This document shows positions 1-64,000 of a stretch of 64,000 nucleotides of DNA, one piece after another. The notes beneath the pieces were generated by a model, which saw nothing but the letters and a program-made list of their open reading frames with translations, did not search any database and was not told where the DNA came from. Origin of the DNA: an uncultured Clostridia bacterium (lineage in GTDB: Bacteria; Bacillota; Clostridia; Oscillospirales; Acutalibacteraceae); NCBI GenBank assembly GCA_944384925.1, contig CALWVF010000032.1:1-64000 (forward strand), written 5' to 3'. Position numbers and translations under genes: made by a program. Each line of letters begins with the position of its first letter. The stretch's first letter is position 1.

Positions 1-6
1 TAAAAG

Positions 7-42
7 AAGAGACCGTTTCCTTTTCGGTCTCTTTTCTTTGCA
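7..42 (+). terminator. rho-independent terminator
   Basis: Arms agagaccg and cggtctct flank a short T-rich loop and are followed by a run of T. It ends a transcript entering from the left edge. Confidence 0.75.
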
Positions 43-779
43 TGTAAAAAGTTTCTTGATAGTCACCTTTTTAAATAGCTATTCTATGCAGGCAACTACC
101 AGATTTTACATTAACTGGGATAAAAAATATCTGATAAAATTATGCCTAAAATTGATGTAACAAGAAATTCTTTTACTCAAAAAGGAATAGTGGAGGAGAA
201 TTAAGTTTCATATAATCAATATTTATTTTAATATTCAAATTTATATTTTGTTCAACAAGCGTATTAAAAGTACTTACATTAGTATATTATGCCATATTAA
301 ATATTAAAGATTTATAAGGATACCGAAGGATAATAAAGTGGAAAAATAATATTTTTCATTTAGAATAGATATAAAAATGGATTTAAGTACGCTAGCCGAA
401 TTGGCATTTTATGAAATATAAAAGTCAAGAAAGAAAAAAGTTGATATAATTAACAAGATGATATATAGTCAGTTTACTATTTTTAATTGATATGCAAAGG
501 CTACGCTATAAAATTCATATTTGGAATTAAAAAGATATAAGTATGCTATAGATATTGCTATTGGCATATGTGATTTTTTTCATTATCTTTTTAAATATCT
601 TAGAAATTACGTTTTTATTGTACATTAAATATATAACATAAGTTTGTAACTGAACAACTAACTTATTAAATTATATTAAATTTTAGAATCTATTTTATAA
701 GATAATATACCTGATGAGTTTATTTTTAAAATTGATTTATATAATATTGCCTAAATAGTACATTTATTTTGAATTGTTG

Positions 780-808
780 TTGACAGAAAATAGGAAATTT
801 GGTAAAAT
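780..808 (+). promoter_or_regulatory. sigma-A type promoter
   Basis: TTGACA (780-785) and TAAAAT (803-808) are separated by 17 bases, about 40 bases upstream of the small secreted protein gene. Confidence 0.7.
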
Positions 809-846
809 AAGTTCGCAGCAAATATAAGAAGGGAGGAATTGGCAAG

Positions 847-1209
847 ATGAAGTTTAAAAGGATATTTTCTATTTTTATTTCAATGATTTTATTTGTTAGT
901 ATGATGTATATGGCAGAAACTACAACATATGCAGTGTCAAATTTAAGAGGTCAAATAATAGAAAAATGTATCAAGGATCCAACATATAAGTTTACGATTA
1001 CACAATATTTGCCTGATATAAGGATTAGTATACTTCTTGGTATTGATCAAGGTGTGATAGATTTAGATTCTCCAAAAGATAGTATAATCTGTTTACTTGG
1101 TATTGATGAGAGTACTTTTGACAGTTATTTTCATTCTACTGATACCGAAGAAATTTTAGACGATTTTTTCTCTTTATTAGATGATATCCAGTCGTATTTT
1201 GGAGTATAG
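847..1209 (+). CDS. small secreted protein of unknown function
   Basis: A 120-aa protein with a clear Sec signal peptide: a basic start (MKFKRIF), a hydrophobic core, and a likely cleavage after TTYA near residue 29. The mature part of about 90 residues is acidic. It contains the segment LLGID twice, in SILLGIDQG and CLLGIDEST, suggesting a short internal duplication. A GGGAGG ribosome site lies just upstream, the gene has its own promoter and its own terminator, and no partner gene is adjacent. I do not recognise the family. It is probably exported and acts outside the cell or at the wall. Confidence 0.75.
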   Translation: MKFKRIFSIFISMILFVSMMYMAETTTYAVSNLRGQIIEKCIKDPTYKFTITQYLPDIRISILLGIDQGVIDLDSPKDSIICLLGIDESTFDSYFHSTDTEEILDDFFSLLDDIQSYFGV

Positions 1210-1556
1210 GCTATATTTAATGGAATTTTAAAAGATAAATATTAGGTTATAGTTTAGATACTAAAAGATATCCACTAGATAAAATATTTGTGGATATTTT
1301 TGCTTTTAATAACACATTAAAAATATGTGAAATAAGCCTAGAATAATGTATTTGAGATCAATTTTACTACTTAAAGTTTTATTATGGTTTCTAATTATAT
1401 AGGCGAAATTTTTTACTTTTGTGTTATAATAAATAACAATGAATTATTATTTATGAATGTAAAAGGATTTTAATATCATTGTTATGGAGATATTTTACAT
1501 GTTATATTGCAGTATTTAAGATGTTATTTTAATGAATTTTATAAGGGATGGTTAGA
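1210..1556. other. intergenic stretch with terminator
   Basis: Apart from the hairpin terminator just after the small secreted protein gene, no open frame or RNA gene was seen here. Confidence 0.5.
1267..1303 (+). terminator. rho-independent terminator
   Basis: Arms GATATCCAC and GTGGATATT with an AT-rich loop, followed by T-rich sequence. It ends the small secreted protein transcript. Confidence 0.75.
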
Positions 1557-2807
1557 ATGGAAGTATTAAAAAACCTTAATAGGAAATTTTTATGCAAATT
1601 TTTATTATTATTTTCTGCACTTTTTATACTTGTAGATAGTGTAAGCACATTGCTATTTATCGATTATTTTAAGCTGCAGATGTTGCTATTGATACCCACT
1701 GATTCATTATCGCGAAATATAGTAATATTACTTATTAGATGTATTTTTGGAGTAATGGTTTCAGTACTATTTATTTATATATTTTCTATAATGAATAGTA
1801 ATAAAGATAAGTTCTCTGAACGTATATCTGGAAAAGCTAAAAATGCAATTTTTCTATTGATTCCTTGTATATGGTCTACTATAGTAGCTTATGAACTTTG
1901 CGAAAAACATAATGACTATAATTCAAGTATTTTTGTTAGGTTAAATTTACTCGGAATTATATTTTTAACATTATTTTTTTATGAACAAGCATTGATGTTT
2001 GCAGGATTGAATAAAAAAAATAATAAAGTAAAAATCCTTTGCTTTGGTGTTGGATTTTCAACAATCACATTGATTTATAATGTTTTTGCCTTGTGCACTA
2101 ATTTTTTGGCGAACTATTCATATCTTTTTAATAAGATGTTTTTTGTTTCTGGCATACTTTTATCTCTATATGTTTTTAGCTTCACTTTTCTTTTTTGTAG
2201 TAATGAATTTAATGCGAAAGTATATGATAATGTAAATAAAATACCTAAATTTGTAAAATCCTCATTTGAATGGGTTGATGACATAAGTGTGTCATTCCTT
2301 ATTGTGTTTATTATACTTACATATGTATTTCAGACATCTCGAGTAAGCGGAATCTCTATGGAACATACTTTACAAGATTCTGATAGATTGGTAATAAGTG
2401 ATTTTATGTATAAACCTAAGTGTGGAGATATTATAGTTGTTAATTTACATGGCACATTCAATGAAAGAATAATTAAAAGAGTTATTGCAACAAGTGGTCA
2501 AACGCTGAATATTGACTTTGATAAAAATCAGGTATTTGTAGATGGAGAATTATTAGATGAACCCTATGCAAGCACAAAAATGGAACCTAGAAATATAGTT
2601 CAAAGAAATTATGAAGAGGGAAGAACAATTGACAAATATGGAGATATCCCAGAGGTTATTCCAGAAGGTTATGTTTTTGTTATGGGAGATAATAGAGAGA
2701 ATTCATTGGATAGTCGCTACTCTGAAATAGGAGTTATTAATGAAAAGGATATAGTTGGAAAAGTCAATTTTAGATTTTTACCACTCAATAAGATGAAAAT
2801 ATTTTAA
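1557..2807 (+). CDS. signal peptidase I with long membrane N-terminus
   Basis: The last ~160 residues are a type I signal peptidase (S26). Box B reads SGISMEHTL with the catalytic Ser near residue 267, the general-base Lys sits near 307 in IIKRVIA, and box E reads GDNRENSLDSR. It would cleave Sec signal peptides outside the membrane. The enzyme is usually about 170-200 residues with one anchor, whereas this protein is 416 residues. The first ~260 hold several hydrophobic segments, probably five to seven membrane spans, with no family I recognise. The start at 1557 fits the AAGGG site about 9 bases upstream; an ATG at 1548 is in frame but touches that site. It is monocistronic. Confidence 0.85.
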   Translation: MEVLKNLNRKFLCKFLLLFSALFILVDSVSTLLFIDYFKLQMLLLIPTDSLSRNIVILLIRCIFGVMVSVLFIYIFSIMNSNKDKFSERISGKAKNAIFLLIPCIWSTIVAYELCEKHNDYNSSIFVRLNLLGIIFLTLFFYEQALMFAGLNKKNNKVKILCFGVGFSTITLIYNVFALCTNFLANYSYLFNKMFFVSGILLSLYVFSFTFLFCSNEFNAKVYDNVNKIPKFVKSSFEWVDDISVSFLIVFIILTYVFQTSRVSGISMEHTLQDSDRLVISDFMYKPKCGDIIVVNLHGTFNERIIKRVIATSGQTLNIDFDKNQVFVDGELLDEPYASTKMEPRNIVQRNYEEGRTIDKYGDIPEVIPEGYVFVMGDNRENSLDSRYSEIGVINEKDIVGKVNFRFLPLNKMKIF

Positions 2808-3045
2808 CGATAAAGGCAAGAAGATTTAATCATAAATTTTGCATAAATGATTCTCGATTTTATAATTGGATAAAACCTTTTAAAAATAAGTAATCCTACT
2901 TTTTGGAAAATATGTATTATTTTATGAGTAACAATAATATAGGGACACATAAAAAATAACTTAAATATTATGCATGTAAAATAAATTTATATTGATGTTA
3001 ATACTTCTTAAAAGGCTATTACACTACACCCTATATAATTTATGT

Positions 3046-3072
3046 AAACCACCATTTTAATGGTGGTTTTTT
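3046..3072 (+). terminator. rho-independent terminator
   Basis: Arms aaaccacc and ggtggttt around a short AT loop, followed by a T run. It lies immediately left of the IS remnant and may protect it from read-through, a common arrangement at IS200-type ends. Confidence 0.7.
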
Positions 3073-3082
3073 GTATATATAA

Positions 3083-3105
3083 AACCACGCGATAGTCGCG
3101 TGGTT
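3083..3105 (+). mobile_element. left-end hairpin of IS200/IS605-type element
   Basis: A perfect 10-base hairpin (AACCACGCGA, loop TAG, then TCGCGTGGTT) lies about 100 bases before the transposase start. Subterminal hairpins of this kind are bound by IS200-type TnpA. The assignment rests on the adjacent transposase remnant. A weaker hairpin (acacgt and acgtgt, 3686-3700) beyond the gene could mark the right end. Confidence 0.55.
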
Positions 3106-3204
3106 CAAAAAATCTTAAGAGTTGAGAAAAGCAAAAAAATTCCTTTGACATAATAAAAAATGTGGTTTGTCAACAGCATAGGAAACAAAGGGAGGATACT
3201 TAGG

Positions 3205-3658
3205 ATGAGTTTGAATGATATAAACAGTTTATCACTTACGAAATGAAATTTCAAGTATCATATAGTATTTATAACCAAGTACAGCAGAAAAGTGTTTTGC
3301 AAAGAGAAAAGAACTGCATTAGGGGAATATTAAGGAGTTATGTTAATGGAAAAGAACGAAAATAATAAAAGCAGGAGTATGTATAGATCATGTGTATATA
3401 CTTTTATGGATACCACCGAAATTAGTTATATCAATTTTCAAGGGATATGTAAAAGGTAAAGGTATTACAATGCTATATGAGTAATTTGGTGAATTGAAAT
3501 ATAAACATAGAAACAGAGAATTTTGGTGTAGAGAGTATTATGTAGACACGGAAGGCAAAAATACAAGCCGAATTGCGGAGCACATAAAAAATCAATTAAA
3601 ATAGGCTAATCTTGGAGAACAACTAACATTTGGCGAAAGGGAGCCATTTAAGAAATAA
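3205..3658 (+). pseudogene. tnpA: decayed IS200-type transposase (tnpA)
   Basis: Reading across frames gives a recognisable IS200 TnpA. The start is MSLNDINSLSLTK, then a TGA where the family has Trp, then NFKYHIVFITKYSRKVF; a frameshift follows after GEY, then VCIDHVYILLWIPPK, FKGYVKGKG, REFWCREYYVDTEGKN and QLTFGEREPFKK. The metal-binding HUH motif has decayed to HVY, while the catalytic-Tyr segment YYVDT is still readable. At least three nonsense codons and one or more frameshifts make it inactive. An intact GGAGG site precedes the ATG. No tnpB is recognisable downstream, so this was probably a TnpA-only element. Confidence 0.85.
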
Positions 3659-4415
3659 ATTTTATTGCAACTGACAGATCGACTTACACGTTTGACGTGT
3701 CACAAGAAACATAGAGTTTTGCTCACATATTAAATACTTCCAGTTTTAATGGGGGATGTTTATTTTAGATATTATGCTCTGGATTAAGGAGTAGTCGAAA
3801 ATTTTAGAAAAATTATAGAAAAGTATGTTTTTATATAAAAAAGAAAAAATCTTGTAGTTACTTAAGGAAAATCAACAAGAGAGCATTAGTAAAAGTGATA
3901 ATAAAATTCTAGCTCAAAAGATTAAACTATAAATATAATAGATGTAGTGTTTATATGTTTATATTGAGATGTAGAATAAAAGTACTTTAATATTAAAAAG
4001 AGTAAACATCATGAAAAATATGATGAAAATTCTATTACTTAAATGGGAATATTAGGAGAATGAACAGACAATATTCATATGTATAAACAAACATTTAAAT
4101 ATGAAATATTAGGAATAATAAAGTTAAAAAAGAATAAAAGTAGTTATTAGTACATATGCCGTGTGTGAATATAAATTATAATTATTAGATTATTAAAATG
4201 TTTATTATATTGCTGAAATTGCATTAATTATTATACACACAAATGTTGTAAGTTATAGTAAGTTTTAATATACATTTTTAATGTTTATGAGATTAATTTA
4301 TAATAAATAAAGTAATTATTTACATAAGCTCAATAAAATGCTAAACTTAAATAGCAGAAGAATCTAACAACCCTCTAAATAATTATATTAATTTTTTAAG
4401 GAGAGAATGATAGAC
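3659..4415. other. decayed intergenic stretch
   Basis: Very AT-rich with frequent stops in all frames. I found no convincing gene or RNA. Short Lys-rich fragments near 3820-3940 may be remains of an older gene but match nothing I can name. Confidence 0.4.
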
Positions 4416-5516
4416 ATGTTGAAGCAAAAAAAGATTTTTACAGTTTTTTTAGTAATTTTAAACGTAGTTTTTTTTGTTCTGCCAGTGAATTCATATGCCT
4501 ATGAGTCAAGACATAGTTTTGGTAATAGTAATAATAAAAAGACTATTGCAATACTTACAAGCGGAGGAGATTCGCCTGGAATGAATGCTGTTATTAGGGC
4601 GTTTACCAAAACAGCTATTTCTATGGGAATGAAGGTTATTGGAATTAGACATGGGTATGAAGGACTACTAAATAAGGATTTTATTGAGTTAGACCTAGAA
4701 ACTGTTTCTGGAATAAGTTGCTTAGGTGGAACTATATTACACTCTTCTAGAAGCAAAGAATTTAATACACCTGAAGGTGTAAAAAAAGCAGCTGATATTT
4801 GTAATGAGTATGGAATAGATGGGATAGCTGTAATAGGGGGAGATGGTTCATTTAGAGGAGCAAGGGATTTAACTAATGCTGGAATTTCATGTATTGGAAT
4901 ACCGGGAACAATAGATAATGATATAAAATGTACCGACTACACAATAGGGTTCGATACTGCAATGAATACAGCTTTAGAACTTATTGATAGGATAAGAGAT
5001 ACATCAAAATCTCATGATAGGTGTTTTGTGATTGAAGTGATGGGATTGAGATGTGGAGACATAGCGCTACAAACAGGCCTTGCAAGTGAAGCAAATGTTA
5101 TACTTGTACCTGAAATAGAATACGACTTTCAAAAAGATGTTATTGATCGGATAAAAGCTGCCAAGCTTAATGGAGAAAGCCATTTTATTGTAATAGTAGG
5201 TGAAGGTGTTGGTGGTGTTTCTAAAATATCGAAACATTTTGAAATAGCGGAAGATATACAGGCAGAGACTGGGATAGAAACAAGGTACTTAGTTTTTGGA
5301 CATTTACAAAGAGGCGGGGCACCCACAATAAAGGATAGAATAGTGGCCTCGAAAATGGGAATTCATGCTGCTAAGATTTTAAATGAAGGAAAAGAAAATA
5401 GAGTTATTGCACAAAAAAATGGAAAGATAATAGATATTGATATAACTGAAGCTTTAGAAATGGATAGACCCTTTAACTATGAACTATATGATGAAGCTTT
5501 AATACTTGGGCAATAG
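4416..5516 (+). CDS. phosphofructokinase with Sec signal peptide
   Basis: After residue ~42 this is a complete ATP-type 6-phosphofructokinase (PfkA family): TSGGDSPGMNA, GGTILHSSR, GGDGSFRGA, PGTIDNDI with the catalytic Asp, SHDRCFVIEVMG, GEGVGG, ETRYLVFGHLQRGG. GGDGS and PGTID point to ATP rather than pyrophosphate as donor. The Arg of the usual MGR motif is Leu here. In front lies a textbook signal peptide (MLKQKK, a long hydrophobic core, then VNSYA) and a short polar linker, which PfkA proteins do not have. The start at 4416 has AAGGAGAG at good spacing; an ATG at 4407 is too close. Glycolysis is cytoplasmic, so export would be puzzling. An N-terminal membrane anchor or a recent fusion are alternatives. 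Confidence 0.85.
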   Translation: MLKQKKIFTVFLVILNVVFFVLPVNSYAYESRHSFGNSNNKKTIAILTSGGDSPGMNAVIRAFTKTAISMGMKVIGIRHGYEGLLNKDFIELDLETVSGISCLGGTILHSSRSKEFNTPEGVKKAADICNEYGIDGIAVIGGDGSFRGARDLTNAGISCIGIPGTIDNDIKCTDYTIGFDTAMNTALELIDRIRDTSKSHDRCFVIEVMGLRCGDIALQTGLASEANVILVPEIEYDFQKDVIDRIKAAKLNGESHFIVIVGEGVGGVSKISKHFEIAEDIQAETGIETRYLVFGHLQRGGAPTIKDRIVASKMGIHAAKILNEGKENRVIAQKNGKIIDIDITEALEMDRPFNYELYDEALILGQ

Positions 5517-5895
5517 AAGATATAAATATATAGGTTTTTCTGCACAAAAAATCTTAGATCAAAAATGATATAATTTTAATTATTAAAGATATAGCGATAT
5601 TTTATTGTGATGTAAGTTTACTGGGTTCTTCTATGTAAAAAAAGTCTTATTTTTGATTATTTAGAACCTTAGAGTTCATTAGGACTCTAAGGTTGATTAA
5701 TTCAGACAAAAAACATAGAATATACTAATAAATATTTTCATTGTATACAAAATATTATAATTATATTTGTATTAAAACATAAAATTTGAATATTAGAATA
5801 GACTTATTATTATGGATATATTATAATTATAATATAGAAAAATACTGAAGTTAAACATTTTTAGTATAATATACAAATAGCGAGGAGCTGTATAA
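5517..5895. other. intergenic stretch with inverted repeat
   Basis: No gene was found. It contains an 11-base inverted repeat, AACCTTAGAGT and ACTCTAAGGTT (5665-5694), without a following T run. This may be a weak terminator for the phosphofructokinase gene or a protein-binding site. Confidence 0.45.
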
Positions 5896-7920
5896 ATGAA
5901 AAAGAAAATATTGTTATCTATATTATTGATATCATTTTTGTCCGTTTTAATAGTTGGATTTTTTTCCTTATTCCAAGTTGTTCGTGTAAAAGAGGAAATA
6001 AAAGGAATTCAACAAAGAGAGATAGGACAATTATATAAAACAAATTCGCAAATTATAAAAAATAGTACAAAAAGTTCAATTAAAATGCTTGCCGAAGAGG
6101 AAGCTAATAATATAAATGATAATTTTGAGCGTGTAGGAAGCAATATTAATATGCTAAAAAATGTTTTAACTCAATTATATGAATCTGGTAACAATGTTCA
6201 TTCTCAATTTAATGATCAGGATTATATATATTACTTTGAAGATACTAACTATGAAGCAATAAAAAATGAATTTAACAGAATAAAGTCTATAAGAGACACG
6301 ATTAGTTCTATGGTAAATGAATATACAGATACACATATATACTACGTTAGTGAGAGTGGCTTTGTATTAAACTTATTGGATTTAGAGGAAAACATTTATG
6401 AAGGACAAGACTTAAAGTCTCAAAATTGGTATAAAGGTGCTATAGAAAAGAACGGAATGTATTGGACAGAAGTATACAAGGATTTATTAACTGATAATTT
6501 GGTTATAACTTGTTCAATGCCAATTTATGATCCACATGGCAATTTGAAAGGGGTAATTGCAGAAGATTTTGTTTTGGATTTTGTCTGTAGGGAAGTATTA
6601 AAACCATCTATAGCAATAATTAATTATGCATTTTTATCTGCTAGTAATAGTGAATTTATAATAGGATCTGATGAATTTTTAACCGATATGGATTTTTTAG
6701 GAGATTTAAAAGAATCATATTTTGAATATGTTAAAAATAATATAGATGAAGGAGTATATATTGGCAGCAATATTATTATTGGTTATAGTAAAGTAACTAC
6801 TTCAGACTGGATAGTATCCTTAGTTTTTGATTATAACCAAGTGGTAAGCCCTATAGAAGAAATTGGTACGTCTATAAATGAAACTCATCAGCATATAATA
6901 AATGCACTAGAGGTAACAATTATTATAACATTAATTATATATATTATATTTTTAATTTCTTTAATAATAGTAGTTTTATTCTCATCATCTAAGCTTAGTA
7001 AATCTATAACAGAACCATTGGATGTGTTGTCTCAAGGAGCAAAAATGATTGGAAATGGTGATTTAAGTCATAAAATTATTGTTGATTCTAATGATGAAAT
7101 AGGAGAGCTGGCAGATACATTTAATGTTATGACAGATGAGCTGCAGGGATATATAGAAAATATAAAAGTTATAACTTCTCAAAAAGAACGTATTGAAGTA
7201 GAACTTAAAATTGCCAATACTATACAATTGTCGATGATGCCATCTGACTTTCCAGATAAAGAGAAGTTTGAAATTTATGCAAATGTGAAGCCGGCTAAAT
7301 CAGTTGGAGGAGATTTCTATGACTTTTTCTATATAGATGAAAATCATATAGCGATTGTTATGGCGGATGTATCTAGTAAGGGAATACCAGCTGCATTATT
7401 TATGGTTGAAGCTAAAAACACTATTAAAGAAGAAGCTCAAAGAGGTAACTCGCCTAAGATTATACTCGAAAATACAAATAATAAATTATGTGAAAATAAT
7501 AAAGCTAATATGTTTGTTACAGCATTTATCGGAATATTAGATATAAGAAATGGAAACTTTATTTATGCTAATGCAGGCCATAATCCACCATTGCTGAGAA
7601 GAAACCAAAAGACTTTTGAGTATATGAAATTGAAGAAAAACTTTATTCTTGCAGGTATTGATAACATAAAATATAGCGAAGATGTAATAAATCTTAAATC
7701 AGGTGATATACTTTATCTTTATACAGATGGAGTTACAGAGGCACTGAATATTCAGCAAGAATTATTCTCCGAGGTACGTTTAGCTAATTGTTTAAATAAA
7801 ATTGATCCTAGAATTCATTTAAAGGATATACTCAATGCTGTTAGTGCTGAGATTAATAAATTTTCTAATGGTGCTGAACAAGCTGATGATATAACTATGC
7901 TAATATTGAGAATAAAGTAG
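5896..7920 (+). CDS. membrane sensor with PP2C-type (SpoIIE/RsbU) phosphatase
   Basis: A 674-aa signalling protein with a transmembrane helix at ~5-27, an extracellular sensor of about 280 residues resembling a dCache domain, and a second membrane span at ~335-365. A HAMP domain follows (SKSITEPLDVLSQGAKMIGNGD), then a short coiled coil and a C-terminal PPM/SpoIIE phosphatase. The metal-binding motifs are visible: GGDFYDFF, MADVSSKGIPA, YLYTDGVTEA and EQADDITMLIL. Proteins of this build dephosphorylate anti-sigma antagonists in partner-switching systems in response to an external ligand. No antagonist or anti-sigma gene is adjacent, so its target is unknown. It has a GGAG ribosome site and appears monocistronic. 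Confidence 0.85.
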   Translation: MKKKILLSILLISFLSVLIVGFFSLFQVVRVKEEIKGIQQREIGQLYKTNSQIIKNSTKSSIKMLAEEEANNINDNFERVGSNINMLKNVLTQLYESGNNVHSQFNDQDYIYYFEDTNYEAIKNEFNRIKSIRDTISSMVNEYTDTHIYYVSESGFVLNLLDLEENIYEGQDLKSQNWYKGAIEKNGMYWTEVYKDLLTDNLVITCSMPIYDPHGNLKGVIAEDFVLDFVCREVLKPSIAIINYAFLSASNSEFIIGSDEFLTDMDFLGDLKESYFEYVKNNIDEGVYIGSNIIIGYSKVTTSDWIVSLVFDYNQVVSPIEEIGTSINETHQHIINALEVTIIITLIIYIIFLISLIIVVLFSSSKLSKSITEPLDVLSQGAKMIGNGDLSHKIIVDSNDEIGELADTFNVMTDELQGYIENIKVITSQKERIEVELKIANTIQLSMMPSDFPDKEKFEIYANVKPAKSVGGDFYDFFYIDENHIAIVMADVSSKGIPAALFMVEAKNTIKEEAQRGNSPKIILENTNNKLCENNKANMFVTAFIGILDIRNGNFIYANAGHNPPLLRRNQKTFEYMKLKKNFILAGIDNIKYSEDVINLKSGDILYLYTDGVTEALNIQQELFSEVRLANCLNKIDPRIHLKDILNAVSAEINKFSNGAEQADDITMLILRIK

Positions 7921-7966
7921 TGTTATTAATACAATGATTAATTATGTTAATGTAATTTAAAAACAC

Positions 7967-7999
7967 AAACAGAGTCTGGTTATATCAGACTCTGTTTTA
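7967..7999. terminator. bidirectional terminator
   Basis: Arms AACAGAGTCTG and CAGACTCTGTT have A-rich sequence on one side and T-rich on the other. It serves the sensor phosphatase and the convergent rubrerythrin gene. Confidence 0.8.
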
Positions 8000-8039
8000 A
8001 ATTAAAGTACTTTATTTGGAAAAATTTATGTTATTATAT

Positions 8040-8579
8040 TTAAAAATATCTTTTAAGTAAACCTTTAAATCCAGCACCATGCCTTGCTTCATCTTTTGCC
8101 ATTTCATGAACAGTATCGTGAATTGCATCATATCCTAATTCCTTAGCACGTTTAGCTATTTCTAATTTTCCAGAGCATGCTCCAGTTTCAGCTTCTAATC
8201 GCATTTCAATATTTTTCTTTGTACTGCTTGTTAAAATTTCACCTAACAATTCAGCAAACTTAGCAGCATGTTCAGCTTCTTCAAAAGCATATCTTTTAAA
8301 AGCTTCAGCTATTTCAGGATAACCCTCTCTATCTGCTTGGCGGCTCATTGCCAAATACATACCAACTTCACAGCATTCGCCATTAAAGTTTGCGACAAGA
8401 CCTTCATAAATTTCCTTATCTACATCTTTGGCACTGCCTAATTCATGTTGACAAGCAAAACTTGAATTTTCTGAAACCTCCTTAAACTTAGACTTAGGAG
8501 CTTTACATTGAGGGCATACATCAGGAGCTTCATTGCCTTCATGTACATATCCACATATAGAACATACAAATTTTTTCAT
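8040..8579 (-). CDS. reverse-type rubrerythrin
   Basis: A 179-aa protein with an N-terminal rubredoxin-like Fe(Cys)4 domain ([10 protein letters not shown], then [11 protein letters not shown]) followed by a ferritin-like four-helix domain. The diiron ligands are in EEAEHAAKF and KDEARHG. The rubredoxin-first order is that of reverse rubrerythrins, which in clostridia reduce hydrogen peroxide and oxygen with electrons from NADH through rubredoxin reductase. The length matches that class. It has a GGAGGAAT ribosome site, is transcribed alone, and is convergent with the sensor phosphatase. The role in oxidative-stress defence is inferred from the family. Confidence 0.9.
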
Positions 8580-8737
8580 AGTTATTCCTCCATAAATTTT
8601 AAAATATTTACGTTTATTATATTATCACTAAGTGAAAAATTTGTAAACTTATTTTTATATTAGTTATATTTATTTATAAGGTTATATATAAATAGGTGTA
8701 GGGAATGTGTTAATTATGTTAGAAGGTGCTTATTTTC

Positions 8738-9619
8738 ATGTATGTTACTTTAAAATGGAATAATAAAATAACTATTTCTATTTGTGCAATGGTTTTTTTA
8801 GCGATTTTTTTAACAATTAATTCATTTTTTGTTAAATCGAACGAGGTTTCTATAGATACTGAAGTAGATTATATAAATTTACCAATAATAATGTATCATG
8901 GTTTATTAAAAGATAAAAAAAGACTAGGTCCATATGTAATATCTGTTGATACCTTTGAGAAAGATTTAAAATATTTGAAGGAAAAGGGTTACAAAACCAT
9001 ATTTATGAAGGATTTAATAGATTATGTTTATGAGGGGGAATGTTTGCCGGAAAAACCGATAATTATAACTTTTGATGATGGTTATTATAATAATTATCTT
9101 TATGCTTATAGTCTTGCAAAGAAATATGAAAGCAAAATAGTTATATCTCCTATAGGTCTGTATATAGATAAGTATAGTGAAATAGACGACAAAAATCCTC
9201 TGTATGCTCATATTACTTGGGATAATATAACTGAAATGGTTGAATCTGGATATGTTGAAGTTCAAAATCACTCTTATAACATGCATAACAATAAAGCAGG
9301 AAGGAACGGGAGCAAGAAAAAAAGCAAAGAAAGCATAAAAGAGTATAAAAAGTTTTTTTCCAATGATGTAATGAAAATGCAGAATTTAATGAAAGAGCAT
9401 ATAGGAATAAGTCCAACTACTTTTACCTATCCATTTGGAGCAATTAGTAAGGAGTCCGTTGATATATTAAAAGAATTAGGATTTAAAGCAACTTTAACCA
9501 GCGAGCAGAAGATGAATAAAATTTATAAAAATACCGATGACCTATATGGCCTATATAGGTTTGTGCGACCAAATGGCATAAGTACAAAAGAATATTTTGA
9601 AAAGATAGGCTGCAAGTGA
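8738..9619 (+). CDS. membrane-anchored polysaccharide deacetylase
   Basis: A NodB-type carbohydrate esterase of about 294 residues. One N-terminal membrane span (residues ~8-28) would anchor it outside the cell. Motif 1 is TFDDGYYNNY with the catalytic and metal-binding Asp, motif 2 is the metal-binding HSYNMH, and TYPFG forms the later substrate-groove motif. Substrates in this family are N-acetyl sugars in peptidoglycan or other surface glycans; the exact substrate cannot be read from sequence. The start at 8738 has AGAAGGTG at suitable spacing; an in-frame GTG at 8726 overlaps that site. Transcribed singly, upstream of proS. Confidence 0.85.
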   Translation: MYVTLKWNNKITISICAMVFLAIFLTINSFFVKSNEVSIDTEVDYINLPIIMYHGLLKDKKRLGPYVISVDTFEKDLKYLKEKGYKTIFMKDLIDYVYEGECLPEKPIIITFDDGYYNNYLYAYSLAKKYESKIVISPIGLYIDKYSEIDDKNPLYAHITWDNITEMVESGYVEVQNHSYNMHNNKAGRNGSKKKSKESIKEYKKFFSNDVMKMQNLMKEHIGISPTTFTYPFGAISKESVDILKELGFKATLTSEQKMNKIYKNTDDLYGLYRFVRPNGISTKEYFEKIGCK

Positions 9620-9711
9620 TTTTTTGTGGTTGAAAATGTGTTTATGTAATTATATAATATACTTAAGTCTTTAAGTATTTACTCTTATTTATATCGGAAG
9701 GTGAAGGATAA

Positions 9712-11145
9712 TTGGAAAATAAAAAATTAGTAGAAGCGATTACATCTATGGAAGTGGACTTTGCTAAGTGGTATACAGATATAGTTAAAAAGGCAGGGCT
9801 AATGGATTATTCCGGAGTAAGAGGATGCATGGTTATTGAACCATATGGTTTTGCAATTTGGGAAAATATACAATCTATTTTAGATGAAAAGTTTAAAAAA
9901 TTAGGCCATGAAAATGTATCTATGCCAATGTTTATACCTGAAAGTTTACTTCAAAAAGAGAAAGATCATGTTGAAGGTTTTGCACCTGAAGTAGCTTGGG
10001 TTACTCATGGAGGCAATGAGAAATTGCAAGAAAGGTTATGTGTTAGACCAACTTCAGAAACCTTATTTTGTGATTATTATTCTAGGGTAGTACATTCATG
10101 GCGAGATTTACCTAAATTATATAATCAATGGTGTTCAGTTGTTAGGTGGGAAAAAACAACAAGGCCGTTTTTGCGTTCAGTTGAATTTCATTGGCAAGAG
10201 GGTCATACTGTTCATGAAACAGCTGAGGAGGCAAAAGAAGAAACTCAACGTATGATAAATCTATATGCAGATTTTTGTGAAAATGAGTTGGCTATTCCTG
10301 TGATTAAAGGTAAAAAAACAGATAAAGAAAAATTTGCAGGGGCACTTGAAACTTATACTATAGAAGCATTAATGCATGATGGTAAGGCACTTCAATCAGG
10401 GACAAGCCATTATTTTGGTGATGGATTTGCTAAAGCATATGATATAACATTTCAAGATAGAGATAATAAAATTAGATATCCACATCAAACATCTTGGGGG
10501 CTTTCGACACGAATTATTGGTGGAATAATTATGAGTCATGGAGATAATAGCGGTTTAGTGTTGCCTCCTGCAATTGCCCCGATTCAGGTTATAATTATTC
10601 CTATAGCTATGCATAAACAAGGAGTTTTAGATAAAGCAAAAGAATTAAAAAATAGACTTGAAAATATTTGTAGAGTGAAGATAGATGAAACAGATCAGAC
10701 TCCTGGATGGAAATTTTCTCAGTATGAAATGAAAGGTGTTCCATTAAGATTAGAAATAGGCCCGAAGGACATTGAAAAACAACAATGTGTAATTGTAAGG
10801 CGAGATAATAGGGAAAAAACTTTTGTTAATCTTTGTGATTTAGAAGAAAAAATACCAATTCTTTTAGACTCTGTGAGAGAAGGAATGTATAATAAAGCAC
10901 TAGATAGAAGGGAGTCAATGACATATAGCGCACAAAATATGGAAGAATTAAAAAGCATAGCGAATTCCAAAGAGGGATTTATAAAGGCTATGTGGTGTGG
11001 AGATAAGAAATGTGAGGAATTAATAAAAGAAGAAGTGGGACTGTCATCTCGTTGTATACCGTTTAAACAAGAACAAATATCTAAAGCATGTGTGTGTTGC
11101 GGAAAAGAAAGTGGTAAAATGGTATATTGGGGTAAAGCTTATTAG
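9712..11145 (+). CDS. proS: prolyl-tRNA synthetase, archaeal/eukaryotic type
   Basis: A 477-aa class II synthetase charging tRNA-Pro. It has the compact architecture without the bacterial editing insertion. It ends in the extra C-terminal zinc-binding domain (CGDKKC, then CVCCGKESG, finishing KMVYWGKAY), which identifies the ProS type 3 group. Motif 2 is around [22 protein letters not shown]. The start is TTG with GGAAGGTG upstream. No T-box leader is present in the 90-base gap before it, so regulation by uncharged tRNA is not evident. It is followed by its own terminator. Confidence 0.95.
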
Positions 11146-11152
11146 GTTATAT

Positions 11153-11190
11153 GCAGAATGTATCTATATTTTAGTACATTCTGCTTTTAT
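11153..11190 (+). terminator. rho-independent terminator
   Basis: Arms GCAGAATGTA and TACATTCTGC, then a T run. It ends proS. Confidence 0.8.
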
Positions 11191-11237
11191 TTGTATATAG
11201 GATTATGTTTAAATATCTTACAAAATATATGTAATAG

Positions 11238-11266
11238 TTGACAATTTTGAGTTTTTATGTTATAGT
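11238..11266 (+). promoter_or_regulatory. sigma-A type promoter
   Basis: TTGACA and TATAGT separated by 17 bases, about 30 bases before the YccF-family gene. Confidence 0.65.
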
Positions 11267-11296
11267 AATTAAATAATATTAAAAGGAGAAATTTGT

Positions 11297-11662
11297 ATGA
11301 ATGTTGTTGGTAATGTGCTATGGTTTATATTGTGCGGACTCATTCTAGGAATATTTTGGGTTCTGGTAGGAATTTTCTGGTGTATTACTCTTGTTGGCAT
11401 ACCTATTGGAATACAGTGTTTTAAATTTTCACGTATGGCTTTTTTCCCTTTTGGAAAAGATATATTTTATAGTAATAATATGAGTTCTTTTTTATTAAAT
11501 TTTTTGTGGATAATCTTTGGGGGAATAGAATTAGCTATAGCTTCTTGTGTATTTGGGGTGTTATTATGCGTTACTATTATTGGCATCCCATTTGGAATTC
11601 AATGTTTTAAAATAGCAAAGCTATCATTAATGCCGTTTGGTGCTGAAATAATTAATTTATAG
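11297..11662 (+). CDS. YccF-family membrane protein
   Basis: A 121-aa integral membrane protein built of two similar halves, each with a hydrophobic hairpin ending in a conserved block. The first is LVGIPIGIQCFKFSRMAFFPFG and the second is IIGIPFGIQCFKIAKLSLMPFG (broken here only by residue changes). This duplicated block is characteristic of the YccF/DUF307 family, whose function is unknown. It has its own promoter and an AAAAGGAG ribosome site. Confidence 0.8.
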   Translation: MNVVGNVLWFILCGLILGIFWVLVGIFWCITLVGIPIGIQCFKFSRMAFFPFGKDIFYSNNMSSFLLNFLWIIFGGIELAIASCVFGVLLCVTIIGIPFGIQCFKIAKLSLMPFGAEIINL

Positions 11663-11738
11663 TAAATTTTAGTATTTTTTATGAAATTTTATTTTTAAAA
11701 TTATTTCTTTTTATGATACAATATTTTTGTCTATTGTG

Positions 11739-11767
11739 TTGTTGAAAAATTTTTGGTATGCTATAAT
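11739..11767 (+). promoter_or_regulatory. putative promoter
   Basis: TTGTTG (11739-11744) and TATAAT (11762-11767) with 17-base spacing, upstream of the aromatic-acid-exporter-like gene. The -35 box is weak. Confidence 0.5.
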
Positions 11768-11798
11768 CCATAAAGATTACTTTATGAGGTGAGCTCGT

Positions 11799-12308
11799 AT
11801 GACTTTAAATGGGCATTATAAACTGGGATTAAGAGCAATAAAAACAGCTATAGCGGTATCATTATGCTTTGCAATATCTTTTATATTTAATCGAGATGAC
11901 GCATTGTTTTCAGGAATAGCAGCGCTGATATGTATGCAACAAACCTATGATGCTACTTTTCGCCAGGGAATGGAAAGACTTCTTGGAACAATAATAGGTG
12001 GTATAGTTGGTTATGTCGCCCTAGAAATATTAAATTTTGTACCTAGTTATAACGATGTTTTTGATATGTTTGTAGTCCCTTTTTTTATGCTAGTAGTAAT
12101 ATATATTTGTAATACAATAGATAAAAGGTCCTCTATAGTTATAGGTTGCATAGTTGTTTTAAGCCTTATTACTATACCTAATAAGGATACAGAAAGCGCG
12201 TTAGTGTATGTTGTTAATCGTGTGATAGATACAAGTATTGGAATTGTTATTGCTATGGCGGTTAACAAATATTTCTTTCCAAACAAAAAACAGGTAAAAC
12301 CGGAATAA
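11799..12308 (+). CDS. FUSC/ArAE-like membrane protein
   Basis: A 169-aa membrane protein with four to five hydrophobic spans. The segment RAIKTAIAVSLCFAI and the later FRQGMERLLGTIIGGIVGY match the N-terminal membrane domain of the aromatic acid exporter/FUSC families (PF06081-like). Only the membrane domain is present, as is common for the short Firmicutes versions. The transported substrate is unknown. The gene stands alone with a GAGGTGAG ribosome site. Confidence 0.7.
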   Translation: MTLNGHYKLGLRAIKTAIAVSLCFAISFIFNRDDALFSGIAALICMQQTYDATFRQGMERLLGTIIGGIVGYVALEILNFVPSYNDVFDMFVVPFFMLVVIYICNTIDKRSSIVIGCIVVLSLITIPNKDTESALVYVVNRVIDTSIGIVIAMAVNKYFFPNKKQVKPE

Positions 12309-12438
12309 TAAAGTGAAATTATAAGCATAAAAAATATTTATTTAAATATAAAATTTCTAAGAATAAATAAAATTGACAAAATAAAAGCTCTGTATTGCGG
12401 AAAGATATTTTTAGTATCTAAGCAAAAGGGGTGATTAT

Positions 12439-13680
12439 ATGAGAAAGTTTTTTAAGATTTTTTCTGTGTTTTGTTTTATTTGTTCTTTTTTATTGCTATC
12501 ATGCATTCAAATTATTTCTTGTAAAATTCCAACTGATTATATAATGACTGAAAATACAGGAACAAATATAGAAAGTTATGTTCCGCTTAAAGTAAAGATA
12601 ACATCAGAAAGTGACTGCATGAATTTATTATATAAAGATAATGCAAACAATAATTATAGTGCTATAGCAATGTTTGCAAATATTATTCCGATAAAAGATA
12701 TTAATATACATTTTTCCAATGATATACATGTAATACCTTGTGGTAATCCATTTGGAATAAAACTTTTTACGCAAGGAGTAATGATTGTCGCAATATCTGA
12801 TGTACAAACTGAAGATAAACTTGTTAGTCCAGCAAGGGTTTCGGGATTAAGAAAAGGTGATGTTATAATTAGCATGAATGGTATCGAGGTAAATAGCAAT
12901 GAAGATATAGCAAAGGTAATTGAGGATTGTAAAGGAGATAAAATAAAAGTAGTTGCGAAAAGGAATAACATGAAATTCGAAACTAATTTAATTCCAGAAA
13001 AATCATTTGCGGATAATTTATATAAGGTTGGATTATGGGTAAGAGATAGTTCGGCGGGAATTGGTACATTAACATTTTATGATCAAAATAATCATATCTT
13101 TGCAGGGCTTGGTCATGGAGTGTGTGATGTAGATACATTAGAATTATTGCCTTTAATGCATGGAGATATAGTGGGTGCTAATATAAATGATATTTCAAAA
13201 GCAACAAAAGGTAGCCCCGGAGAATTGAAGGGATATTTTAAAAATAACGAAAGTATAGGAAATATAATTGCAAATACAAATACAGGAGTATATGGAAAAA
13301 TGGAAAATAAACCCTCTAATAATGAAGAGGTGGTGGTTGCAATGAAGCAGCAAGTTAAACCAGGGCCTGCAAAGGTTTTAACAACATTGCACGGAGATCT
13401 CCCTAAATATTATGATATAGAAATTATAAATGTTAATTATAACGAATATTCACCTACTAAAAACATGGTTGTGATGATAAAAGACAAGACCCTCCTTGAA
13501 TGTGCTGGGGGAATTGTTCAGGGCATGAGTGGAAGTCCAATAATACAAAATGGTATGTTAGTGGGAGCAGTTACACATGTGTTTGTAAATGATCCAGTAA
13601 GAGGATATGGTATTTTTGCAGAAAATATGATCAGTGAAATACAGAAACTGTGTATTTCTAAGTATAATTTAGTTTCGTAA
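12439..13680 (+). CDS. spoIVB: SpoIVB serine peptidase
   Basis: A 413-aa S55-family protease with an N-terminal membrane/signal segment (residues ~8-30) and a PDZ domain at about 95-190 (VSGLRKGDVIISMNGIEV). The peptidase domain has its catalytic His near residue 226 in GLGHGVCD and its Ser near 366 in QGMSGSPI. In spore formers SpoIVB is secreted from the forespore into the intermembrane space. There it cleaves SpoIVFA, releasing the SpoIVFB protease and so activating sigma-K. The spoIVB-spo0A order seen here is conserved across endospore formers. It has a GGGGTGAT ribosome site. Confidence 0.95.
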   Translation: MRKFFKIFSVFCFICSFLLLSCIQIISCKIPTDYIMTENTGTNIESYVPLKVKITSESDCMNLLYKDNANNNYSAIAMFANIIPIKDINIHFSNDIHVIPCGNPFGIKLFTQGVMIVAISDVQTEDKLVSPARVSGLRKGDVIISMNGIEVNSNEDIAKVIEDCKGDKIKVVAKRNNMKFETNLIPEKSFADNLYKVGLWVRDSSAGIGTLTFYDQNNHIFAGLGHGVCDVDTLELLPLMHGDIVGANINDISKATKGSPGELKGYFKNNESIGNIIANTNTGVYGKMENKPSNNEEVVVAMKQQVKPGPAKVLTTLHGDLPKYYDIEIINVNYNEYSPTKNMVVMIKDKTLLECAGGIVQGMSGSPIIQNGMLVGAVTHVFVNDPVRGYGIFAENMISEIQKLCISKYNLVS

Positions 13681-13796
13681 ATATTAAAAATTACCAATGA
13701 TTTTGGAAATTAAAAATTTTTGTTCATAAACTATTGCCAAATTTTCCAATATATGGTAATATTGTATTGTCAAAAATATGAACTGGGGGATAAATT

Positions 13797-14585
13797 ATGG
13801 GAAATCGTTTAAAATTACTAATCGCAGAAGATTGTGCAGAATTTGATCGAGAAAGTTGTGAGATATTTGAAAATTTAGGCTTTGAACCATTTTTTGCGCC
13901 AAAAGATGGATTTAGAGTTATGGAGTTAATAGAAGAAAAAACTCCAGATGTTGTAATTATGGATTTGTTTATGCCTAGAGTAGATGCAATAGGAGTGATA
14001 AAATCTATCACAAAAGATAATAAAGTTAAAACTCCTGCATTTATTATATTATCCAATTTTGACAGCCCTGTATTAGAGAAAGAAGTGATGAGTGCTGGAG
14101 CATCTTATTTTATTTTAAAACCATTTAATATAAAAGATTTAGCAGAAAGAGTGCTACAATTTTCTGCAAAGGGAAATAATATGCAAATTAGTAAAGTACA
14201 ATTTAATAATTCTCAGTCGTTAGCACGTGATGATATTGAGATAAAGATAACAGAAATACTACACCAAATAGGAGTGCCTGCACATATAAAAGGATATCAT
14301 TACTTAAGAGAATCTATAATGATGTCTGTTGAACATCCAGAAATAATAAATGCAATTACAAAGCAGCTTTATCCATCTGTAGCTAAAAGATTTTCAACAA
14401 CTTCTTCAAGGGTAGAACGAGCAATAAGACATGCTATTGAGGTAGCTTGGGATAGAGGAGATGTTGATATACTGAATTCTTATTTTGGCTATACAATTCA
14501 TAATGGTAGAGGAAAGCCGACTAATTCAGAATTTGTTGCTATGATAAGTGATAAACTTAGATTACAAATGAAGACAGCAAGTTAA
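13797..14585 (+). CDS. spo0A: Spo0A sporulation master regulator
   Basis: A 262-aa response regulator. The receiver domain has the acidic pocket (LIAEDC), the phospho-acceptor Asp56 in IMDLFMP, and the conserved Lys in ILKPF. The C-terminal Spo0A-specific DNA-binding domain is intact, including KGYHYLRESI, LYPSVAKRF, TSSRVERAIRHAIEVAW and the C-terminal SEFVAMISDKLRL. Phosphorylated Spo0A binds 0A boxes to start sporulation. A GGGGG site precedes the ATG. A TTGTCAAAAA sequence about 25 bases upstream only loosely resembles a 0A box, so autoregulation is not claimed. Confidence 0.97.
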   Translation: MGNRLKLLIAEDCAEFDRESCEIFENLGFEPFFAPKDGFRVMELIEEKTPDVVIMDLFMPRVDAIGVIKSITKDNKVKTPAFIILSNFDSPVLEKEVMSAGASYFILKPFNIKDLAERVLQFSAKGNNMQISKVQFNNSQSLARDDIEIKITEILHQIGVPAHIKGYHYLRESIMMSVEHPEIINAITKQLYPSVAKRFSTTSSRVERAIRHAIEVAWDRGDVDILNSYFGYTIHNGRGKPTNSEFVAMISDKLRLQMKTAS

Positions 14586-14720
14586 AATAATAGTTACCCC
14601 CGTTAAAGACACTTGTTTTTAATGAGGGTTTAATTATTTTAAGTTTGTAATGTAATAAAATGTTAATAAATTATTAAACTACGAAAATATACTTGATTTT
14701 TCCAAATTAAATGTTTAAAA

Positions 14721-14752
14721 TATAATTAGCACTCAAAGTTAGTGAGTGCTAA
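14721..14752 (+). promoter_or_regulatory. groESL promoter -10 and CIRCE operator
   Basis: A perfect CIRCE element, TTAGCACTC, 9 bases, GAGTGCTAA (14726-14752), overlaps a TATAAT -10 box (14721-14726). CIRCE is bound by the HrcA repressor, so groESL should be induced by heat shock. hrcA is not in this window. Confidence 0.95.
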
Positions 14753-14782
14753 AAATTAATTATATTCTTTAGGAGGCAATAA

Positions 14783-15070
<288 letters not shown>

Positions 15071-15074
15071 TTAA

Positions 15075-16739
<1,665 letters not shown>

Positions 16740-16768
16740 TCTTCATAATAGTTATTATATATTTAAGG

Positions 16769-16801
16769 AACCAACATCAAAAATGTGATGTTGGTTTTTT
16801 T
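16769..16801 (+). terminator. groESL terminator (inside repeat)
   Basis: Arms AACCAACATC and GATGTTGGTT followed by eight T. It is identical in the second leader copy at 17636-17668. Confidence 0.9.
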
Positions 16802-16953
16802 ATATGTTTGTACCAAAAATATGTTTAAATAAGAACTATGAAAAATCTTTGGCTAAGAAGGAAGGCAGAATAAATTAAAAATAATTAATATAAAGTAGTG
16901 AAAATGACGAAAACGACTTTAAAAATATAATTAATATTTATAACAAAATACTA

Positions 16954-16982
16954 TTGAAAATATTATTAAAAAATGATATAAT
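16954..16982 (+). promoter_or_regulatory. promoter of peptide cassette 1
   Basis: TTGAAA and TATAAT separated by 17 bases, 33 bases before the start codon. It is conserved in cassette 2. Confidence 0.8.
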
Positions 16983-17015
16983 AAATACATCGATAAAAGA
17001 AGAGGAGAGATAACA

Positions 17016-17195
17016 ATGATGTTGTCAATGGTAAATAAAATTTGGTGTGGAGTAAAAACATTAGTGTATACATGTTATGTAGGAGCAGGAATAGCAGCAG
17101 GATATTGTTTTGTGAAGGCCTTACCACAGTTGATTGATATGGGTGGAAAATTATTAACAGCGTTCGAAAAATTGGTAGATAGTTGTACAATATAA
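17016..17195 (+). CDS. small hydrophobic peptide A1
   Basis: A 59-residue peptide starting MMLSMVNKIWCGVKTLVY, with one hydrophobic segment (~residues 15-35) and an amphipathic tail (ALPQLIDMGGKLL). GAGGAGAG lies at ideal spacing and a promoter is just upstream, so it is expressed in all likelihood. It is related to peptide A2 at 17882, sharing MLS near the start, KxxWxGV, a VKxLPxLI motif and similar length, at roughly 40% identity. No signal-peptidase site, Cys pattern or double-Gly leader is evident. Candidates are a leaderless bacteriocin, a type I toxin-like membrane peptide, or a small membrane regulator; none is proven. Confidence 0.75.
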   Translation: MMLSMVNKIWCGVKTLVYTCYVGAGIAAGYCFVKALPQLIDMGGKLLTAFEKLVDSCTI

Positions 17196-17280
17196 TTAGT
17201 CAGAATATAATGTTTGGTATAATGTTGAGGATTAATAAGAAAATATAGTTATATAAAAATAGAATTGTGGGGTTGAGATT

Positions 17281-17535
17281 ATGATGTTATCAGTGATAAA
17301 AAATATGTTGAAATTTGTAGGAAAGACTGTGGTATATACATATGCAACAATTGGAATAATAGTCACAGCAGTGATAGGAGCTGGAGTTTTAATGAAATCA
17401 AACGAATTAAATTCTGGTGTAGATTGTGTATGTGATGTAACTGGAAAAGTGTCAAGTGTTGCGCAAAGCGTAATACCAGTCGTAAAAGATGGAATACCAG
17501 CCATACAAGATTTAATAACAAGCATAATGAAATAA
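17281..17535 (+). CDS. small hydrophobic peptide B1
   Basis: An 84-residue peptide starting MMLSVIKNMLKFVGKTVVYTY, with a Gly/Ala/Val-rich membrane segment (residues ~20-38) and a polar C-terminal half (SVIPVVKDGIPAIQDL). Its N-terminus closely resembles B2 at 18126 (FVGxTxVYTY shared) and more distantly A1 and A2. It lies 85 bases after A1 and is followed by a terminator, so A1-B1 is probably one transcript. The ribosome site is GGGGTTGAG. Function unknown. Confidence 0.75.
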   Translation: MMLSVIKNMLKFVGKTVVYTYATIGIIVTAVIGAGVLMKSNELNSGVDCVCDVTGKVSSVAQSVIPVVKDGIPAIQDLITSIMK

Positions 17536-17540
17536 TTTAT

Positions 17541-17577
17541 AAAGCGTAACAATATTTTTAAGTGTTGCGCTTTTTTT
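17541..17577 (+). terminator. terminator of peptide cassette 1
   Basis: Arms AAGCGTAACA and TGTTGCGCTT (one wobble) followed by seven T. A related hairpin ends cassette 2. Confidence 0.85.
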
Positions 17578-17611
17578 AATTATTAGTATGTATTATTATT
17601 TCTTTAATTTT

Positions 17612-17881
17612 ATAATAGTTATTATATATTTAAGGAACCAACATCAAAAATGTGATGTTGGTTTTTTTATATGTTTGTACCAAAAATATGTTTAAATAAG
17701 AACTATGAAAAACCTTTGGCTAAGAAGGAAGGCAGAATAAATTAGAAATAATTAATATAAAGTAGTGAAAATGACGAAAATAACCTTAAAATATAATTAA
17801 TATTTATAATAAAATACTATTGAAAATATTATTAAAGAATAATATAATAAACACATCAATAAAAGTAAAGGAGAGATAATA
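17612..17881 (+). repeat. peptide-cassette leader, copy 2
   Basis: Second copy of the leader at 16745-17015, with only scattered base changes and one single-base gap. It contains the same terminator (17636-17668) and a promoter, TTGAAA (17820-17825) and TATAAT (17843-17848) with 17-base spacing. Confidence 0.9.
17820..17848 (+). promoter_or_regulatory. promoter of peptide cassette 2
   Basis: TTGAAA and TATAAT with 17-base spacing, conserved from cassette 1. It drives the A2-B2 pair. Confidence 0.8.
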
Positions 17882-18055
17882 ATGTTATTATCAATAGCAA
17901 AAAAATTTTGGCATGGAGTACATGCATTCTATGTAACATTAGGAGTAGCAACAACATGCTTATTGGTAAAGAGTTTACCTAAATTAATTGAGATTGGTAA
18001 ACCTTTGTACGAAGCTTTAAAAAGTTATATCGGCATGTTATTAAGTAATGCGTAA
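17882..18055 (+). CDS. small hydrophobic peptide A2
   Basis: A 57-residue peptide starting MLLSIAKKFWHGVHAFYV, a diverged copy of A1. Both have a short basic N-terminus, one hydrophobic segment and a VKSLPKLIEIG motif matching VKALPQLIDMG of A1. It has an AAGGAGAG ribosome site. Its coding sequence has drifted far more than the leader in front of it, which is nearly unchanged. Confidence 0.75.
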   Translation: MLLSIAKKFWHGVHAFYVTLGVATTCLLVKSLPKLIEIGKPLYEALKSYIGMLLSNA

Positions 18056-18125
18056 TGCTTAATTAATGTTGCTAATTAATAAAAAATTACATTTATATTA
18101 AAAATAAAATTATGGAGTGAAAATT

Positions 18126-18344
18126 ATGATATTATCAGTAGTGAAAAGTGTGTTCAAATTTGTAGGAAATACTATCGTGTATACATATACAGCTATAGGA
18201 ATGGCAATTACAGCAGCAGTAGCAGCATCAGCAATAATTGCACCAGACAAATTGAAGGCTGTTGTAATTTGTATAACTGGTCTAATAAGGATGGACAATT
18301 TAGCAAATCAAGTAAGTAATTTCTTTGGAAATATTTTTGGTTAA
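18126..18344 (+). CDS. small hydrophobic peptide B2
   Basis: A 72-residue peptide starting MILSVVKSVFKFVGNTIVYTY, with an Ala-rich membrane segment (AITAAVAASAII) and a short polar tail. The first ~30 residues match B1 strongly and the tail does not. The ATG at 18126 follows TGGAGTG at good spacing; an in-frame GTG at 18117 is part of that site. It is the last gene of cassette 2, with a ~215-base gap before the terminator in which I see nothing. Confidence 0.75.
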   Translation: MILSVVKSVFKFVGNTIVYTYTAIGMAITAAVAASAIIAPDKLKAVVICITGLIRMDNLANQVSNFFGNIFG

Positions 18345-18559
18345 TTATTCTTTTTACTATTTCTTGTTGTTTTGATGATTTGATATATGTATATTATGCT
18401 TATATATAAGCTAATGTTATTATTGTTAATAATATCGATTCTATGACTTCAGATAATAATATGTAATGTTTCAAATTTTAAGCAATTTTACTTAGAAAAG
18501 CAAATAGACTTGTTAAAAATTCTTAGTTTAATGAAAGTTATACTTTTCCTATAATTTAG

Positions 18560-18594
18560 AGAGCGCAACATTATTTTTTAATGTTGCGCTTTTA
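18560..18594 (+). terminator. terminator of peptide cassette 2
   Basis: Arms AGCGCAACAT and ATGTTGCGCT followed by T, closely similar to the terminator of cassette 1. It may also serve the convergent glycosylase gene. Confidence 0.8.
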
Positions 18595-18601
18595 CCTAGT
18601 A

Positions 18602-19174
18602 TTAATATGTATGATCACACAATTCTTTAATTTTGTCTCTTAATTTAATAAAATCTTCAAAAGCTCCTGGTTTTTGAGCTGGATTTCTCAGCAGCGCTGC
18701 GGGGTGAAGTGTAGCCATTAACAATACACCGTTTTTGTCAAAAAATATACCATGCTCTTTAGTAATTTTAAAATCAGCTTTAATTATTTGCATGGCAGCT
18801 ATTCTCCCTAAACACACAATAATTTTTGGTTTCATTAGTTTCACTTGATTTCTTAACCAATCCATGCAAGCCTGTTGTTCTTCTTGAAGAGGATCACGAT
18901 TTTTGGGTGGTCTACACTTTACAATATTTGCTATATAAATATTTTTTTCTCTGCTTAAATCTACAGCGGAAAGCATTTTATCAAGTAACTTACCAGCCCT
19001 GCCAACAAAGGGCTCACCTTGTAAATCCTCATTTTCACCAGGACCCTCACCGATAAATAACACTTCAGAATTTGGATTTCCAACACCAAATACAACGTTA
19101 TGTCTAGTTTCACATAACTGGCATTTTTTGCATTTTATGCAGTTTTCTTTTAAGTTTTCCCATGAATCATACAT
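18602..19174 (-). CDS. family 4 uracil-DNA glycosylase
   Basis: A 190-aa iron-sulfur uracil-DNA glycosylase that removes uracil from DNA. Motif A reads GEGPGENEDLQGEPFVGRAG and motif B is HPAALLRNP. The Cys residues expected to hold the 4Fe-4S cluster are present: CKKC near the N-terminus, VKCRPP, and ACMDW. The length is typical of the short family 4 enzymes found in thermophiles and clostridia. It has an AAGGAG ribosome site and lies convergent to the peptide cassettes. Confidence 0.92.
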   Translation of the reverse strand: MYDSWENLKENCIKCKKCQLCETRHNVVFGVGNPNSEVLFIGEGPGENEDLQGEPFVGRAGKLLDKMLSAVDLSREKNIYIANIVKCRPPKNRDPLQEEQQACMDWLRNQVKLMKPKIIVCLGRIAAMQIIKADFKITKEHGIFFDKNGVLLMATLHPAALLRNPAQKPGAFEDFIKLRDKIKELCDHTY

Positions 19175-19265
19175 TAAATATTTTTCTCCTTTGTAAGTTT
19201 ATATTTTATTTTTTAAAATGTATAAGAGTAAAAGCATATAGGAACATTAACATTGGTGATGTTAA

Positions 19266-19670
19266 TTGAAAGTATTAAAAGATTTTTTAAAATTATTTTT
19301 ATTTGGCGGAGTATGTTATTGTGTAATTGAAGTGTTGTGGAGGGGATATACTCATTGGACAATGGCAATTACTGGTGGGATATGTTTTTCAATATTATAT
19401 AAAGTATATATTAAATTAAAATATATTTCTTTAATAGAAAAATGCATAATAGGTTCATTAATTATAACAACAGTAGAATTTATATCTGGTTGTATAATAA
19501 ATTTGTGGCTTAAAATAGGAGTATGGGATTACTCAAATATTCCAATGAACTTAATGGGTCAAATATGCTTACTATATAGCACTTTATGGGGGTTTCTATG
19601 CATACCTATATATCTTTTGGTTATTAAGATAGAAAAGTTCAAGAATAGAAAAATCAAACGCGTAGATTAA
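19266..19670 (+). CDS. CmpB-like membrane protein (putative ABC transporter type IV family)
   Basis: A 134-aa protein with four hydrophobic spans. The order GGVCYCVIEVLWRGYTHWTMAITGG, FISGCIINL, WDYSNIPMNLMGQICL and the closing WGF block (each interrupted by other residues) fits the CmpB-like family PF06541. That family is annotated as putative ABC transporter permeases without firm evidence. The start is TTG in GTTAATTG and the ribosome site is weak (GGTGATG). Its stop codon overlaps that of the convergent HAD gene by 4 bases. Confidence 0.65.
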   Translation: MKVLKDFLKLFLFGGVCYCVIEVLWRGYTHWTMAITGGICFSILYKVYIKLKYISLIEKCIIGSLIITTVEFISGCIINLWLKIGVWDYSNIPMNLMGQICLLYSTLWGFLCIPIYLLVIKIEKFKNRKIKRVD

Positions 19671-20497
19671 TATATTTTAGTATAATTAGGCAAGTTAATG
19701 TTAGATATTTTATTTTTTAATACAAGCTCTTTTATAGCAGTAGTCACACCGCATTCATTGTTACTTTTTGCAATAAAATTACCAAATTTTTTTATATCAT
19801 CCATTGCATTTTGCATAACAAAGCTATAACGAGCTTGTTGTAACATTTCTACATCATTATAGAAATCCCCAAAGGCCATTGTTTCTTCAGGAGAGATTCC
19901 ATAATCTTTTTGAATTTGAGAAAGTGCATGACCTTTACTAGCACCTTTATTCATTATGTCGACCCAGTAAGGTCCGGAACAAACTATGTTTAAGGTTTTA
20001 GAAAAAATAGGGTTTAATATAGGAAAAGAATTAGTTAATGCTCCTTTTTGATCATATATACCAATTTTGTATATTTCATCTTCAACATTTAATAAACTCT
20101 TTTCAGTTATTCTACTGTTATAATACTTATCTATCTCTTCTACAAACCAGGGAATTTCAAGTATATGTGCTCCCTTTTTACCACATAGTATTATATGTGT
20201 TCCTTCTATATTAGCACATGTTTCAACAATTCTATTTACATCTTCATTCCTTAAAACATCTGAGTGCTTAGTTTTATTATTTTCCACAATACAAGTTCCA
20301 TTATCGGCTATATATATTATATCATGAGTCCTTTGATTAAAGTCTCTATATAAAGTACAGTATGATCTCCCGCTTGCTACTGCAAATTTTATGTCTCTTT
20401 TTGTTAATTCATCTAGAATGAAAAAGAAGTCATCAGGAAGTTGCTCATTATCATTGAGAAGGGTTCCGTCCATATCTGTTGAAATTAATTTTATCAT
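19667..20497 (-). CDS. HAD-family Cof-type phosphatase
   Basis: A 276-aa HAD hydrolase of the Cof/YbjI type. Motif I is STDMDGTLLND with the nucleophile Asp, motif II is VASGRS, and motif IV is GDFYNDVEML. The cap domain lies in the middle third. Relatives dephosphorylate sugar phosphates and flavin precursors with broad specificity, so the physiological substrate is not predictable. It has a GGAGTAAT ribosome site and is divergent from asnS. Confidence 0.88.
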   Translation of the reverse strand: MIKLISTDMDGTLLNDNEQLPDDFFFILDELTKRDIKFAVASGRSYCTLYRDFNQRTHDIIYIADNGTCIVENNKTKHSDVLRNEDVNRIVETCANIEGTHIILCGKKGAHILEIPWFVEEIDKYYNSRITEKSLLNVEDEIYKIGIYDQKGALTNSFPILNPIFSKTLNIVCSGPYWVDIMNKGASKGHALSQIQKDYGISPEETMAFGDFYNDVEMLQQARYSFVMQNAMDDIKKFGNFIAKSNNECGVTTAIKELVLKNKISNINLPNYTKIY

Positions 20498-20645
20498 ATA
20501 ATTACTCCTTAATTTTTATATTTTAATAATAGACTTGATAAAATATCGCATACAGTTTATAATACTACTTATTGTATGAAAAGTCTACATTTAAAATAAA
20601 GTTAAATGTATTTACTATATTAATATTAAAAAAGGGGAAATTATT

Positions 20646-22040
20646 ATGCAACATATAAAAATCAATGAATTTTATAGTGACATGAAACAATTTATTAACA
20701 GTCAAGTAACGGTGTGTGGATGGGTTAAAACTATTAGAGATTCTAAGTGCATAGGATTTATGGAAATAAATGATGGTAGTTGTTTTAAAGGAATTCAGGT
20801 AGTTTTTGAAGAGAATAAGATTGAGAATTTTAAGGAGATTTCTAAACTTAATGTAGGATCTGCTGTTATTGTAACCGGTAGGTTGATAGAAACACCAAAT
20901 GCAAAACAAATATTTGAAATTAATGCAGATAAAATTCAAGTAGAAGGTATTTCATCTCCAGATTATCCTTTGCAGAAAAAAAGACATTCAATGGAGTTTT
21001 TAAGGACTATTGCACATTTAAGAGCTAGAACCAATACCTTTAATGCAGCCTTTAGAGTAAGATCAGTGGCGTCGTTTGCTATACATAAATTTTTTAACGA
21101 TAGAAACTTTATATACGCTCATACTCCAATAATTACAAGTAGCGACTGTGAAGGCGCAGGAGAGATGTTTACAGTTACAACACTCGACCTTCACAAAATA
21201 CCAACTAATGAAAATGGAAACATAGATTTTTCTTCGGACTTTTTTCAAAAGCATACTTCATTAACAGTCTCTGGTCAGCTTGAAGGGGAATGTATGGCTA
21301 TGGCATTTTCTAATATATATACTTTTGGCCCTACTTTTAGAGCGGAAAAATCTTATACACAACGTCATGCAGCAGAGTTTTGGATGATAGAACCTGAAAT
21401 TGCTTTCGCAGATTTGCAGGACGATATGAGGTTAGCTGAAGATATGCTTAAATTTGTAATTAAATATGTTCTAGATAAATGTCCTCAGGAAATGGAATTT
21501 TTCAATAATTTTTTCGATCAAGGGTTAATTGAAAGATTAAACAATATTGTGAATTCAGATTTTGCCCAAATTACTTATACAGAGGCAATAGAAATTTTAA
21601 GAAAAAATAATGATAACTTTGAATATAAGGCTGCTTGGGGAAATGATCTCCAAACAGAACATGAAAAATATTTAACAGATAAAATATTTAAAAAACCATT
21701 ATTTGTTATTGATTACCCCAAAGAAATAAAATCATTTTACATGAAACAAAATTCAGATGGTAAAACTGTAGCAGCAATGGACCTTCTTGTTCCTGGAATA
21801 GGTGAGATTATTGGCGGAAGTCAACGTGAGGAAAATCTGGAAGTATTAATAAATAGAATGGAAGAGTTGGGCTTAAAACAAGAAGACTATTGGTGGTATT
21901 TAGATTTAAGACGCTTTGGAAGTACAAAACATGCCGGATTTGGTTTAGGATTTGAAAGACTAATAATGTATTTAACAGGAATTGAAAATATAAGAGATGT
22001 ATTACCATTTCCAAGAACTACTGGAATAGCAGAGTTTTAA
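20646..22040 (+). CDS. asnS: asparaginyl-tRNA synthetase
   Basis: A 464-aa class IIb synthetase. The N-terminal OB-fold ([14 protein letters not shown], residues ~15-110) binds the anticodon. The catalytic core follows, with motif 2 around [25 protein letters not shown] and motif 3 at [15 protein letters not shown]. It makes Asn-tRNA directly, so the transamidation route is not obligatory for Asn. The start is ATG after AAAGGGG. No T-box leader lies in the 148 bases upstream. Confidence 0.96.
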
Positions 22041-22053
22041 TATGATTTTTAAT

Positions 22054-22096
22054 CTAGCTATAAGTTTCAATAAGCTTATAGCTAGACTTTTATTTT
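22054..22096 (+). terminator. rho-independent terminator
   Basis: Arms CTAGCTATAAG and CTTATAGCTAG followed by a T-rich tract. It ends asnS. Confidence 0.85.
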
Positions 22097-22130
22097 AAAA
22101 ATAAAATTACCAATAATGAAGGAGATAAAT

Positions 22131-22205
22131 TTGGACAAAATATATAATGAAATATTAAAAAAGTTAAGCAAAACAAAACTAAGTGGTAAATTATCACAAA
22201 AATAA
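22131..22205 (+). CDS. possible 24-aa peptide
   Basis: A short Lys-rich frame starting at TTG (MDKIYNEILKKLSKTKL), with a strong GAAGGAG site 6 bases upstream. It could be a real microprotein or a leftover. An ATG at 22116 is in frame but would overlap the ribosome site. It precedes the promoter of the GLUG-repeat protein. Low confidence. Confidence 0.3.
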   Translation: MDKIYNEILKKLSKTKLSGKLSQK

Positions 22206-22214
22206 TTCAAACTA

Positions 22215-22242
22215 TTGACAAAATATAAATATATTGTATAAT
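22215..22242 (+). promoter_or_regulatory. sigma-A type promoter
   Basis: TTGACA and TATAAT with 16-base spacing, about 50 bases before the GLUG-repeat protein gene. Confidence 0.7.
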
Positions 22243-22290
22243 AAATATTAACTTAGTGTTACTTAGTTAATATAGAAAGGGACGATTGAA

Positions 22291-23385
22291 ATGAGAAAAA
22301 ATAAGAAAATATTATCGAAGGTTATTGGCTTGGGTTTCACATTTGCTTTTACAGCCTGCTGCTTAGTAAATAACTCGCAAAAGGCTTTAGCAGAAGAAAA
22401 CAACGCAACACCTATTGAAAATTGGAGCCAACTTGTAATGTTTTGCAACAATAAATCTGCTAATGATGGATATTTAACTAATGATATTAGTGTTGATATA
22501 AGCGACTTTACACAAATTAAAACTTTGAATAAAAATCTTGATGGAGCAGGAAAGAAAATAATAGTAGATAATTATGACAGTAGCACTACCTTATTTGAAA
22601 GCATCCAGGAAGGAATAGTAGCTAAAAATTTAGATGTTAATTTACCTATATGTACTCATAATTATGGCAGAATAGAAAATTGTGTAAACAATGGAAATAT
22701 TACAAAAACGGTACTTTATAATGGATATCAAGATATGGGAGGAATTGCTGTAAGCAATGAAGGTAATGGTGTTATAATTGGATGTGCAAATAACGGAGAT
22801 ATAGATATAGGAGAAGTTAATAGCACAGAGTATCGTTATGTAGTTGGAGGAATTGTAGGATTTAATAATGGAGCTTTAGTTGAGGATTGTGTAAATAATG
22901 GGATGATTTCTTGCTTAGATTATGCTACAGGTGGAATAGTTGGTGAAAATTACCCTAGTGGCAGAGTTGTTAATTGTGTAAATACAGCTAATATTACAGG
23001 TGATTATCGTGTTGGTGGCATTGTTGGATTTTGTAAAGATGCAAACATATCTGAGTCTATAAATTATGGATATATTAGAGGAACCGGAGACTATATTGGT
23101 GGAATAGTAGGATGGCTTGAAGGTGGTGCTATATTAAATAGTATAAATATTGGAGATATTGAAGGATTAGGTGAATTGGAAGATGGTTTAAGTTTAGGTG
23201 TAGGAGACATATTTGGATACAATCAAGGCGGAGAAGTTACCAATACATCTACCACAAATAGCCTTTTAGGTTCTATATATGGAGAGAATACTTGGATTAG
23301 TATAGTAATAATTATATTAAGTATAGCTGTGATTGTAGGAGTAGTTTATTTAATTGGAAGAAGTAGAAAAAGGACTAATGCTTAA
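22291..23385 (+). CDS. surface protein with GLUG-type repeats
   Basis: A 364-aa exported protein. It has a signal peptide (MRKNKK, hydrophobic core, KALA) and a repeat region from ~110 to 310 in which units of about 25 residues carry GGIVG and NCVNNG-like blocks. This is the GLUG-type pattern that builds a beta-helix or solenoid. At the C-terminus a membrane span (ISIVIIILSIAVIVGVV) is followed by the basic tail RSRKRTNA, as in wall-anchored proteins, but no LPxTG motif is visible. It is therefore probably a membrane-anchored surface protein. The two membrane genes downstream, one a PrsW-like protease, may process or display it; that is inference. Confidence 0.75.
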   Translation: MRKNKKILSKVIGLGFTFAFTACCLVNNSQKALAEENNATPIENWSQLVMFCNNKSANDGYLTNDISVDISDFTQIKTLNKNLDGAGKKIIVDNYDSSTTLFESIQEGIVAKNLDVNLPICTHNYGRIENCVNNGNITKTVLYNGYQDMGGIAVSNEGNGVIIGCANNGDIDIGEVNSTEYRYVVGGIVGFNNGALVEDCVNNGMISCLDYATGGIVGENYPSGRVVNCVNTANITGDYRVGGIVGFCKDANISESINYGYIRGTGDYIGGIVGWLEGGAILNSINIGDIEGLGELEDGLSLGVGDIFGYNQGGEVTNTSTTNSLLGSIYGENTWISIVIIILSIAVIVGVVYLIGRSRKRTNA

Positions 23386-23407
23386 ATTAAAATTTTTAAG
23401 TTTAATT

Positions 23408-23445
23408 AATTATACGGAATGTCTAATTTGGCATTCCGTATAATT
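23408..23445 (+). terminator. strong hairpin between surface protein and membrane gene
   Basis: A 14-base perfect inverted repeat, AATTATACGGAATG and CATTCCGTATAATT, with a 10-base loop. It has no clean T run, so it may act as a partial terminator or an mRNA-stability element within a three-gene unit. Confidence 0.55.
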
Positions 23446-23473
23446 GGTTTTAAAGGATTGTTAGGTGAAATTA

Positions 23474-24127
23474 ATGTTATTTATAGATATATTAGTTATT
23501 ATTCTTGCTGCCTTTTCATTTTTATATGGAGTGAAAAAAAGTTTTAAAAAAAGGGGCATATTATTTCTACAAGTAATAACATGTGCCTTAGGATGTTATT
23601 TGCTAGGTGATATATATCATTTATGTTACTATATTTCTACAAATAGATTAGCTAGTGGGTTTTATTTAGGAAGTCTTGGTTGGATAGGAGGTATGGCGTT
23701 TTTATTATCCTCTTATTATGGTGCTATGGATAGTTTAGTTGATGATGGAAGAAAAGAATATATTAAATATAGAATTATTTCATTAGCGGCACCTGTGCTG
23801 ATAGTATTAATGTATGGAGCTGTTTTTTTAGGTAATCTTACAATGGGTGAAAAAGTTAATTGCTTGATAATGATGATAACAATATTACCGGTATCATATT
23901 TTGCATTAAAGCATATTATGCTGCCCGATGTAGATTTAGGAATTGTAAGAGTCTTAAGAAATTATAATTGTTTGATATTAGCTTTATGCATTCTAGAGAA
24001 CTTATATTTTGTTTTATATAGCTTTGGACTGTTTTATTTTTTTAATTTAGTTAATTTATCTATGCATATAGTTATGGCATTTGCTATAGTTTTAGCCTGT
24101 AAGGGGGTAAAAAAATGGTTTATATAA
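23474..24127 (+). CDS. multi-span membrane protein, unknown
   Basis: About 217 residues with roughly six to seven hydrophobic segments and short loops. I recognise no motif. The ATG at 23474 follows TAGGTGA at 5-base spacing; an in-frame GTG at 23465 overlaps that site. It overlaps the PrsW-like gene by 13 bases, suggesting translational coupling and a joint function, perhaps as a partner of the protease. Confidence 0.65.
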   Translation: MLFIDILVIILAAFSFLYGVKKSFKKRGILFLQVITCALGCYLLGDIYHLCYYISTNRLASGFYLGSLGWIGGMAFLLSSYYGAMDSLVDDGRKEYIKYRIISLAAPVLIVLMYGAVFLGNLTMGEKVNCLIMMITILPVSYFALKHIMLPDVDLGIVRVLRNYNCLILALCILENLYFVLYSFGLFYFFNLVNLSMHIVMAFAIVLACKGVKKWFI

Positions 24128-24756
24128 TCTTTATTGCCATTGTTTCACCTATTTTAGCATTATTGTTTATACTTAAAGGCGACTCAAGGATTATATTTGC
24201 TTTTACCATTATAGGAATGATGATAGCTTTAGTTTCTCATGAATTTAATAGTGTCCTTAATAATCTATTAAGCAACATATCTACATTTCAGTTTACAACA
24301 TATATCACACCTGTTTGCGAGGAAATATTAAAAACTATACCCATAATATTTTTTGCTATAGTTATATCAGATAAAGCACAAATTATATTGCCGATTTCCA
24401 TGTCTGTCGGTATTGGGTTTGCTGTTTTAGAGAATTCTTATATGATAGCAGTAAACGTATCTAGTATTAATATTATATGGGCAATTATAAGAGGTTTTGC
24501 TACAGGGTTAATGCATGGAGTTACAGCAGAGGTAACCGGAAGCGGAATGATATTTATAAATAAGAAAAGAAAACTTTTTTACACAGGAATATTTGGACTT
24601 TTAAGTTTAGCTATAATGTATCATAGTATTTATAATATGCTCATACAGTCTAAATATCAGTATGTAGCTTATTTGTTACCAATAATTACTTATTTGTTTA
24701 TTATTGTTTTTATTTATAGAGAAAAAATAAATAACCTTATATTAAGAAAATCTTAA
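24115..24756 (+). CDS. PrsW-like intramembrane metalloprotease
   Basis: A 213-aa membrane protein with about seven spans. The expected PrsW-type active-site pattern is present inside membrane segments: PVCEEILK (Glu-Glu-x-x-Lys), FAVLENSY (Glu), and LMHGVTAEVTG (His). PrsW proteases cleave membrane-embedded substrates such as the anti-sigma factor RsiW. No anti-sigma factor is next door, but a C-terminally membrane-anchored surface protein is. The gene overlaps its upstream neighbour and ends at a strong terminator. Confidence 0.78.
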   Translation: MVYIIFIAIVSPILALLFILKGDSRIIFAFTIIGMMIALVSHEFNSVLNNLLSNISTFQFTTYITPVCEEILKTIPIIFFAIVISDKAQIILPISMSVGIGFAVLENSYMIAVNVSSINIIWAIIRGFATGLMHGVTAEVTGSGMIFINKKRKLFYTGIFGLLSLAIMYHSIYNMLIQSKYQYVAYLLPIITYLFIIVFIYREKINNLILRKS

Positions 24757-24794
24757 AATAAAAATTTTGGTGTTTGAAGTTAGATGTTATATAG

Positions 24795-24823
24795 AAAACC
24801 ACCCTTTGTCGGGTGGTTTTTTC
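24795..24823 (+). terminator. rho-independent terminator
   Basis: Arms AACCACCC and GGGTGGTT followed by T. It ends the surface-protein unit. Confidence 0.85.
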
Positions 24824-24924
24824 TGTGCAAAATTAAGTTAAAAGTTTAAGAATGTTTCTAATAGAATCTAAATTATATATTGGAAAATATGTAATATTTT
24901 AATTTTACATTTAAATTTGGGGCA

Positions 24925-25167
24925 TTATAAATCTTGATGCTCTAGGCCTGAGGTTATGAAGGAATAAATGTCGCATCTTAAAATTTTTGATAATTTTATT
25001 AAAGTAAAAATATCTGGAGTTACCTTTCCGACTTCATAATACGAATATGTTGAGCGATCTAAACCTAATGCATCTGCTAATTGTTTCTGAGTTAGAGCAA
25101 GTTTTTCTCTTATAAGTCGGAGGTTTCTGCCTAGCTCGACCTTGCTTGATATGTATTGATCTTTCAT
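24925..25167 (-). CDS. XRE-family regulator
   Basis: An 80-aa single-domain helix-turn-helix protein (LGRNLRLIREKLALTQKQLADALGLDRSTYSYYEVG). It starts at the ATG preceded by GAGAGGAAG; an upstream in-frame GTG would overlap that site. It is divergent from the next XRE gene across ~200 bases, the usual layout for mutual regulation. The target is unknown. Confidence 0.8.
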   Translation of the reverse strand: MKDQYISSKVELGRNLRLIREKLALTQKQLADALGLDRSTYSYYEVGKVTPDIFTLIKLSKILRCDIYSFITSGLEHQDL

Positions 25168-25369
25168 TTTAAACTTCCTCTCAATTAGAAATTGCACTGT
25201 ATTTGTTGTTAAAAAGTTTTTAATGTTTGTTGTAGGTGGTATATATGTGTAACAAGCAATATAACAAATTTTAAATGGATAACTATAGGTAAAACCTATA
25301 ATAATACATATTTTAGAATATTTTGTATATTATTGCAATACCCTAAAATAATATATGGGGGTAAATTTT

Positions 25370-25627
25370 ATGAATAACGTAGATAAAAATCGATATATAC
25401 AAATTGGTTTAAAAATAGCATATTATCGTAGACTTAATGGATTTACACAAGAAAATCTGGCAGAAAGATTAGGAATTAGTCCAGGATATCTTTCGCAAGT
25501 TGAAACACCAAATTTTATTCAACCAATATCTTTAAAAATGTTATTTGCCCTTGCAGATATTTTTAGAATTCCACCATATAAATTGTTAGAGTTTGATGAA
25601 TATGTAGAAGAAAGTTCAAAAAATTAA
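25370..25627 (+). CDS. XRE-family regulator
   Basis: An 85-aa helix-turn-helix protein (KIAYYRRLNGFTQENLAERLGISPGYLSQVE). The ATG at 25370 follows GGGGG; an in-frame ATG at 25355 lies within that site. It is 19 bases upstream of the next XRE gene, so the two are probably co-transcribed. Confidence 0.8.
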   Translation: MNNVDKNRYIQIGLKIAYYRRLNGFTQENLAERLGISPGYLSQVETPNFIQPISLKMLFALADIFRIPPYKLLEFDEYVEESSKN

Positions 25628-25646
25628 CTAGTGTGTAGAGGTATTT

Positions 25647-25967
25647 ATGCTTAATATTGACTATGAACAGTTTATTAAAGAAAGGATTAGTGATTTAAGA
25701 GTTAAAGCAAATGTTTCAGCAAGAGATATGAGCCTTTCTATTGGTCAGAGTGAGAATTATATAAATATGATAGAGAATGGCCGTGCATTACCTTCAATGA
25801 CGGTATTTTTATATATTTGTGATTATTTTGGTATATCACCTAAGGAATTTTTTGATGAAGACAATGCTAATCCAAAATTAATACAAGAAATAAATATTGA
25901 ATTTAAACGATTAAACAACAAACAATTAGAACTTATTTTAGAGTTGTTGAAAAATTTTAATAATTAA
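25647..25967 (+). CDS. XRE-family regulator with C-terminal helical tail
   Basis: 106 aa. An N-terminal helix-turn-helix (ISDLRVKANVSARDMSLSIGQSENYINMIENG) is followed by ISPKEFFDEDNANPKLIQEI and a helical tail. The tail is shared with the gene at 26207, so the two are recent paralogues. Ribosome site GAGG. It is followed by a terminator. Confidence 0.82.
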   Translation: MLNIDYEQFIKERISDLRVKANVSARDMSLSIGQSENYINMIENGRALPSMTVFLYICDYFGISPKEFFDEDNANPKLIQEINIEFKRLNNKQLELILELLKNFNN

Positions 25968-26012
25968 AAAGCGTTTTGGTAAGAATATAAATGCTGAACG
26001 TATATATACTTC

Positions 26013-26043
26013 AACTGCCTTTATCTGAGGGCAGTTATTTTTT
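26013..26043 (+). terminator. rho-independent terminator
   Basis: Arms AACTGCC and GGCAGTT followed by ATTTTTTT. It separates the two paralogous XRE genes. Confidence 0.75.
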
Positions 26044-26206
26044 GTTCTAATAAAAATTTTTTCTTATAAAATTTGAAAAAAGTATTTTATATATTCATTG
26101 GAATTATATCATCTTAAATAACACATGTCAACATATTTGTGGAATTATACACCACACAATCTCGCTATGCATGGAATAAAATGATAAATATGGCGGTGAT
26201 ATGATT

Positions 26207-26512
26207 ATGTTTGAAGATTTATTCTACGAAAGATTAGCAAAGCTTAGACTAGAAAAGGGAATATCTGCAAGAGAAATGAGTTTAGCTTTAGGGCAAAGTG
26301 CAGGATATATAAACAAAATTGAGAATCGAAAATCATTACCCTCTTTAAACGGATTCTTTTATATTTGTGAATATTTAGGTATATCACCTAAAGAATTTTT
26401 TGACGAAGAGAATACTAATCCAAAATTAATACAAGACATAACTAACGAACTTAAAAAATTTAACAATGAACAACTTACAAGCATTTTTACATTACTGAAA
26501 AATGTGAACTAA
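26207..26512 (+). CDS. XRE-family regulator, paralogue of the gene at 25647
   Basis: 101 aa. The helix-turn-helix (LAKLRLEKGISAREMSLALGQSAGYINKIEN) and the tail with ISPKEFFDEENTNPKLIQDI match the upstream paralogue closely. Two in-frame ATGs (26201, 26207) are possible; the GGCGGTGAT site fits 26207 better. A separate terminator before it and a hairpin after it make it an independent transcript. Confidence 0.8.
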   Translation: MFEDLFYERLAKLRLEKGISAREMSLALGQSAGYINKIENRKSLPSLNGFFYICEYLGISPKEFFDEENTNPKLIQDITNELKKFNNEQLTSIFTLLKNVN

Positions 26513-26548
26513 AAATACCGGCGCCTAGAGATAGAGATGCCGGTATTT
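26513..26548 (+). terminator. terminator-like hairpin
   Basis: Ten-base arms AAATACCGGC and GCCGGTATTT with a 16-base loop, directly after the XRE stop codon. Confidence 0.7.
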
Positions 26549-26553
26549 GAATA

Positions 26554-26637
26554 TATAAAAACCATACAACAACTATGTGGATTGAGTAATCTTAAGGGCC
26601 TTGAAATTTTAAAGCGCGTGTTGTATTGGTTTTATAA
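26554..26637 (-). terminator. long inverted repeat at end of repeat array
   Basis: Left arm around AACCATACAACA (near 26561-26572) pairs with TGTTGTATTGGTT (near 26620-26632). Read on the minus strand it is followed by TTTTTATATA, so it resembles a terminator closing a minus-strand transcript through the repeats. The loop contains most of repeat copy 1. Confidence 0.45.
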
Positions 26638-26685
26638 AAAAGAAAAGCCCCGGACGCGACGTGCGTGTTGAGGCTCTCGACTGGT
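26584..26685 (-). repeat. 102-bp tRNA-flank repeat, copy 1
   Basis: First of two tandem units. On the minus strand it begins with ACCAGTCGAGA, the same sequence that starts at the ACCA end of the tRNA-Leu gene at 28478-28564. It continues with a GCCTC/GGGGC hairpin and a T-rich tract, then TATAAA, and ends CTTAAGATTACTC. It differs from copy 2 at about five positions. Confidence 0.85.
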
Positions 26686-26687
26686 GC

Positions 26688-26789
26688 GAGTAATCTTAAG
26701 GATCTTGAAATTTTAAAGCGCGTGTTGTATTAGCTTTATAAAAAAGAAAGGCCCCGGACGCGACGTGCGTGTTGAGGCTCTCGACTGGT
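26688..26789 (-). repeat. 102-bp tRNA-flank repeat, copy 2
   Basis: Second tandem unit, separated from copy 1 by two bases. The copy 1/copy 2 junction on the minus strand reads GCACCAGTCGAG, which includes a tRNA-like GCACCA end. It lies downstream of tadA on the same strand. No tRNA body is recognisable next to it. Confidence 0.85.
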
Positions 26790-26816
26790 TATAACTTAGT
26801 TTCTTTAAATTATTTG

Positions 26817-27269
26817 TCATTTTCTTAGACTTTTAAAAAAGTTAGTTAATATTTCAGAGCATTCTTTTTCGAGAACTCCGGCTTTTACTTCAGGTTTATG
26901 GTTGTATGGTAAATCAAATAAATTTATAACAGAACCACATGAGCCTGCTTTATAATCTTTTGCACCGTATATTATTCTGGGAATTCTTGAGTTTATTATG
27001 GCCCCTGCACACATTGGACAAGGTTCGAGTGTTACAAAAAGCTCACACTTTGGAAGTCTCCAGCCATTTAAAGCTTTACAAGCGCCGTCAATGGCTTCTA
27101 TCTCAGCATGGTATAAAGCGTTTTTTTTGAGTTCCCTTCTATTTCTTCCAACAGATATTATTTTATCATTAAATACTACCACAGCACCTACAGGAACCTC
27201 ATTTTCAAGAGCAGATAGCTCAGCTTGCTTAAGTGCTTGTTTCATAAATTCTATGTCTCTATATAACAT
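26817..27269 (-). CDS. tadA: tRNA-specific adenosine deaminase TadA
   Basis: A 150-aa zinc deaminase that converts the wobble adenosine of tRNA-Arg(ACG) to inosine. The catalytic motif HAEIEAI holds the Zn-binding His and the proton-shuttling Glu, and PCPMCAG provides the two Cys ligands. The length is normal. Its start overlaps the end of the upstream CPBP protease gene by 11 bases, so the two form an operon. Confidence 0.93.
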   Translation of the reverse strand: MLYRDIEFMKQALKQAELSALENEVPVGAVVVFNDKIISVGRNRRELKKNALYHAEIEAIDGACKALNGWRLPKCELFVTLEPCPMCAGAIINSRIPRIIYGAKDYKAGSCGSVINLFDLPYNHKPEVKAGVLEKECSEILTNFFKSLRK

Positions 27270-28278
27270 TTTTTATGGGAATAAATGACAACGATATTGC
27301 TAATGTAGATATGATAAATAATACTATTAAAGAAACTAAAGCAGTAATTATAAAATACATGTAAACATATTTTGAGCTTATTTCTGGTTTAGGTCTATTT
27401 AATTTAAAAAATGTTTTATCTTGTTTTGTTAAAAGTATTAAGCCTATTATTCCTATTATGATAAGTAAAATGTACATTATATTAGAACAAATGAAATAAA
27501 CATTTTGTCCAAATTCATTTTTTACTATTTGAAGCATACAGGCAGTAAAGTTATTAATGAAGTGCAAGATGATTGTTGGCAATAGCGAATTGGTTTTCAA
27601 AAATATAAATCCAAAGGCAATACCCCAGATAAAAGCAAATATCATTTGAGCGGCATTCATATGAGCTATAGAGAATATTAATGCAGATACTATTATAGAG
27701 AAAGCACTACCATATTTTTTTAGTGCTCCGATAAGAACTCCTCTGAAAAGAAATTCCTCAAATATTGCAGGGCAAACAGCTGTAGCTAACAAGCCGGTTA
27801 AAATAGAGAGTATGCTACTATTATTAAATGAAGAATCCGGCAAGGGCAAATTGAAGATATTGGCTATTTGATAAGAAAAAAGATTAGCGAATCCACATAC
27901 AAATAGACCAGAAATAATTAAAATAAATAATGATTTTTTATCGAGTTCTATTTTTAATTTTATAGTATCTGAAATACGATTTTTAGTAAAAAATAAGATA
28001 AACCATCCACTAATAAAGGCTGAGAGCGACAGGGAAATGAATGAAAATATGTATTCTGCAGAAGGAGAAGTAAAGTCATTTAAACCATGATCATAAAAAC
28101 CCAAGCTGGCACCTATATTATGAGACAATAGCTCACATAATATATTTAATATTAAAAAAAATGCTAGACCTATTATAATTACAATAGTGTCGCGTATTAA
28201 AGATTTTTTTAATATACTAATGTTTTGCCCCGGAGAATGATTAGATTCAAAATTGTTATTACTTAAGTCAGACATCAT
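27259..28278 (-). CDS. CPBP-family intramembrane protease
   Basis: A 339-aa membrane protein with about eight spans and the CPBP (Abi/CAAX protease-like) motifs: EEFLFRGVL with the paired Glu and the Arg, and later FSIAHMN with the His and HFINN. Family members are intramembrane glutamic or metal-independent peptidases or bacteriocin self-immunity proteins. The substrate is unknown. It is the first gene of the operon with tadA. Two adjacent ATGs could start it. Confidence 0.85.
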   Translation of the reverse strand: MMSDLSNNNFESNHSPGQNISILKKSLIRDTIVIIIGLAFFLILNILCELLSHNIGASLGFYDHGLNDFTSPSAEYIFSFISLSLSAFISGWFILFFTKNRISDTIKLKIELDKKSLFILIISGLFVCGFANLFSYQIANIFNLPLPDSSFNNSSILSILTGLLATAVCPAIFEEFLFRGVLIGALKKYGSAFSIIVSALIFSIAHMNAAQMIFAFIWGIAFGFIFLKTNSLLPTIILHFINNFTACMLQIVKNEFGQNVYFICSNIMYILLIIIGIIGLILLTKQDKTFFKLNRPKPEISSKYVYMYFIITALVSLIVLFIISTLAISLSFIPIKNVI

Positions 28279-28477
28279 AACACAACCTTTAACAATATTT
28301 TTGTAAATATAATGTATATTATATCATAATGTACTATTAAAATCAAGAGTAATGATAGATTTATGGATAAATAAATATATAAAATGTAAAAATATAAAAA
28401 AGTTTATAAATATTCTTGATTTTAATAAAATTTAAATGTATAATAAAAAAGTCAAATGATATATTTGATTTTTATTT

Positions 28478-28564
28478 GCCGGTGTGTCGGAATTGGCAGA
28501 CGAGGCAGACTCAAAATCTGTTGCCAGCGATGGCGTGTGGGTTCAAGTCCCACCACCGGCACCA
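28478..28564 (+). tRNA. tRNA-Leu (anticodon CAA)
   Basis: The acceptor stem GCCGGTG pairs with CACCGGC, followed by a genome-encoded ACCA. The anticodon stem CAGA/TCTG encloses loop CTCAAAA, giving anticodon CAA for TTG codons. A long variable arm (TTGCCAGCGATGGCG) is present as expected for a class II tRNA, and the T-arm GTGGGTTCAAGTCCCAC is perfect. Confidence 0.97.
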
Positions 28565-28658
28565 GTCGAGAACCTAGATACGCAAATGGAGTCCAGGTTT
28601 TTATTTTTTATAAAGCTAATATGCACGCTTTAAGATTTCAAGCCCCTTAAGATTACTC
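28561..28658 (+). repeat. tRNA-flank repeat, copy 3
   Basis: Begins exactly at the discriminator base plus CCA of the tRNA-Leu gene. It is the inverted counterpart of the tandem units at 26584-26789. Shared blocks are ACCAGTCGAGA, the terminator position, TATAAAGCTAATA, GCTTTAA, TTTCAAG and CCTTAAGATTACTC. The terminator arms differ but are still complementary. Confidence 0.8.
28571..28609 (+). terminator. tRNA-Leu terminator
   Basis: Arms AACCTAGA and TCCAGGTT (one mismatch) followed by TTTATTTTTT, seven bases after the tRNA CCA end. Confidence 0.75.
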
Positions 28659-28740
28659 ATATTAAGTAATACCTATAAGGTAATTTAAAATTATAAAGTA
28701 TTTTAATTTTATTTTTCTTAGGTATGTGGGTCATAATGTA

Positions 28741-28783
28741 AACCATTCAAAGCTAGTTACTTGTTTTGGATGGTTTTAGTTTT
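28741..28783 (+). terminator. terminator-like hairpin
   Basis: Arms AACCATTCAAA and TTTTGGATGGTT (wobble pairs) followed by TTAGTTTT. It would stop read-through into alaS. Confidence 0.6.
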
Positions 28784-28809
28784 GTGTATTGGTATATATC
28801 ATTTTAAGT

Positions 28810-28838
28810 TTGATTTTGGTATGATTTTAATATATAAT
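28810..28838 (+). promoter_or_regulatory. alaS promoter
   Basis: TTGATT and TATAAT separated by 17 bases, about 57 bases before the start codon. Confidence 0.6.
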
Positions 28839-28894
28839 CATTTTATATTTTTAGATTGTTATTTTTAAATAAATTTTGAAAAGAGATGTTTTTA

Positions 28895-31540
28895 ATGAAA
28901 TGGACTGGATTAAATGAATTAAGAGAAAAATTTTTGTCTTTTTTTGAATCAAAAGGTCATTTAAGATTAGAAAGTTTTTCTCTGATTCCTAAAGATGATA
29001 AGAGCTTACTATTAATAAATTCAGGGATGGCACCTTTAAAAAAGTATTTTACTGGCGAAGTTACACCTCCTAGGAAAAGAGTTACTACATGTCAAAAATG
29101 TATTCGTACACCAGATATTGAACGTGTTGGTATAACTGCGAGGCATGGGACATATTTTGAAATGTTAGGTAATTTTTCTTTTGGAGATTATTTTAAAAAA
29201 GAGGCTTGTTCTTGGGCATGGGAATTTTGTGTTAAAATATTGGAATTACCTATTGATAAATTATGGGTTTCTATATACCATGAAGATAACGAGGCATTTG
29301 ACATATGGGTTAATGAAATAGGAGTTTCTAAAGACCATGTGGTTAAGCTTGGAAAAGAAGATAATTTTTGGGAACATGGAATTGGTCCTTGTGGTCCTTG
29401 TTCTGAATTGTATTTTGATAGAGGCGAAAGCTATGGATGTGGCTCTAAAGATTGTGGAGTAGGTTGTGATTGTGACAGATATGTGGAGTTTTGGAATTTA
29501 GTTTTCACACAATTTGAAAATGACGGAAAAAATAATTACTCAAAATTGAAAAATCCTAATATAGATACAGGAATGGGATTGGAACGTCTTGCGTGTATTA
29601 TGCAAGAGGTAGACAACTTGTTCTTGGTTGACACTGTTCAGAATATTATGAAACATGTTTGTAAAGTATCGGGTGTTGATTATGGTGACAGTGATAAAAA
29701 AGACATTTCACTCCGAGTTATTACTGATCACATAAGAAGTACAACGTTTATGATAGCAGACGGAGTCATTCCTTCAAATGAGGGTAGAGGTTATGTATTA
29801 AGGAGATTAATAAGAAGAGCATCTAGGCATGGAAAATTATTAGGTGTAAATCATCCATTTTTATTTGATATTTGTAATACTGTAATTAATGAAAATAAAA
29901 TTGCGTATCCTGAATTATGGGAAAAGAGGGAATTTATTAAAAAGCTAATCTTCATTGAAGAGGAAAATTTCTCAAAAACTATAGATCAAGGATTGCAAAT
30001 GTTAAATTCTATGATAGAGAAAAATAATAGTAAGGTTTTATCAGGAGAGGATGCATTTAAATTAAACGATACTTATGGCTTTCCTATTGATTTAACTAAA
30101 GAAATACTAGCAGAACGCTGCATGAAGGTAGATGAAGAAGAGTTTAAATTATTGTTAGATCAACAAAGAAATAAAGCTAGAGCTGCGAGGAAAAGCCAAG
30201 ATGTGGATGCATGGAAGACAGAAAAAATAGATTTTTCATATATACCAGCAACAAATTTTATTGGATATGACAGCCTTCAATCTGATTCAAAGGTGTTATT
30301 AATAATAAAAGATGGGAATATTGTAGATAAAGCAGAAGAGGGAGATAAAGTATTAATAATACTTGATAAAACACCTTTTTATGCACAATCAGGTGGACAA
30401 GTAGGAGATAAAGGAAATCTTTTAACAAATAATGCTGTTATTGATGTGATTTGTACTACTAAAAATATATCATCGGTATACTTGCATCATTCAATCATAA
30501 AGAAAGGCGAGATTGTTTGTGGGGATTGTGTAAATGCAAGCGTAGCTTCATTAGTCAGGAAAAAAATAATGCGTAATCATACAGCAGCACATTTACTCCA
30601 AGCATCCTTAAGAACAATTTTAGGAAATCATGTGGAGCAAGCAGGTCAATTTGTTGATGATAATATAGTGAGATTTGATTTTACTCATTTCTCAGCTTTA
30701 ACAAATGATGAAATCAGTAAAATTGAAAACTTAATGAATAAAAAGATATTAGAGGGAATAAAAGTAGAAAAAAAAGAAATGCCTATAGAAGAAGCTAGAA
30801 AATTAGGTGCAATGGCATTATTTGGTGAAAAATATGGTAATATTGTTCGTGTTGTTAGTATAAACAACTTTTCTATTGAATTTTGTGGTGGCACACATGT
30901 TGACAATACATCGGAATTAGGGTTATTTAAGATAATTTCAGAAAGCTCAGTTGCATCTGGAGTAAGAAGAATAGAAGCAATTACAGGAACAAATATTATT
31001 AAAATGATGAATGATTTGATATATCAAGCAAATGAATGCGCTAGAATATTTAAACTAAACAGTCCCTCGGGCTTATTGAAACGCTGTAGCATGTTAGTTG
31101 AGGAGCTGAAAGATAAAGAAAAAAATATAGAGCATTTAAATTTAAAAATAGCAGACATGAATGTGAACAATATTTTGTCTAAAGCAGTAAAAGTTAATGA
31201 TTTAAATGTAGTTTGGCATAACTTTTATCCTGAATCTAAAGACACATCACCAGAGCAGCTAAAATCTATTTGTGAAAAAGTAAATAACAGGTTTGAAAAT
31301 TATGTATTAGCATTGTCTTGTGTTAACGGAGGAAAAGGGACGATTGTAGTATCTTGTGGAAAGTCAGCTATACAAAAAGGAATAAAATCAGGTAATGTTA
31401 TTAAATCAATTGCGGCAATAGCAGGAGGCAATGGAGGAGGTAGGCCAGACGTTGCTATGGCTGGAGCAAAGGATATATTAAAATTGGATGAAGCTATATC
31501 TCAAATAAAGAATATAGTTTCAAGTATATTAAATGTTTAA
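28895..31540 (+). CDS. alaS: alanyl-tRNA synthetase
   Basis: An 881-aa class II synthetase of normal length. The catalytic core starts MKWTGLNELREKFLSFF. The editing domain carries the zinc-binding HTAAHLL and CGGTH motifs, and the C-terminal C-Ala domain has the Gly-rich segment AGGNGGGRPD. It charges tRNA-Ala and clears mischarged Ser and Gly. The ATG at 28895 fits the AAGAG site and the family's start; an ATG at 28886 overlaps that site. It is 14 bases upstream of the HIT gene. Confidence 0.96.
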   Translation: MKWTGLNELREKFLSFFESKGHLRLESFSLIPKDDKSLLLINSGMAPLKKYFTGEVTPPRKRVTTCQKCIRTPDIERVGITARHGTYFEMLGNFSFGDYFKKEACSWAWEFCVKILELPIDKLWVSIYHEDNEAFDIWVNEIGVSKDHVVKLGKEDNFWEHGIGPCGPCSELYFDRGESYGCGSKDCGVGCDCDRYVEFWNLVFTQFENDGKNNYSKLKNPNIDTGMGLERLACIMQEVDNLFLVDTVQNIMKHVCKVSGVDYGDSDKKDISLRVITDHIRSTTFMIADGVIPSNEGRGYVLRRLIRRASRHGKLLGVNHPFLFDICNTVINENKIAYPELWEKREFIKKLIFIEEENFSKTIDQGLQMLNSMIEKNNSKVLSGEDAFKLNDTYGFPIDLTKEILAERCMKVDEEEFKLLLDQQRNKARAARKSQDVDAWKTEKIDFSYIPATNFIGYDSLQSDSKVLLIIKDGNIVDKAEEGDKVLIILDKTPFYAQSGGQVGDKGNLLTNNAVIDVICTTKNISSVYLHHSIIKKGEIVCGDCVNASVASLVRKKIMRNHTAAHLLQASLRTILGNHVEQAGQFVDDNIVRFDFTHFSALTNDEISKIENLMNKKILEGIKVEKKEMPIEEARKLGAMALFGEKYGNIVRVVSINNFSIEFCGGTHVDNTSELGLFKIISESSVASGVRRIEAITGTNIIKMMNDLIYQANECARIFKLNSPSGLLKRCSMLVEELKDKEKNIEHLNLKIADMNVNNILSKAVKVNDLNVVWHNFYPESKDTSPEQLKSICEKVNNRFENYVLALSCVNGGKGTIVVSCGKSAIQKGIKSGNVIKSIAAIAGGNGGGRPDVAMAGAKDILKLDEAISQIKNIVSSILNV

Positions 31541-31554
31541 CAGGGAGTTTTTTT

Positions 31555-31893
31555 ATGGATTGTATTTTTTGTAAAATAGCTAATAATCTTATACCTACTA
31601 AAAAAATATATGAAGATGACAAAATCGTAGCATTTAATGATTTAGAACCTCAAGCTCCTATTCATATTTTGATTATTCCAAAGGTTCACATTGGATCAGC
31701 AAATGAAATAACAGATGAAAATAAAGACATAGTTTCTCATATTTTTTGCGTTGCATCAAAAATAGCAATGGAAAAAGGATTAAAGGATGGATATAGAATA
31801 GTTAATAATTGTGGTGTGGAAGGTGGGCAGACTGTGCAACACTTACATTTTCATCTATTAGGTGGCCGCTCAATGAAATGGCCTCCAGGCTAA
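31555..31893 (+). CDS. HIT-family hydrolase (HinT type)
   Basis: A 112-aa histidine-triad protein. It opens with MDCIFCKIANNLIPTKK, with the Cys pair of the short bacterial members, and ends in the catalytic triad HLHFHLLGG. HinT enzymes hydrolyse nucleoside phosphoramidates such as adenylated lysine, the kind of by-product synthetases can make. That agrees with its place directly behind alaS. Full length. Confidence 0.92.
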   Translation: MDCIFCKIANNLIPTKKIYEDDKIVAFNDLEPQAPIHILIIPKVHIGSANEITDENKDIVSHIFCVASKIAMEKGLKDGYRIVNNCGVEGGQTVQHLHFHLLGGRSMKWPPG

Positions 31894-31961
31894 AAATATT
31901 TTTATTTGCAATTAAAGATAATTTTAAATTTTAAAGAAAGTTAAGAAAGTAGGTCAATTTA

Positions 31962-32507
31962 ATGAAAAAAGTTTATAATTTAACAATTGCAGGATGTGAA
32001 AGGGCGTTACCGGTATGTAAGGTTGATGATACATTAGACATAGCAGCATTTATAATGTTTGGAGATGTAGAGCTTACAGTGAATGCATCAAAGGCACTTT
32101 TGGAGAAGTGCCCAGAGCATGATGTTATTATAACAGCAGAAGCCAAGGGAATTCCTCTATGTTATGAAATGGCTAGGCAAGGTAATAAGAAATATATAAT
32201 AGCAAGAAAAAGTATAAAATTGTATATGAGAGATCCTATTCATGTTAAAGTTAAATCTATAACAACAGAAAGACTACAGGACTTGTATTTATCTGAAGAG
32301 GACTATACATATTTACATGGAAAACGTGTATTAATTGTTGATGATGTGATAAGTACTGGAGAATCATTAACAGCAATAGAAATGTTAGTTAATAAAGCAG
32401 GTGGAAATATTGTTGGAAAGGCCTGTGTATTAGCTGAGGGTAAGGCAGCAAAGAGAGATGACATAATCTATCTGGAACCATTACCTCTGTTTCAAAAGCA
32501 GATTTAA
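31962..32507 (+). CDS. phosphoribosyltransferase, adenine PRT-like
   Basis: A 181-aa type I phosphoribosyltransferase. The PRPP-binding loop is LIVDDVISTGESLTA, preceded by the PPi-loop region AEAKGIPLCYEMA that resembles the EARGF motif of adenine phosphoribosyltransferase. The N-terminal ~30 residues differ from standard Apt. It probably salvages a purine base with PRPP, but the exact base is not certain. Confidence 0.82.
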   Translation: MKKVYNLTIAGCERALPVCKVDDTLDIAAFIMFGDVELTVNASKALLEKCPEHDVIITAEAKGIPLCYEMARQGNKKYIIARKSIKLYMRDPIHVKVKSITTERLQDLYLSEEDYTYLHGKRVLIVDDVISTGESLTAIEMLVNKAGGNIVGKACVLAEGKAAKRDDIIYLEPLPLFQKQI

Positions 32508-32568
32508 ATTTATTTTACTATGATTAAGGTAATATTTTAGATATATATTAAAAATAAGGAGTTTTTTT

Positions 32569-34812
32569 ATGAAACGGCTGTTTGCGTTAATTGGTTTTAC
32601 TTACTTATCGGCTTTAACAGCCGCTGTTTGTTTTGGTGAAAAGATTAGTTTTATTCTTTTTATATGCTTTTTTATATTATTTTTTATATCTTTAATTTTT
32701 AAAGATACAAGAACCCATAAGGTGTTGCCAATAGCTTTGTTTGTTGCTTCAACTGCATTTTGTGTATATAGCATAATATTTAATATAAATGTAAACCCGG
32801 TTTATGAATTAGATGAAAAGGAAGTAAGAACAACAGGGACTATTTGTGAAATACCATATAAAGAGTATGGAAAATATCATTATACTTTAAAAATTGACAA
32901 TATAGATTATAATATTAATTATCCAAAGAACTTAAAGGTGAAAGTAACCTCTAACAATGCATTTGATGCAGATATATATGATAAAATTACAACTACATTA
33001 TACTTCTGTGTACCAAAAGATACAGGAATATCATATGCGTCACATTATAGAGCAAGGGGGATAAATTTATTAGGGTATGTTTCTGATTATGATAATATAA
33101 GCGTAGAACAGTCTAGAGAAGCCCCATTTATAAGTTATATATTAAAAATAAGAGAAAAAATAATATCAACTTTAAAACTATTATATTCAGAGGAACAATC
33201 TGCAATAGCTTCGGGAATGATACTAGGAGATAAAAGTAATATATCACCTCGAGTTAAATCTAATTTTAGAGATATAGGTATATCTCATTTATTAGTAGTA
33301 TCTGGCATACATGTTTCAATTGTATCTCAATTTATAATGATATTATGTGCACTTATAGGATTTCCTAGGAAAATTTCTGCTATCATATCTATTGCTTCAG
33401 TATTATTTTTTATTGCATTATCAGGGTTTTCACCATCGTCTATAAGAGCAGGAGTAATGCTTATAGTTTATCTTTTGGGACTGATACTTAATAGAAGATC
33501 AGACTCATTGAATTCATTAGGATTAGCTATTTTAATTATACTTTTATTCAATCCATTTGCAGCAGGAGATATAGGACTTTTACTATCATTTTCAGCTACA
33601 CTTGGTATAGTATTATTAAGCGGTAAAATCGATGAATGGCTAATGAAAAAATTAGAAATGTTTGATTTAAGCATAAAGTTAAAGAAATCAATCTCATCAG
33701 TGCTATCTATGACTATCGCTGCAACTATATTTACATTACCAATTATAATTTTATCATTTGGGACAGTATCTTTAATATCACCTATAAGTAATATATTAGT
33801 TGTATTTCCTTCAACACTAATGATAATCTTTGTATCTTGTTCTGTAATTTTATATTCAATTAGTTGGCTTAAAATTCTGTCTATACCTTTTGTGATTATA
33901 TCCAAATTTATTATTAGTTATATAACATTTATAACTCAGTCTCTTGCACGTATACCATTTTCTTCTATTTATTGCAAAAAACCATTTATGTATATTTGGA
34001 TTTGCAGTGTATTAATACTTTTAGCAATATCAATTTTATTAGATAAAGAATGTAAATTAATACGCATATCTTCAATACTATCTATAATAGTATTATTTGC
34101 AGGAATCTTATCTTATGAAATGATTTATACTAGTAAAACCAGCTTGGCGTTATTAGACACAGGTAACGGTATTTCTGCTGTATTATATAAAAATGGACGT
34201 GCAGCTGTAATATCATGCGGTGGAAGCAGTTATAAATATTCTAAGGAAATTTTAAGGTATTTAAATGAAAATAACATAAAGAAAATAGATTGTATGGTTT
34301 TACCAGACTCAAGTAAATCATCTTCATATTATGTTAAAGATATTATTAGTGAATATGAACCATTAACTGTTTTATCAGCAAATAATGAAGATTTAAAGTA
34401 CAAATTAAACTATGATTCAAATTTTAGGGGAACAACGATATATTTTGATAAAGAAGCGAGTTCCAGTTTATGGTCTAATGTAAAGATTAATCCAGTATAT
34501 AGTGATGATAAGGGTTGGATAAACCTTAATATCAATGATTTGAATGTGGTTTTATGTCCATCTGGTGGAGATGCAAGAAATATACCAAATTCTTTAATAG
34601 ATTGCGATATTCTTGTTGTGGGGAGGACACCTAAAAATATAAAAAGGTTTAACCCGATATATACAATTTTTTCTATGGATAATGAAAAATCTATAAATAA
34701 TATTAAGCTTTACTCAACGAGTTTTGACAATATAATATCAACTTCTGAAAATGGTGTTATAATATTTGATTTTATTAAAGATTCTACTATTAGGATAAGG
34801 AGAGAATTATAA
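32569..34812 (+). CDS. comEC: ComEC-type DNA uptake channel
   Basis: A 747-aa membrane protein. N-terminal spans and an OB-like extracellular domain (~60-200) come first. The competence domain (~205-490) follows, with its hallmark ISHLLVVSGIHVSIVS, then further spans. The C-terminal ~200 residues sit where ComEC has a metallo-beta-lactamase-like nuclease domain. The fold start is recognisable (SLALLDTGNGISAVLYKNG) but the HxHxDH metal motif is absent; the position reads LPDSSKSSS. It would bring single-stranded DNA across the membrane. It is the first gene of a comEC-holA-Toprim operon. Confidence 0.9.
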   Translation: MKRLFALIGFTYLSALTAAVCFGEKISFILFICFFILFFISLIFKDTRTHKVLPIALFVASTAFCVYSIIFNINVNPVYELDEKEVRTTGTICEIPYKEYGKYHYTLKIDNIDYNINYPKNLKVKVTSNNAFDADIYDKITTTLYFCVPKDTGISYASHYRARGINLLGYVSDYDNISVEQSREAPFISYILKIREKIISTLKLLYSEEQSAIASGMILGDKSNISPRVKSNFRDIGISHLLVVSGIHVSIVSQFIMILCALIGFPRKISAIISIASVLFFIALSGFSPSSIRAGVMLIVYLLGLILNRRSDSLNSLGLAILIILLFNPFAAGDIGLLLSFSATLGIVLLSGKIDEWLMKKLEMFDLSIKLKKSISSVLSMTIAATIFTLPIIILSFGTVSLISPISNILVVFPSTLMIIFVSCSVILYSISWLKILSIPFVIISKFIISYITFITQSLARIPFSSIYCKKPFMYIWICSVLILLAISILLDKECKLIRISSILSIIVLFAGILSYEMIYTSKTSLALLDTGNGISAVLYKNGRAAVISCGGSSYKYSKEILRYLNENNIKKIDCMVLPDSSKSSSYYVKDIISEYEPLTVLSANNEDLKYKLNYDSNFRGTTIYFDKEASSSLWSNVKINPVYSDDKGWINLNINDLNVVLCPSGGDARNIPNSLIDCDILVVGRTPKNIKRFNPIYTIFSMDNEKSINNIKLYSTSFDNIISTSENGVIIFDFIKDSTIRIRREL

Positions 34813-35864
34813 TGCCAAATTTTACAGAAGAAAGTTTAAAGAAAGCGATAAAGGAAAAAGACTTTTCTAATTTATATTTTTTGTTTGGAACAGAAAAATT
34901 TTTGGTAAAATACTATACTGAAGGAATATTAAAGGGAGTATTGGGTGAAAAATATACAAGCTTTAATTATCAAAGATTTAAAGCAGATAGGGTTGATATA
35001 GATCAAATATCAGATTCAGTAGAATCTTTGCCATTAATGTCGAGTAAAAAGTTTGTGCTTGTTGAAGACTTAGATATTGAAAAATTAGGTAATACAGATC
35101 AAAAGAAGTTATATGAGTTGATAGGAGATTTACCTGCTACATGTGTTTTAGTAATAAGTCATATCACCTTTGAAATAAAGAACAATAAAACGCAAAAGTG
35201 GAAAAAGTTTTTTGAACAAATAGGTAAGAGTGGTATAGTTGTAGAATTAAATAAAAGAACAGACTTACAATTGGAAAAGCAGCTTGTAAATTGGGCAAAG
35301 AAAAGGAATACATTGCTAAGTGTGGCAAATGCAAAAAAGATTATATCCTATTGTGGTAAAGAATTAACAATGTTAAGAAATGAAATGGAAAAGCTATGTG
35401 CATTTGTTAATTATAAAGAAATAACTGAAACTGCTATAGATGCGATTGTTACACGTAATTTGGAAACTACAGTTTTTATGCTTTCAAAAGCACTGAACTC
35501 TGGTAATTATAGTAATGTTTATAAGCAGTTGGATTTATTATTTTATAATAAGGAAGAACCAGTTGCAATTTTAGCTGTTTTATCAATGACCTACATAGAT
35601 ATGTATAGAGTTCAAATAGCAATTGAATCAGGTGTAAAATCAAGTGAACTTGTAAAGTATTTTGATTATAAGGGTAAGGAGTTTAGGCTTAAGAATGCAG
35701 AAAGAGATTCGAAAAAACTTTCTACTAAATCTTTAAGAAAATGTATAGAAGAAATAGTTAAAGCTGATATCTTATTAAAGAGTTCAAGGATAGATAAAAG
35801 AGTAATACTAGAGGAATTAGTGTCAAAATTAATGCTTATTTATAAGCGGGAGAAGAAATGTTGA
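34812..35864 (+). CDS. holA: DNA polymerase III delta subunit
   Basis: A 350-aa clamp-loader subunit that opens the beta clamp for loading onto DNA. The N-terminal AAA-like domain begins FSNLYFLFGTEKFLVKYY, and the conserved C-terminal collar region ends RIDKRVILEELVSKLMLIY. The start codon overlaps the comEC stop by one base, as in many Firmicutes where holA follows comEC. It overlaps the next gene by 7 bases. Confidence 0.92.
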   Translation: MPNFTEESLKKAIKEKDFSNLYFLFGTEKFLVKYYTEGILKGVLGEKYTSFNYQRFKADRVDIDQISDSVESLPLMSSKKFVLVEDLDIEKLGNTDQKKLYELIGDLPATCVLVISHITFEIKNNKTQKWKKFFEQIGKSGIVVELNKRTDLQLEKQLVNWAKKRNTLLSVANAKKIISYCGKELTMLRNEMEKLCAFVNYKEITETAIDAIVTRNLETTVFMLSKALNSGNYSNVYKQLDLLFYNKEEPVAILAVLSMTYIDMYRVQIAIESGVKSSELVKYFDYKGKEFRLKNAERDSKKLSTKSLRKCIEEIVKADILLKSSRIDKRVILEELVSKLMLIYKREKKC

Positions 35865-36469
35865 TTAAGGTTAAGGAAGCTATAATAGTAGAAGGAAAAT
35901 ATGATAAAATAAAACTCTCTTCAATTGTAGATGGATTAATTATAGAGACAAATGGTTTTAGGATATTTAAAGACAAAAAAAAACTAAAATTAATACGTAA
36001 ACTGGCAAACGAAAGAGGAATAATAATTTTTACCGATAGTGATGCGTCAGGGTTTGTTATTAGAAATTACTTATCAGGGTTAATGCCTAAAGATAAAGTC
36101 AAGCATGCATATATACCAGATGTATATGGAAAGGAAAAGAGAAAAGAAAAATATTCTAAGGAAGGTAAATTAGGTGTTGAAGGCTTAGAAAATTGCTTAA
36201 TAATAGAGTCATTAAATAATTCTGCAATGTCTATGAAGACTTTTGCAAATAATAGTGAAAAAGGGAAACAAATAACTAAATTAGATTTTTTTGATGATGG
36301 TATTTATGGTAAAAATAATAGTTACGAGAAGAGGAAAATTTTTATAAAAAATTTAAATTTGCCAGAATATCTATCTGTTAATGCTCTATTAGATGTTGTG
36401 AATAATATTATGACATTTGATGAATACAAAAAGTTAATATCAACACTTTTTTATGGAAATAATGATTAA
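35858..36469 (+). CDS. Toprim protein, ribonuclease M5-like
   Basis: A 203-aa protein with an N-terminal Toprim domain. IIVEGKYDKIKL holds the catalytic Glu, then ETNGFRIF, and FTDSDASG holds the Asp-x-Asp pair, as in RNase M5. A KLGVEGLENCL block and a ~90-residue helical tail follow. RNase M5 matures 5S rRNA. Clostridia carry several M5-like paralogues, so whether this is the true rnmV or a relative (DUF4093 type) cannot be settled by eye. Translationally coupled to holA. Confidence 0.75.
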   Translation: MLIKVKEAIIVEGKYDKIKLSSIVDGLIIETNGFRIFKDKKKLKLIRKLANERGIIIFTDSDASGFVIRNYLSGLMPKDKVKHAYIPDVYGKEKRKEKYSKEGKLGVEGLENCLIIESLNNSAMSMKTFANNSEKGKQITKLDFFDDGIYGKNNSYEKRKIFIKNLNLPEYLSVNALLDVVNNIMTFDEYKKLISTLFYGNND

Positions 36470-36508
36470 TTTGAAAAATTTGGTGCATAATATTAATGAG
36501 GTGATATT

Positions 36509-36664
36509 ATGAATCAAGGTTTAGATTTAGAAAATAATAATTATTTTAAATCTTTAGAACCATATATTCAAGAGACAATAACACAAAGTGGAATTATTAT
36601 TGAATCTGAAGAACAGCTAAGGAAGTGTGTTCAGAATTTAAGGAAAGATAAATCAGATAGTTAA
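36509..36664 (+). CDS. 51-aa helical protein
   Basis: A 51-residue acidic protein (MNQGLDLENNNYFKSLEPYIQ at the start is followed by a helix-rich rest). The ATG follows GAGGTGAT at good spacing. It resembles the next gene: both have a tyrosine-containing YF(K/A)xL block, a PYI or PEYI segment with a downstream Gln/Glu, and a final SxExL(R/K) helix. Function unknown. The pair may be a small regulatory or spore-associated family. Confidence 0.65.
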   Translation: MNQGLDLENNNYFKSLEPYIQETITQSGIIIESEEQLRKCVQNLRKDKSDS

Positions 36665-36692
36665 ATATTGAATATGTGGAGGTTTGTTTGAT

Positions 36693-36869
36693 ATGAAAAG
36701 TAAATATGACGGATTAAATGAGCTTGTAAATAATGATGAAACTGCAAAGAAGTATTTTGCTAACCTGCCTGAATATATTAGAGAGCAGCTAAACGAACGT
36801 AGGGATAGCATAAACTCAATGGAATCACTTAAAAATTATGTGGACAATATTACAAGAATGGATGATTAG
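36693..36869 (+). CDS. 58-aa helical protein
   Basis: A 58-residue charged helical protein containing YFANLPEYIREQLNER and SMESLKNYVDNI. It has a GGAGG ribosome site with the ATG at 36693; an in-frame TTG at 36684 is less likely. It is 28 bases after the related 51-aa gene and probably co-transcribed. No known function. Confidence 0.7.
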   Translation: MKSKYDGLNELVNNDETAKKYFANLPEYIREQLNERRDSINSMESLKNYVDNITRMDD

Positions 36870-36898
36870 AAAATAATATAAATATTTTAGTGTTTATT

Positions 36899-36942
36899 AT
36901 AGATAGAAATGTATCAAGTTATATAAATACGTTTCTATCTAT
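36899..36942 (+). terminator. hairpin after small-protein pair
   Basis: Arms ATAGATAGAAA and TTTCTATCTAT with a 22-base loop that pairs further in part (GTA with TAC). There is no T run, so termination is uncertain. Confidence 0.45.
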
Positions 36943-37075
36943 TGAACTTTGTGTAAAAAATTATAAATTGTAGAATAGTAATACATAATTTGAAATAATG
37001 ATAATCTTGAAAAGTTAATGTCTTTATGATATTATAACTGTTTAAATAATAATAGAGTATTAAGGTGAATAGAAT

Positions 37076-37633
37076 ATGAAGATGTATTTTTATTATGGAG
37101 TTATGGGATCGAGTAAAACGGCTAATGCATTAATGAAAAAGTTTAACTTTGAAGAGCAGGGTAGAAAGGTTATACTTTTGAAGCCAAAAATAGATACGAG
37201 AGATGGGGAAGGAATTGTAAAATCAAGGATAGGTCTTTTTTGTAAGGCATTGCTAATAAAAGAAGATGATACTATAACAAATACTATAAAGGATTATGAT
37301 AGGCCTGATGTAATAATTGTAGATGAAGCTCAATTTTTGACAGTATCGCAGGTAGATGAATTAAGAGAAATGGTAGATAATGGAATAATGGTTATGTGCT
37401 ATGGCTTGAAAACGGATTATATGGGACATTTGTTTGAGGGAAGTAAAAGGATATTAGAAGTTACAGACACAATAAGAGAAATTCAGTCGATGTGCAAGTG
37501 TGGAAAAAAAGCAATAATTAATGCCAGATATAGTGATGGTAAAATAATATATAAAGGAAATCAGATAGATATAGGAGGAAACAACAAATATAGAGCATTA
37601 TGCCATAAATGCTGGGTAAATGGAAAAGTTTAA
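37076..37633 (+). CDS. tdk: thymidine kinase
   Basis: A 185-aa TK1-type enzyme phosphorylating thymidine for salvage. It has MYFYYGVMGSSKTANALM at the P-loop, the DEAQFL segment, a lasso-like YGLKTDYMG, and a zinc site formed by CKCG and CHKCW near the C-terminus. The P-loop reads GSSKT instead of the usual NSGKT, so the Gly before the Lys is Ser. All other motifs are intact. A single gene between small genes and the ribosomal operon. Confidence 0.93.
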   Translation: MKMYFYYGVMGSSKTANALMKKFNFEEQGRKVILLKPKIDTRDGEGIVKSRIGLFCKALLIKEDDTITNTIKDYDRPDVIIVDEAQFLTVSQVDELREMVDNGIMVMCYGLKTDYMGHLFEGSKRILEVTDTIREIQSMCKCGKKAIINARYSDGKIIYKGNQIDIGGNNKYRALCHKCWVNGKV

Positions 37634-37672
37634 TTTTTATTCATAATTATATAAAAATTGTACATATATGGC

Positions 37673-37701
37673 TTGACAAAATTATAATCGTGTGTTATGC
37701 T
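37673..37701 (+). promoter_or_regulatory. promoter of rplU operon
   Basis: TTGACA and TATGCT separated by 17 bases, about 80 bases before rplU. Confidence 0.8.
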
Positions 37702-37706
37702 AATTA

Positions 37707-37782
37707 AGCCGCTTATTGTAGGCTGTAAGTCAGTTTATCTGCGCCTTATAATAGCGAGATTGGAAGAGGCAGGTGCCCAGAT
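37707..37782 (+). promoter_or_regulatory. L21 leader
   Basis: A structured 5' leader of about 75 bases between promoter and rplU, containing GCCGCTTATTGTAGGCTG, GCGCCTTATAATAGCG and the closing GAAGAGGCAGGTGCCC. The position and the AGGCAGGTGCCC ending match the ribosomal protein L21 leader known in Firmicutes, through which L21 is thought to control its operon. Confidence 0.75.
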
Positions 37783-38091
37783 ATGTATGCAGTTATAGAA
37801 ACTGGTGGCAAGCAATACAAAGTTGAAAATGGAGACATTATATTTGTAGAAAAGCTTGCTAGTGAAGAGGAATCTATAGTAGATTTTAAGGTTGTTGCAA
37901 TTAATGACGACAATGGTCTAAAAATCGGTACACCTTATGTTGAATCAGCTAAAGTTTCAGGAAAAGTTTTAAAAAATGGTAAAGGTAAAAAAATTACAGT
38001 TTTTACTTATAAGCCAAAGAAAAGTCAAAAAAGAAAATTAGGCCATAGGCAACCTTATACTAAAGTACAGATTGAATCTATAAAAGCGTAG
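37783..38091 (+). CDS. rplU: ribosomal protein bL21
   Basis: A 102-aa large-subunit protein starting [18 protein letters not shown]. The C-terminal RNA-binding signature is [20 protein letters not shown]. It is the first gene of the conserved rplU-prp-rpmA operon, under the L21 leader. Confidence 0.97.
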
Positions 38092-38093
38092 TT

Positions 38094-38411
38094 ATGATTG
38101 TTGTAGGATTTTTAACAACTCGTGATGGAGAGCTGGTAGGTTTTGACGTAAATGGCCATTCAGGTTATGAATATATAGGGAATGATGTCGTTTGCGCTGC
38201 AGTATCATCTGCACTATATATGGCAGCGAATACAATAACAGAAATTATTAAATCTGATGCTGATGTACTTATTTCAGAAGGAAAAATGTTTTTTAAAATT
38301 TGTCAAGTGTCATTATCTTGCAGAGATGTATTATTAGGTTTAAAGTTGCATATGTTGGCCTTAGAAGAGCAATATCCTGAGAATGTACAAGTTAATTACG
38401 TGGAGGTGTAA
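38094..38411 (+). CDS. prp: ribosomal-processing cysteine protease Prp
   Basis: A 105-aa cysteine protease that removes the N-terminal extension of ribosomal protein L27. The catalytic His is in VNGHSGYE and the Cys in DVVCAAVSS. It sits between rplU and rpmA, as always in organisms whose L27 carries the extension, and the neighbouring L27 has the matching cleavage motif. It starts two bases after rplU ends. Confidence 0.93.
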   Translation: MIVVGFLTTRDGELVGFDVNGHSGYEYIGNDVVCAAVSSALYMAANTITEIIKSDADVLISEGKMFFKICQVSLSCRDVLLGLKLHMLALEEQYPENVQVNYVEV

Positions 38412-38414
38412 GTT

Positions 38415-38699
38415 ATGCTTAAAATAAATATTCAATTATTTGCACATAAAAAAGGAATGGGTTCTACAAAGAATGGTAGAGATTCAGAATCTAAGCGCCT
38501 TGGAGTAAAAAGGGCAGACGGACAATTTGTTCTTGCAGGAAATATTTTAGTAAAACAACGCGGAACAAAAATCCATCCTGGAGAAAATGTTGGGCGAGGT
38601 TCGGATGACACTTTGTTTGCCTTAATTAATGGTAAAGTTAAGTTTGAAAGATTAGGTCGTGACCGTAAACGCGTAAGTGTTTATTCAAGCGAGCAATAA
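38415..38699 (+). CDS. rpmA: ribosomal protein bL27 with Prp-cleaved N-terminus
   Basis: A 94-aa protein. The first nine residues, MLKINIQLF, form the Firmicutes extension cut by Prp before AHKKG, exposing the N-terminus that reaches the peptidyl-transferase centre. The conserved [15 protein letters not shown] and the [17 protein letters not shown] segment are present. Four bases after prp. Confidence 0.97.
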
Positions 38700-38722
38700 T
38701 TATAGTTAAAGCGGTTTAGGAG

Positions 38723-38755
38723 TCTTGAGGTAATCTTTTACCTCAAGATTTTTTA
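38723..38755 (+). terminator. rho-independent terminator
   Basis: Arms TCTTGAGGTAA and TTACCTCAAGA followed by TTTTTTA. It ends the rplU operon. Confidence 0.85.
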
Positions 38756-38889
38756 TATATAATATTTAAAGTTTATATTCTATAAAATAATAAATAATTG
38801 TAAATTATATTATAATATAAAAATATTTTTAATTAAAATTCTCTATTAAGAAAATGAAAAATAAATTATATTATTAATGAGGTATTATT

Positions 38890-40161
38890 ATGTTTGTTGA
38901 TATAGCAAAAATAAGCATTAAAGCTGGAGATGGGGGAAATGGAGCTATTTCTTTTCATAGGGAGAAGTATGTAACTTCTGGGGGCCCTGACGGAGGAGAT
39001 GGTGGAAAAGGTGGAAACATAGTTTTTAAGGCAGATAGCAATTTATCTACTCTCTCGGACTTTAGATATAAAAGAAAATATAAAGCACAGAATGGTGAAG
39101 ATGGTAAATCAGGAAGAAGATTTGGAAAAAGTGCAGAAGATTTAATAATAAGAGTTCCAAATGGAACAGTTATAAAAGAGGAAGAAACAGGTCGAATTAT
39201 AGCAGATATATCATCAGATGAATCAGTAGTAATAGCTAGAGGGGGAAAAGGAGGCTGGGGTAATGCACATTTTGCTACACCTACAAGGCAAGCTCCAAGA
39301 TTTGCAAAGCCTGGTATGCCGGGGGAAGAATTAAATATTCAATTAGAACTTAAATTATTAGCAGATGTTGGATTAGTTGGTTATCCAAACGTAGGTAAAT
39401 CTACTTTAATTTCTGTAGTTAGTCAGGCAAAGCCTATTATAGCTAATTATCATTTTACAACGCTTAGCCCTGTGCTGGGTGTTGTGGTAATAAAGGATAA
39501 GGGTTCATTTGTAATGGCTGATATACCAGGTTTAATAGAAGGTGCGGCGGAAGGTGCTGGACTTGGTCACGAATTTTTAAGGCATATAGAAAGATGCAGG
39601 CTTTTAGTACATGTTGTTGATGTTTCTGGAAGTGAAGGAAGAGATCCTATAGATGATTTTAATTCAATAAATAATGAACTAAAGGAATTTGATGAAGATA
39701 TTATTAAGCGACCTATGATTGTTGTGGGAAATAAATGTGATTTAGCTACTCCAGAGCAAATAGAAGACTTTAAGTGTTATATAAATGAGAAAGGGTATGA
39801 TTTTTTTCCAATAATAGCACCGATTAATTATGATATAGATCCTTTATTGAATAAAATTTATGAATTATTGAGTAAATTACCACCTATTAAAAAATATCAG
39901 ATAGATGGTATAAAATTAGACAATACTTCTATAGGTGTAGACGATGAAATAAAAGTAACAAATAATAATGGTGTATATGTGGTTGAAAGTAAATGGCTAT
40001 TAAGATTAATTAACTCTATTAATTTTGATGATTATGAATCGCTCCAATATTTTCAAAAAGTGTTGATTAAAAGAGGTGTTATGGATTGCTTAAGAAAAGC
40101 CGGAGCAAAAGATGGTGACATTGTTAGCATTTATAATATGGAATTTGATTTTATTGATTAA
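38890..40161 (+). CDS. obg: GTPase Obg
   Basis: A 423-aa ribosome-assembly and stress GTPase. The glycine-rich Obg fold (~1-158, GPDGGDGGKGGNIVF) comes first. The G domain follows with G1 GYPNVGKST, switch HFTTLSPVLG, G3 DIPG and G4 NKCD, and then the OCT domain (~345-423). Domain order and length are typical of Firmicutes Obg. It is first in an obg-mrnC-yitT unit separated by about 12 bases each. Confidence 0.96.
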   Translation: MFVDIAKISIKAGDGGNGAISFHREKYVTSGGPDGGDGGKGGNIVFKADSNLSTLSDFRYKRKYKAQNGEDGKSGRRFGKSAEDLIIRVPNGTVIKEEETGRIIADISSDESVVIARGGKGGWGNAHFATPTRQAPRFAKPGMPGEELNIQLELKLLADVGLVGYPNVGKSTLISVVSQAKPIIANYHFTTLSPVLGVVVIKDKGSFVMADIPGLIEGAAEGAGLGHEFLRHIERCRLLVHVVDVSGSEGRDPIDDFNSINNELKEFDEDIIKRPMIVVGNKCDLATPEQIEDFKCYINEKGYDFFPIIAPINYDIDPLLNKIYELLSKLPPIKKYQIDGIKLDNTSIGVDDEIKVTNNNGVYVVESKWLLRLINSINFDDYESLQYFQKVLIKRGVMDCLRKAGAKDGDIVSIYNMEFDFID

Positions 40162-40173
40162 GGGGAATATAAA

Positions 40174-40566
40174 TTGGAAAGACTATATAACAAAGACTGT
40201 AATTTGAAAGAAATAAGCCCTTTAGCTTTTTCGTTTATTGGGGATGGAATATTCGATTTGCTAGTTAGAGAATGGATAATATGTTCATGCCCATCTAAAA
40301 TTGGAATTATGAATAATCAAAAGGTAGAAAAAGTTTGTTGTAAAGCACAATCAGAAAGCATGAAAAAAATAATAAATTTACTAACAGAAGAAGAAGTTAA
40401 TATTTATAAAAGGGGAAGAAATGCAAAAGTGAATCATATACCAAAAAATTCCGATATAAATGATTATCATTGTGCAACAGGCTTTGAAGCGCTATTTGGA
40501 TATCTCTATATGAAAGGAGATATAAAAAGGTTAAGGGAACTTTTTAATTTCATTGTAAGTGATTAG
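40174..40566 (+). CDS. mrnC: Mini-ribonuclease III
   Basis: A 130-aa RNase III-like protein without a dsRNA-binding domain, which trims 23S rRNA ends in Bacillus. The catalytic segments are PLAFSFIGDGIFDLLVRE and ATGFEALFGYLY, with the acidic residues in place, and RGRNAKVNHIPKN lies between. TTG start after AGGGGAA. The family often follows cysS; here it follows obg. Confidence 0.9.
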   Translation: MERLYNKDCNLKEISPLAFSFIGDGIFDLLVREWIICSCPSKIGIMNNQKVEKVCCKAQSESMKKIINLLTEEEVNIYKRGRNAKVNHIPKNSDINDYHCATGFEALFGYLYMKGDIKRLRELFNFIVSD

Positions 40567-40578
40567 AAGGTGTAAATA

Positions 40579-41469
40579 GTGGAGAAAAACAATACAAAGC
40601 TAGTGGTTAATAACATAGTAAAAGATACTTTATATTTTTTAATAGGCAGTTTTATATTTTCTGTTTATATAAATACATTTACTGTTCCAAATAATATCAT
40701 ACCTATAGGTCTAACAGGACTAGCAACTATATTTAATCATTTGTTTGGTTGGCCTATAGGAGTTATGGTGATATTAATGAATATACCACTTTTTTTATGG
40801 GGTATAAAAAAGGTAGGATATAAATCTATTGCTAAAACTATTATTGCAACAACAATATCATCTTTAATGATAGATATGACAAAACCATTTTTACCTATTT
40901 ATGCGGGAGATATGATGTTAGCATGTATTTTTGGAGGCTTATTTCTAGGTGTAGGGTTGGCACTAATATTTATTAGAGGAGGCACAACAGGAGGTACAGA
41001 TTTAATATCAGGTCTTTTATCACTTTATTTTAAGGGGCTCTCAGTTGGTAGACTAATTTTGATTGTTAATTTAATTGTAGTAATTTGTGCAGCATTTATT
41101 TATAGTATAGATAGCGCTTTATATGCTATAATTATTATATTTGTTAGTACAAAGATTATAGACGTATTATTATACGGAACGGATGTTGGAATAGGCAAAG
41201 TCATGTTTATAATATCTAAAAAAAGCGATTTAATAGCAAAAAGGATTTTGTGTGAAGCTGGTAGAGGCGTGACAAAATTAAAGGCTGAGGGAGCATATAG
41301 TGGAAAAGAGGGGAGTGTATTGCTTTGTGCAGTTGCTCGCCAACAGGTATATAATGTTTATGATATAATAAAGACAACCGATCCAAAATCATTTATAATT
41401 ATTGGAGATGCTGGAGAAATTGTAGGGCAAGGATTTAAGTTAAATGCAGGTAAGGGCCAAATATTTTAG
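40579..41469 (+). CDS. YitT-family membrane protein
   Basis: A 296-aa protein with five to six membrane spans (IPIGLTGLATIFNHLFGWPIG, then GGLFLGVGLALIFIRGGTTGGTD) and a C-terminal cytoplasmic DUF2179 domain (~220-296). This is the standard YitT/DUF161 architecture. The function is unknown; a transport role is assumed by annotation only. GTG start with an AGAAGGTG site. Last gene of the obg unit. Confidence 0.9.
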   Translation: MEKNNTKLVVNNIVKDTLYFLIGSFIFSVYINTFTVPNNIIPIGLTGLATIFNHLFGWPIGVMVILMNIPLFLWGIKKVGYKSIAKTIIATTISSLMIDMTKPFLPIYAGDMMLACIFGGLFLGVGLALIFIRGGTTGGTDLISGLLSLYFKGLSVGRLILIVNLIVVICAAFIYSIDSALYAIIIIFVSTKIIDVLLYGTDVGIGKVMFIISKKSDLIAKRILCEAGRGVTKLKAEGAYSGKEGSVLLCAVARQQVYNVYDIIKTTDPKSFIIIGDAGEIVGQGFKLNAGKGQIF

Positions 41470-41561
41470 GAGTATATTTGACCCTTTAAATTTTATTTTT
41501 GAAAAACTTAATAATTATTTGTTTTTTATGTAGTAATTATTATAATATTTTATCAATAAAG

Positions 41562-41598
41562 ACAGCAATCGAGGGAACATATTTGTTCCCTCTGCTGT
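41562..41598. terminator. bidirectional terminator
   Basis: A long stem, ACAGCA plus CGAGGGAACA pairing with TGTTCCCTC plus TGCTGT, between the convergent yitT-family gene and the Asn/Gln-rich peptide gene. Confidence 0.8.
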
Positions 41599-41611
41599 AT
41601 AATGGTTTAAC

Positions 41612-41758
41612 TTAGATTTTAAAACTGTTTTGTTTTTTGTTTTGGCTGTTATTATTGCTATTTTGGTTATTATTTTGGCTGTTGTTATTTTGGTTATTGT
41701 TCTGGCTGTTGTTATTGTTGCATTGATTATTTTTTTGATTATTTGATTGTCTTTCCAT
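41612..41758 (-). CDS. 48-aa Asn/Gln-rich peptide
   Basis: A 48-residue peptide that is mostly Asn, Gln and Ser (begins MERQSNNQKNNQCNNN, ends KKQNSFKI) with a single Cys. A perfect GGAGGAATTTGCA ribosome site before the ATG makes this the real frame; the longer overlapping frame read from TTG is a shadow of the same repeat. Such N/Q-rich small proteins occur in spore-forming clostridia, sometimes as spore-coat-like or storage proteins. That role is only a suggestion. Confidence 0.7.
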   Translation of the reverse strand: MERQSNNQKNNQCNNNNSQNNNQNNNSQNNNQNSNNNSQNKKQNSFKI

Positions 41759-41899
41759 TGCAAATTCCTCCAAAAAAAATTAATTCATTAGTATTGCGTA
41801 AGATTAAAATAGTGCATTAAATATTTATATCTTACACATTACTGAAAATATTATTTGCAAAATAATATTGTTTATTCTTTAGTTATTGAGGTTGGTGCT

Positions 41900-43246
41900 G
41901 TGAAAAAATTACCTAATGAATTTTTAAATATAATGAAATCTATGCTTAAGGAAGAATATGTAAATTTTTTAAAATCATATGATGAAAGTCCTTATATTGG
42001 AATAAGAATTAATGAATTAAAATGTGATTTAAAAAAAATAAGAAATGAATTTAATATTAAGAAAACAATGTTTTGTAAAGAAGGATATTATATATTAGAC
42101 AATGATGTTAAGCTAGGTATGCATCCTTTACATCATGCTGGAGCATTTTATGTCCAAGAACCATCAGCTAGTGCAGCTGTTAGTATTTTAAACCCAGTTA
42201 AGGGTGAAAAAATCTTAGATTTATGTGCAGCTCCTGGGGGGAAATCTACTCAAATAGCATCTATGTTAAAAGGAAGCGGCTTGTTGTGGTCAAATGAAGT
42301 TGTTAAAAATAGAACCCAAATACTGTTGTCTAATATAGAAAGAATGGGTGTTAGAAATTCTGTTATATCATCATGTCGTCCAGAGATTTTATGTAGTAAG
42401 CTAAACGGATTTTTTGATAAAGTACTTGTTGATGCTCCTTGCTCAGGTGAAGGAATGTTTAGGAAAGATCCAGAAGCAATAAAATATTGGAGTCGAGAAC
42501 ATGTAAAGATGTGTGCTGTTCGACAATTAGCTGTATTAAATAATGCAGCCAAAGCTGTCAAAGCTGGGGGAACAATAGTATATTCAACTTGTACCTTCTC
42601 ACCAGATGAAAATGAAAAAGTTATTGAAAAGTTTTTAATTGAAAATCCAGAGTTTAGTTTGGAAAATATAGATAAAAATTTTGGTAGAAGTGCTTTTTCT
42701 AAATATGGATTAACGGATGGAAATAAAGCTTTAAGGATATTCCCTATGGATGGTGGAGAAGGTCATTTTATTGCTAAGTTACGCTGCAATACAGATAACA
42801 GATCAACTGTAAAAAAGTATATTTATAAATCAATGAGAAATATAAAAGATGCATATGAACTATTTGAAAGTATTTTTTCTATAAAATTATATGGAAACAT
42901 TGAAAGAATACAAAATACATATTTTATATTGCCAAATGATCTGCCAGATATTTCAGGCCTAGGTGTGATTAGAGCAGGTGTTAAATTAGGAGAACAAAAA
43001 GGTTCTAGAATTGAACCATCACATGCCTTATTTATGTCTGCTAGATTTAATGAGCTTAATAATTGCATTAATTTTGATTGTAATTCTAGTGAGATATATG
43101 CATTTTTGAAAGGGAAAGAGATAGAAATTGATTGTTGTGAAAAGGGATATGTAGGTGTTTCAGTAGATTCTATAGTTACAGGATTTGGCAAGTATGCTGA
43201 TGGTCGGTTGAAAAATAAGTATCCAAAAGGTCTTAGGAATAATTAA
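41900..43246 (+). CDS. rRNA (cytosine-5)-methyltransferase, RsmF/NOL1-NOP2 type
   Basis: A protein of about 448 residues. After an N-terminal cap domain comes the SAM-binding methyltransferase core with CAAPGGKSTQ, DAPCSGEGMFRKD (catalytic Cys) and YSTCTFSPDENE (second Cys). A C-terminal PUA-like region of ~150 residues follows, as in RsmF relatives. It methylates a cytosine in rRNA. The GTG at 41900 with GAGG upstream gives the family's usual start KLPNEFL; an upstream TTG at 41855 is possible but less likely. Confidence 0.88.
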   Translation: MKKLPNEFLNIMKSMLKEEYVNFLKSYDESPYIGIRINELKCDLKKIRNEFNIKKTMFCKEGYYILDNDVKLGMHPLHHAGAFYVQEPSASAAVSILNPVKGEKILDLCAAPGGKSTQIASMLKGSGLLWSNEVVKNRTQILLSNIERMGVRNSVISSCRPEILCSKLNGFFDKVLVDAPCSGEGMFRKDPEAIKYWSREHVKMCAVRQLAVLNNAAKAVKAGGTIVYSTCTFSPDENEKVIEKFLIENPEFSLENIDKNFGRSAFSKYGLTDGNKALRIFPMDGGEGHFIAKLRCNTDNRSTVKKYIYKSMRNIKDAYELFESIFSIKLYGNIERIQNTYFILPNDLPDISGLGVIRAGVKLGEQKGSRIEPSHALFMSARFNELNNCINFDCNSSEIYAFLKGKEIEIDCCEKGYVGVSVDSIVTGFGKYADGRLKNKYPKGLRNN

Positions 43247-43270
43247 TATGTTTTGCAAAAGGAGAATAAA

Positions 43271-43759
43271 ATGGAAAGAATAGATAAAAGGAATTATTAT
43301 TTAGATATAGCAGAGACAGTGCTTGAAAGAGGTACTTGTATGAGGAGAAACTATGGAGCTATAATTGTAAATAACGATCAGATAATTTCATCTGGATATA
43401 GTGGTGCGCCAAGGGGAAGAAAAAACTGCATTGATATTGGTTTTTGCATCAGAGAAAATATGCATGTTCCTAGAGGAGAGAGATATGAACTGTGTAGATC
43501 GGTTCATGCAGAAGCAAATGCTATTATTCATGCGGCAAGAAGAGATATGCTTGGCGCTACATTATATCTTGTTGGTAGAGCAGTATTAACTAATGATTAT
43601 GTTCAAAATGCATCGTCTTGTTCAATGTGTAAAAGAATGATAATAAATGCAGGAATTTCAGAGGTTATTATACGTATTTCTAAAAATGAATATAATGTAA
43701 TAAATGTAAATGATTGGATTGATCATGATGAATCATTGTTAGGAAAAATGGGATATTAA
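43271..43759 (+). CDS. dCMP deaminase (ComEB-like)
   Basis: A 162-aa zinc deaminase producing dUMP for thymidylate synthesis. The active-site motif HAEANAI and the CSMCKRMI Cys pair bind zinc. The extra early Cys/His region (CIDIGFCIREN) is typical of the ComEB/dCMP group. AAGGAGAATAAA precedes the ATG. It lies 24 bases after the methyltransferase gene, probably in one operon. Confidence 0.9.
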   Translation: MERIDKRNYYLDIAETVLERGTCMRRNYGAIIVNNDQIISSGYSGAPRGRKNCIDIGFCIRENMHVPRGERYELCRSVHAEANAIIHAARRDMLGATLYLVGRAVLTNDYVQNASSCSMCKRMIINAGISEVIIRISKNEYNVINVNDWIDHDESLLGKMGY

Positions 43760-43841
43760 ATATAAGGATTTTTATGATTTGGTAAAAATTTTATTATTAA
43801 GAATACTAAATGTAGTATAAACTACTATAGAGGTGTTTAAA

Positions 43842-44027
43842 ATGATTAAGGATTTTACAAACGAGACTCCAATAGATTTGAATAAGTTTCTTGTTGATGA
43901 AGTTGAAACTAATAGCAATTATATATCTTTACCTAGTAGTATGAGGGAGAAAATATATAACTACGCAAGGGAAATAGATGAAGAAAGCAATACTTTTTTA
44001 AAAAATGATATGAATATTAATTATTAA
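43842..44027 (+). CDS. 61-aa helical protein
   Basis: A 61-residue acidic protein with YISLPSSMREKIYNYAREIDEE as its central helix (interrupted only by natural sequence). The ATG follows GAGGTG at 6 bases. The LPxxxRExI pattern recalls the 58-aa protein at 36693 (LPEYIREQL), suggesting a dispersed small-protein family. Function unknown. Confidence 0.65.
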   Translation: MIKDFTNETPIDLNKFLVDEVETNSNYISLPSSMREKIYNYAREIDEESNTFLKNDMNINY

Positions 44028-44033
44028 GGAAAT

Positions 44034-44071
44034 CCACTATATAATATTAAGTTATTATATAGTGGATTAAA
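44034..44071. terminator. bidirectional terminator
   Basis: A 16-base perfect inverted repeat (AATCCACTATATAATA and complement) with a 6-base loop, between convergent genes. Confidence 0.75.
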
Positions 44072-44086
44072 TATTATGAATTTTAA

Positions 44087-44461
44087 TTAACAATGTTTTT
44101 TAGAATATTCGACTAATTTGTTTAACGTTTCGGTACTTATAACATGCTCTATTTTACAAGCATCTGATTCAGCTGTTGATTTATCTATTTTTAATGTTTC
44201 AGTAAAAAATTTACATAGTGTTTCATGTCTATAATATATTTCCTTTGCAATTTCTATACCCTTTTTAGTTAAGGATATTTTACCGTATTTTTCGTGAATT
44301 AATAAATTATGTAAACATAACGATTTCACAGCACGATTAGCGCTTGGTTTAGATATTTTTAAAAAGGTAGATATATCGGTTATACGAACATTTTCATCTT
44401 TTAAATTTAATATATAAATTGCTTCTAGGTAATCTTCAAGTGCTCTTGTTAGTTTGAGCAT
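44087..44461 (-). CDS. DtxR/MntR-family metal-dependent regulator
   Basis: A 124-aa repressor-type protein. It has an N-terminal winged helix (RALEDYLEAIYILN, ITDISTFLKISKPSANRAVKSL) and the start of the metal-binding dimerisation domain (ESDACKIEHVISTETLNKL), with Cys, Glu and His in the usual ligand positions. There is no SH3-like third domain. It is the last gene of the feo operon and most plausibly senses Fe2+ and represses that operon, as DtxR-type regulators linked to feo do. Confidence 0.87.
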   Translation of the reverse strand: MLKLTRALEDYLEAIYILNLKDENVRITDISTFLKISKPSANRAVKSLCLHNLLIHEKYGKISLTKKGIEIAKEIYYRHETLCKFFTETLKIDKSTAESDACKIEHVISTETLNKLVEYSKKHC

Positions 44462-44476
44462 TTATTACCCTCCTTA

Positions 44477-44653
44477 TTATTTTTCCTTATTTAAGTTATT
44501 TTCTTTGTTATTTTCATGTAATATACAGTTTTCACAGCTTTTTTTACATGAGGAACATGTACCTGTTCCTTTTATTATATTTTTTATTCCTGTTATAGTC
44601 AATAGAACCAATAATAAAACAACTGTAATTCCTATAATATAGTCAATCCACAT
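44477..44653 (-). CDS. FeoB-associated Cys-rich membrane protein
   Basis: A 58-aa peptide with one N-terminal membrane span (YIIGITVVLLLVLLTITGI) and a Cys cluster (GTCSSCKKSCENC) on a short polar tail. This matches the small Cys-rich proteins annotated beside FeoB in Firmicutes. They are thought to assist ferrous-iron transport, perhaps by binding iron or redox control. Strong AGGAGG site. It lies directly after feoB. Confidence 0.85.
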   Translation of the reverse strand: MWIDYIIGITVVLLLVLLTITGIKNIIKGTGTCSSCKKSCENCILHENNKENNLNKEK

Positions 44654-44671
44654 TTTATATCCTCCTTATAT

Positions 44672-46756
44672 TCAATTTATTATATTTGATATTAAAGTGC
44701 CAAATTGATAAACCATTGCAGAAGCAAACCATGCAATAGAAAGTTGATACAATACGGTAACAATAGTTAACTTAGTACTTTCCATTTCCTTTTTTATTGC
44801 AGATATTGCAGCTATACATGGGGTATATAACAATACAAAAACAAGAAAGGAATATGCACTAAGAGGAGAAAAAGTATGCAATAGAGCACCTGAAATATGA
44901 GATTCAGTGCTTGCTCCATATAATACAGACATAGTACTTATAATTGATTCTTTAGCTACTAATCCCGTAATTAAAGATACAGAAGCTTGCCAATTTCCAA
45001 ATCCGCATAATGAGAATATAGGAGAAACAAAGGAGCCTATTTTATACAACATGCTCTCTTGGCCACTGGAAACCATTTGCATTTGGAAACTAAATGACTG
45101 AAGAAACCAAATAATAATAGAGGCACCTAATAATACAGTTCCAGCTTTTGTAATAAAGTCTTTTACACGTTCCCAAACATGTAGAATTAGGCTTTTAAGA
45201 TTTGGAAGCCTATAAGGAGGTAATTCCATTACAAACGATGAAACTTCACCCTTTAATATTGTATTCTTAAAAAACCATGCAGTTAAAATTGAAAGAAGTA
45301 TCCCAAGTATGTATATAGAGAATATTACCAACGGTTTGTATTTATTGAAAAATACAGATATAAATAATGCATAAACAGGCATTTTAGCGCTGCAAGACAT
45401 AAATGGAATAAGCATAATTGTTAGTTGTTTATCTTTTTTATTTTCAAGTATTCGAGTTCCTAAAACTGCAGGCACAGTGCATCCGAATCCCATAAGCATT
45501 GGAACAAATGATTTGCCAGATAACCCTATTTTTCTAAGAATCTGATCCATTATAAATGCAGCTCGTGCCATATATCCAGTATCTTCTAATAGTGAAAGAA
45601 AAGTGAATAATATAATGATTTGTGGCATAAAAGAAAGTACAGCACCTACTCCTTGTATTATACCGTCTACAATCAGGCTTTTAGACCAGATTGATGCACC
45701 CAAGTTTGTTAAATAAGCTTCTATAGAATTTGAAAAACAATCATTTATTAACCATTCTGTTTGTTCTTTCAGATATGATCCAATACTTCCAAAAGTTATA
45801 AAAAAGATGATTAAAATTAAAGAAAGAAAAATAGGGATAGCAAGAAATCTGTTAGTTACGATTATATCTATTTTGTCTGATATTGAATCAGATCCTTTTG
45901 GTAGTTTTCGAGATATGACTTGATTACATATTTTGCAAATGTATTTATATCTTTGATCTGCTATTATTGTTTCTCTATCAAAGTTTTTAGTTATTTTTAT
46001 TTGGCTAATGTACGAATTAATTTTTTTATGTTGTGATTCACTTAGATTTAAAAGTTTATTTTCTATATGGTCACCTTCAAATAGTTTAACAGCAACCCAT
46101 CTTTTTGTAGTATTTAAATTTTTTTCAAGTGGTAAAAGAACATTCTCAATATTTTTTAATGTTACATCTATATCTTCGGAATATATGTTCTTAGGCTCTG
46201 ACTTTTTAAATCCTATTAAGTAAGATATACAAGAGTTTATTAAATTTTCTATTCCTATTTGTTTACTGGCTGATATTGGAATAATAGGAACATTCAGTAA
46301 TTTTTCTAATAGCTTATAGTTTATTTTATCTCCACGTTTTTCTAATAAATCTATCATGTTTAAGGCTATTACAATAGGTTTTCCAAGCTCTAGAAGTTGT
46401 GTAGTAAGATATAAATTACGCTCGATATTTGTAGAGTCTACAATATTAATAATTAAATCATAATTTTCATTAGTTAAACAATTTCTTGTGATTATTTCTT
46501 CAGGAGAGTATGGAGATAACGAGTATATTCCAGGCAAGTCCAACAAATTTATTTGAGTATTGTTATGTAATAATTTACCTTCTTTTTTTTCAACAGTAAC
46601 TCCTGGCCAATTCCCAACATATTGTGTGCTGCCAGTTAAGTTATTGAATAAAGTAGTTTTACCACAATTAGGATTTCCTGCCAAGCAAAATTTTAAAGTT
46701 TTTTTATTGATTATATTAATTGGATAATCAGCTTTTAAATATTTAGTATCCTGCAT
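44672..46756 (-). CDS. feoB: ferrous iron transporter FeoB
   Basis: A 694-aa Fe2+ transporter. The N-terminal cytoplasmic G domain (G1 GNPNCGKTTLFN, G3 DLPGIYSL, G4 NMID) comes first, then a GDI-like helical region. The membrane part follows with two Gate repeats (GYMARAAFIMDQILRKIGLSG; GLVAKESIISTM). Length is typical. The start overlaps the end of feoA by 14 bases, so translation is coupled. Confidence 0.95.
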   Translation of the reverse strand: MQDTKYLKADYPINIINKKTLKFCLAGNPNCGKTTLFNNLTGSTQYVGNWPGVTVEKKEGKLLHNNTQINLLDLPGIYSLSPYSPEEIITRNCLTNENYDLIINIVDSTNIERNLYLTTQLLELGKPIVIALNMIDLLEKRGDKINYKLLEKLLNVPIIPISASKQIGIENLINSCISYLIGFKKSEPKNIYSEDIDVTLKNIENVLLPLEKNLNTTKRWVAVKLFEGDHIENKLLNLSESQHKKINSYISQIKITKNFDRETIIADQRYKYICKICNQVISRKLPKGSDSISDKIDIIVTNRFLAIPIFLSLILIIFFITFGSIGSYLKEQTEWLINDCFSNSIEAYLTNLGASIWSKSLIVDGIIQGVGAVLSFMPQIIILFTFLSLLEDTGYMARAAFIMDQILRKIGLSGKSFVPMLMGFGCTVPAVLGTRILENKKDKQLTIMLIPFMSCSAKMPVYALFISVFFNKYKPLVIFSIYILGILLSILTAWFFKNTILKGEVSSFVMELPPYRLPNLKSLILHVWERVKDFITKAGTVLLGASIIIWFLQSFSFQMQMVSSGQESMLYKIGSFVSPIFSLCGFGNWQASVSLITGLVAKESIISTMSVLYGASTESHISGALLHTFSPLSAYSFLVFVLLYTPCIAAISAIKKEMESTKLTIVTVLYQLSIAWFASAMVYQFGTLISNIIN

Positions 46757-46997
46757 TTATGCCTCCAAAATCTGTTTCAACAATTATATTTTTAGCTTCA
46801 GATCGCCTAATGCTTAATTCGTAACCTCTTACATTTATTTCGATAGGGTCACCAAAAGGCGCAACCTTTTTCATAATTATTAATGCACCAGGGGTTATTC
46901 CCATGTCGATAATTCTTCTACGTATGGCACCTGAAACATTAATCATTTTAACAATTCCTCGTTCGTGTATATTTAAGTCATTTACAGTCTTTAACAA
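46743..46997 (-). CDS. feoA: FeoA
   Basis: An 84-aa SH3-like protein (HERGIVKMINVSG, RRRIIDMGITPGALI, EINVRGYELSIRRSEAK) that partners FeoB at the cytoplasmic membrane. First gene of the feo operon behind a strong promoter. AAGGTGAT ribosome site. Confidence 0.93.
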   Translation of the reverse strand: MLKTVNDLNIHERGIVKMINVSGAIRRRIIDMGITPGALIIMKKVAPFGDPIEINVRGYELSIRRSEAKNIIVETDFGGINAGY

Positions 46998-47028
46998 AAT
47001 ATCACCTTATTAAATGTATAAAATTTCA

Positions 47029-47076
47029 AATGTTAGCTTATGTTAACATTATACATTCTTTACTATTATATGTCAA
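47029..47076 (-). promoter_or_regulatory. feo promoter with candidate metal-regulator operator
   Basis: On the minus strand TTGACA (47071-47076) and TATAAT (47048-47053) are separated by 17 bases. An inverted repeat AATGTTA, 8 bases, TAACATT (47029-47050) overlaps the -10 box. This is where a DtxR-type repressor such as the one encoded in the operon would block transcription. That the palindrome is its site is inference. Confidence 0.7.
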
Positions 47077-47216
47077 TACTTAAAGCTTTGTATATTAGAT
47101 GCATATTTTGGAATTTTTTTGTAGTATAATTGTGTTAATGAACTTATGTTTGCAATTTTAAAAGTATAATGCTAGAATTGTTCTATTATTATATGTAATA
47201 TTTGGGGTGGATAATT

Positions 47217-48557
47217 ATGAGTAATTTTGTGAATTACACAAAAGAAAAAATTATTGAAATTATTGAGAGAGAAGATATAAAATTTATTAGATTACAATTT
47301 ACAGATATCTTTGGGGCTTTTAAAAATGTTGCTATTACCAAAAACCAGCTTGAAAAAGCATTGAATAATAAGTGTATGTTTGATGGCTCATCGATAGAGG
47401 GATTTGTTAGAATTGAAGAATCGGATATGTATTTGTATCCAGATCTTAACACGTTTATGATATATCCATGGAAATCTTACCTAGGAAAAGTAGCAAGAAT
47501 AATATGTGATGTTTATACTACAGAGGGCAAACCATTTGAAGGTGATCCGAGATACATATTAAAGCGTTCTATAAAAAAAGCTAATGATATGGGATTTGTA
47601 TTTAATATAGGTCCGGAATGTGAGTTTTTCTTATTTCAAAGAGACGAATGTGGGCAAGCAACAACTGAAACAATAGACAGTGGAAGCTATTTTGAACTTG
47701 GCCCTGTAGATAAAGGTGAAGAAGCAAGAAAAGATATTTGCATTACTTTAGAAGAAATGGGTTTTGAAATAGAAGCATCTCATCATGAATGCGCCCCTGG
47801 CCAACATGAAATAGACTTTAAATATAGTAATGCATTAAATGCAGCAGATAATATAATAACATTTAAGTTGGCAGTTAAATCTATTGCAGATAGACATAAT
47901 TTACATGCAACATTTATGCCGAAACCACTTTATCAAAAAGCAGGTTCAGGTATGCATATTAATATGTCTTTAAGCAAGGATGGAAAAAATGTTTTTTTTG
48001 ATCCCGATGATGAAAATGGTTTAAGTAAAATAGCATATAGCTTTATTGCAGGTATTATTAAGCATGCTAAAGCTATGGCAGGAATTACTAATCCATTGGT
48101 GAATTCATATAAAAGATTAGTTCCTGGATATGAAGCACCTATATATATAGCGTGGTCAACAAGGAATAGAAGCCCATTAATAAGAATTCCATCGGCTAGA
48201 AATGAAAGTACTAGAATAGAATTGAGAAATCCAGATCCTTCAGCAAATCCATATTTAGCGTTAGCTGTTTGCCTTGAGTCAGGCCTCGATGGAATTAAAA
48301 ATAATTTGATTCCACCAAATCCAATTAATAAAAATATATTTACTATTAAAAGAGATATAATAGAAAAATCAGGAATAGAAAGTATTCCCAAAGATTTGTA
48401 CTCTGCAATACAAGCTATGAAGGAAGATAAGATAATACTGGATACTTTAGGAGAGCACGCTTTTAATAAATATATACAATATAAAGAAAATGAGTGGAAA
48501 GAATATACAGCTTCTATTACAAAGTGGGAAATAGATAACTACCTTAATAGATATTAA
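47217..48557 (+). CDS. glnA: glutamine synthetase, type I-alpha
   Basis: A 446-aa GSI enzyme making glutamine from glutamate and ammonia. Signature blocks include FDGSSIEGF, the metal-ligand segments GPECEFFLF and HHECAPGQHEIDF, GSGMHINMSL, and the region NRSPLIRIP. No adenylylation-site Tyr block of the beta class is evident, and the length fits the GSI-alpha class of Firmicutes. The ATG at 47217 follows GGGGTGG; an upstream TTG (47202) overlaps that site. It stands alone, without glnR beside it. Confidence 0.95.
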   Translation: MSNFVNYTKEKIIEIIEREDIKFIRLQFTDIFGAFKNVAITKNQLEKALNNKCMFDGSSIEGFVRIEESDMYLYPDLNTFMIYPWKSYLGKVARIICDVYTTEGKPFEGDPRYILKRSIKKANDMGFVFNIGPECEFFLFQRDECGQATTETIDSGSYFELGPVDKGEEARKDICITLEEMGFEIEASHHECAPGQHEIDFKYSNALNAADNIITFKLAVKSIADRHNLHATFMPKPLYQKAGSGMHINMSLSKDGKNVFFDPDDENGLSKIAYSFIAGIIKHAKAMAGITNPLVNSYKRLVPGYEAPIYIAWSTRNRSPLIRIPSARNESTRIELRNPDPSANPYLALAVCLESGLDGIKNNLIPPNPINKNIFTIKRDIIEKSGIESIPKDLYSAIQAMKEDKIILDTLGEHAFNKYIQYKENEWKEYTASITKWEIDNYLNRY

Positions 48558-48583
48558 TTTTTAAATTAATAAATTTATAAATA

Positions 48584-48624
48584 AAAAATCCAATTAACTA
48601 TTATAAATAATTAATTGGATTTTT
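48584..48624. terminator. bidirectional terminator
   Basis: AAAATCCAATTAA and TTAATTGGATTTT flank a short AT loop, between convergent glnA and the XRE regulator. Confidence 0.8.
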
Positions 48625-48627
48625 AAA

Positions 48628-48954
48628 CTATTTCTCTATTAATGCTTCGATAAACCCCAATAACTTGTTTTTTTGAGAACTATTTAAAGAACGATATTTA
48701 GAAATAATTTCAGCTTCATCAACACTCAGATTATTTATTATTAGGTCATTAACTGGTGTTTTTATATTAGTTAAATCTAACATATAATCGCTAGAGCAAT
48801 TAAAATTTTTACATAACTTTAGCAATGTATCTACAGTTGGCATAGCTTTTCCTTTTTCATATGCGCTTATAGTTTCTTGTTGGACTCCAATTTTTAAGCC
48901 AAGATTAAGTTGAGTTTGACCTTTCGCCTCTCGTATGGTACGTAAATTCTTCAT
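48628..48954 (-). CDS. XRE-family regulator
   Basis: A 108-aa protein with an N-terminal helix-turn-helix (NLRTIREAKGQTQLNLGLKIGVQQETISAYEKG) and a helical C-terminal tail (LNSSQKNKLLGFIEALIEK). It lies convergent to glnA. A role in glnA control is possible but there is no operator evidence. GAGGTGTAAA ribosome site. Confidence 0.82.
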   Translation of the reverse strand: MKNLRTIREAKGQTQLNLGLKIGVQQETISAYEKGKAMPTVDTLLKLCKNFNCSSDYMLDLTNIKTPVNDLIINNLSVDEAEIISKYRSLNSSQKNKLLGFIEALIEK

Positions 48955-49217
48955 TTTACACCTCTAATATATAATATACAAATATAATTTTAGATATATT
49001 ATTTATGCTTGCAAGATAGATAATGCATAATATTATAGATATAATTTATTTAATAAGCTAAAAATATTTTCGATTTATTTCGATTAAGTTCGAAAAATAT
49101 AAAATAAAAATTTATCTTTAAAGTTATTATCTTCAATTATTAAGTAGATATTATAAGTTGTCTGCATACAAATCATTTTATAGGCATAATTATGTATTAT
49201 TAATTGGAGGTGCCGAT

Positions 49218-50363
49218 ATGAAAAAATATATTGCTGCTTTGCTTTCTTTTATTTATTTATTTTTGATATCTACATATAAAATGCCTGTATTTGCTATATC
49301 TAATGATGATATAACAGCACCTAGTGCTATATTGATGGAAGCTAACACTGGTAAAGTATTATATGAAAAGAATCCACATGAAATACGAGCTTGTGCTTCA
49401 ATTACTAAAGTTATGACATTACTGCTTGTAATGGAAGCAATAGATGATGGAAAGATATCGATGGAAGATAAAGTGACAACAAGTGAACACGCCTCCTCTA
49501 TGGGAGGATCTGACATTTGGCTTGAACCAGGAGAAGTTATGACTGTTGATGAAATGATAAAAGCAACAGTTGTGGCGTCTGCTAATGATGCTGCAGTAGC
49601 TCTTGCAGAACATCTATGTGGTACAGAAGACGATTTTGTTGCTGAAATGAATAAAAAAGCTGCAGAATTAGGAATGAAAGATACAGTATTTAAAAACTGT
49701 AATGGACTTGATGAAGATGGTCATTTAACTAGTGCGTTTGATGTTGCAATTATGTCGAAAGAATTGATAAAACATGAGAAAATATATGAATATACTTCAA
49801 TTTGGATGGATTCATTAAGAGATGGTAAGACCCAAATAGTAAATACAAATAAACTCTTGAAAAGTTACAAAGGAATTACTGGCCTTAAAACAGGTACGAC
49901 AAGCCAAGCCGGAAGTTGTATTTCTGCGACAGCTAAACGTAATAATCTTAGTCTTATATCTGTTGTTTTGGGTAGTGCAACAGGAAAAGAAAGATTTAAA
50001 GATGCTGCAATCTTGCTAGATTATGGATTTGCCAATTATGTTGTTACAGAACCAATATTGCCAGAGGAAGTTTTAGAGCCGGTAAAAGTCATTAATGGCA
50101 TGAAACCTTATGTTGATACGGCAGCAGATTTGTCGGGTGGATTTTTAACACAAAAAGGTCAGGAAAAAAATATAACCAGTGAAGTGAGTATACAAGAGGA
50201 AGTAGAAGCACCTATAAATAAAGGGCAAGAAGTAGGGAAAATTATATATAAACTGGGTAATGAGGTTCTATCTGAATATCCTATAGTTACAGTAGAGAGT
50301 GTTGAAAAAATTAATTTTTCAGATGTTTTTAATATTTTGCTAAAATCTCTTACTAATCTGTAA
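49218..50363 (+). CDS. D-alanyl-D-alanine carboxypeptidase (DacF/PBP5-like)
   Basis: A 381-aa penicillin-binding protein of the S11 family that trims the terminal D-Ala from peptidoglycan stems. It has a signal peptide (MKKYIAALLSFIYLF to VFA), then SxxK as ASITK, SxN as SAND, and KTG as LKTGTTSQAG. A C-terminal PBP5-like beta domain and a final amphipathic segment (FSDVFNILLKSL) would hold it on the membrane. The ATG at 49218 follows GGAGGTG. In spore formers relatives shape cortex or vegetative wall. Confidence 0.93.
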   Translation: MKKYIAALLSFIYLFLISTYKMPVFAISNDDITAPSAILMEANTGKVLYEKNPHEIRACASITKVMTLLLVMEAIDDGKISMEDKVTTSEHASSMGGSDIWLEPGEVMTVDEMIKATVVASANDAAVALAEHLCGTEDDFVAEMNKKAAELGMKDTVFKNCNGLDEDGHLTSAFDVAIMSKELIKHEKIYEYTSIWMDSLRDGKTQIVNTNKLLKSYKGITGLKTGTTSQAGSCISATAKRNNLSLISVVLGSATGKERFKDAAILLDYGFANYVVTEPILPEEVLEPVKVINGMKPYVDTAADLSGGFLTQKGQEKNITSEVSIQEEVEAPINKGQEVGKIIYKLGNEVLSEYPIVTVESVEKINFSDVFNILLKSLTNL

Positions 50364-50463
50364 TTTTTTATATTTATAAATTTATTGACTCTGTTCTTGC
50401 AAAGTAAAGTATTATATTGTAAAATAAAATTAATTAAAATATGTAATATGCGGAGGATTATTT

Positions 50464-51801
50464 ATGGCTACGAAGTTAATAGATAAGTATTTAAATAAAT
50501 TTATAACAGATGAGGAATATGTAGCTATTGAACCACAAATAAATGTAGCTCATGATATATTACATTCGAAAAGAGGATTGGGAAACAATTTTCTTGGATG
50601 GATTGATCTTCCGGAAAATTATAGTAAAAATGAATTTTTAAAAATAAAAAATGCAGCAGAAAAAATAAAATCTGATTCCGATATATTTATTATTATAGGT
50701 ATTGGCGGTTCATATTTGGGTGCCAAGGCTGTAATAGATTTTGTTAAATCTCCGAATTATAATTCTTTAAAAAAAGATACCCCAGATATTTATTTTGTGG
50801 GAAATAATATAAGTTCTACTTATTTATCGGAAATATTAGAAATATGTGAGGGAAAGGATATTTCCATAAATGTAATATCAAAGTCAGGAACTACAACAGA
50901 GCCAGCAATCGCATTTAGAATTTTTAGAAATCTTTTAGAAAAAAAATATGGAAAAGAGGAATCTCGTAAAAGAATATATTGCACGACAGATAAAAATAAA
51001 GGCATATTAAGAGAACTATCTGAACGTGAAGGATATGAAACTTTTGAGGTGCCAGATGATATAGGTGGTCGATTTTCTGTTCTTACAGCTGTTGGGTTGT
51101 TACCTATAGCAGTAAGCGGAGCAAACATAGATGAATTGATGAATGGAGCACTGCAAGCAAAAAATGATTTTTTGAAGCCAAGTCTATATGAAAATGATTG
51201 CTATAAATATGCGGCTATAAGAAATATTCTATATAGAAAAGGAAAAAAGGTAGAAGCTTTAGTTAGCTATGAGCCTTGCTTTTCAATGATGAGCGAGTGG
51301 TGGAAACAATTATATGGAGAAAGCGAAGGAAAGAATCAAAAAGCGTTATTTCCGGCATCAATGACTTTTTCAACAGATTTGCATTCTATGGGTCAATTTA
51401 TACAAGATGGAAGTAAAGTTTTATTTGAGACTGTTGTTGTATTTGATTCTCCAAAGAAAAATATTATGATAGAATACGATAAAGAAAATGTAGATGGGCT
51501 TAATTTTCTAGAGGGAAAAACTATGTCTTATGTAAATGAAAAGGCATTTGAGGGAACAATTTTAGCGCATACAGATGGATTAGTGCCAAATATAGTTTTA
51601 AGAGTTCCAAAGATGGATGAAAAAGAAATAGGATACTTAATTTATTTTTTCGAGAAGGCATGTGCAATTTCCGGATATTTACTTGGAGTTAATCCATTTG
51701 ATCAACCAGGAGTAGAAGCATATAAGAAAAATATGTTTGCTTTGTTAGGCAAACCTGGATATGAAAATGAAAGAGATATTCTTGAAAAAAGACTTATTTA
51801 G
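50464..51801 (+). CDS. pgi: glucose-6-phosphate isomerase
   Basis: A 445-aa glycolytic isomerase interconverting glucose- and fructose-6-phosphate. Sugar-phosphate loops are present: [22 protein letters not shown], and the signature region [16 protein letters not shown]. The catalytic Glu and His lie in the [15 protein letters not shown] and STDLHSMGQ blocks. The short clostridial length is normal. Alone, with a GGAGGATT ribosome site and a plausible promoter (TTGCAA, 17 bases, TAAAAT at 50397-50425). Confidence 0.95.
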
Positions 51802-51807
51802 GTTATT

Positions 51808-51836
51808 AAGATTAAGTGCCATACATTTAATCTTAT
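51808..51836 (+). terminator. weak terminator-like hairpin
   Basis: Arms AAGATTAA and TTAATCTT after pgi, without a clear T run. Confidence 0.45.
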
Positions 51837-51882
51837 ATAATAAATTTTAGTAAGATTATATTATAAAATAGGAGGACTTTTT

Positions 51883-52299
51883 ATGGTATCTTTATTAGTT
51901 GGAAATAAAGGATGCGGAAAGACTAAAAGATTAATTGAATGTGTAGAGAAAGCACTGTCTAATACTAAGGGAAATGTTGTAGTTGTTGAAAAAGGTGAGA
52001 AATTAACTTATAATGTACCTCACGAAGCAAGGTTAATTGATGCTGAGCAATATAATATATCTGGATATAAATCGTTATATGGATTTTTGTGTGGAGTTTG
52101 CGCAGGAAATTATGATGTTACAGATATTTTAGTTGATTCAACTTTAAAAATATGTGATGAAGGACTACATAAATTATCTGAATTTCTAAATAATATTAAA
52201 AGAATTTCAGAACAGTCTAATACCAACTTTGTTTTTTTAATATCAGCAGATGAAAAGGACCTTTCAGATGATATAGATAGTGAAATAAAAAGGATTTAG
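51883..52299 (+). CDS. small P-loop NTPase-like protein
   Basis: 138 aa with a clear Walker A (LLVGNKGCGKTKRLIE) and a hydrophobic strand ending in Asp (DVTDILVDSTLK) that could be Walker B. The remainder looks like a minimal P-loop fold. I do not recognise a family with a known function. It has an AGGAGG site and its own terminator, and lies upstream of the F420-ligase-like gene. Confidence 0.65.
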   Translation: MVSLLVGNKGCGKTKRLIECVEKALSNTKGNVVVVEKGEKLTYNVPHEARLIDAEQYNISGYKSLYGFLCGVCAGNYDVTDILVDSTLKICDEGLHKLSEFLNNIKRISEQSNTNFVFLISADEKDLSDDIDSEIKRI

Positions 52300-52310
52300 T
52301 AATATTATAA

Positions 52311-52338
52311 GGCTGTCAATAAGTATGACAGTCTTTTA
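52311..52338 (+). terminator. rho-independent terminator
   Basis: Arms GGCTGTCA and TGACAGTC followed by TTTTATTT. Confidence 0.75.
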
Positions 52339-52379
52339 TTTAGTTAAAAATTTTTTTATATATCTTAAAGGAGAAAAAT

Positions 52380-53120
52380 ATGGGATTTAGAAATAGCCCT
52401 GAGGCTTGTCGTGAAAAAAATGGAATAACTTATTATATAAGGAAAAATGTGGTTGTGGAAGGAATTGAGTATGAAAGATGGGCAATTCAAACTCATTTTG
52501 TAGAACGTGGTGAATCATATATGGAATTAATACAAGAATATGTTCTGCCTTTATATGAAGAGGGCGACATATTATCTATGAGTGAAAAAATAATATCTAT
52601 GTGCCAAAATAATGTTGTTGAAAAGAAAGATGTGAAGATAGGCTTTTGGGCAAGGCTACTTTCAAAATTTGCGACATCGAATAATCATGGAATAGGCATG
52701 GATGAGCCATATAAATTGCAATTAGCAATTAATATAGCAGGCTTACCAAGGATATTGTTTGCTAGTGTATGTTCGGCAGTTACAAAGCTATTTGGTAAAA
52801 GAGGTGTATTTTATAAAATTGCAGGCAACGGAATAGATGGGATAGATGGATTTTACCAGGGGTCATCATTTGAAGTTTATCATGATTTAGCACTATTAAA
52901 TCCTAAAAATCCTGAAAAGGTATGTAACGATATAGAAGAACAATTAAATATAAGTTGCATGCTTGTTGATGCAAATGATCTTAACATAGAAATTTTTGCA
53001 AAATCTAACTCGCTAAATAGTATAGCTGATAAGAATTTAATAAATATCATAAAAGATAATCCCGCAGGTCAGTCTGATGAATTAACCCCGTTAATATTAA
53101 TAAAAAGATTGAATAATTAA
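52380..53120 (+). CDS. F420-0:gamma-glutamyl ligase-like protein
   Basis: A 246-aa protein with the fold signature of CofE-type ligases (PF01996): VVEGIEYERWAIQTHFVERGE near the start, then GIGMDEPYKLQLAI, and KIAGNGIDGIDG. CofE adds glutamate to coenzyme F420, but no other F420 gene is here and clostridia generally lack F420. This branch therefore probably glutamylates another acceptor. The substrate is unknown. Confidence 0.75.
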   Translation: MGFRNSPEACREKNGITYYIRKNVVVEGIEYERWAIQTHFVERGESYMELIQEYVLPLYEEGDILSMSEKIISMCQNNVVEKKDVKIGFWARLLSKFATSNNHGIGMDEPYKLQLAINIAGLPRILFASVCSAVTKLFGKRGVFYKIAGNGIDGIDGFYQGSSFEVYHDLALLNPKNPEKVCNDIEEQLNISCMLVDANDLNIEIFAKSNSLNSIADKNLINIIKDNPAGQSDELTPLILIKRLNN

Positions 53121-53278
53121 TAGGTGAGGGTGTTATTTATATAGATTATGTGTGTGATTATATACAGGGCATTTGTGTTTAATCTATGGAAAGCTGGTTA
53201 ATTTTTAATAAAAGTTTAATGATATATATTTATATAATGTATTCTTTTAATGATTATTTTTAATCTTTATTTTTTGGG

Positions 53279-53307
53279 TTGACTTATGGTTTATTGGGTG
53301 ATAAAAT
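53279..53307 (+). promoter_or_regulatory. promoter of 47-aa peptide gene
   Basis: TTGACT and TAAAAT separated by 17 bases, about 50 bases before the start codon. Confidence 0.6.
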
Positions 53308-53356
53308 TTGATTGCTAGAATTTAATATTATTTTATATTTGAAAGGATGATAGTTA

Positions 53357-53500
53357 ATGCTATTAGCAACTAAACGATGTGCATTTGGTGTATTTATGTC
53401 TTGGGTAGCAGTATTTTCTTGCTTCTGCAAAGAGTTTGATATGTATCAAACATTTAATGATTTTTTCTGCAACGTTTTTAGATTTTTACATATTATGTAA
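53357..53500 (+). CDS. 47-aa Cys/Phe-rich peptide
   Basis: A peptide starting MLLATKRCAFGVFMSWVAVF, followed by a CFCKEF block, and rich in Cys and Phe. It has a promoter, a GAAAGGATG ribosome site and a terminator of its own, so it forms a complete one-gene transcript. Its start resembles peptide A2 at 17882 (MLL, a basic pair, then GV) and it may be a distant relative of that family. No known bacteriocin or toxin was recognised. Confidence 0.6.
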   Translation: MLLATKRCAFGVFMSWVAVFSCFCKEFDMYQTFNDFFCNVFRFLHIM

Positions 53501-53519
53501 TATTTAATTTTTGTAGTTG

Positions 53520-53551
53520 ACCTCGGGCTTAGTGCTCGAGGTTTTTATTTT
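53520..53551 (+). terminator. rho-independent terminator
   Basis: Arms ACCTCGGGC and GCTCGAGGT (one wobble) followed by a T-rich tract. It ends the 47-aa peptide transcript. Confidence 0.85.
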
Positions 53552-53554
53552 TTA

Positions 53555-53583
53555 TTGAAAAGATTGGAGTAATATTATATAAT
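53555..53583 (+). promoter_or_regulatory. promoter of polysaccharide cluster
   Basis: TTGAAA and TATAAT with 17-base spacing, 57 bases upstream of the sugar transferase gene. Confidence 0.7.
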
Positions 53584-53638
53584 CTAATTCCAGAGTGATT
53601 TAAAAAATTTTTTACATATAGTTTTAGGGGATGTATAT

Positions 53639-54319
53639 ATGAAAAGTTGGAATGATATGCCTGAAAGTTTAAAAAATAAGGAAGTTTTAGAGTATTATAA
53701 TTTATTGAAATGTAAAAAATTGAGTATGTTTTTTAAAAGGTTATTTGATATTATTGTTTCTACAATTATGATTACATTAATGACGCCAATATTTTTATTA
53801 ATCGCAATATTGATAAAAAATGATTCTGAGGGTAGTGTATTTTTTTTCCAGGAGAGAGTTACAAGATATGGAAAGATATTTAAAATAATAAAGTTTAGGA
53901 CAATGGTGGAAAATGCAGATAAGATTGGTTTTGAAGTTACTGTTAACAATGACATAAGAATTACAAAAATAGGAAAAATTTTGAGAAAATATAGACTTGA
54001 TGAAATACCTCAATTAATAAACATACTTTTGGGAGATATGAGTTTTGTAGGTACACGTCCGGAAGTAGAAAAGTATGTTGAAAATTACACAGATAAAATG
54101 AAGGCAACATTACTAATGCCGGCAGGTGTTACATCTCTTGCAAGTATAAATTTTAAAGATGAAGAAAAATTATTATCAAATGCAAGTGATGTTGATAAGA
54201 TATATGTAGAAAAAATTTTGCCAGAAAAGATGAAGTATAATCTTGAATATATAGAAAAATTTAATTTTATATATGATATTTATTTAATGTTAAAAACAGT
54301 TCTTGCTGTTTTAAAGTAG
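53639..54319 (+). CDS. undecaprenyl-phosphate sugar phosphotransferase
   Basis: A 226-aa bacterial sugar transferase of the short PglC/WcaJ C-terminal type. It has an N-terminal membrane segment (IVSTIMITLMTPIFLLIAI), then FFFQERVTRYGKIFKIIKFRTM, RKYRLDEIPQLINILLGDMS and VGTRPEV (with natural breaks). It transfers a sugar-1-phosphate from a nucleotide sugar onto the lipid carrier and so starts repeat-unit synthesis. First gene of the cluster. Confidence 0.93.
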   Translation: MKSWNDMPESLKNKEVLEYYNLLKCKKLSMFFKRLFDIIVSTIMITLMTPIFLLIAILIKNDSEGSVFFFQERVTRYGKIFKIIKFRTMVENADKIGFEVTVNNDIRITKIGKILRKYRLDEIPQLINILLGDMSFVGTRPEVEKYVENYTDKMKATLLMPAGVTSLASINFKDEEKLLSNASDVDKIYVEKILPEKMKYNLEYIEKFNFIYDIYLMLKTVLAVLK

Positions 54320-54334
54320 ATAGAAGTCAATAAT

Positions 54335-54363
54335 TTGAATTACATGTATATATATGGTATAAT
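54335..54363 (+). promoter_or_regulatory. promoter of aminotransferase gene
   Basis: TTGAAT and TATAAT with 17-base spacing, about 40 bases before the aminotransferase start. Confidence 0.65.
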
Positions 54364-54404
54364 ACAGTTATTTGTTGTGTATAGATAAAGGAGAAATAAT
54401 ATAA

Positions 54405-55610
54405 ATGTGTTATAATATAAAATTTTCACCACCTGATATTACAGAAGAAGAGATTAAAGAGGTTTCTGATACATTAAGATCTGGATGGATTACAACAGGC
54501 CCGAAGACGGCTCTTTTAGAAGATAAAGTTGCTGAATTTTGTAATACAAGTAAAGCGATTTGTCTTAATTCAGCGACAGCTTGTATGGAACTAACACTTA
54601 GACTTTTGGGTATAGGTGAAGGAGATGAAGTAATTACAACTGCATATACATATACAGCTACTTGTAGTGTTATATGTCATGTTGGAGCAAAACCAATTTT
54701 AATAGATACTGCACTAGATTCTTTTGAAATGGATTATGAAGCTTTAAGTAAAGCAATCACAGAAAAAACAAAAGCAATTATACCAGTTGATTTAGGTGGA
54801 GTAATTTGTAATTATGAAAGAATTTTTAATATAGTTAAAGAAAAAAGTTATTTATTTTGTGCTAAGAATGAGATTCAAAAATGTATGGGAAGAATAGCAG
54901 TGATTGCTGATTCGGCACATGCGTTTGGTGCATTATACAAAGGTAAAAGCGCAGGAGAAATAGCAGATTTTACAAGCTTTTCGTTTCATGCAGTTAAAAA
55001 TTTTACAACAGCTGAAGGAGGAGCGATAACTTGGAGAACAATAAAGGGAATAGACGATGCAGATATTTATAGTAATTTAAAGTTGTTGTCGCTTCATGGT
55101 CAGAATAAAAGTGCATTCGAAAAAGCACAAAAGGGTAGTTGGGAATACGATATTATATCTCCAGCATATAAATGTAATATGACAGATATAATGGCTGCTA
55201 TAGGATTAGTTCAATTAAAAAGGTATCCAGGACTATTGTTAAGAAGAAAAGAGATTATAGAAATATATAATGAAGGTTTAAAAGATGAAAATATAGAAGT
55301 ACTAGATCATTACAATACTGATAAAAGGAGTAGTGGCCACCTTTATATGGTAAGACTGAATGGAAAAGATGTTTTGGAAAGAAATAGGCTTATATGCGAG
55401 CTTAGTGAAAAAGGGATAGCTACAAATGTTCATTTTAAGCCATTGCCTATGCTTACAGCATATAAAAATTTAGGGTTTGACATTAAAAGTTTTCCAAATG
55501 CCTACAATATGTATAAAAATGAAATATCACTTCCATTACACACTCTTCTCACAAATAAAGAAGTAGAATATGTTATAAAAATATTTAAGGAATGTTTATA
55601 TAAATTATAG
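54405..55610 (+). CDS. DegT/DnrJ/EryC1 sugar aminotransferase
   Basis: A 401-aa PLP enzyme. It starts with the typical FSPPDITEEEIKEVSDTLRSGWITTGPK (natural sequence broken by context), and the PLP lysine lies in SFHAVKNFTTAEGGA. A glycine-rich C-terminal KGIATNVHFKP block is present. It installs an amino group on a nucleotide-linked keto sugar, giving an amino sugar for the surface glycan made by this cluster. The sugar cannot be told from sequence. Confidence 0.92.
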   Translation: MCYNIKFSPPDITEEEIKEVSDTLRSGWITTGPKTALLEDKVAEFCNTSKAICLNSATACMELTLRLLGIGEGDEVITTAYTYTATCSVICHVGAKPILIDTALDSFEMDYEALSKAITEKTKAIIPVDLGGVICNYERIFNIVKEKSYLFCAKNEIQKCMGRIAVIADSAHAFGALYKGKSAGEIADFTSFSFHAVKNFTTAEGGAITWRTIKGIDDADIYSNLKLLSLHGQNKSAFEKAQKGSWEYDIISPAYKCNMTDIMAAIGLVQLKRYPGLLLRRKEIIEIYNEGLKDENIEVLDHYNTDKRSSGHLYMVRLNGKDVLERNRLICELSEKGIATNVHFKPLPMLTAYKNLGFDIKSFPNAYNMYKNEISLPLHTLLTNKEVEYVIKIFKECLYKL

Positions 55611-55657
55611 TATTTTTTATATTTTTAATAATACTTATTATTGTAAATTAGGAGTAG

Positions 55658-57064
55658 GTGTTTTTATTGGTGAGCTCTAAAAAAGAGTCTATTTTAAATA
55701 TTGTTTTCGACTCCAGAATTTTTAGAATTGCCTACATAATAGATTTATATCTAGATACAGTTGCTTTTTTAGAAGACTTTTCTTTCATTGTAAGATGCTT
55801 CATGCTTTTATGGGGTGGAATTATATTAGTAAATAACTTTATAATGAGAAAAAATATGCAAAAGATTAAATATTTTAAATTGTTACTGTTATTCTTGGCA
55901 TCATGTTTTTTAACAACGTTTATACATATTAGTGATAATTTTTTACCAAACTTACTTGCTATATACCATACATCATTATGTTTCTTTTTATTTTATGGAA
56001 TGTATGTGGAAAGAAATAGTCATGATATAGAAGAAGAAATGACATTAATTTTTAAAATTTTTATATATACAACAGCAATGTTATCTATAATAGGATTATT
56101 GATTTTTTATTTTGCAGTCCAAGTGCATATAGGTGGCTATTGGTTGGGAATATATAGAAATAGGCTGCAATGTGTGTATACTAATTGTAACTTTTTAGCG
56201 TTACATTCAGTAATATCTATAATATGTTGCCATATTTTAATATGTAAAAATAAAGTTAAAGGGATAAAATCTAATATTAAAAAGAACAATATATATATTA
56301 TATGCGTGGCTATAGATTTAATATGCTTAATATTGTCGGATTCTAATGCATCGTTATTATTTTTAATAGTATATGTAATAGTTTATATTTTTTATAAGGT
56401 ATTTTCATTTAATGGACAAGTATATGTAAACCATGTAGTAAAAAGAAGTTTAGCTTTGTTTTTTGTTGCATTAATATTAGCATTTTCAACATTTGCATTC
56501 AGAGAGTTTTGCCAAGACGGTGTTGCTAAAATTATAAACTCAGTTCACAACGTTGAAGAGCCAACTCATGATAATGAACATATTAAAGACAACACACAAA
56601 TAGGAAGGGAAAATTATGATATAAGTAGTGGAAGAATTACCCTTTGGAAGCAAGCGTATTTGATGTTTAAGAAAAATCCAATCATGGGAATAGGCAGAGG
56701 TAATATAGTTGAATATGGAGATAGATATTTAGAAGATGGATTAATATTTTCTGAATTCCATAATGGATATATAACTATTTTGGTTTCATGGGGAATAGTT
56801 GGGTTTACTATATTTGCAGTGTTTTCACTGTGTGTAGCAGTAAATATGGCTATTTGTTTATTTAAAAGGCCACAGGATTATACAGATGATATATTTCCTA
56901 ATTTGTTTGCATTCTTAGTTTCTTATTGCATATATAGCTTGTTTGAGAAAACTATTTTGTCGGAAATAACATATATGGTTTTAATATTTTGGCTGATGGT
57001 TGGATATGCAATGTCATATGTTAATAAGTATAGTAAGAGTTTAAGTTATAGTGAAATCTATTAA
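55658..57064 (+). CDS. O-antigen ligase/polymerase-like membrane protein
   Basis: A 468-aa membrane protein with about ten spans and one long extracellular loop (~280-330). After the loop comes SGRITLWKQAYLMFKKNPIMGIGRGN and then EFHNGYITILVSWGIVGF, the Wzy_C pattern of O-antigen ligases and polymerases. It probably joins or polymerises lipid-linked units. The start is uncertain: GTG 55658, TTG 55667 and GTG 55670 are all in frame after GGAG. Confidence 0.82.
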   Translation: MFLLVSSKKESILNIVFDSRIFRIAYIIDLYLDTVAFLEDFSFIVRCFMLLWGGIILVNNFIMRKNMQKIKYFKLLLLFLASCFLTTFIHISDNFLPNLLAIYHTSLCFFLFYGMYVERNSHDIEEEMTLIFKIFIYTTAMLSIIGLLIFYFAVQVHIGGYWLGIYRNRLQCVYTNCNFLALHSVISIICCHILICKNKVKGIKSNIKKNNIYIICVAIDLICLILSDSNASLLFLIVYVIVYIFYKVFSFNGQVYVNHVVKRSLALFFVALILAFSTFAFREFCQDGVAKIINSVHNVEEPTHDNEHIKDNTQIGRENYDISSGRITLWKQAYLMFKKNPIMGIGRGNIVEYGDRYLEDGLIFSEFHNGYITILVSWGIVGFTIFAVFSLCVAVNMAICLFKRPQDYTDDIFPNLFAFLVSYCIYSLFEKTILSEITYMVLIFWLMVGYAMSYVNKYSKSLSYSEIY

Positions 57065-57079
57065 TTTAAGGAGTTAATT

Positions 57080-58057
57080 ATGAATATAAGAGATTTTATT
57101 ATTGATGAAAAAGTTAGCATATCAGAAGCAATAAAAGCAATGAATAAAAATAAAAAAGATTTTTTAATTGTATGTGATAAACTAGAAGTTAAGTCTATAT
57201 TAACTACTGATGATATACAAATAGTAGTCAAAAATGGTATAAATCTAAATACTCCGGTATCAAGTATACTAAGTGGCAGTTGTGTAAAAATTCGTAAAAA
57301 TGAACCTAATTTAGATGACAAAATATTTGTAGAGAATAATTTAGAGTTTTTACCTGTTGTTGACGATAATGGTAATCTTGTATCTATAATGTTTCAAAAT
57401 GGAGACATTATTGAATCAGCTTTAGATTTACCTGTTTTTTTATTTGACAAAGATATTTACGATTTGAAGGATTACATTGGCGAAAATGATTTATTGAGGT
57501 ATAAGGAAAGATTAATCGAGAAAGTGTCGGATATAAAAAAAAGAGGGAACAATTCTATTGTAATTATTACTTCTATAAGTAAAATCAATATAGAAGACTT
57601 TATAATGAATTCTAGGCTTTTTAGTGATATAAAATTGATTAAAATAGATGAATTTTCAGAGTTAACGAATACACTATTTAAATTAAAAAAGGATTTTAAT
57701 AATGCATTTATACTAACAGGTGCTAGGTATTATAGCAATATAGATTACTCTGAAGTTTATAATTATCATATAAAAGAAAAAAATGTGATTACTATTGTTT
57801 GTGGATTGAAAAGTTTAGAATTACCCAATAATATAGTGGACTTTACAGAAGATGGTAAGCTGATGTTTATAGATGAAAACCCTAAATTTAGTTTTTGGGT
57901 AAATTTAAATTTATATATTATAAATCAAGAATTTTTTGAGTTTATAAATGATATGGAGAATTATAGTATAAGCAGGGTAATAAAAAGAATCATAAATAAA
58001 GGGGGAAAGGTAGGCATATATTATCTGCCGGAGAATAAATGGAAAGATATAATTTAA
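57080..58057 (+). CDS. CBS-domain protein with nucleotidyltransferase-like C-terminus
   Basis: 325 aa. The first ~120 residues form a CBS pair (ISEAIKAMNKNKKDFLIVCD; NNLEFLPVVDDNGNLVSIM). In CBS-linked nucleotidyltransferases a sugar-nucleotide synthase follows. Here the glycine-rich nucleotide loop is missing, while the end still looks like that fold (FIDENPKFSFWVNLNLYIINQEFFEF, ending VGIYYLPENKWKDI). It may therefore be a catalytically dead relative with a sensing role in the polysaccharide cluster, or a new family. The C-terminal assignment is tentative. Confidence 0.6.
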   Translation: MNIRDFIIDEKVSISEAIKAMNKNKKDFLIVCDKLEVKSILTTDDIQIVVKNGINLNTPVSSILSGSCVKIRKNEPNLDDKIFVENNLEFLPVVDDNGNLVSIMFQNGDIIESALDLPVFLFDKDIYDLKDYIGENDLLRYKERLIEKVSDIKKRGNNSIVIITSISKINIEDFIMNSRLFSDIKLIKIDEFSELTNTLFKLKKDFNNAFILTGARYYSNIDYSEVYNYHIKEKNVITIVCGLKSLELPNNIVDFTEDGKLMFIDENPKFSFWVNLNLYIINQEFFEFINDMENYSISRVIKRIINKGGKVGIYYLPENKWKDII

Positions 58058-58109
58058 ACAGCACGTTAGGCTGTCTGAGAAATTTTAAACTGTAAAAAAG
58101 GTGATAAAA

Positions 58110-59999
58110 ATGAAAGATGGCTTTATAAGAGTAGCCTCTGCCACTCCTGAAATAAAGGTTGCAGATTGTATTTATAATACAAAAAAAATTATAGAATTAG
58201 TAAATGAAGCGGCCCAAAAACAAGCATCTATAATAGTATTTCCAGAGTTATGCATAACAGGGTACACTTGCGGGGACCTTTTTTTTCAAGATTTATTAAT
58301 TGATGAGGCTAAGAAATCCTTAAATACAATAAATAATAATACAAAGGATTTAGATACGATAATAGTAGTAGGACTACCTATTAAAGATGGTGCTAGTTTA
58401 TATAATTGTGCAGCTATTTTATACCATGGAGAAGTCTTAGGTTTTGTTCCAAAAACACATTTACCGAATTATGCAGAATTTCAAGAATTAAGATATTTTT
58501 CAAAATCTTGTGACTATAAATATGTTACAATTGATGGAAAATCTATACCTATAGGAAATAAGATAATTTTTGTGTGTGAAAATATTCCCGAACTGAAACT
58601 TGGGGTGGAGGTTTGTGAAGATTTATGGGTTACGATACCACAATCTTCTTATCTGGCTGCTTCAGGAGCAACAGTAATTGCAAATGTTTCTTCAAGCAGT
58701 GAACTTGTAGGTAAGTCTAAATATAGAACTTCTCTTGTAGAGTCGCAATCATCAAGAATAATATCTGCTTATATATATGCTGATTCTGGAAGCGGGGAGT
58801 CAAGCACAGACTTAGTATTTTCTGGACATAATATGATAGCTGAAATAGGAACAGTTTTATCAGAATCAAAAAGGTTTACAACAGGAATAATATTTGCCGA
58901 TATAGATCTTCAAAAAATAGAATCAGAACGCAGAAAAAATAATAATTTTAATCAAACAGAGACCTTAAATAAAATTTATTTTAATTTACCAGTGAAGGAT
59001 ATAAAATTAAAAAGGAAATTTGAAAAGTTACCATTTGTACCGACAGAAAAAAGTAATCTTGATGAAGCATGTGAGGAAATCTTAAATATACAATCATATG
59101 GTCTTATAAAACGTTTAAAACATATGAACTGTGAAAAAATAGTTTTGGGACTATCTGGTGGATTAGATTCAACTTTAGCGCTTCTTGTATCACTGCAAGC
59201 ATTTAGTATCATGAATTATAATAAAAAAAATATATTTGCGGTGACTATGCCTTGTTTTGGAACCACAGAAAAAACAAAACTAAATGTTTCTCAGCTTTGT
59301 AAAGCATTTGATGTAACATTATTAGAAGTTTCTATTAATAATTCTGTTTTGCAACATTTTGCAGATATAAATCAAGATGTTAATAACTATGATACTACTT
59401 ATGAAAATGCACAAGCAAGAGAGAGAACCCAGGTTTTAATGGATATAGCAAATCAGAAGAATGCTATTGTCTTAGGAACTGGAGATATGTCTGAATTAGC
59501 ATTGGGATGGTCTACGTATAATGGTGATCATATGTCTATGTATGGAATAAACTCATCAGTACCAAAAACTTTAGTTAGATGTTTAGTAAGCTATAAGGCT
59601 GATATGTTTAAAGGAGAGAAAAGAAGTTCTTTATTGAGTGTTTTATCTACCCCAATAAGCCCAGAATTATTACCATCTAGAAGTGGTGTTATTTCTCAAT
59701 CTACAGAAGATATAATAGGACCTTATGAGTTGCATGATTTCTTTTTATATTATATTATTAGATTTGGATTTTCTCCTCAAAAGGTATATAGAATAGCTAG
59801 AATTGCATTTAAAGATGTTTATGAGCCAGCATTTATAAAAGAATGCTTAAAAATATTTATAAAAAGATTTTTTAAAAATCAGTTCAAGCGTTCATGTTTA
59901 CCAGATGGACCTAAAGTTGGGAGTGTTTGCCTTTCTCCACGTGGAGACTTAAGGGTGCCAAGTGATGCCTCTGCTGTTGCGTGGTTAAATGAAATATAA
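58110..59999 (+). CDS. nadE: glutamine-dependent NAD+ synthetase
   Basis: A two-domain enzyme of 629 residues. The N-terminal nitrilase-type glutaminase carries the catalytic triad (Glu in FPELCITGYTCGD, Lys in PKTHLPNY, Cys in GVEVCEDLW). The C-terminal synthetase has the pyrophosphate loop GLSGGLDSTLALL and GTGDMSELALGW. It converts nicotinate adenine dinucleotide to NAD+ using glutamine. The ATG at 58110 follows AAAGGTGAT; an in-frame GTG at 58101 is part of that site. Confidence 0.95.
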   Translation: MKDGFIRVASATPEIKVADCIYNTKKIIELVNEAAQKQASIIVFPELCITGYTCGDLFFQDLLIDEAKKSLNTINNNTKDLDTIIVVGLPIKDGASLYNCAAILYHGEVLGFVPKTHLPNYAEFQELRYFSKSCDYKYVTIDGKSIPIGNKIIFVCENIPELKLGVEVCEDLWVTIPQSSYLAASGATVIANVSSSSELVGKSKYRTSLVESQSSRIISAYIYADSGSGESSTDLVFSGHNMIAEIGTVLSESKRFTTGIIFADIDLQKIESERRKNNNFNQTETLNKIYFNLPVKDIKLKRKFEKLPFVPTEKSNLDEACEEILNIQSYGLIKRLKHMNCEKIVLGLSGGLDSTLALLVSLQAFSIMNYNKKNIFAVTMPCFGTTEKTKLNVSQLCKAFDVTLLEVSINNSVLQHFADINQDVNNYDTTYENAQARERTQVLMDIANQKNAIVLGTGDMSELALGWSTYNGDHMSMYGINSSVPKTLVRCLVSYKADMFKGEKRSSLLSVLSTPISPELLPSRSGVISQSTEDIIGPYELHDFFLYYIIRFGFSPQKVYRIARIAFKDVYEPAFIKECLKIFIKRFFKNQFKRSCLPDGPKVGSVCLSPRGDLRVPSDASAVAWLNEI

Positions 60000-60170
60000 A
60001 TTATTTTATACTAATATCAATGTTATTAATAAAATTGATTTGTAAATATTAAAAATGAGTTATATAGAAAAAGCTAGTTATAGTATATATTGCTAGTAAA
60101 AATATAGACAACCATTTGATTGGAGTGTATACTTTAAATTACATTGTAAAATTTAACAGGAGGAAAAATT

Positions 60171-61199
60171 ATGAAGGTTTTAAAAAACTTTATGGTTGTC
60201 TTAATATCATTGTGTATGATGTTATCTATGACTTCTTGTACGGATAAATCTTGGGCAGTTAAAACAGAAGATAACGCAGTGTCTGCAGGTTCATATATAT
60301 ATTATATGACTTTGGCTTATGCAGATGCATATTATAAGTCTGGCGGAAGTAACTCAGGCATATTAAGTCAGGAGATAGATGGTAAAGATGCTTCACAATG
60401 GATACAAGACAAAGCCATACTTTCATGTAAAAAATTGATAGAGGTGGAAAAAAGATTTGATGAAATGGGGCTCGCATTGTCTGAAGAAGAGATAAAATCA
60501 TCAGAAGCTAAAACTAAATCTGACTGGAATACATATTCAAAAATATATGAAAAGTTTGGAATAGCGAAAGACTCATATCATAGAGCAGAAACAATGTATT
60601 CTATAAAATTGTCGAAATTGTTTGAGGCGATATACGGAAAAGACGGAACACATTCTGTTTCTGACGATGAAATAAAAAATTATTTCTTAGAAAATTATAC
60701 AAGTTATAAATATTTTGCAAAGAAACTAGTAAAAAACAATGAATCTGGATCAATGGAGACAATGTCTGATGAAGAAATTAATGAAGTGAAAAATAAGTTC
60801 GAACATTATGTAAATAGTATTAATAATGGGAAATCATTTGATACTATTGAGGCTCAATATAAAGTAGATGAAGATTTGGAAAATGATATAAGTGATTATA
60901 AAGTCGAAAATTTAAATAAAAATACTTATTTTTCAGATGAACTAAAGGATTGCATTAAAAAATTAAGTAATAATAAAGCAGCAGCAATGCGTGAAGGAAA
61001 TTATTATTACTTATTATATAAATTAAATATAGATTCAGAGTTAAATAGTTTAGAAGATGAATATGAGAGGTTAAATGTATTGAAAGACATGAAATATGAT
61101 GAATTTATTGAATCTATAGAAAGTGAAGCTACTAATATGCCGGCAGTTATAAATAAATCTGTTATAAAAAAATATAACCCATCGATGTTTGAAAAATAA
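60171..61199 (+). CDS. lipoprotein, SurA/PrsA-like without recognisable PPIase domain
   Basis: A 342-aa protein with a lipoprotein signal peptide (lipobox MTSC, Cys at ~23). The remainder is helix-rich and acidic. It has a chaperone-like N-terminal part (residues ~30-165), a SVSDDEIKNYFLENYTSYKYF segment like the linker before a parvulin domain, and a C-terminal helical part. The typical parvulin signature is not visible. A role as an extracytoplasmic folding factor is suggested by layout only. AGGAGG ribosome site. Confidence 0.65.
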   Translation: MKVLKNFMVVLISLCMMLSMTSCTDKSWAVKTEDNAVSAGSYIYYMTLAYADAYYKSGGSNSGILSQEIDGKDASQWIQDKAILSCKKLIEVEKRFDEMGLALSEEEIKSSEAKTKSDWNTYSKIYEKFGIAKDSYHRAETMYSIKLSKLFEAIYGKDGTHSVSDDEIKNYFLENYTSYKYFAKKLVKNNESGSMETMSDEEINEVKNKFEHYVNSINNGKSFDTIEAQYKVDEDLENDISDYKVENLNKNTYFSDELKDCIKKLSNNKAAAMREGNYYYLLYKLNIDSELNSLEDEYERLNVLKDMKYDEFIESIESEATNMPAVINKSVIKKYNPSMFEK

Positions 61200-61212
61200 T
61201 GTTTTAACTAAT

Positions 61213-61258
61213 ATTCCCTTTTTACATTAATTTATGTGATAAGGGAATTTATGTTTTT
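61213..61258 (+). terminator. rho-independent terminator
   Basis: Arms ATTCCCTT and AAGGGAAT, extended by TACAT/ATGTG pairing, followed by TTTATGTTTTT. It ends the lipoprotein gene. Confidence 0.65.
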
Positions 61259-61406
61259 ATATGAATAATTTTTAATTTATAATAAAAGTATGTATTTTTA
61301 TTAAGATTTATATTTAACTTAATTTTTAGTTGTTAGTTGATTAAATATGTATTATAATTACTATTAGTGAAAATTTGAATGAATTGAAAGGAATGCTGTT
61401 ATTAAC

Positions 61407-64000
61407 TTGAATTTAAACGGAAATTTTATAAAAGAAGATGTAAATTTGTATTATTTACTTAATGATGTTATTTTAAAATCAATTATGCCTTATATAAATA
61501 AGATAAAAGAAAATGGTCTAAAATATCAAATAAATAAAGGGATAAAGAGTATTGATTTTGATGAAAAAATTATTTTATTGCTAAAAAAACACCTATCTCC
61601 TACTAAGGTTGTTGAAATTTCACCATTATTAGGAAGTGTAACTATACAATATAGAAATGAAAAGATTTATATATATCCTTCAGGTATTATAGGACTTGCT
61701 GTAAATGAAATAAATATAGACAAATCTCAATTATTAATGTCAGTTGATGACATAATTGATCAATTAGAAAAAAAATATATCACAAATGTTTCATATATTA
61801 ACATGAAATTTAGGGATATGTTAGTTAATTTATGTGATAAAGGTGTATATAAACCAGAAACTGCAGAGGAAAAGACAATATATGACTTGTTAGTTCTTAT
61901 ATTATTATATAGTGACAGAAAAACAAGTAGTTTGCCAGATTGGATTAGTCCAGCTTTAAATAGTTTAAAAAGATCAGAGTTAATTAAAGATTTAATAGAT
62001 TCTATTGTTGGTTTTATAACATCATTGATATCTACGATTTCGGAAAATATATATTTGGATTTAAGACTTGCTTTAGACTCTAAACTAGTTAGAATAACCC
62101 TTAATAAAAAGACGAATAGAGGACAAATATCGGGATTACTTGGTATTCTAGGAATTGACATTAATGAAAAAATAGACAAATTTCTTGAAGATTATTTAAG
62201 TGCAAGTTTTATTAGAGGAATTGGGCAATTGGTTGTAGAAGCAATTAGCTCGATATTGTGTGATGTAAATACTGAAGAAAATATATTGGGTAATGTTAAT
62301 ATAAGTAAAGATAGCCAATCATTAGCAGATAAACCATTTAACATTACTATGTGCATGGGGCAAAATCCTATAAGCGAAAGAGCATTTAGATGGTTTACAA
62401 AATCAGAAATTTTAGGTGGCGAAATGCAATATTCTGAATCTGAAGATTTTTGTAATGCTATTGTAGTTAAATCGGAATGTAAAAGTGTTATAATACCAAA
62501 AACCGTTTTAAATTTTGGCCTTATTTCTAAGTATAATACAGAAGAATGCTTAATGAATTCAGTTATTATTTCTAATTTAAAACCAAATACACGTTATTGG
62601 TATCGTGTTGGAAATAGCAAAAAAAATATTTGGAGTAAAATTTATACTTTTAAAACACCACTAGAATCTAATGAATTTACATTTATAAATTTATCAGATT
62701 CTCAAGGAATGATAAAAGCTGATTATGATTTATTTACAGAAATATTTAAAAGTGCTGTTGAAAATGTTTCAAACTCTGAATTTGTTACACATTTAGGTGA
62801 CTTTGTAGATGATGGAAATAATGAGGATTATTGGAATTGGGTTTTGAGTAGTGATGTTTGGAAAGAACAAGCAGTGGTGCCACTATCGGGTAATCATGAA
62901 TCATGGCTAAGCAATTCTATAGCAGGATATAGTACCGACAATCCCATTGTACGTCATTTTTATGTTTCAAATATTCCTAATCAAGATTTATCATCTGGAA
63001 TATATTACTCTTATATTTATAAAAATGTGACATTTATTGTTTTAAATACTAATGATATTAATTCAGATTGTAAAATTAGTGATGAACAGTTTAATTGGGC
63101 ATATAATACTGCAATGTCTGCAACAACTAAATGGAAAATTATTTTAATGCATAAGTCAATTTATTCTAATGGACCACATAGTTCAGATGATGATGTTAGA
63201 GGTATTATGAATCAAATTGTTTGCTTATGCGATAAAGCAAAAATAGATATTGTTTTTTCAGGGCATGACCATGTTTATGTCAGAACCCCTTTTATGAAGA
63301 ATAATAATAGAGTTTTTCATAAAACAAAGATATTAACTAAATCAGATATAGCATATGAAACAGCTGTTAACCCTGAAGGTACATTATATATTATGCCAGG
63401 AACAACTGGAGTTAAAAATTATAATCAAGATTTATCTATGCCAATTATAACAGAAAAAATTAGTCAACCATGTTGCCCCACCTATTCAAAAGTAGAAGTT
63501 ACGGATAATATTATTTATTTTACAGCCTACCAATATAATGCATGTGATAATAGTACAGAAGTTATAGATAGCTATGCAATAGAAAAAACAAAAGTAATCA
63601 ATAGTGTTGATAATATTAAAAAAAAGCTTATTTCAAAAGGCAGTAAACCATTAAAAGCTGTTGTTGTGGGCAATAAAAAAGAATTTTTACAAGCAATTAA
63701 TGATGAAGAGATAACTAATATTGTGACTAATGGGAGCGATATAAATTTAGAGGATATGTTTGGAAGACCATCCATATGTGGGATAAAAAGAGATTTAGAA
63801 ATCAGCGGAAGTTCGCGTATTGCAAGGGTATGTTTTAAAATACAAAATCATGCAAAACTAACTATATCAGGTAATGTTTATGTGGATAATACAAGAAAAA
63901 AGTTTTCAATATATCGTTCTATAAACAATATAGAATTATATGAAAATGCAATTTTAGAATTAAACGATAATGTAGCACTTAAAACTGAATTTGGAACTGG
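61407..64000 (+). CDS. purple-acid-phosphatase-like metallophosphoesterase, partial
   Basis: An open frame of at least 864 residues that continues past the window edge. Residues ~1-310 are a helical region I do not recognise. From ~315 to 430 comes a fibronectin-like PAP N-domain (LKPNTRYWYRVG). From ~435 to 640 comes the metallophosphatase with LSDSQG, HLGDFVDDG, SGNHE, LMHKSIYS and FSGHDHVYVRT. The tail (ISGSSRIARVCFKIQNHAKLTIS, broken naturally) looks like the start of a beta-helix region. The likely start is TTG 61407; an in-frame TGA lies at 61380. No signal peptide is visible, which is odd for this type of enzyme. Confidence 0.8.
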   Translation, partial: MNLNGNFIKEDVNLYYLLNDVILKSIMPYINKIKENGLKYQINKGIKSIDFDEKIILLLKKHLSPTKVVEISPLLGSVTIQYRNEKIYIYPSGIIGLAVNEINIDKSQLLMSVDDIIDQLEKKYITNVSYINMKFRDMLVNLCDKGVYKPETAEEKTIYDLLVLILLYSDRKTSSLPDWISPALNSLKRSELIKDLIDSIVGFITSLISTISENIYLDLRLALDSKLVRITLNKKTNRGQISGLLGILGIDINEKIDKFLEDYLSASFIRGIGQLVVEAISSILCDVNTEENILGNVNISKDSQSLADKPFNITMCMGQNPISERAFRWFTKSEILGGEMQYSESEDFCNAIVVKSECKSVIIPKTVLNFGLISKYNTEECLMNSVIISNLKPNTRYWYRVGNSKKNIWSKIYTFKTPLESNEFTFINLSDSQGMIKADYDLFTEIFKSAVENVSNSEFVTHLGDFVDDGNNEDYWNWVLSSDVWKEQAVVPLSGNHESWLSNSIAGYSTDNPIVRHFYVSNIPNQDLSSGIYYSYIYKNVTFIVLNTNDINSDCKISDEQFNWAYNTAMSATTKWKIILMHKSIYSNGPHSSDDDVRGIMNQIVCLCDKAKIDIVFSGHDHVYVRTPFMKNNNRVFHKTKILTKSDIAYETAVNPEGTLYIMPGTTGVKNYNQDLSMPIITEKISQPCCPTYSKVEVTDNIIYFTAYQYNACDNSTEVIDSYAIEKTKVINSVDNIKKKLISKGSKPLKAVVVGNKKEFLQAINDEEITNIVTNGSDINLEDMFGRPSICGIKRDLEISGSSRIARVCFKIQNHAKLTISGNVYVDNTRKKFSIYRSINNIELYENAILELNDNVALKTEFGT

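What the first reader, a model, noticed from the sequence alone, without database searches (positions are those of the whole stretch)
16745..18594. Tandem two-peptide cassettes: a possible undescribed small-peptide system
Two consecutive units each contain terminator, sigma-A promoter, peptide A (59 or 57 aa), peptide B (84 or 72 aa) and a second terminator. All four peptides begin with an M-L-S-type start followed by a basic, aromatic segment and one hydrophobic stretch; A1 pairs with A2 and B1 with B2. Each gene has a good ribosome site. No transporter, modification enzyme or immunity gene is adjacent. Leaderless two-peptide bacteriocins, type I toxin-like membrane peptides, or a new class of small membrane regulators are all possible. 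I could place them in no known family.
Basis: partly seen in the sequence, partly recalled or inferred. Interest (0 to 1): 0.75.

Follow-up and report, generated by a model that had tools for sequence, protein, structure and literature searches.

The report
Duplicated operon of orphan membrane peptides
A small gut-type clostridial genome carries, just behind its groEL chaperone gene, two tandem copies of a two-gene operon for short membrane-binding peptides that look genuinely translated but have no relative in any genome searched, so they are probably a species-level invention whose function is still unknown.

Summary
Two tandem units (about 866 bp apart) each carry a copy of the groEL terminator, an 11/12 sigma-A promoter, peptide A (59/57 aa), peptide B (84/72 aa) and a terminator. 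The four ORFs look coding: codon use matches the genome's genes in frame, the A motif VK[AS]LP[QK]LI[DE][MI]G shows purifying selection (pN 0.19, pS 0.71), and all have ribosome sites. New here: (1) A and B are paralogous over their first 30 residues. (2) Upstream DNA is 95% identical between units while the genes are about 75%, so the left part was copied or homogenised recently. (3) A third copy of the promoter (81% over 132 nt) lies behind dnaJ and drives an unrelated secreted protein, whose 73%-identical paralog lacks it. No homolog turned up in about 400 family and 400 order genomes, 84,980 species genomes (a pattern scan), or viral, phage and plasmid collections. The peptides fit membrane insertion, N-terminus inside, with amphipathic tails. 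Bacteriocin-like or PSM-like membrane activity is my leading guess (0.35), small membrane regulators a close second. Leaderless-bacteriocin and type I toxin membership are not met. Species-restricted small membrane proteins are common, so interest is modest.

The parts
16765..16800 (+). groEL terminator, left edge of unit 1
   Evidence: 15-pair stem and T-run, repeated at 17632-17667
16878..17011 (+). promoter and 5' leader block of unit 1, shared also with a third locus (G000 C7:48317-48448) behind dnaJ
   Evidence: 81% identity over 132 nt to C7; alignment
16954..16982 (+). sigma-A promoter of unit 1 (TTGAAA-17-TATAAT, extended -10)
   Evidence: 11/12 consensus
17009..17026 (+). RNA hairpin with the A1 start codon in its loop (equivalent in unit 2: 17875-17892)
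   Evidence: z about -2.9 and -3.3; one double compensatory change and one G-U to A-U change between the two copies
17016..17195 (+). peptide A1, 59 aa
17281..17535 (+). peptide B1, 84 aa
17541..17578 (+). terminator of unit 1
   Evidence: hairpin -12.1 kcal/mol followed by T7; repeated at unit 2, 80% over 65 nt
17598..17881 (+). copied upstream block of unit 2 (groEL-type terminator, promoter, leader)
   Evidence: 95% identical to 16741-17016
17820..17848 (+). sigma-A promoter of unit 2
   Evidence: 11/12 consensus
17882..18055 (+). peptide A2, 57 aa
18126..18344 (+). peptide B2, 72 aa
18559..18593 (+). terminator of unit 2
   Evidence: hairpin -21.1 kcal/mol followed by a T-run

Best explanation
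A bicistronic operon for two related, membrane-targeted small peptides was tandemly duplicated behind groESL. Shown: both units have their own strong sigma-A promoter, ribosome sites and terminators; all four ORFs look coding; all four peptides share an N-terminal segment with no acidic residue, followed by a hydrophobic segment. Inferred: the peptides are made constitutively at a high level, insert with the N-terminus inside, and present amphipathic C-terminal helices at or beyond the outer face. There, A and B of a unit would act together as membrane-active peptides, working like (not belonging to) multi-peptide leaderless bacteriocins or phenol-soluble modulins. The fast-changing tails would set target or partner specificity.
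For: Anatomy of both units. Coding signal and local purifying selection in the A motif, residues 33-43, pN 0.19 against pS 0.71, confidence interval excluding zero. A and B homologous over residues 1-30, hhalign E 3e-4, 45% identity. N-terminal flanks with K/R 2-3 and D/E 0 in all four; amphipathic tails beyond shuffles in A1, A2 and B1 (2-10 of 1000). Net charge +2 to +4. Tails diverge quickly: 12% (A) and 25% (B) aa identity. The same promoter block also drives a protein with a signal peptide, a hint of an envelope or extracellular programme.
Against: No exporter, PH-domain protein or immunity gene beside the cassettes; PH-domain genes exist elsewhere in the genome. B2's tail is not significantly amphipathic (76/1000). 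The conserved tail motif in A suggests a specific partner rather than generic lysis. The A hydrophobic stretches are weak (1.45). Structure models are low confidence (pLDDT 55 and 69). Overall pN is about equal to pS, which neither proves diversifying selection nor excludes relaxed constraint. Nothing here measures activity.
Confidence: 0.35

Rival explanations
1. Small single-pass membrane proteins that regulate or assemble with a resident membrane complex (A and B as a heteromer), with no toxic or antimicrobial role.
For: Single hydrophobic segment with N-in charge bias; conserved juxtamembrane motif VK[AS]LP[QK]LI[DE][MI]G under purifying selection in A; no export or immunity genes. Lineage-restricted small membrane proteins are common (PMC11364881).
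Against: No conserved partner gene in synteny: the groEL flank in related genomes carries neither the peptides nor a shared neighbour. Two diverged copies with fast-changing tails are less expected for a fixed partner.
Confidence: 0.3
2. Sec-exported peptides: the N-terminus is a signal peptide, with cleavage near VK[AS]-LP in A, releasing 24-45 residue amphipathic peptides.
For: Basic n-region, hydrophobic core and a small residue before LP in both A peptides, read directly from the sequence; promoter shared with a signal-peptide protein.
Against: No signal-peptide predictor was available; the lysine at -2 and leucine-proline after the site are not ideal; B has no clear equivalent site.
Confidence: 0.15
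3. A bacteriocin with its cognate small immunity peptide: one of A or B is toxic, the other protects, and the duplicated units have different specificities.
For: Two-gene units duplicated as a whole, with both members diverging.
Against: A and B share their N-terminal half, unusual for toxin and immunity pairs; no exporter adjacent.
Confidence: 0.08
4. Type I toxin-antitoxin modules: A (and B) are membrane toxins silenced by a cis-antisense RNA, as in yonT/yoyJ-SR6.
For: Size and hydrophobicity; tandem repeats as in the Ldr repeats (PMC4147584); two toxins on one mRNA are known in yonT/yoyJ (PMC5848175).
Against: No minus-strand promoter of 9/12 or better anywhere in unit 1, and those in unit 2 are not above shuffled background; predicted 5' leader of only about 26 nt with the SD free; no Rfam match.
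Confidence: 0.07
5. Not functional: decaying or chance ORFs behind a duplicated promoter.
For: No homologs outside the genome; overall pN about equal to pS.
Against: Frames stay open by chance in only 1-4% of simulations each; genome-like codon use in frame; local purifying selection; ribosome site at every start.
Confidence: 0.05

Closest known systems
Multi-peptide leaderless bacteriocins (aureocin A70, enterocin L50/DD14, garvicin KS)
   Same: Several small related cationic peptides without an obvious leader, encoded side by side
   Different: Longer (57-84 aa), one hydrophobic segment plus tail, net charge only +2 to +4, no exporter, PH-domain or immunity gene beside them, no sequence match
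Phenol-soluble modulins of staphylococci
   Same: Small leaderless amphipathic peptides in tandem copies, leader-free start (from my own knowledge)
   Different: No Pfam match, including to the PSM-beta family; longer, with a distinct hydrophobic segment; two paralogous genes per operon
yonT/yoyJ-SR6 and other type I toxin-antitoxin loci of Firmicutes
   Same: Two small membrane peptides on one mRNA (PMC5848175); tandem repeats occur in type I loci such as Ldr (PMC4147584)
   Different: No antisense promoter in unit 1, no long structured leader, not in a mobile element
Species-restricted small membrane proteins of the global microbiome catalogue
   Same: Under 100 aa, membrane-type, taxonomically restricted and unannotated; 39.7% of small-protein families are species-specific and 15.3% transmembrane or secreted (PMC11364881)
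   Different: Here four paralogs in two duplicated operons with a re-used promoter

Membership tests
Leaderless bacteriocin | Small cationic peptide active without leader or modification | not testable with these tools
   Net charge +2 to +4; activity cannot be computed
Leaderless bacteriocin | Export or immunity genes (ABC transporter, PH-domain protein) in the same cluster; usual but not universal (PMC11580447) | tested here: not met
   Neighbours are groEL, uracil-DNA glycosylase and a PF06541 protein beyond it; bPH_2 genes lie on another contig, C18
Leaderless bacteriocin | Sequence match to a described subgroup | tested here: not met
   No Pfam or NCBIfam family; no solved-structure relative
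Type I toxin-antitoxin | Antisense RNA gene overlapping the toxin mRNA | tested here: not met
   No minus-strand sigma-A promoter in unit 1; those in unit 2 are at background level. A promoter of another type would be missed
Type I toxin-antitoxin | Small hydrophobic membrane peptide | tested here: inconclusive
   B fits; the A stretch is weak, 1.45 over 19 residues
Type I toxin-antitoxin | Toxic when overproduced | not testable with these tools
   Needs an expression assay in a laboratory strain
Phenol-soluble modulin | Match to PSM profiles | tested here: not met
   No Pfam hit
Phage holin or other phage small protein | Phage family match or phage context | tested here: not met
   PHROGs best E 0.01, partial, to an unknown 209-position family; no B1 match and only an E 4 match for A1 in phages; housekeeping neighbourhood
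Lineage-restricted small membrane protein | Translated, under about 100 aa, membrane-type, found in one genus or species | tested here: met
   Coding signal; absent from all other genomes searched. Translation itself not measured

The most novel reading that the evidence does not exclude
A new class of co-expressed, paralogous two-peptide membrane-active system, diversified by tandem duplication with a homogenised promoter and co-regulated, through a shared promoter block, with a secreted protein at the dnaJ locus.
Probability: 0.15. Interest if true: 0.6.

Novelty: new member of a known kind. Interest (0 to 1): 0.33.

Why it matters
If the peptides act outside the cell, they would show how a bacterium with a 1.46 Mb genome spends coding space on self-made, fast-changing peptide weapons or signals without a dedicated export cluster. 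If they are regulators, they add to the many unannotated membrane peptides in gut bacteria. The re-use of one promoter block for peptides and for a secreted protein is a testable small regulon.

Tried and rejected
Family libraries (Pfam, NCBIfam, PHROGs, PADLOC) gave nothing significant. Profile searches in 98 relatives, 398 family and 394 order genomes gave only hits near the chance level inside longer or broken frames; the ones I opened were not small M-x-L-S peptides. Pattern scans of genome contigs and viral contigs gave nothing. Synteny behind groEL in 20 relatives showed no similar peptide pair. AlphaFold models were too poor for a fold search, so none was run. Rfam gave only one chance hit below its gathering score, outside the cassettes. 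I considered diversifying selection on the peptides; synonymous sites and the A-B spacer are diverged too, so the contrast with the upstream region points to copying or conversion of that region instead. Weak promoter-like hits at other contigs were AT-rich noise.

Full report
What is there. Behind groEL (15108-16739), which follows a CIRCE element (TTAGCACTC-N9-GAGTGCTAA at 14726-14752) and groES, lie two tandem units. Each begins with a copy of the groEL terminator, then an 11/12 sigma-A promoter, then peptide A, peptide B and a second terminator. Beyond unit 2 come a uracil-DNA glycosylase gene on the other strand and a PF06541 membrane protein.

Are the genes real? The codon score in frame lies in the range of the genome's genes for all four, and the other two sense frames are negative. 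Under unconstrained substitution at the observed divergence each frame would remain open in 1-4% of simulations. A mechanical census of small ORFs with a ribosome site outside large ORFs, over about 100 kb, returned mostly known genes (groES, ribosomal proteins, regulators) and these four. In A, residues 33-43 (VK[AS]LP[QK]LI[DE][MI]G) have pN 0.19 and pS 0.71, with a confidence interval that excludes zero; the first 25 residues of B trend the same way (0.17 against 0.30). Elsewhere pN is about equal to pS. Translation is therefore likely but not measured.

Relations among the four. A1 and A2 share 36%, B1 and B2 35%. A and B are also related to each other over residues 1-30 (hhalign E 3e-4, 45% identity; pairwise scores reached by 15-90 of 2000 shuffles). 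The likeliest history is an A/B duplication first, then duplication of the whole operon.

The two units are unevenly alike. Identity falls from left to right: 98% behind the groEL stop, 96% up to the -35, 89% to the start codon, 75% in A, 79% in the A-B spacer, 73% in B and 70% at the end. The upstream region differs significantly from the spacer (p 5e-5) and from synonymous sites (p 2e-7, an approximate count). Because spacer and synonymous sites are as diverged as the genes, the simplest reading is recent copying or conversion of the left part of the units, not positive selection on the peptides.

A third promoter. In the whole genome the upstream block has one further strong match, 81% over 132 nt, on contig 7. 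It ends at the start of a 218-aa protein with an evident signal peptide, directly behind dnaJ. That protein has no Pfam match. Its closest paralog, 73% identical, lies on the window's own contig at 69807-70466 and has a different upstream region. So the promoter block has been re-used with unrelated coding sequence. Both sites lie directly behind heat-shock operons (groESL and dnaK-dnaJ). I have no test of whether that is chance.

Leader structure. In both A genes the start codon sits in the loop of a 7-bp hairpin just after the free Shine-Dalgarno sequence (-6.2 and -4.5 kcal/mol, z -2.9 and -3.3). Between the copies one pair changes on both sides (C-G to U-A) and one from U-G to U-A. With two related copies this is only suggestive. 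The B genes lack it.

Distribution. The genome (1.46 Mb, 40 contigs) is the only one held of its genus. Profile searches in 98 relatives, 398 family and 394 order genomes found no relative; the hits at E 0.001-0.01 match the number expected for that many genomes and lie inside longer or interrupted frames. Pattern scans of 84,980 species genomes and of viral contigs, and tblastn against phages and plasmids, found none. The pattern scans find close relatives only. Neighbouring lineages by Spo0A are unnamed Clostridia and Ruminococcus bins, many from ruminant gut.

How it may work. All four peptides have 2-3 lysines and no acidic residue before the hydrophobic stretch, which predicts the N-terminus inside (positive-inside rule from established knowledge). 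Tails are amphipathic beyond shuffles in A1, A2 and B1, not in B2. Models are all-helical and of low confidence. I commit, at 0.35, to membrane-active peptide pairs working like multi-peptide leaderless bacteriocins or PSMs. Small membrane regulators (0.3) are close behind. Membership in leaderless bacteriocins is not met on cluster content (PMC6131525 and PMC11580447) and in type I toxin-antitoxin loci not on antisense promoter (PMC4147584 and PMC5848175).

Novelty. Species-specific small-protein families make up 39.7% of families in a global catalogue, and 15.3% of families are predicted transmembrane or secreted (PMC11364881). An orphan membrane peptide is thus an ordinary kind of discovery; the duplicated two-peptide operon and the re-used promoter make this one somewhat more interesting.

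Noticed in passing
G000 C7:47659-48448 (L022, L030): A secreted orphan protein directly behind dnaJ uses the peptide-cassette promoter; the genome holds three further paralogs (C32:69807, C22:6367, C11:52927).
   Followed up: partly
L031:6767-7630: A second Spo0A-like response regulator lies next to the paralog of the secreted protein, besides the Spo0A-like gene at window 13797-14585.
   Followed up: no
window 17009-17026 and 17875-17892: Start codons of A1 and A2 lie in the loop of a conserved 7-bp AU-rich hairpin; possible translation control or thermosensor.
   Followed up: partly
window 18345-18558: About 210 nt of non-coding DNA between the B2 stop and its terminator, absent from unit 1.
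   Followed up: no
window 22291-23385: Secreted GLUG-repeat protein with a C-terminal membrane anchor.
   Followed up: no
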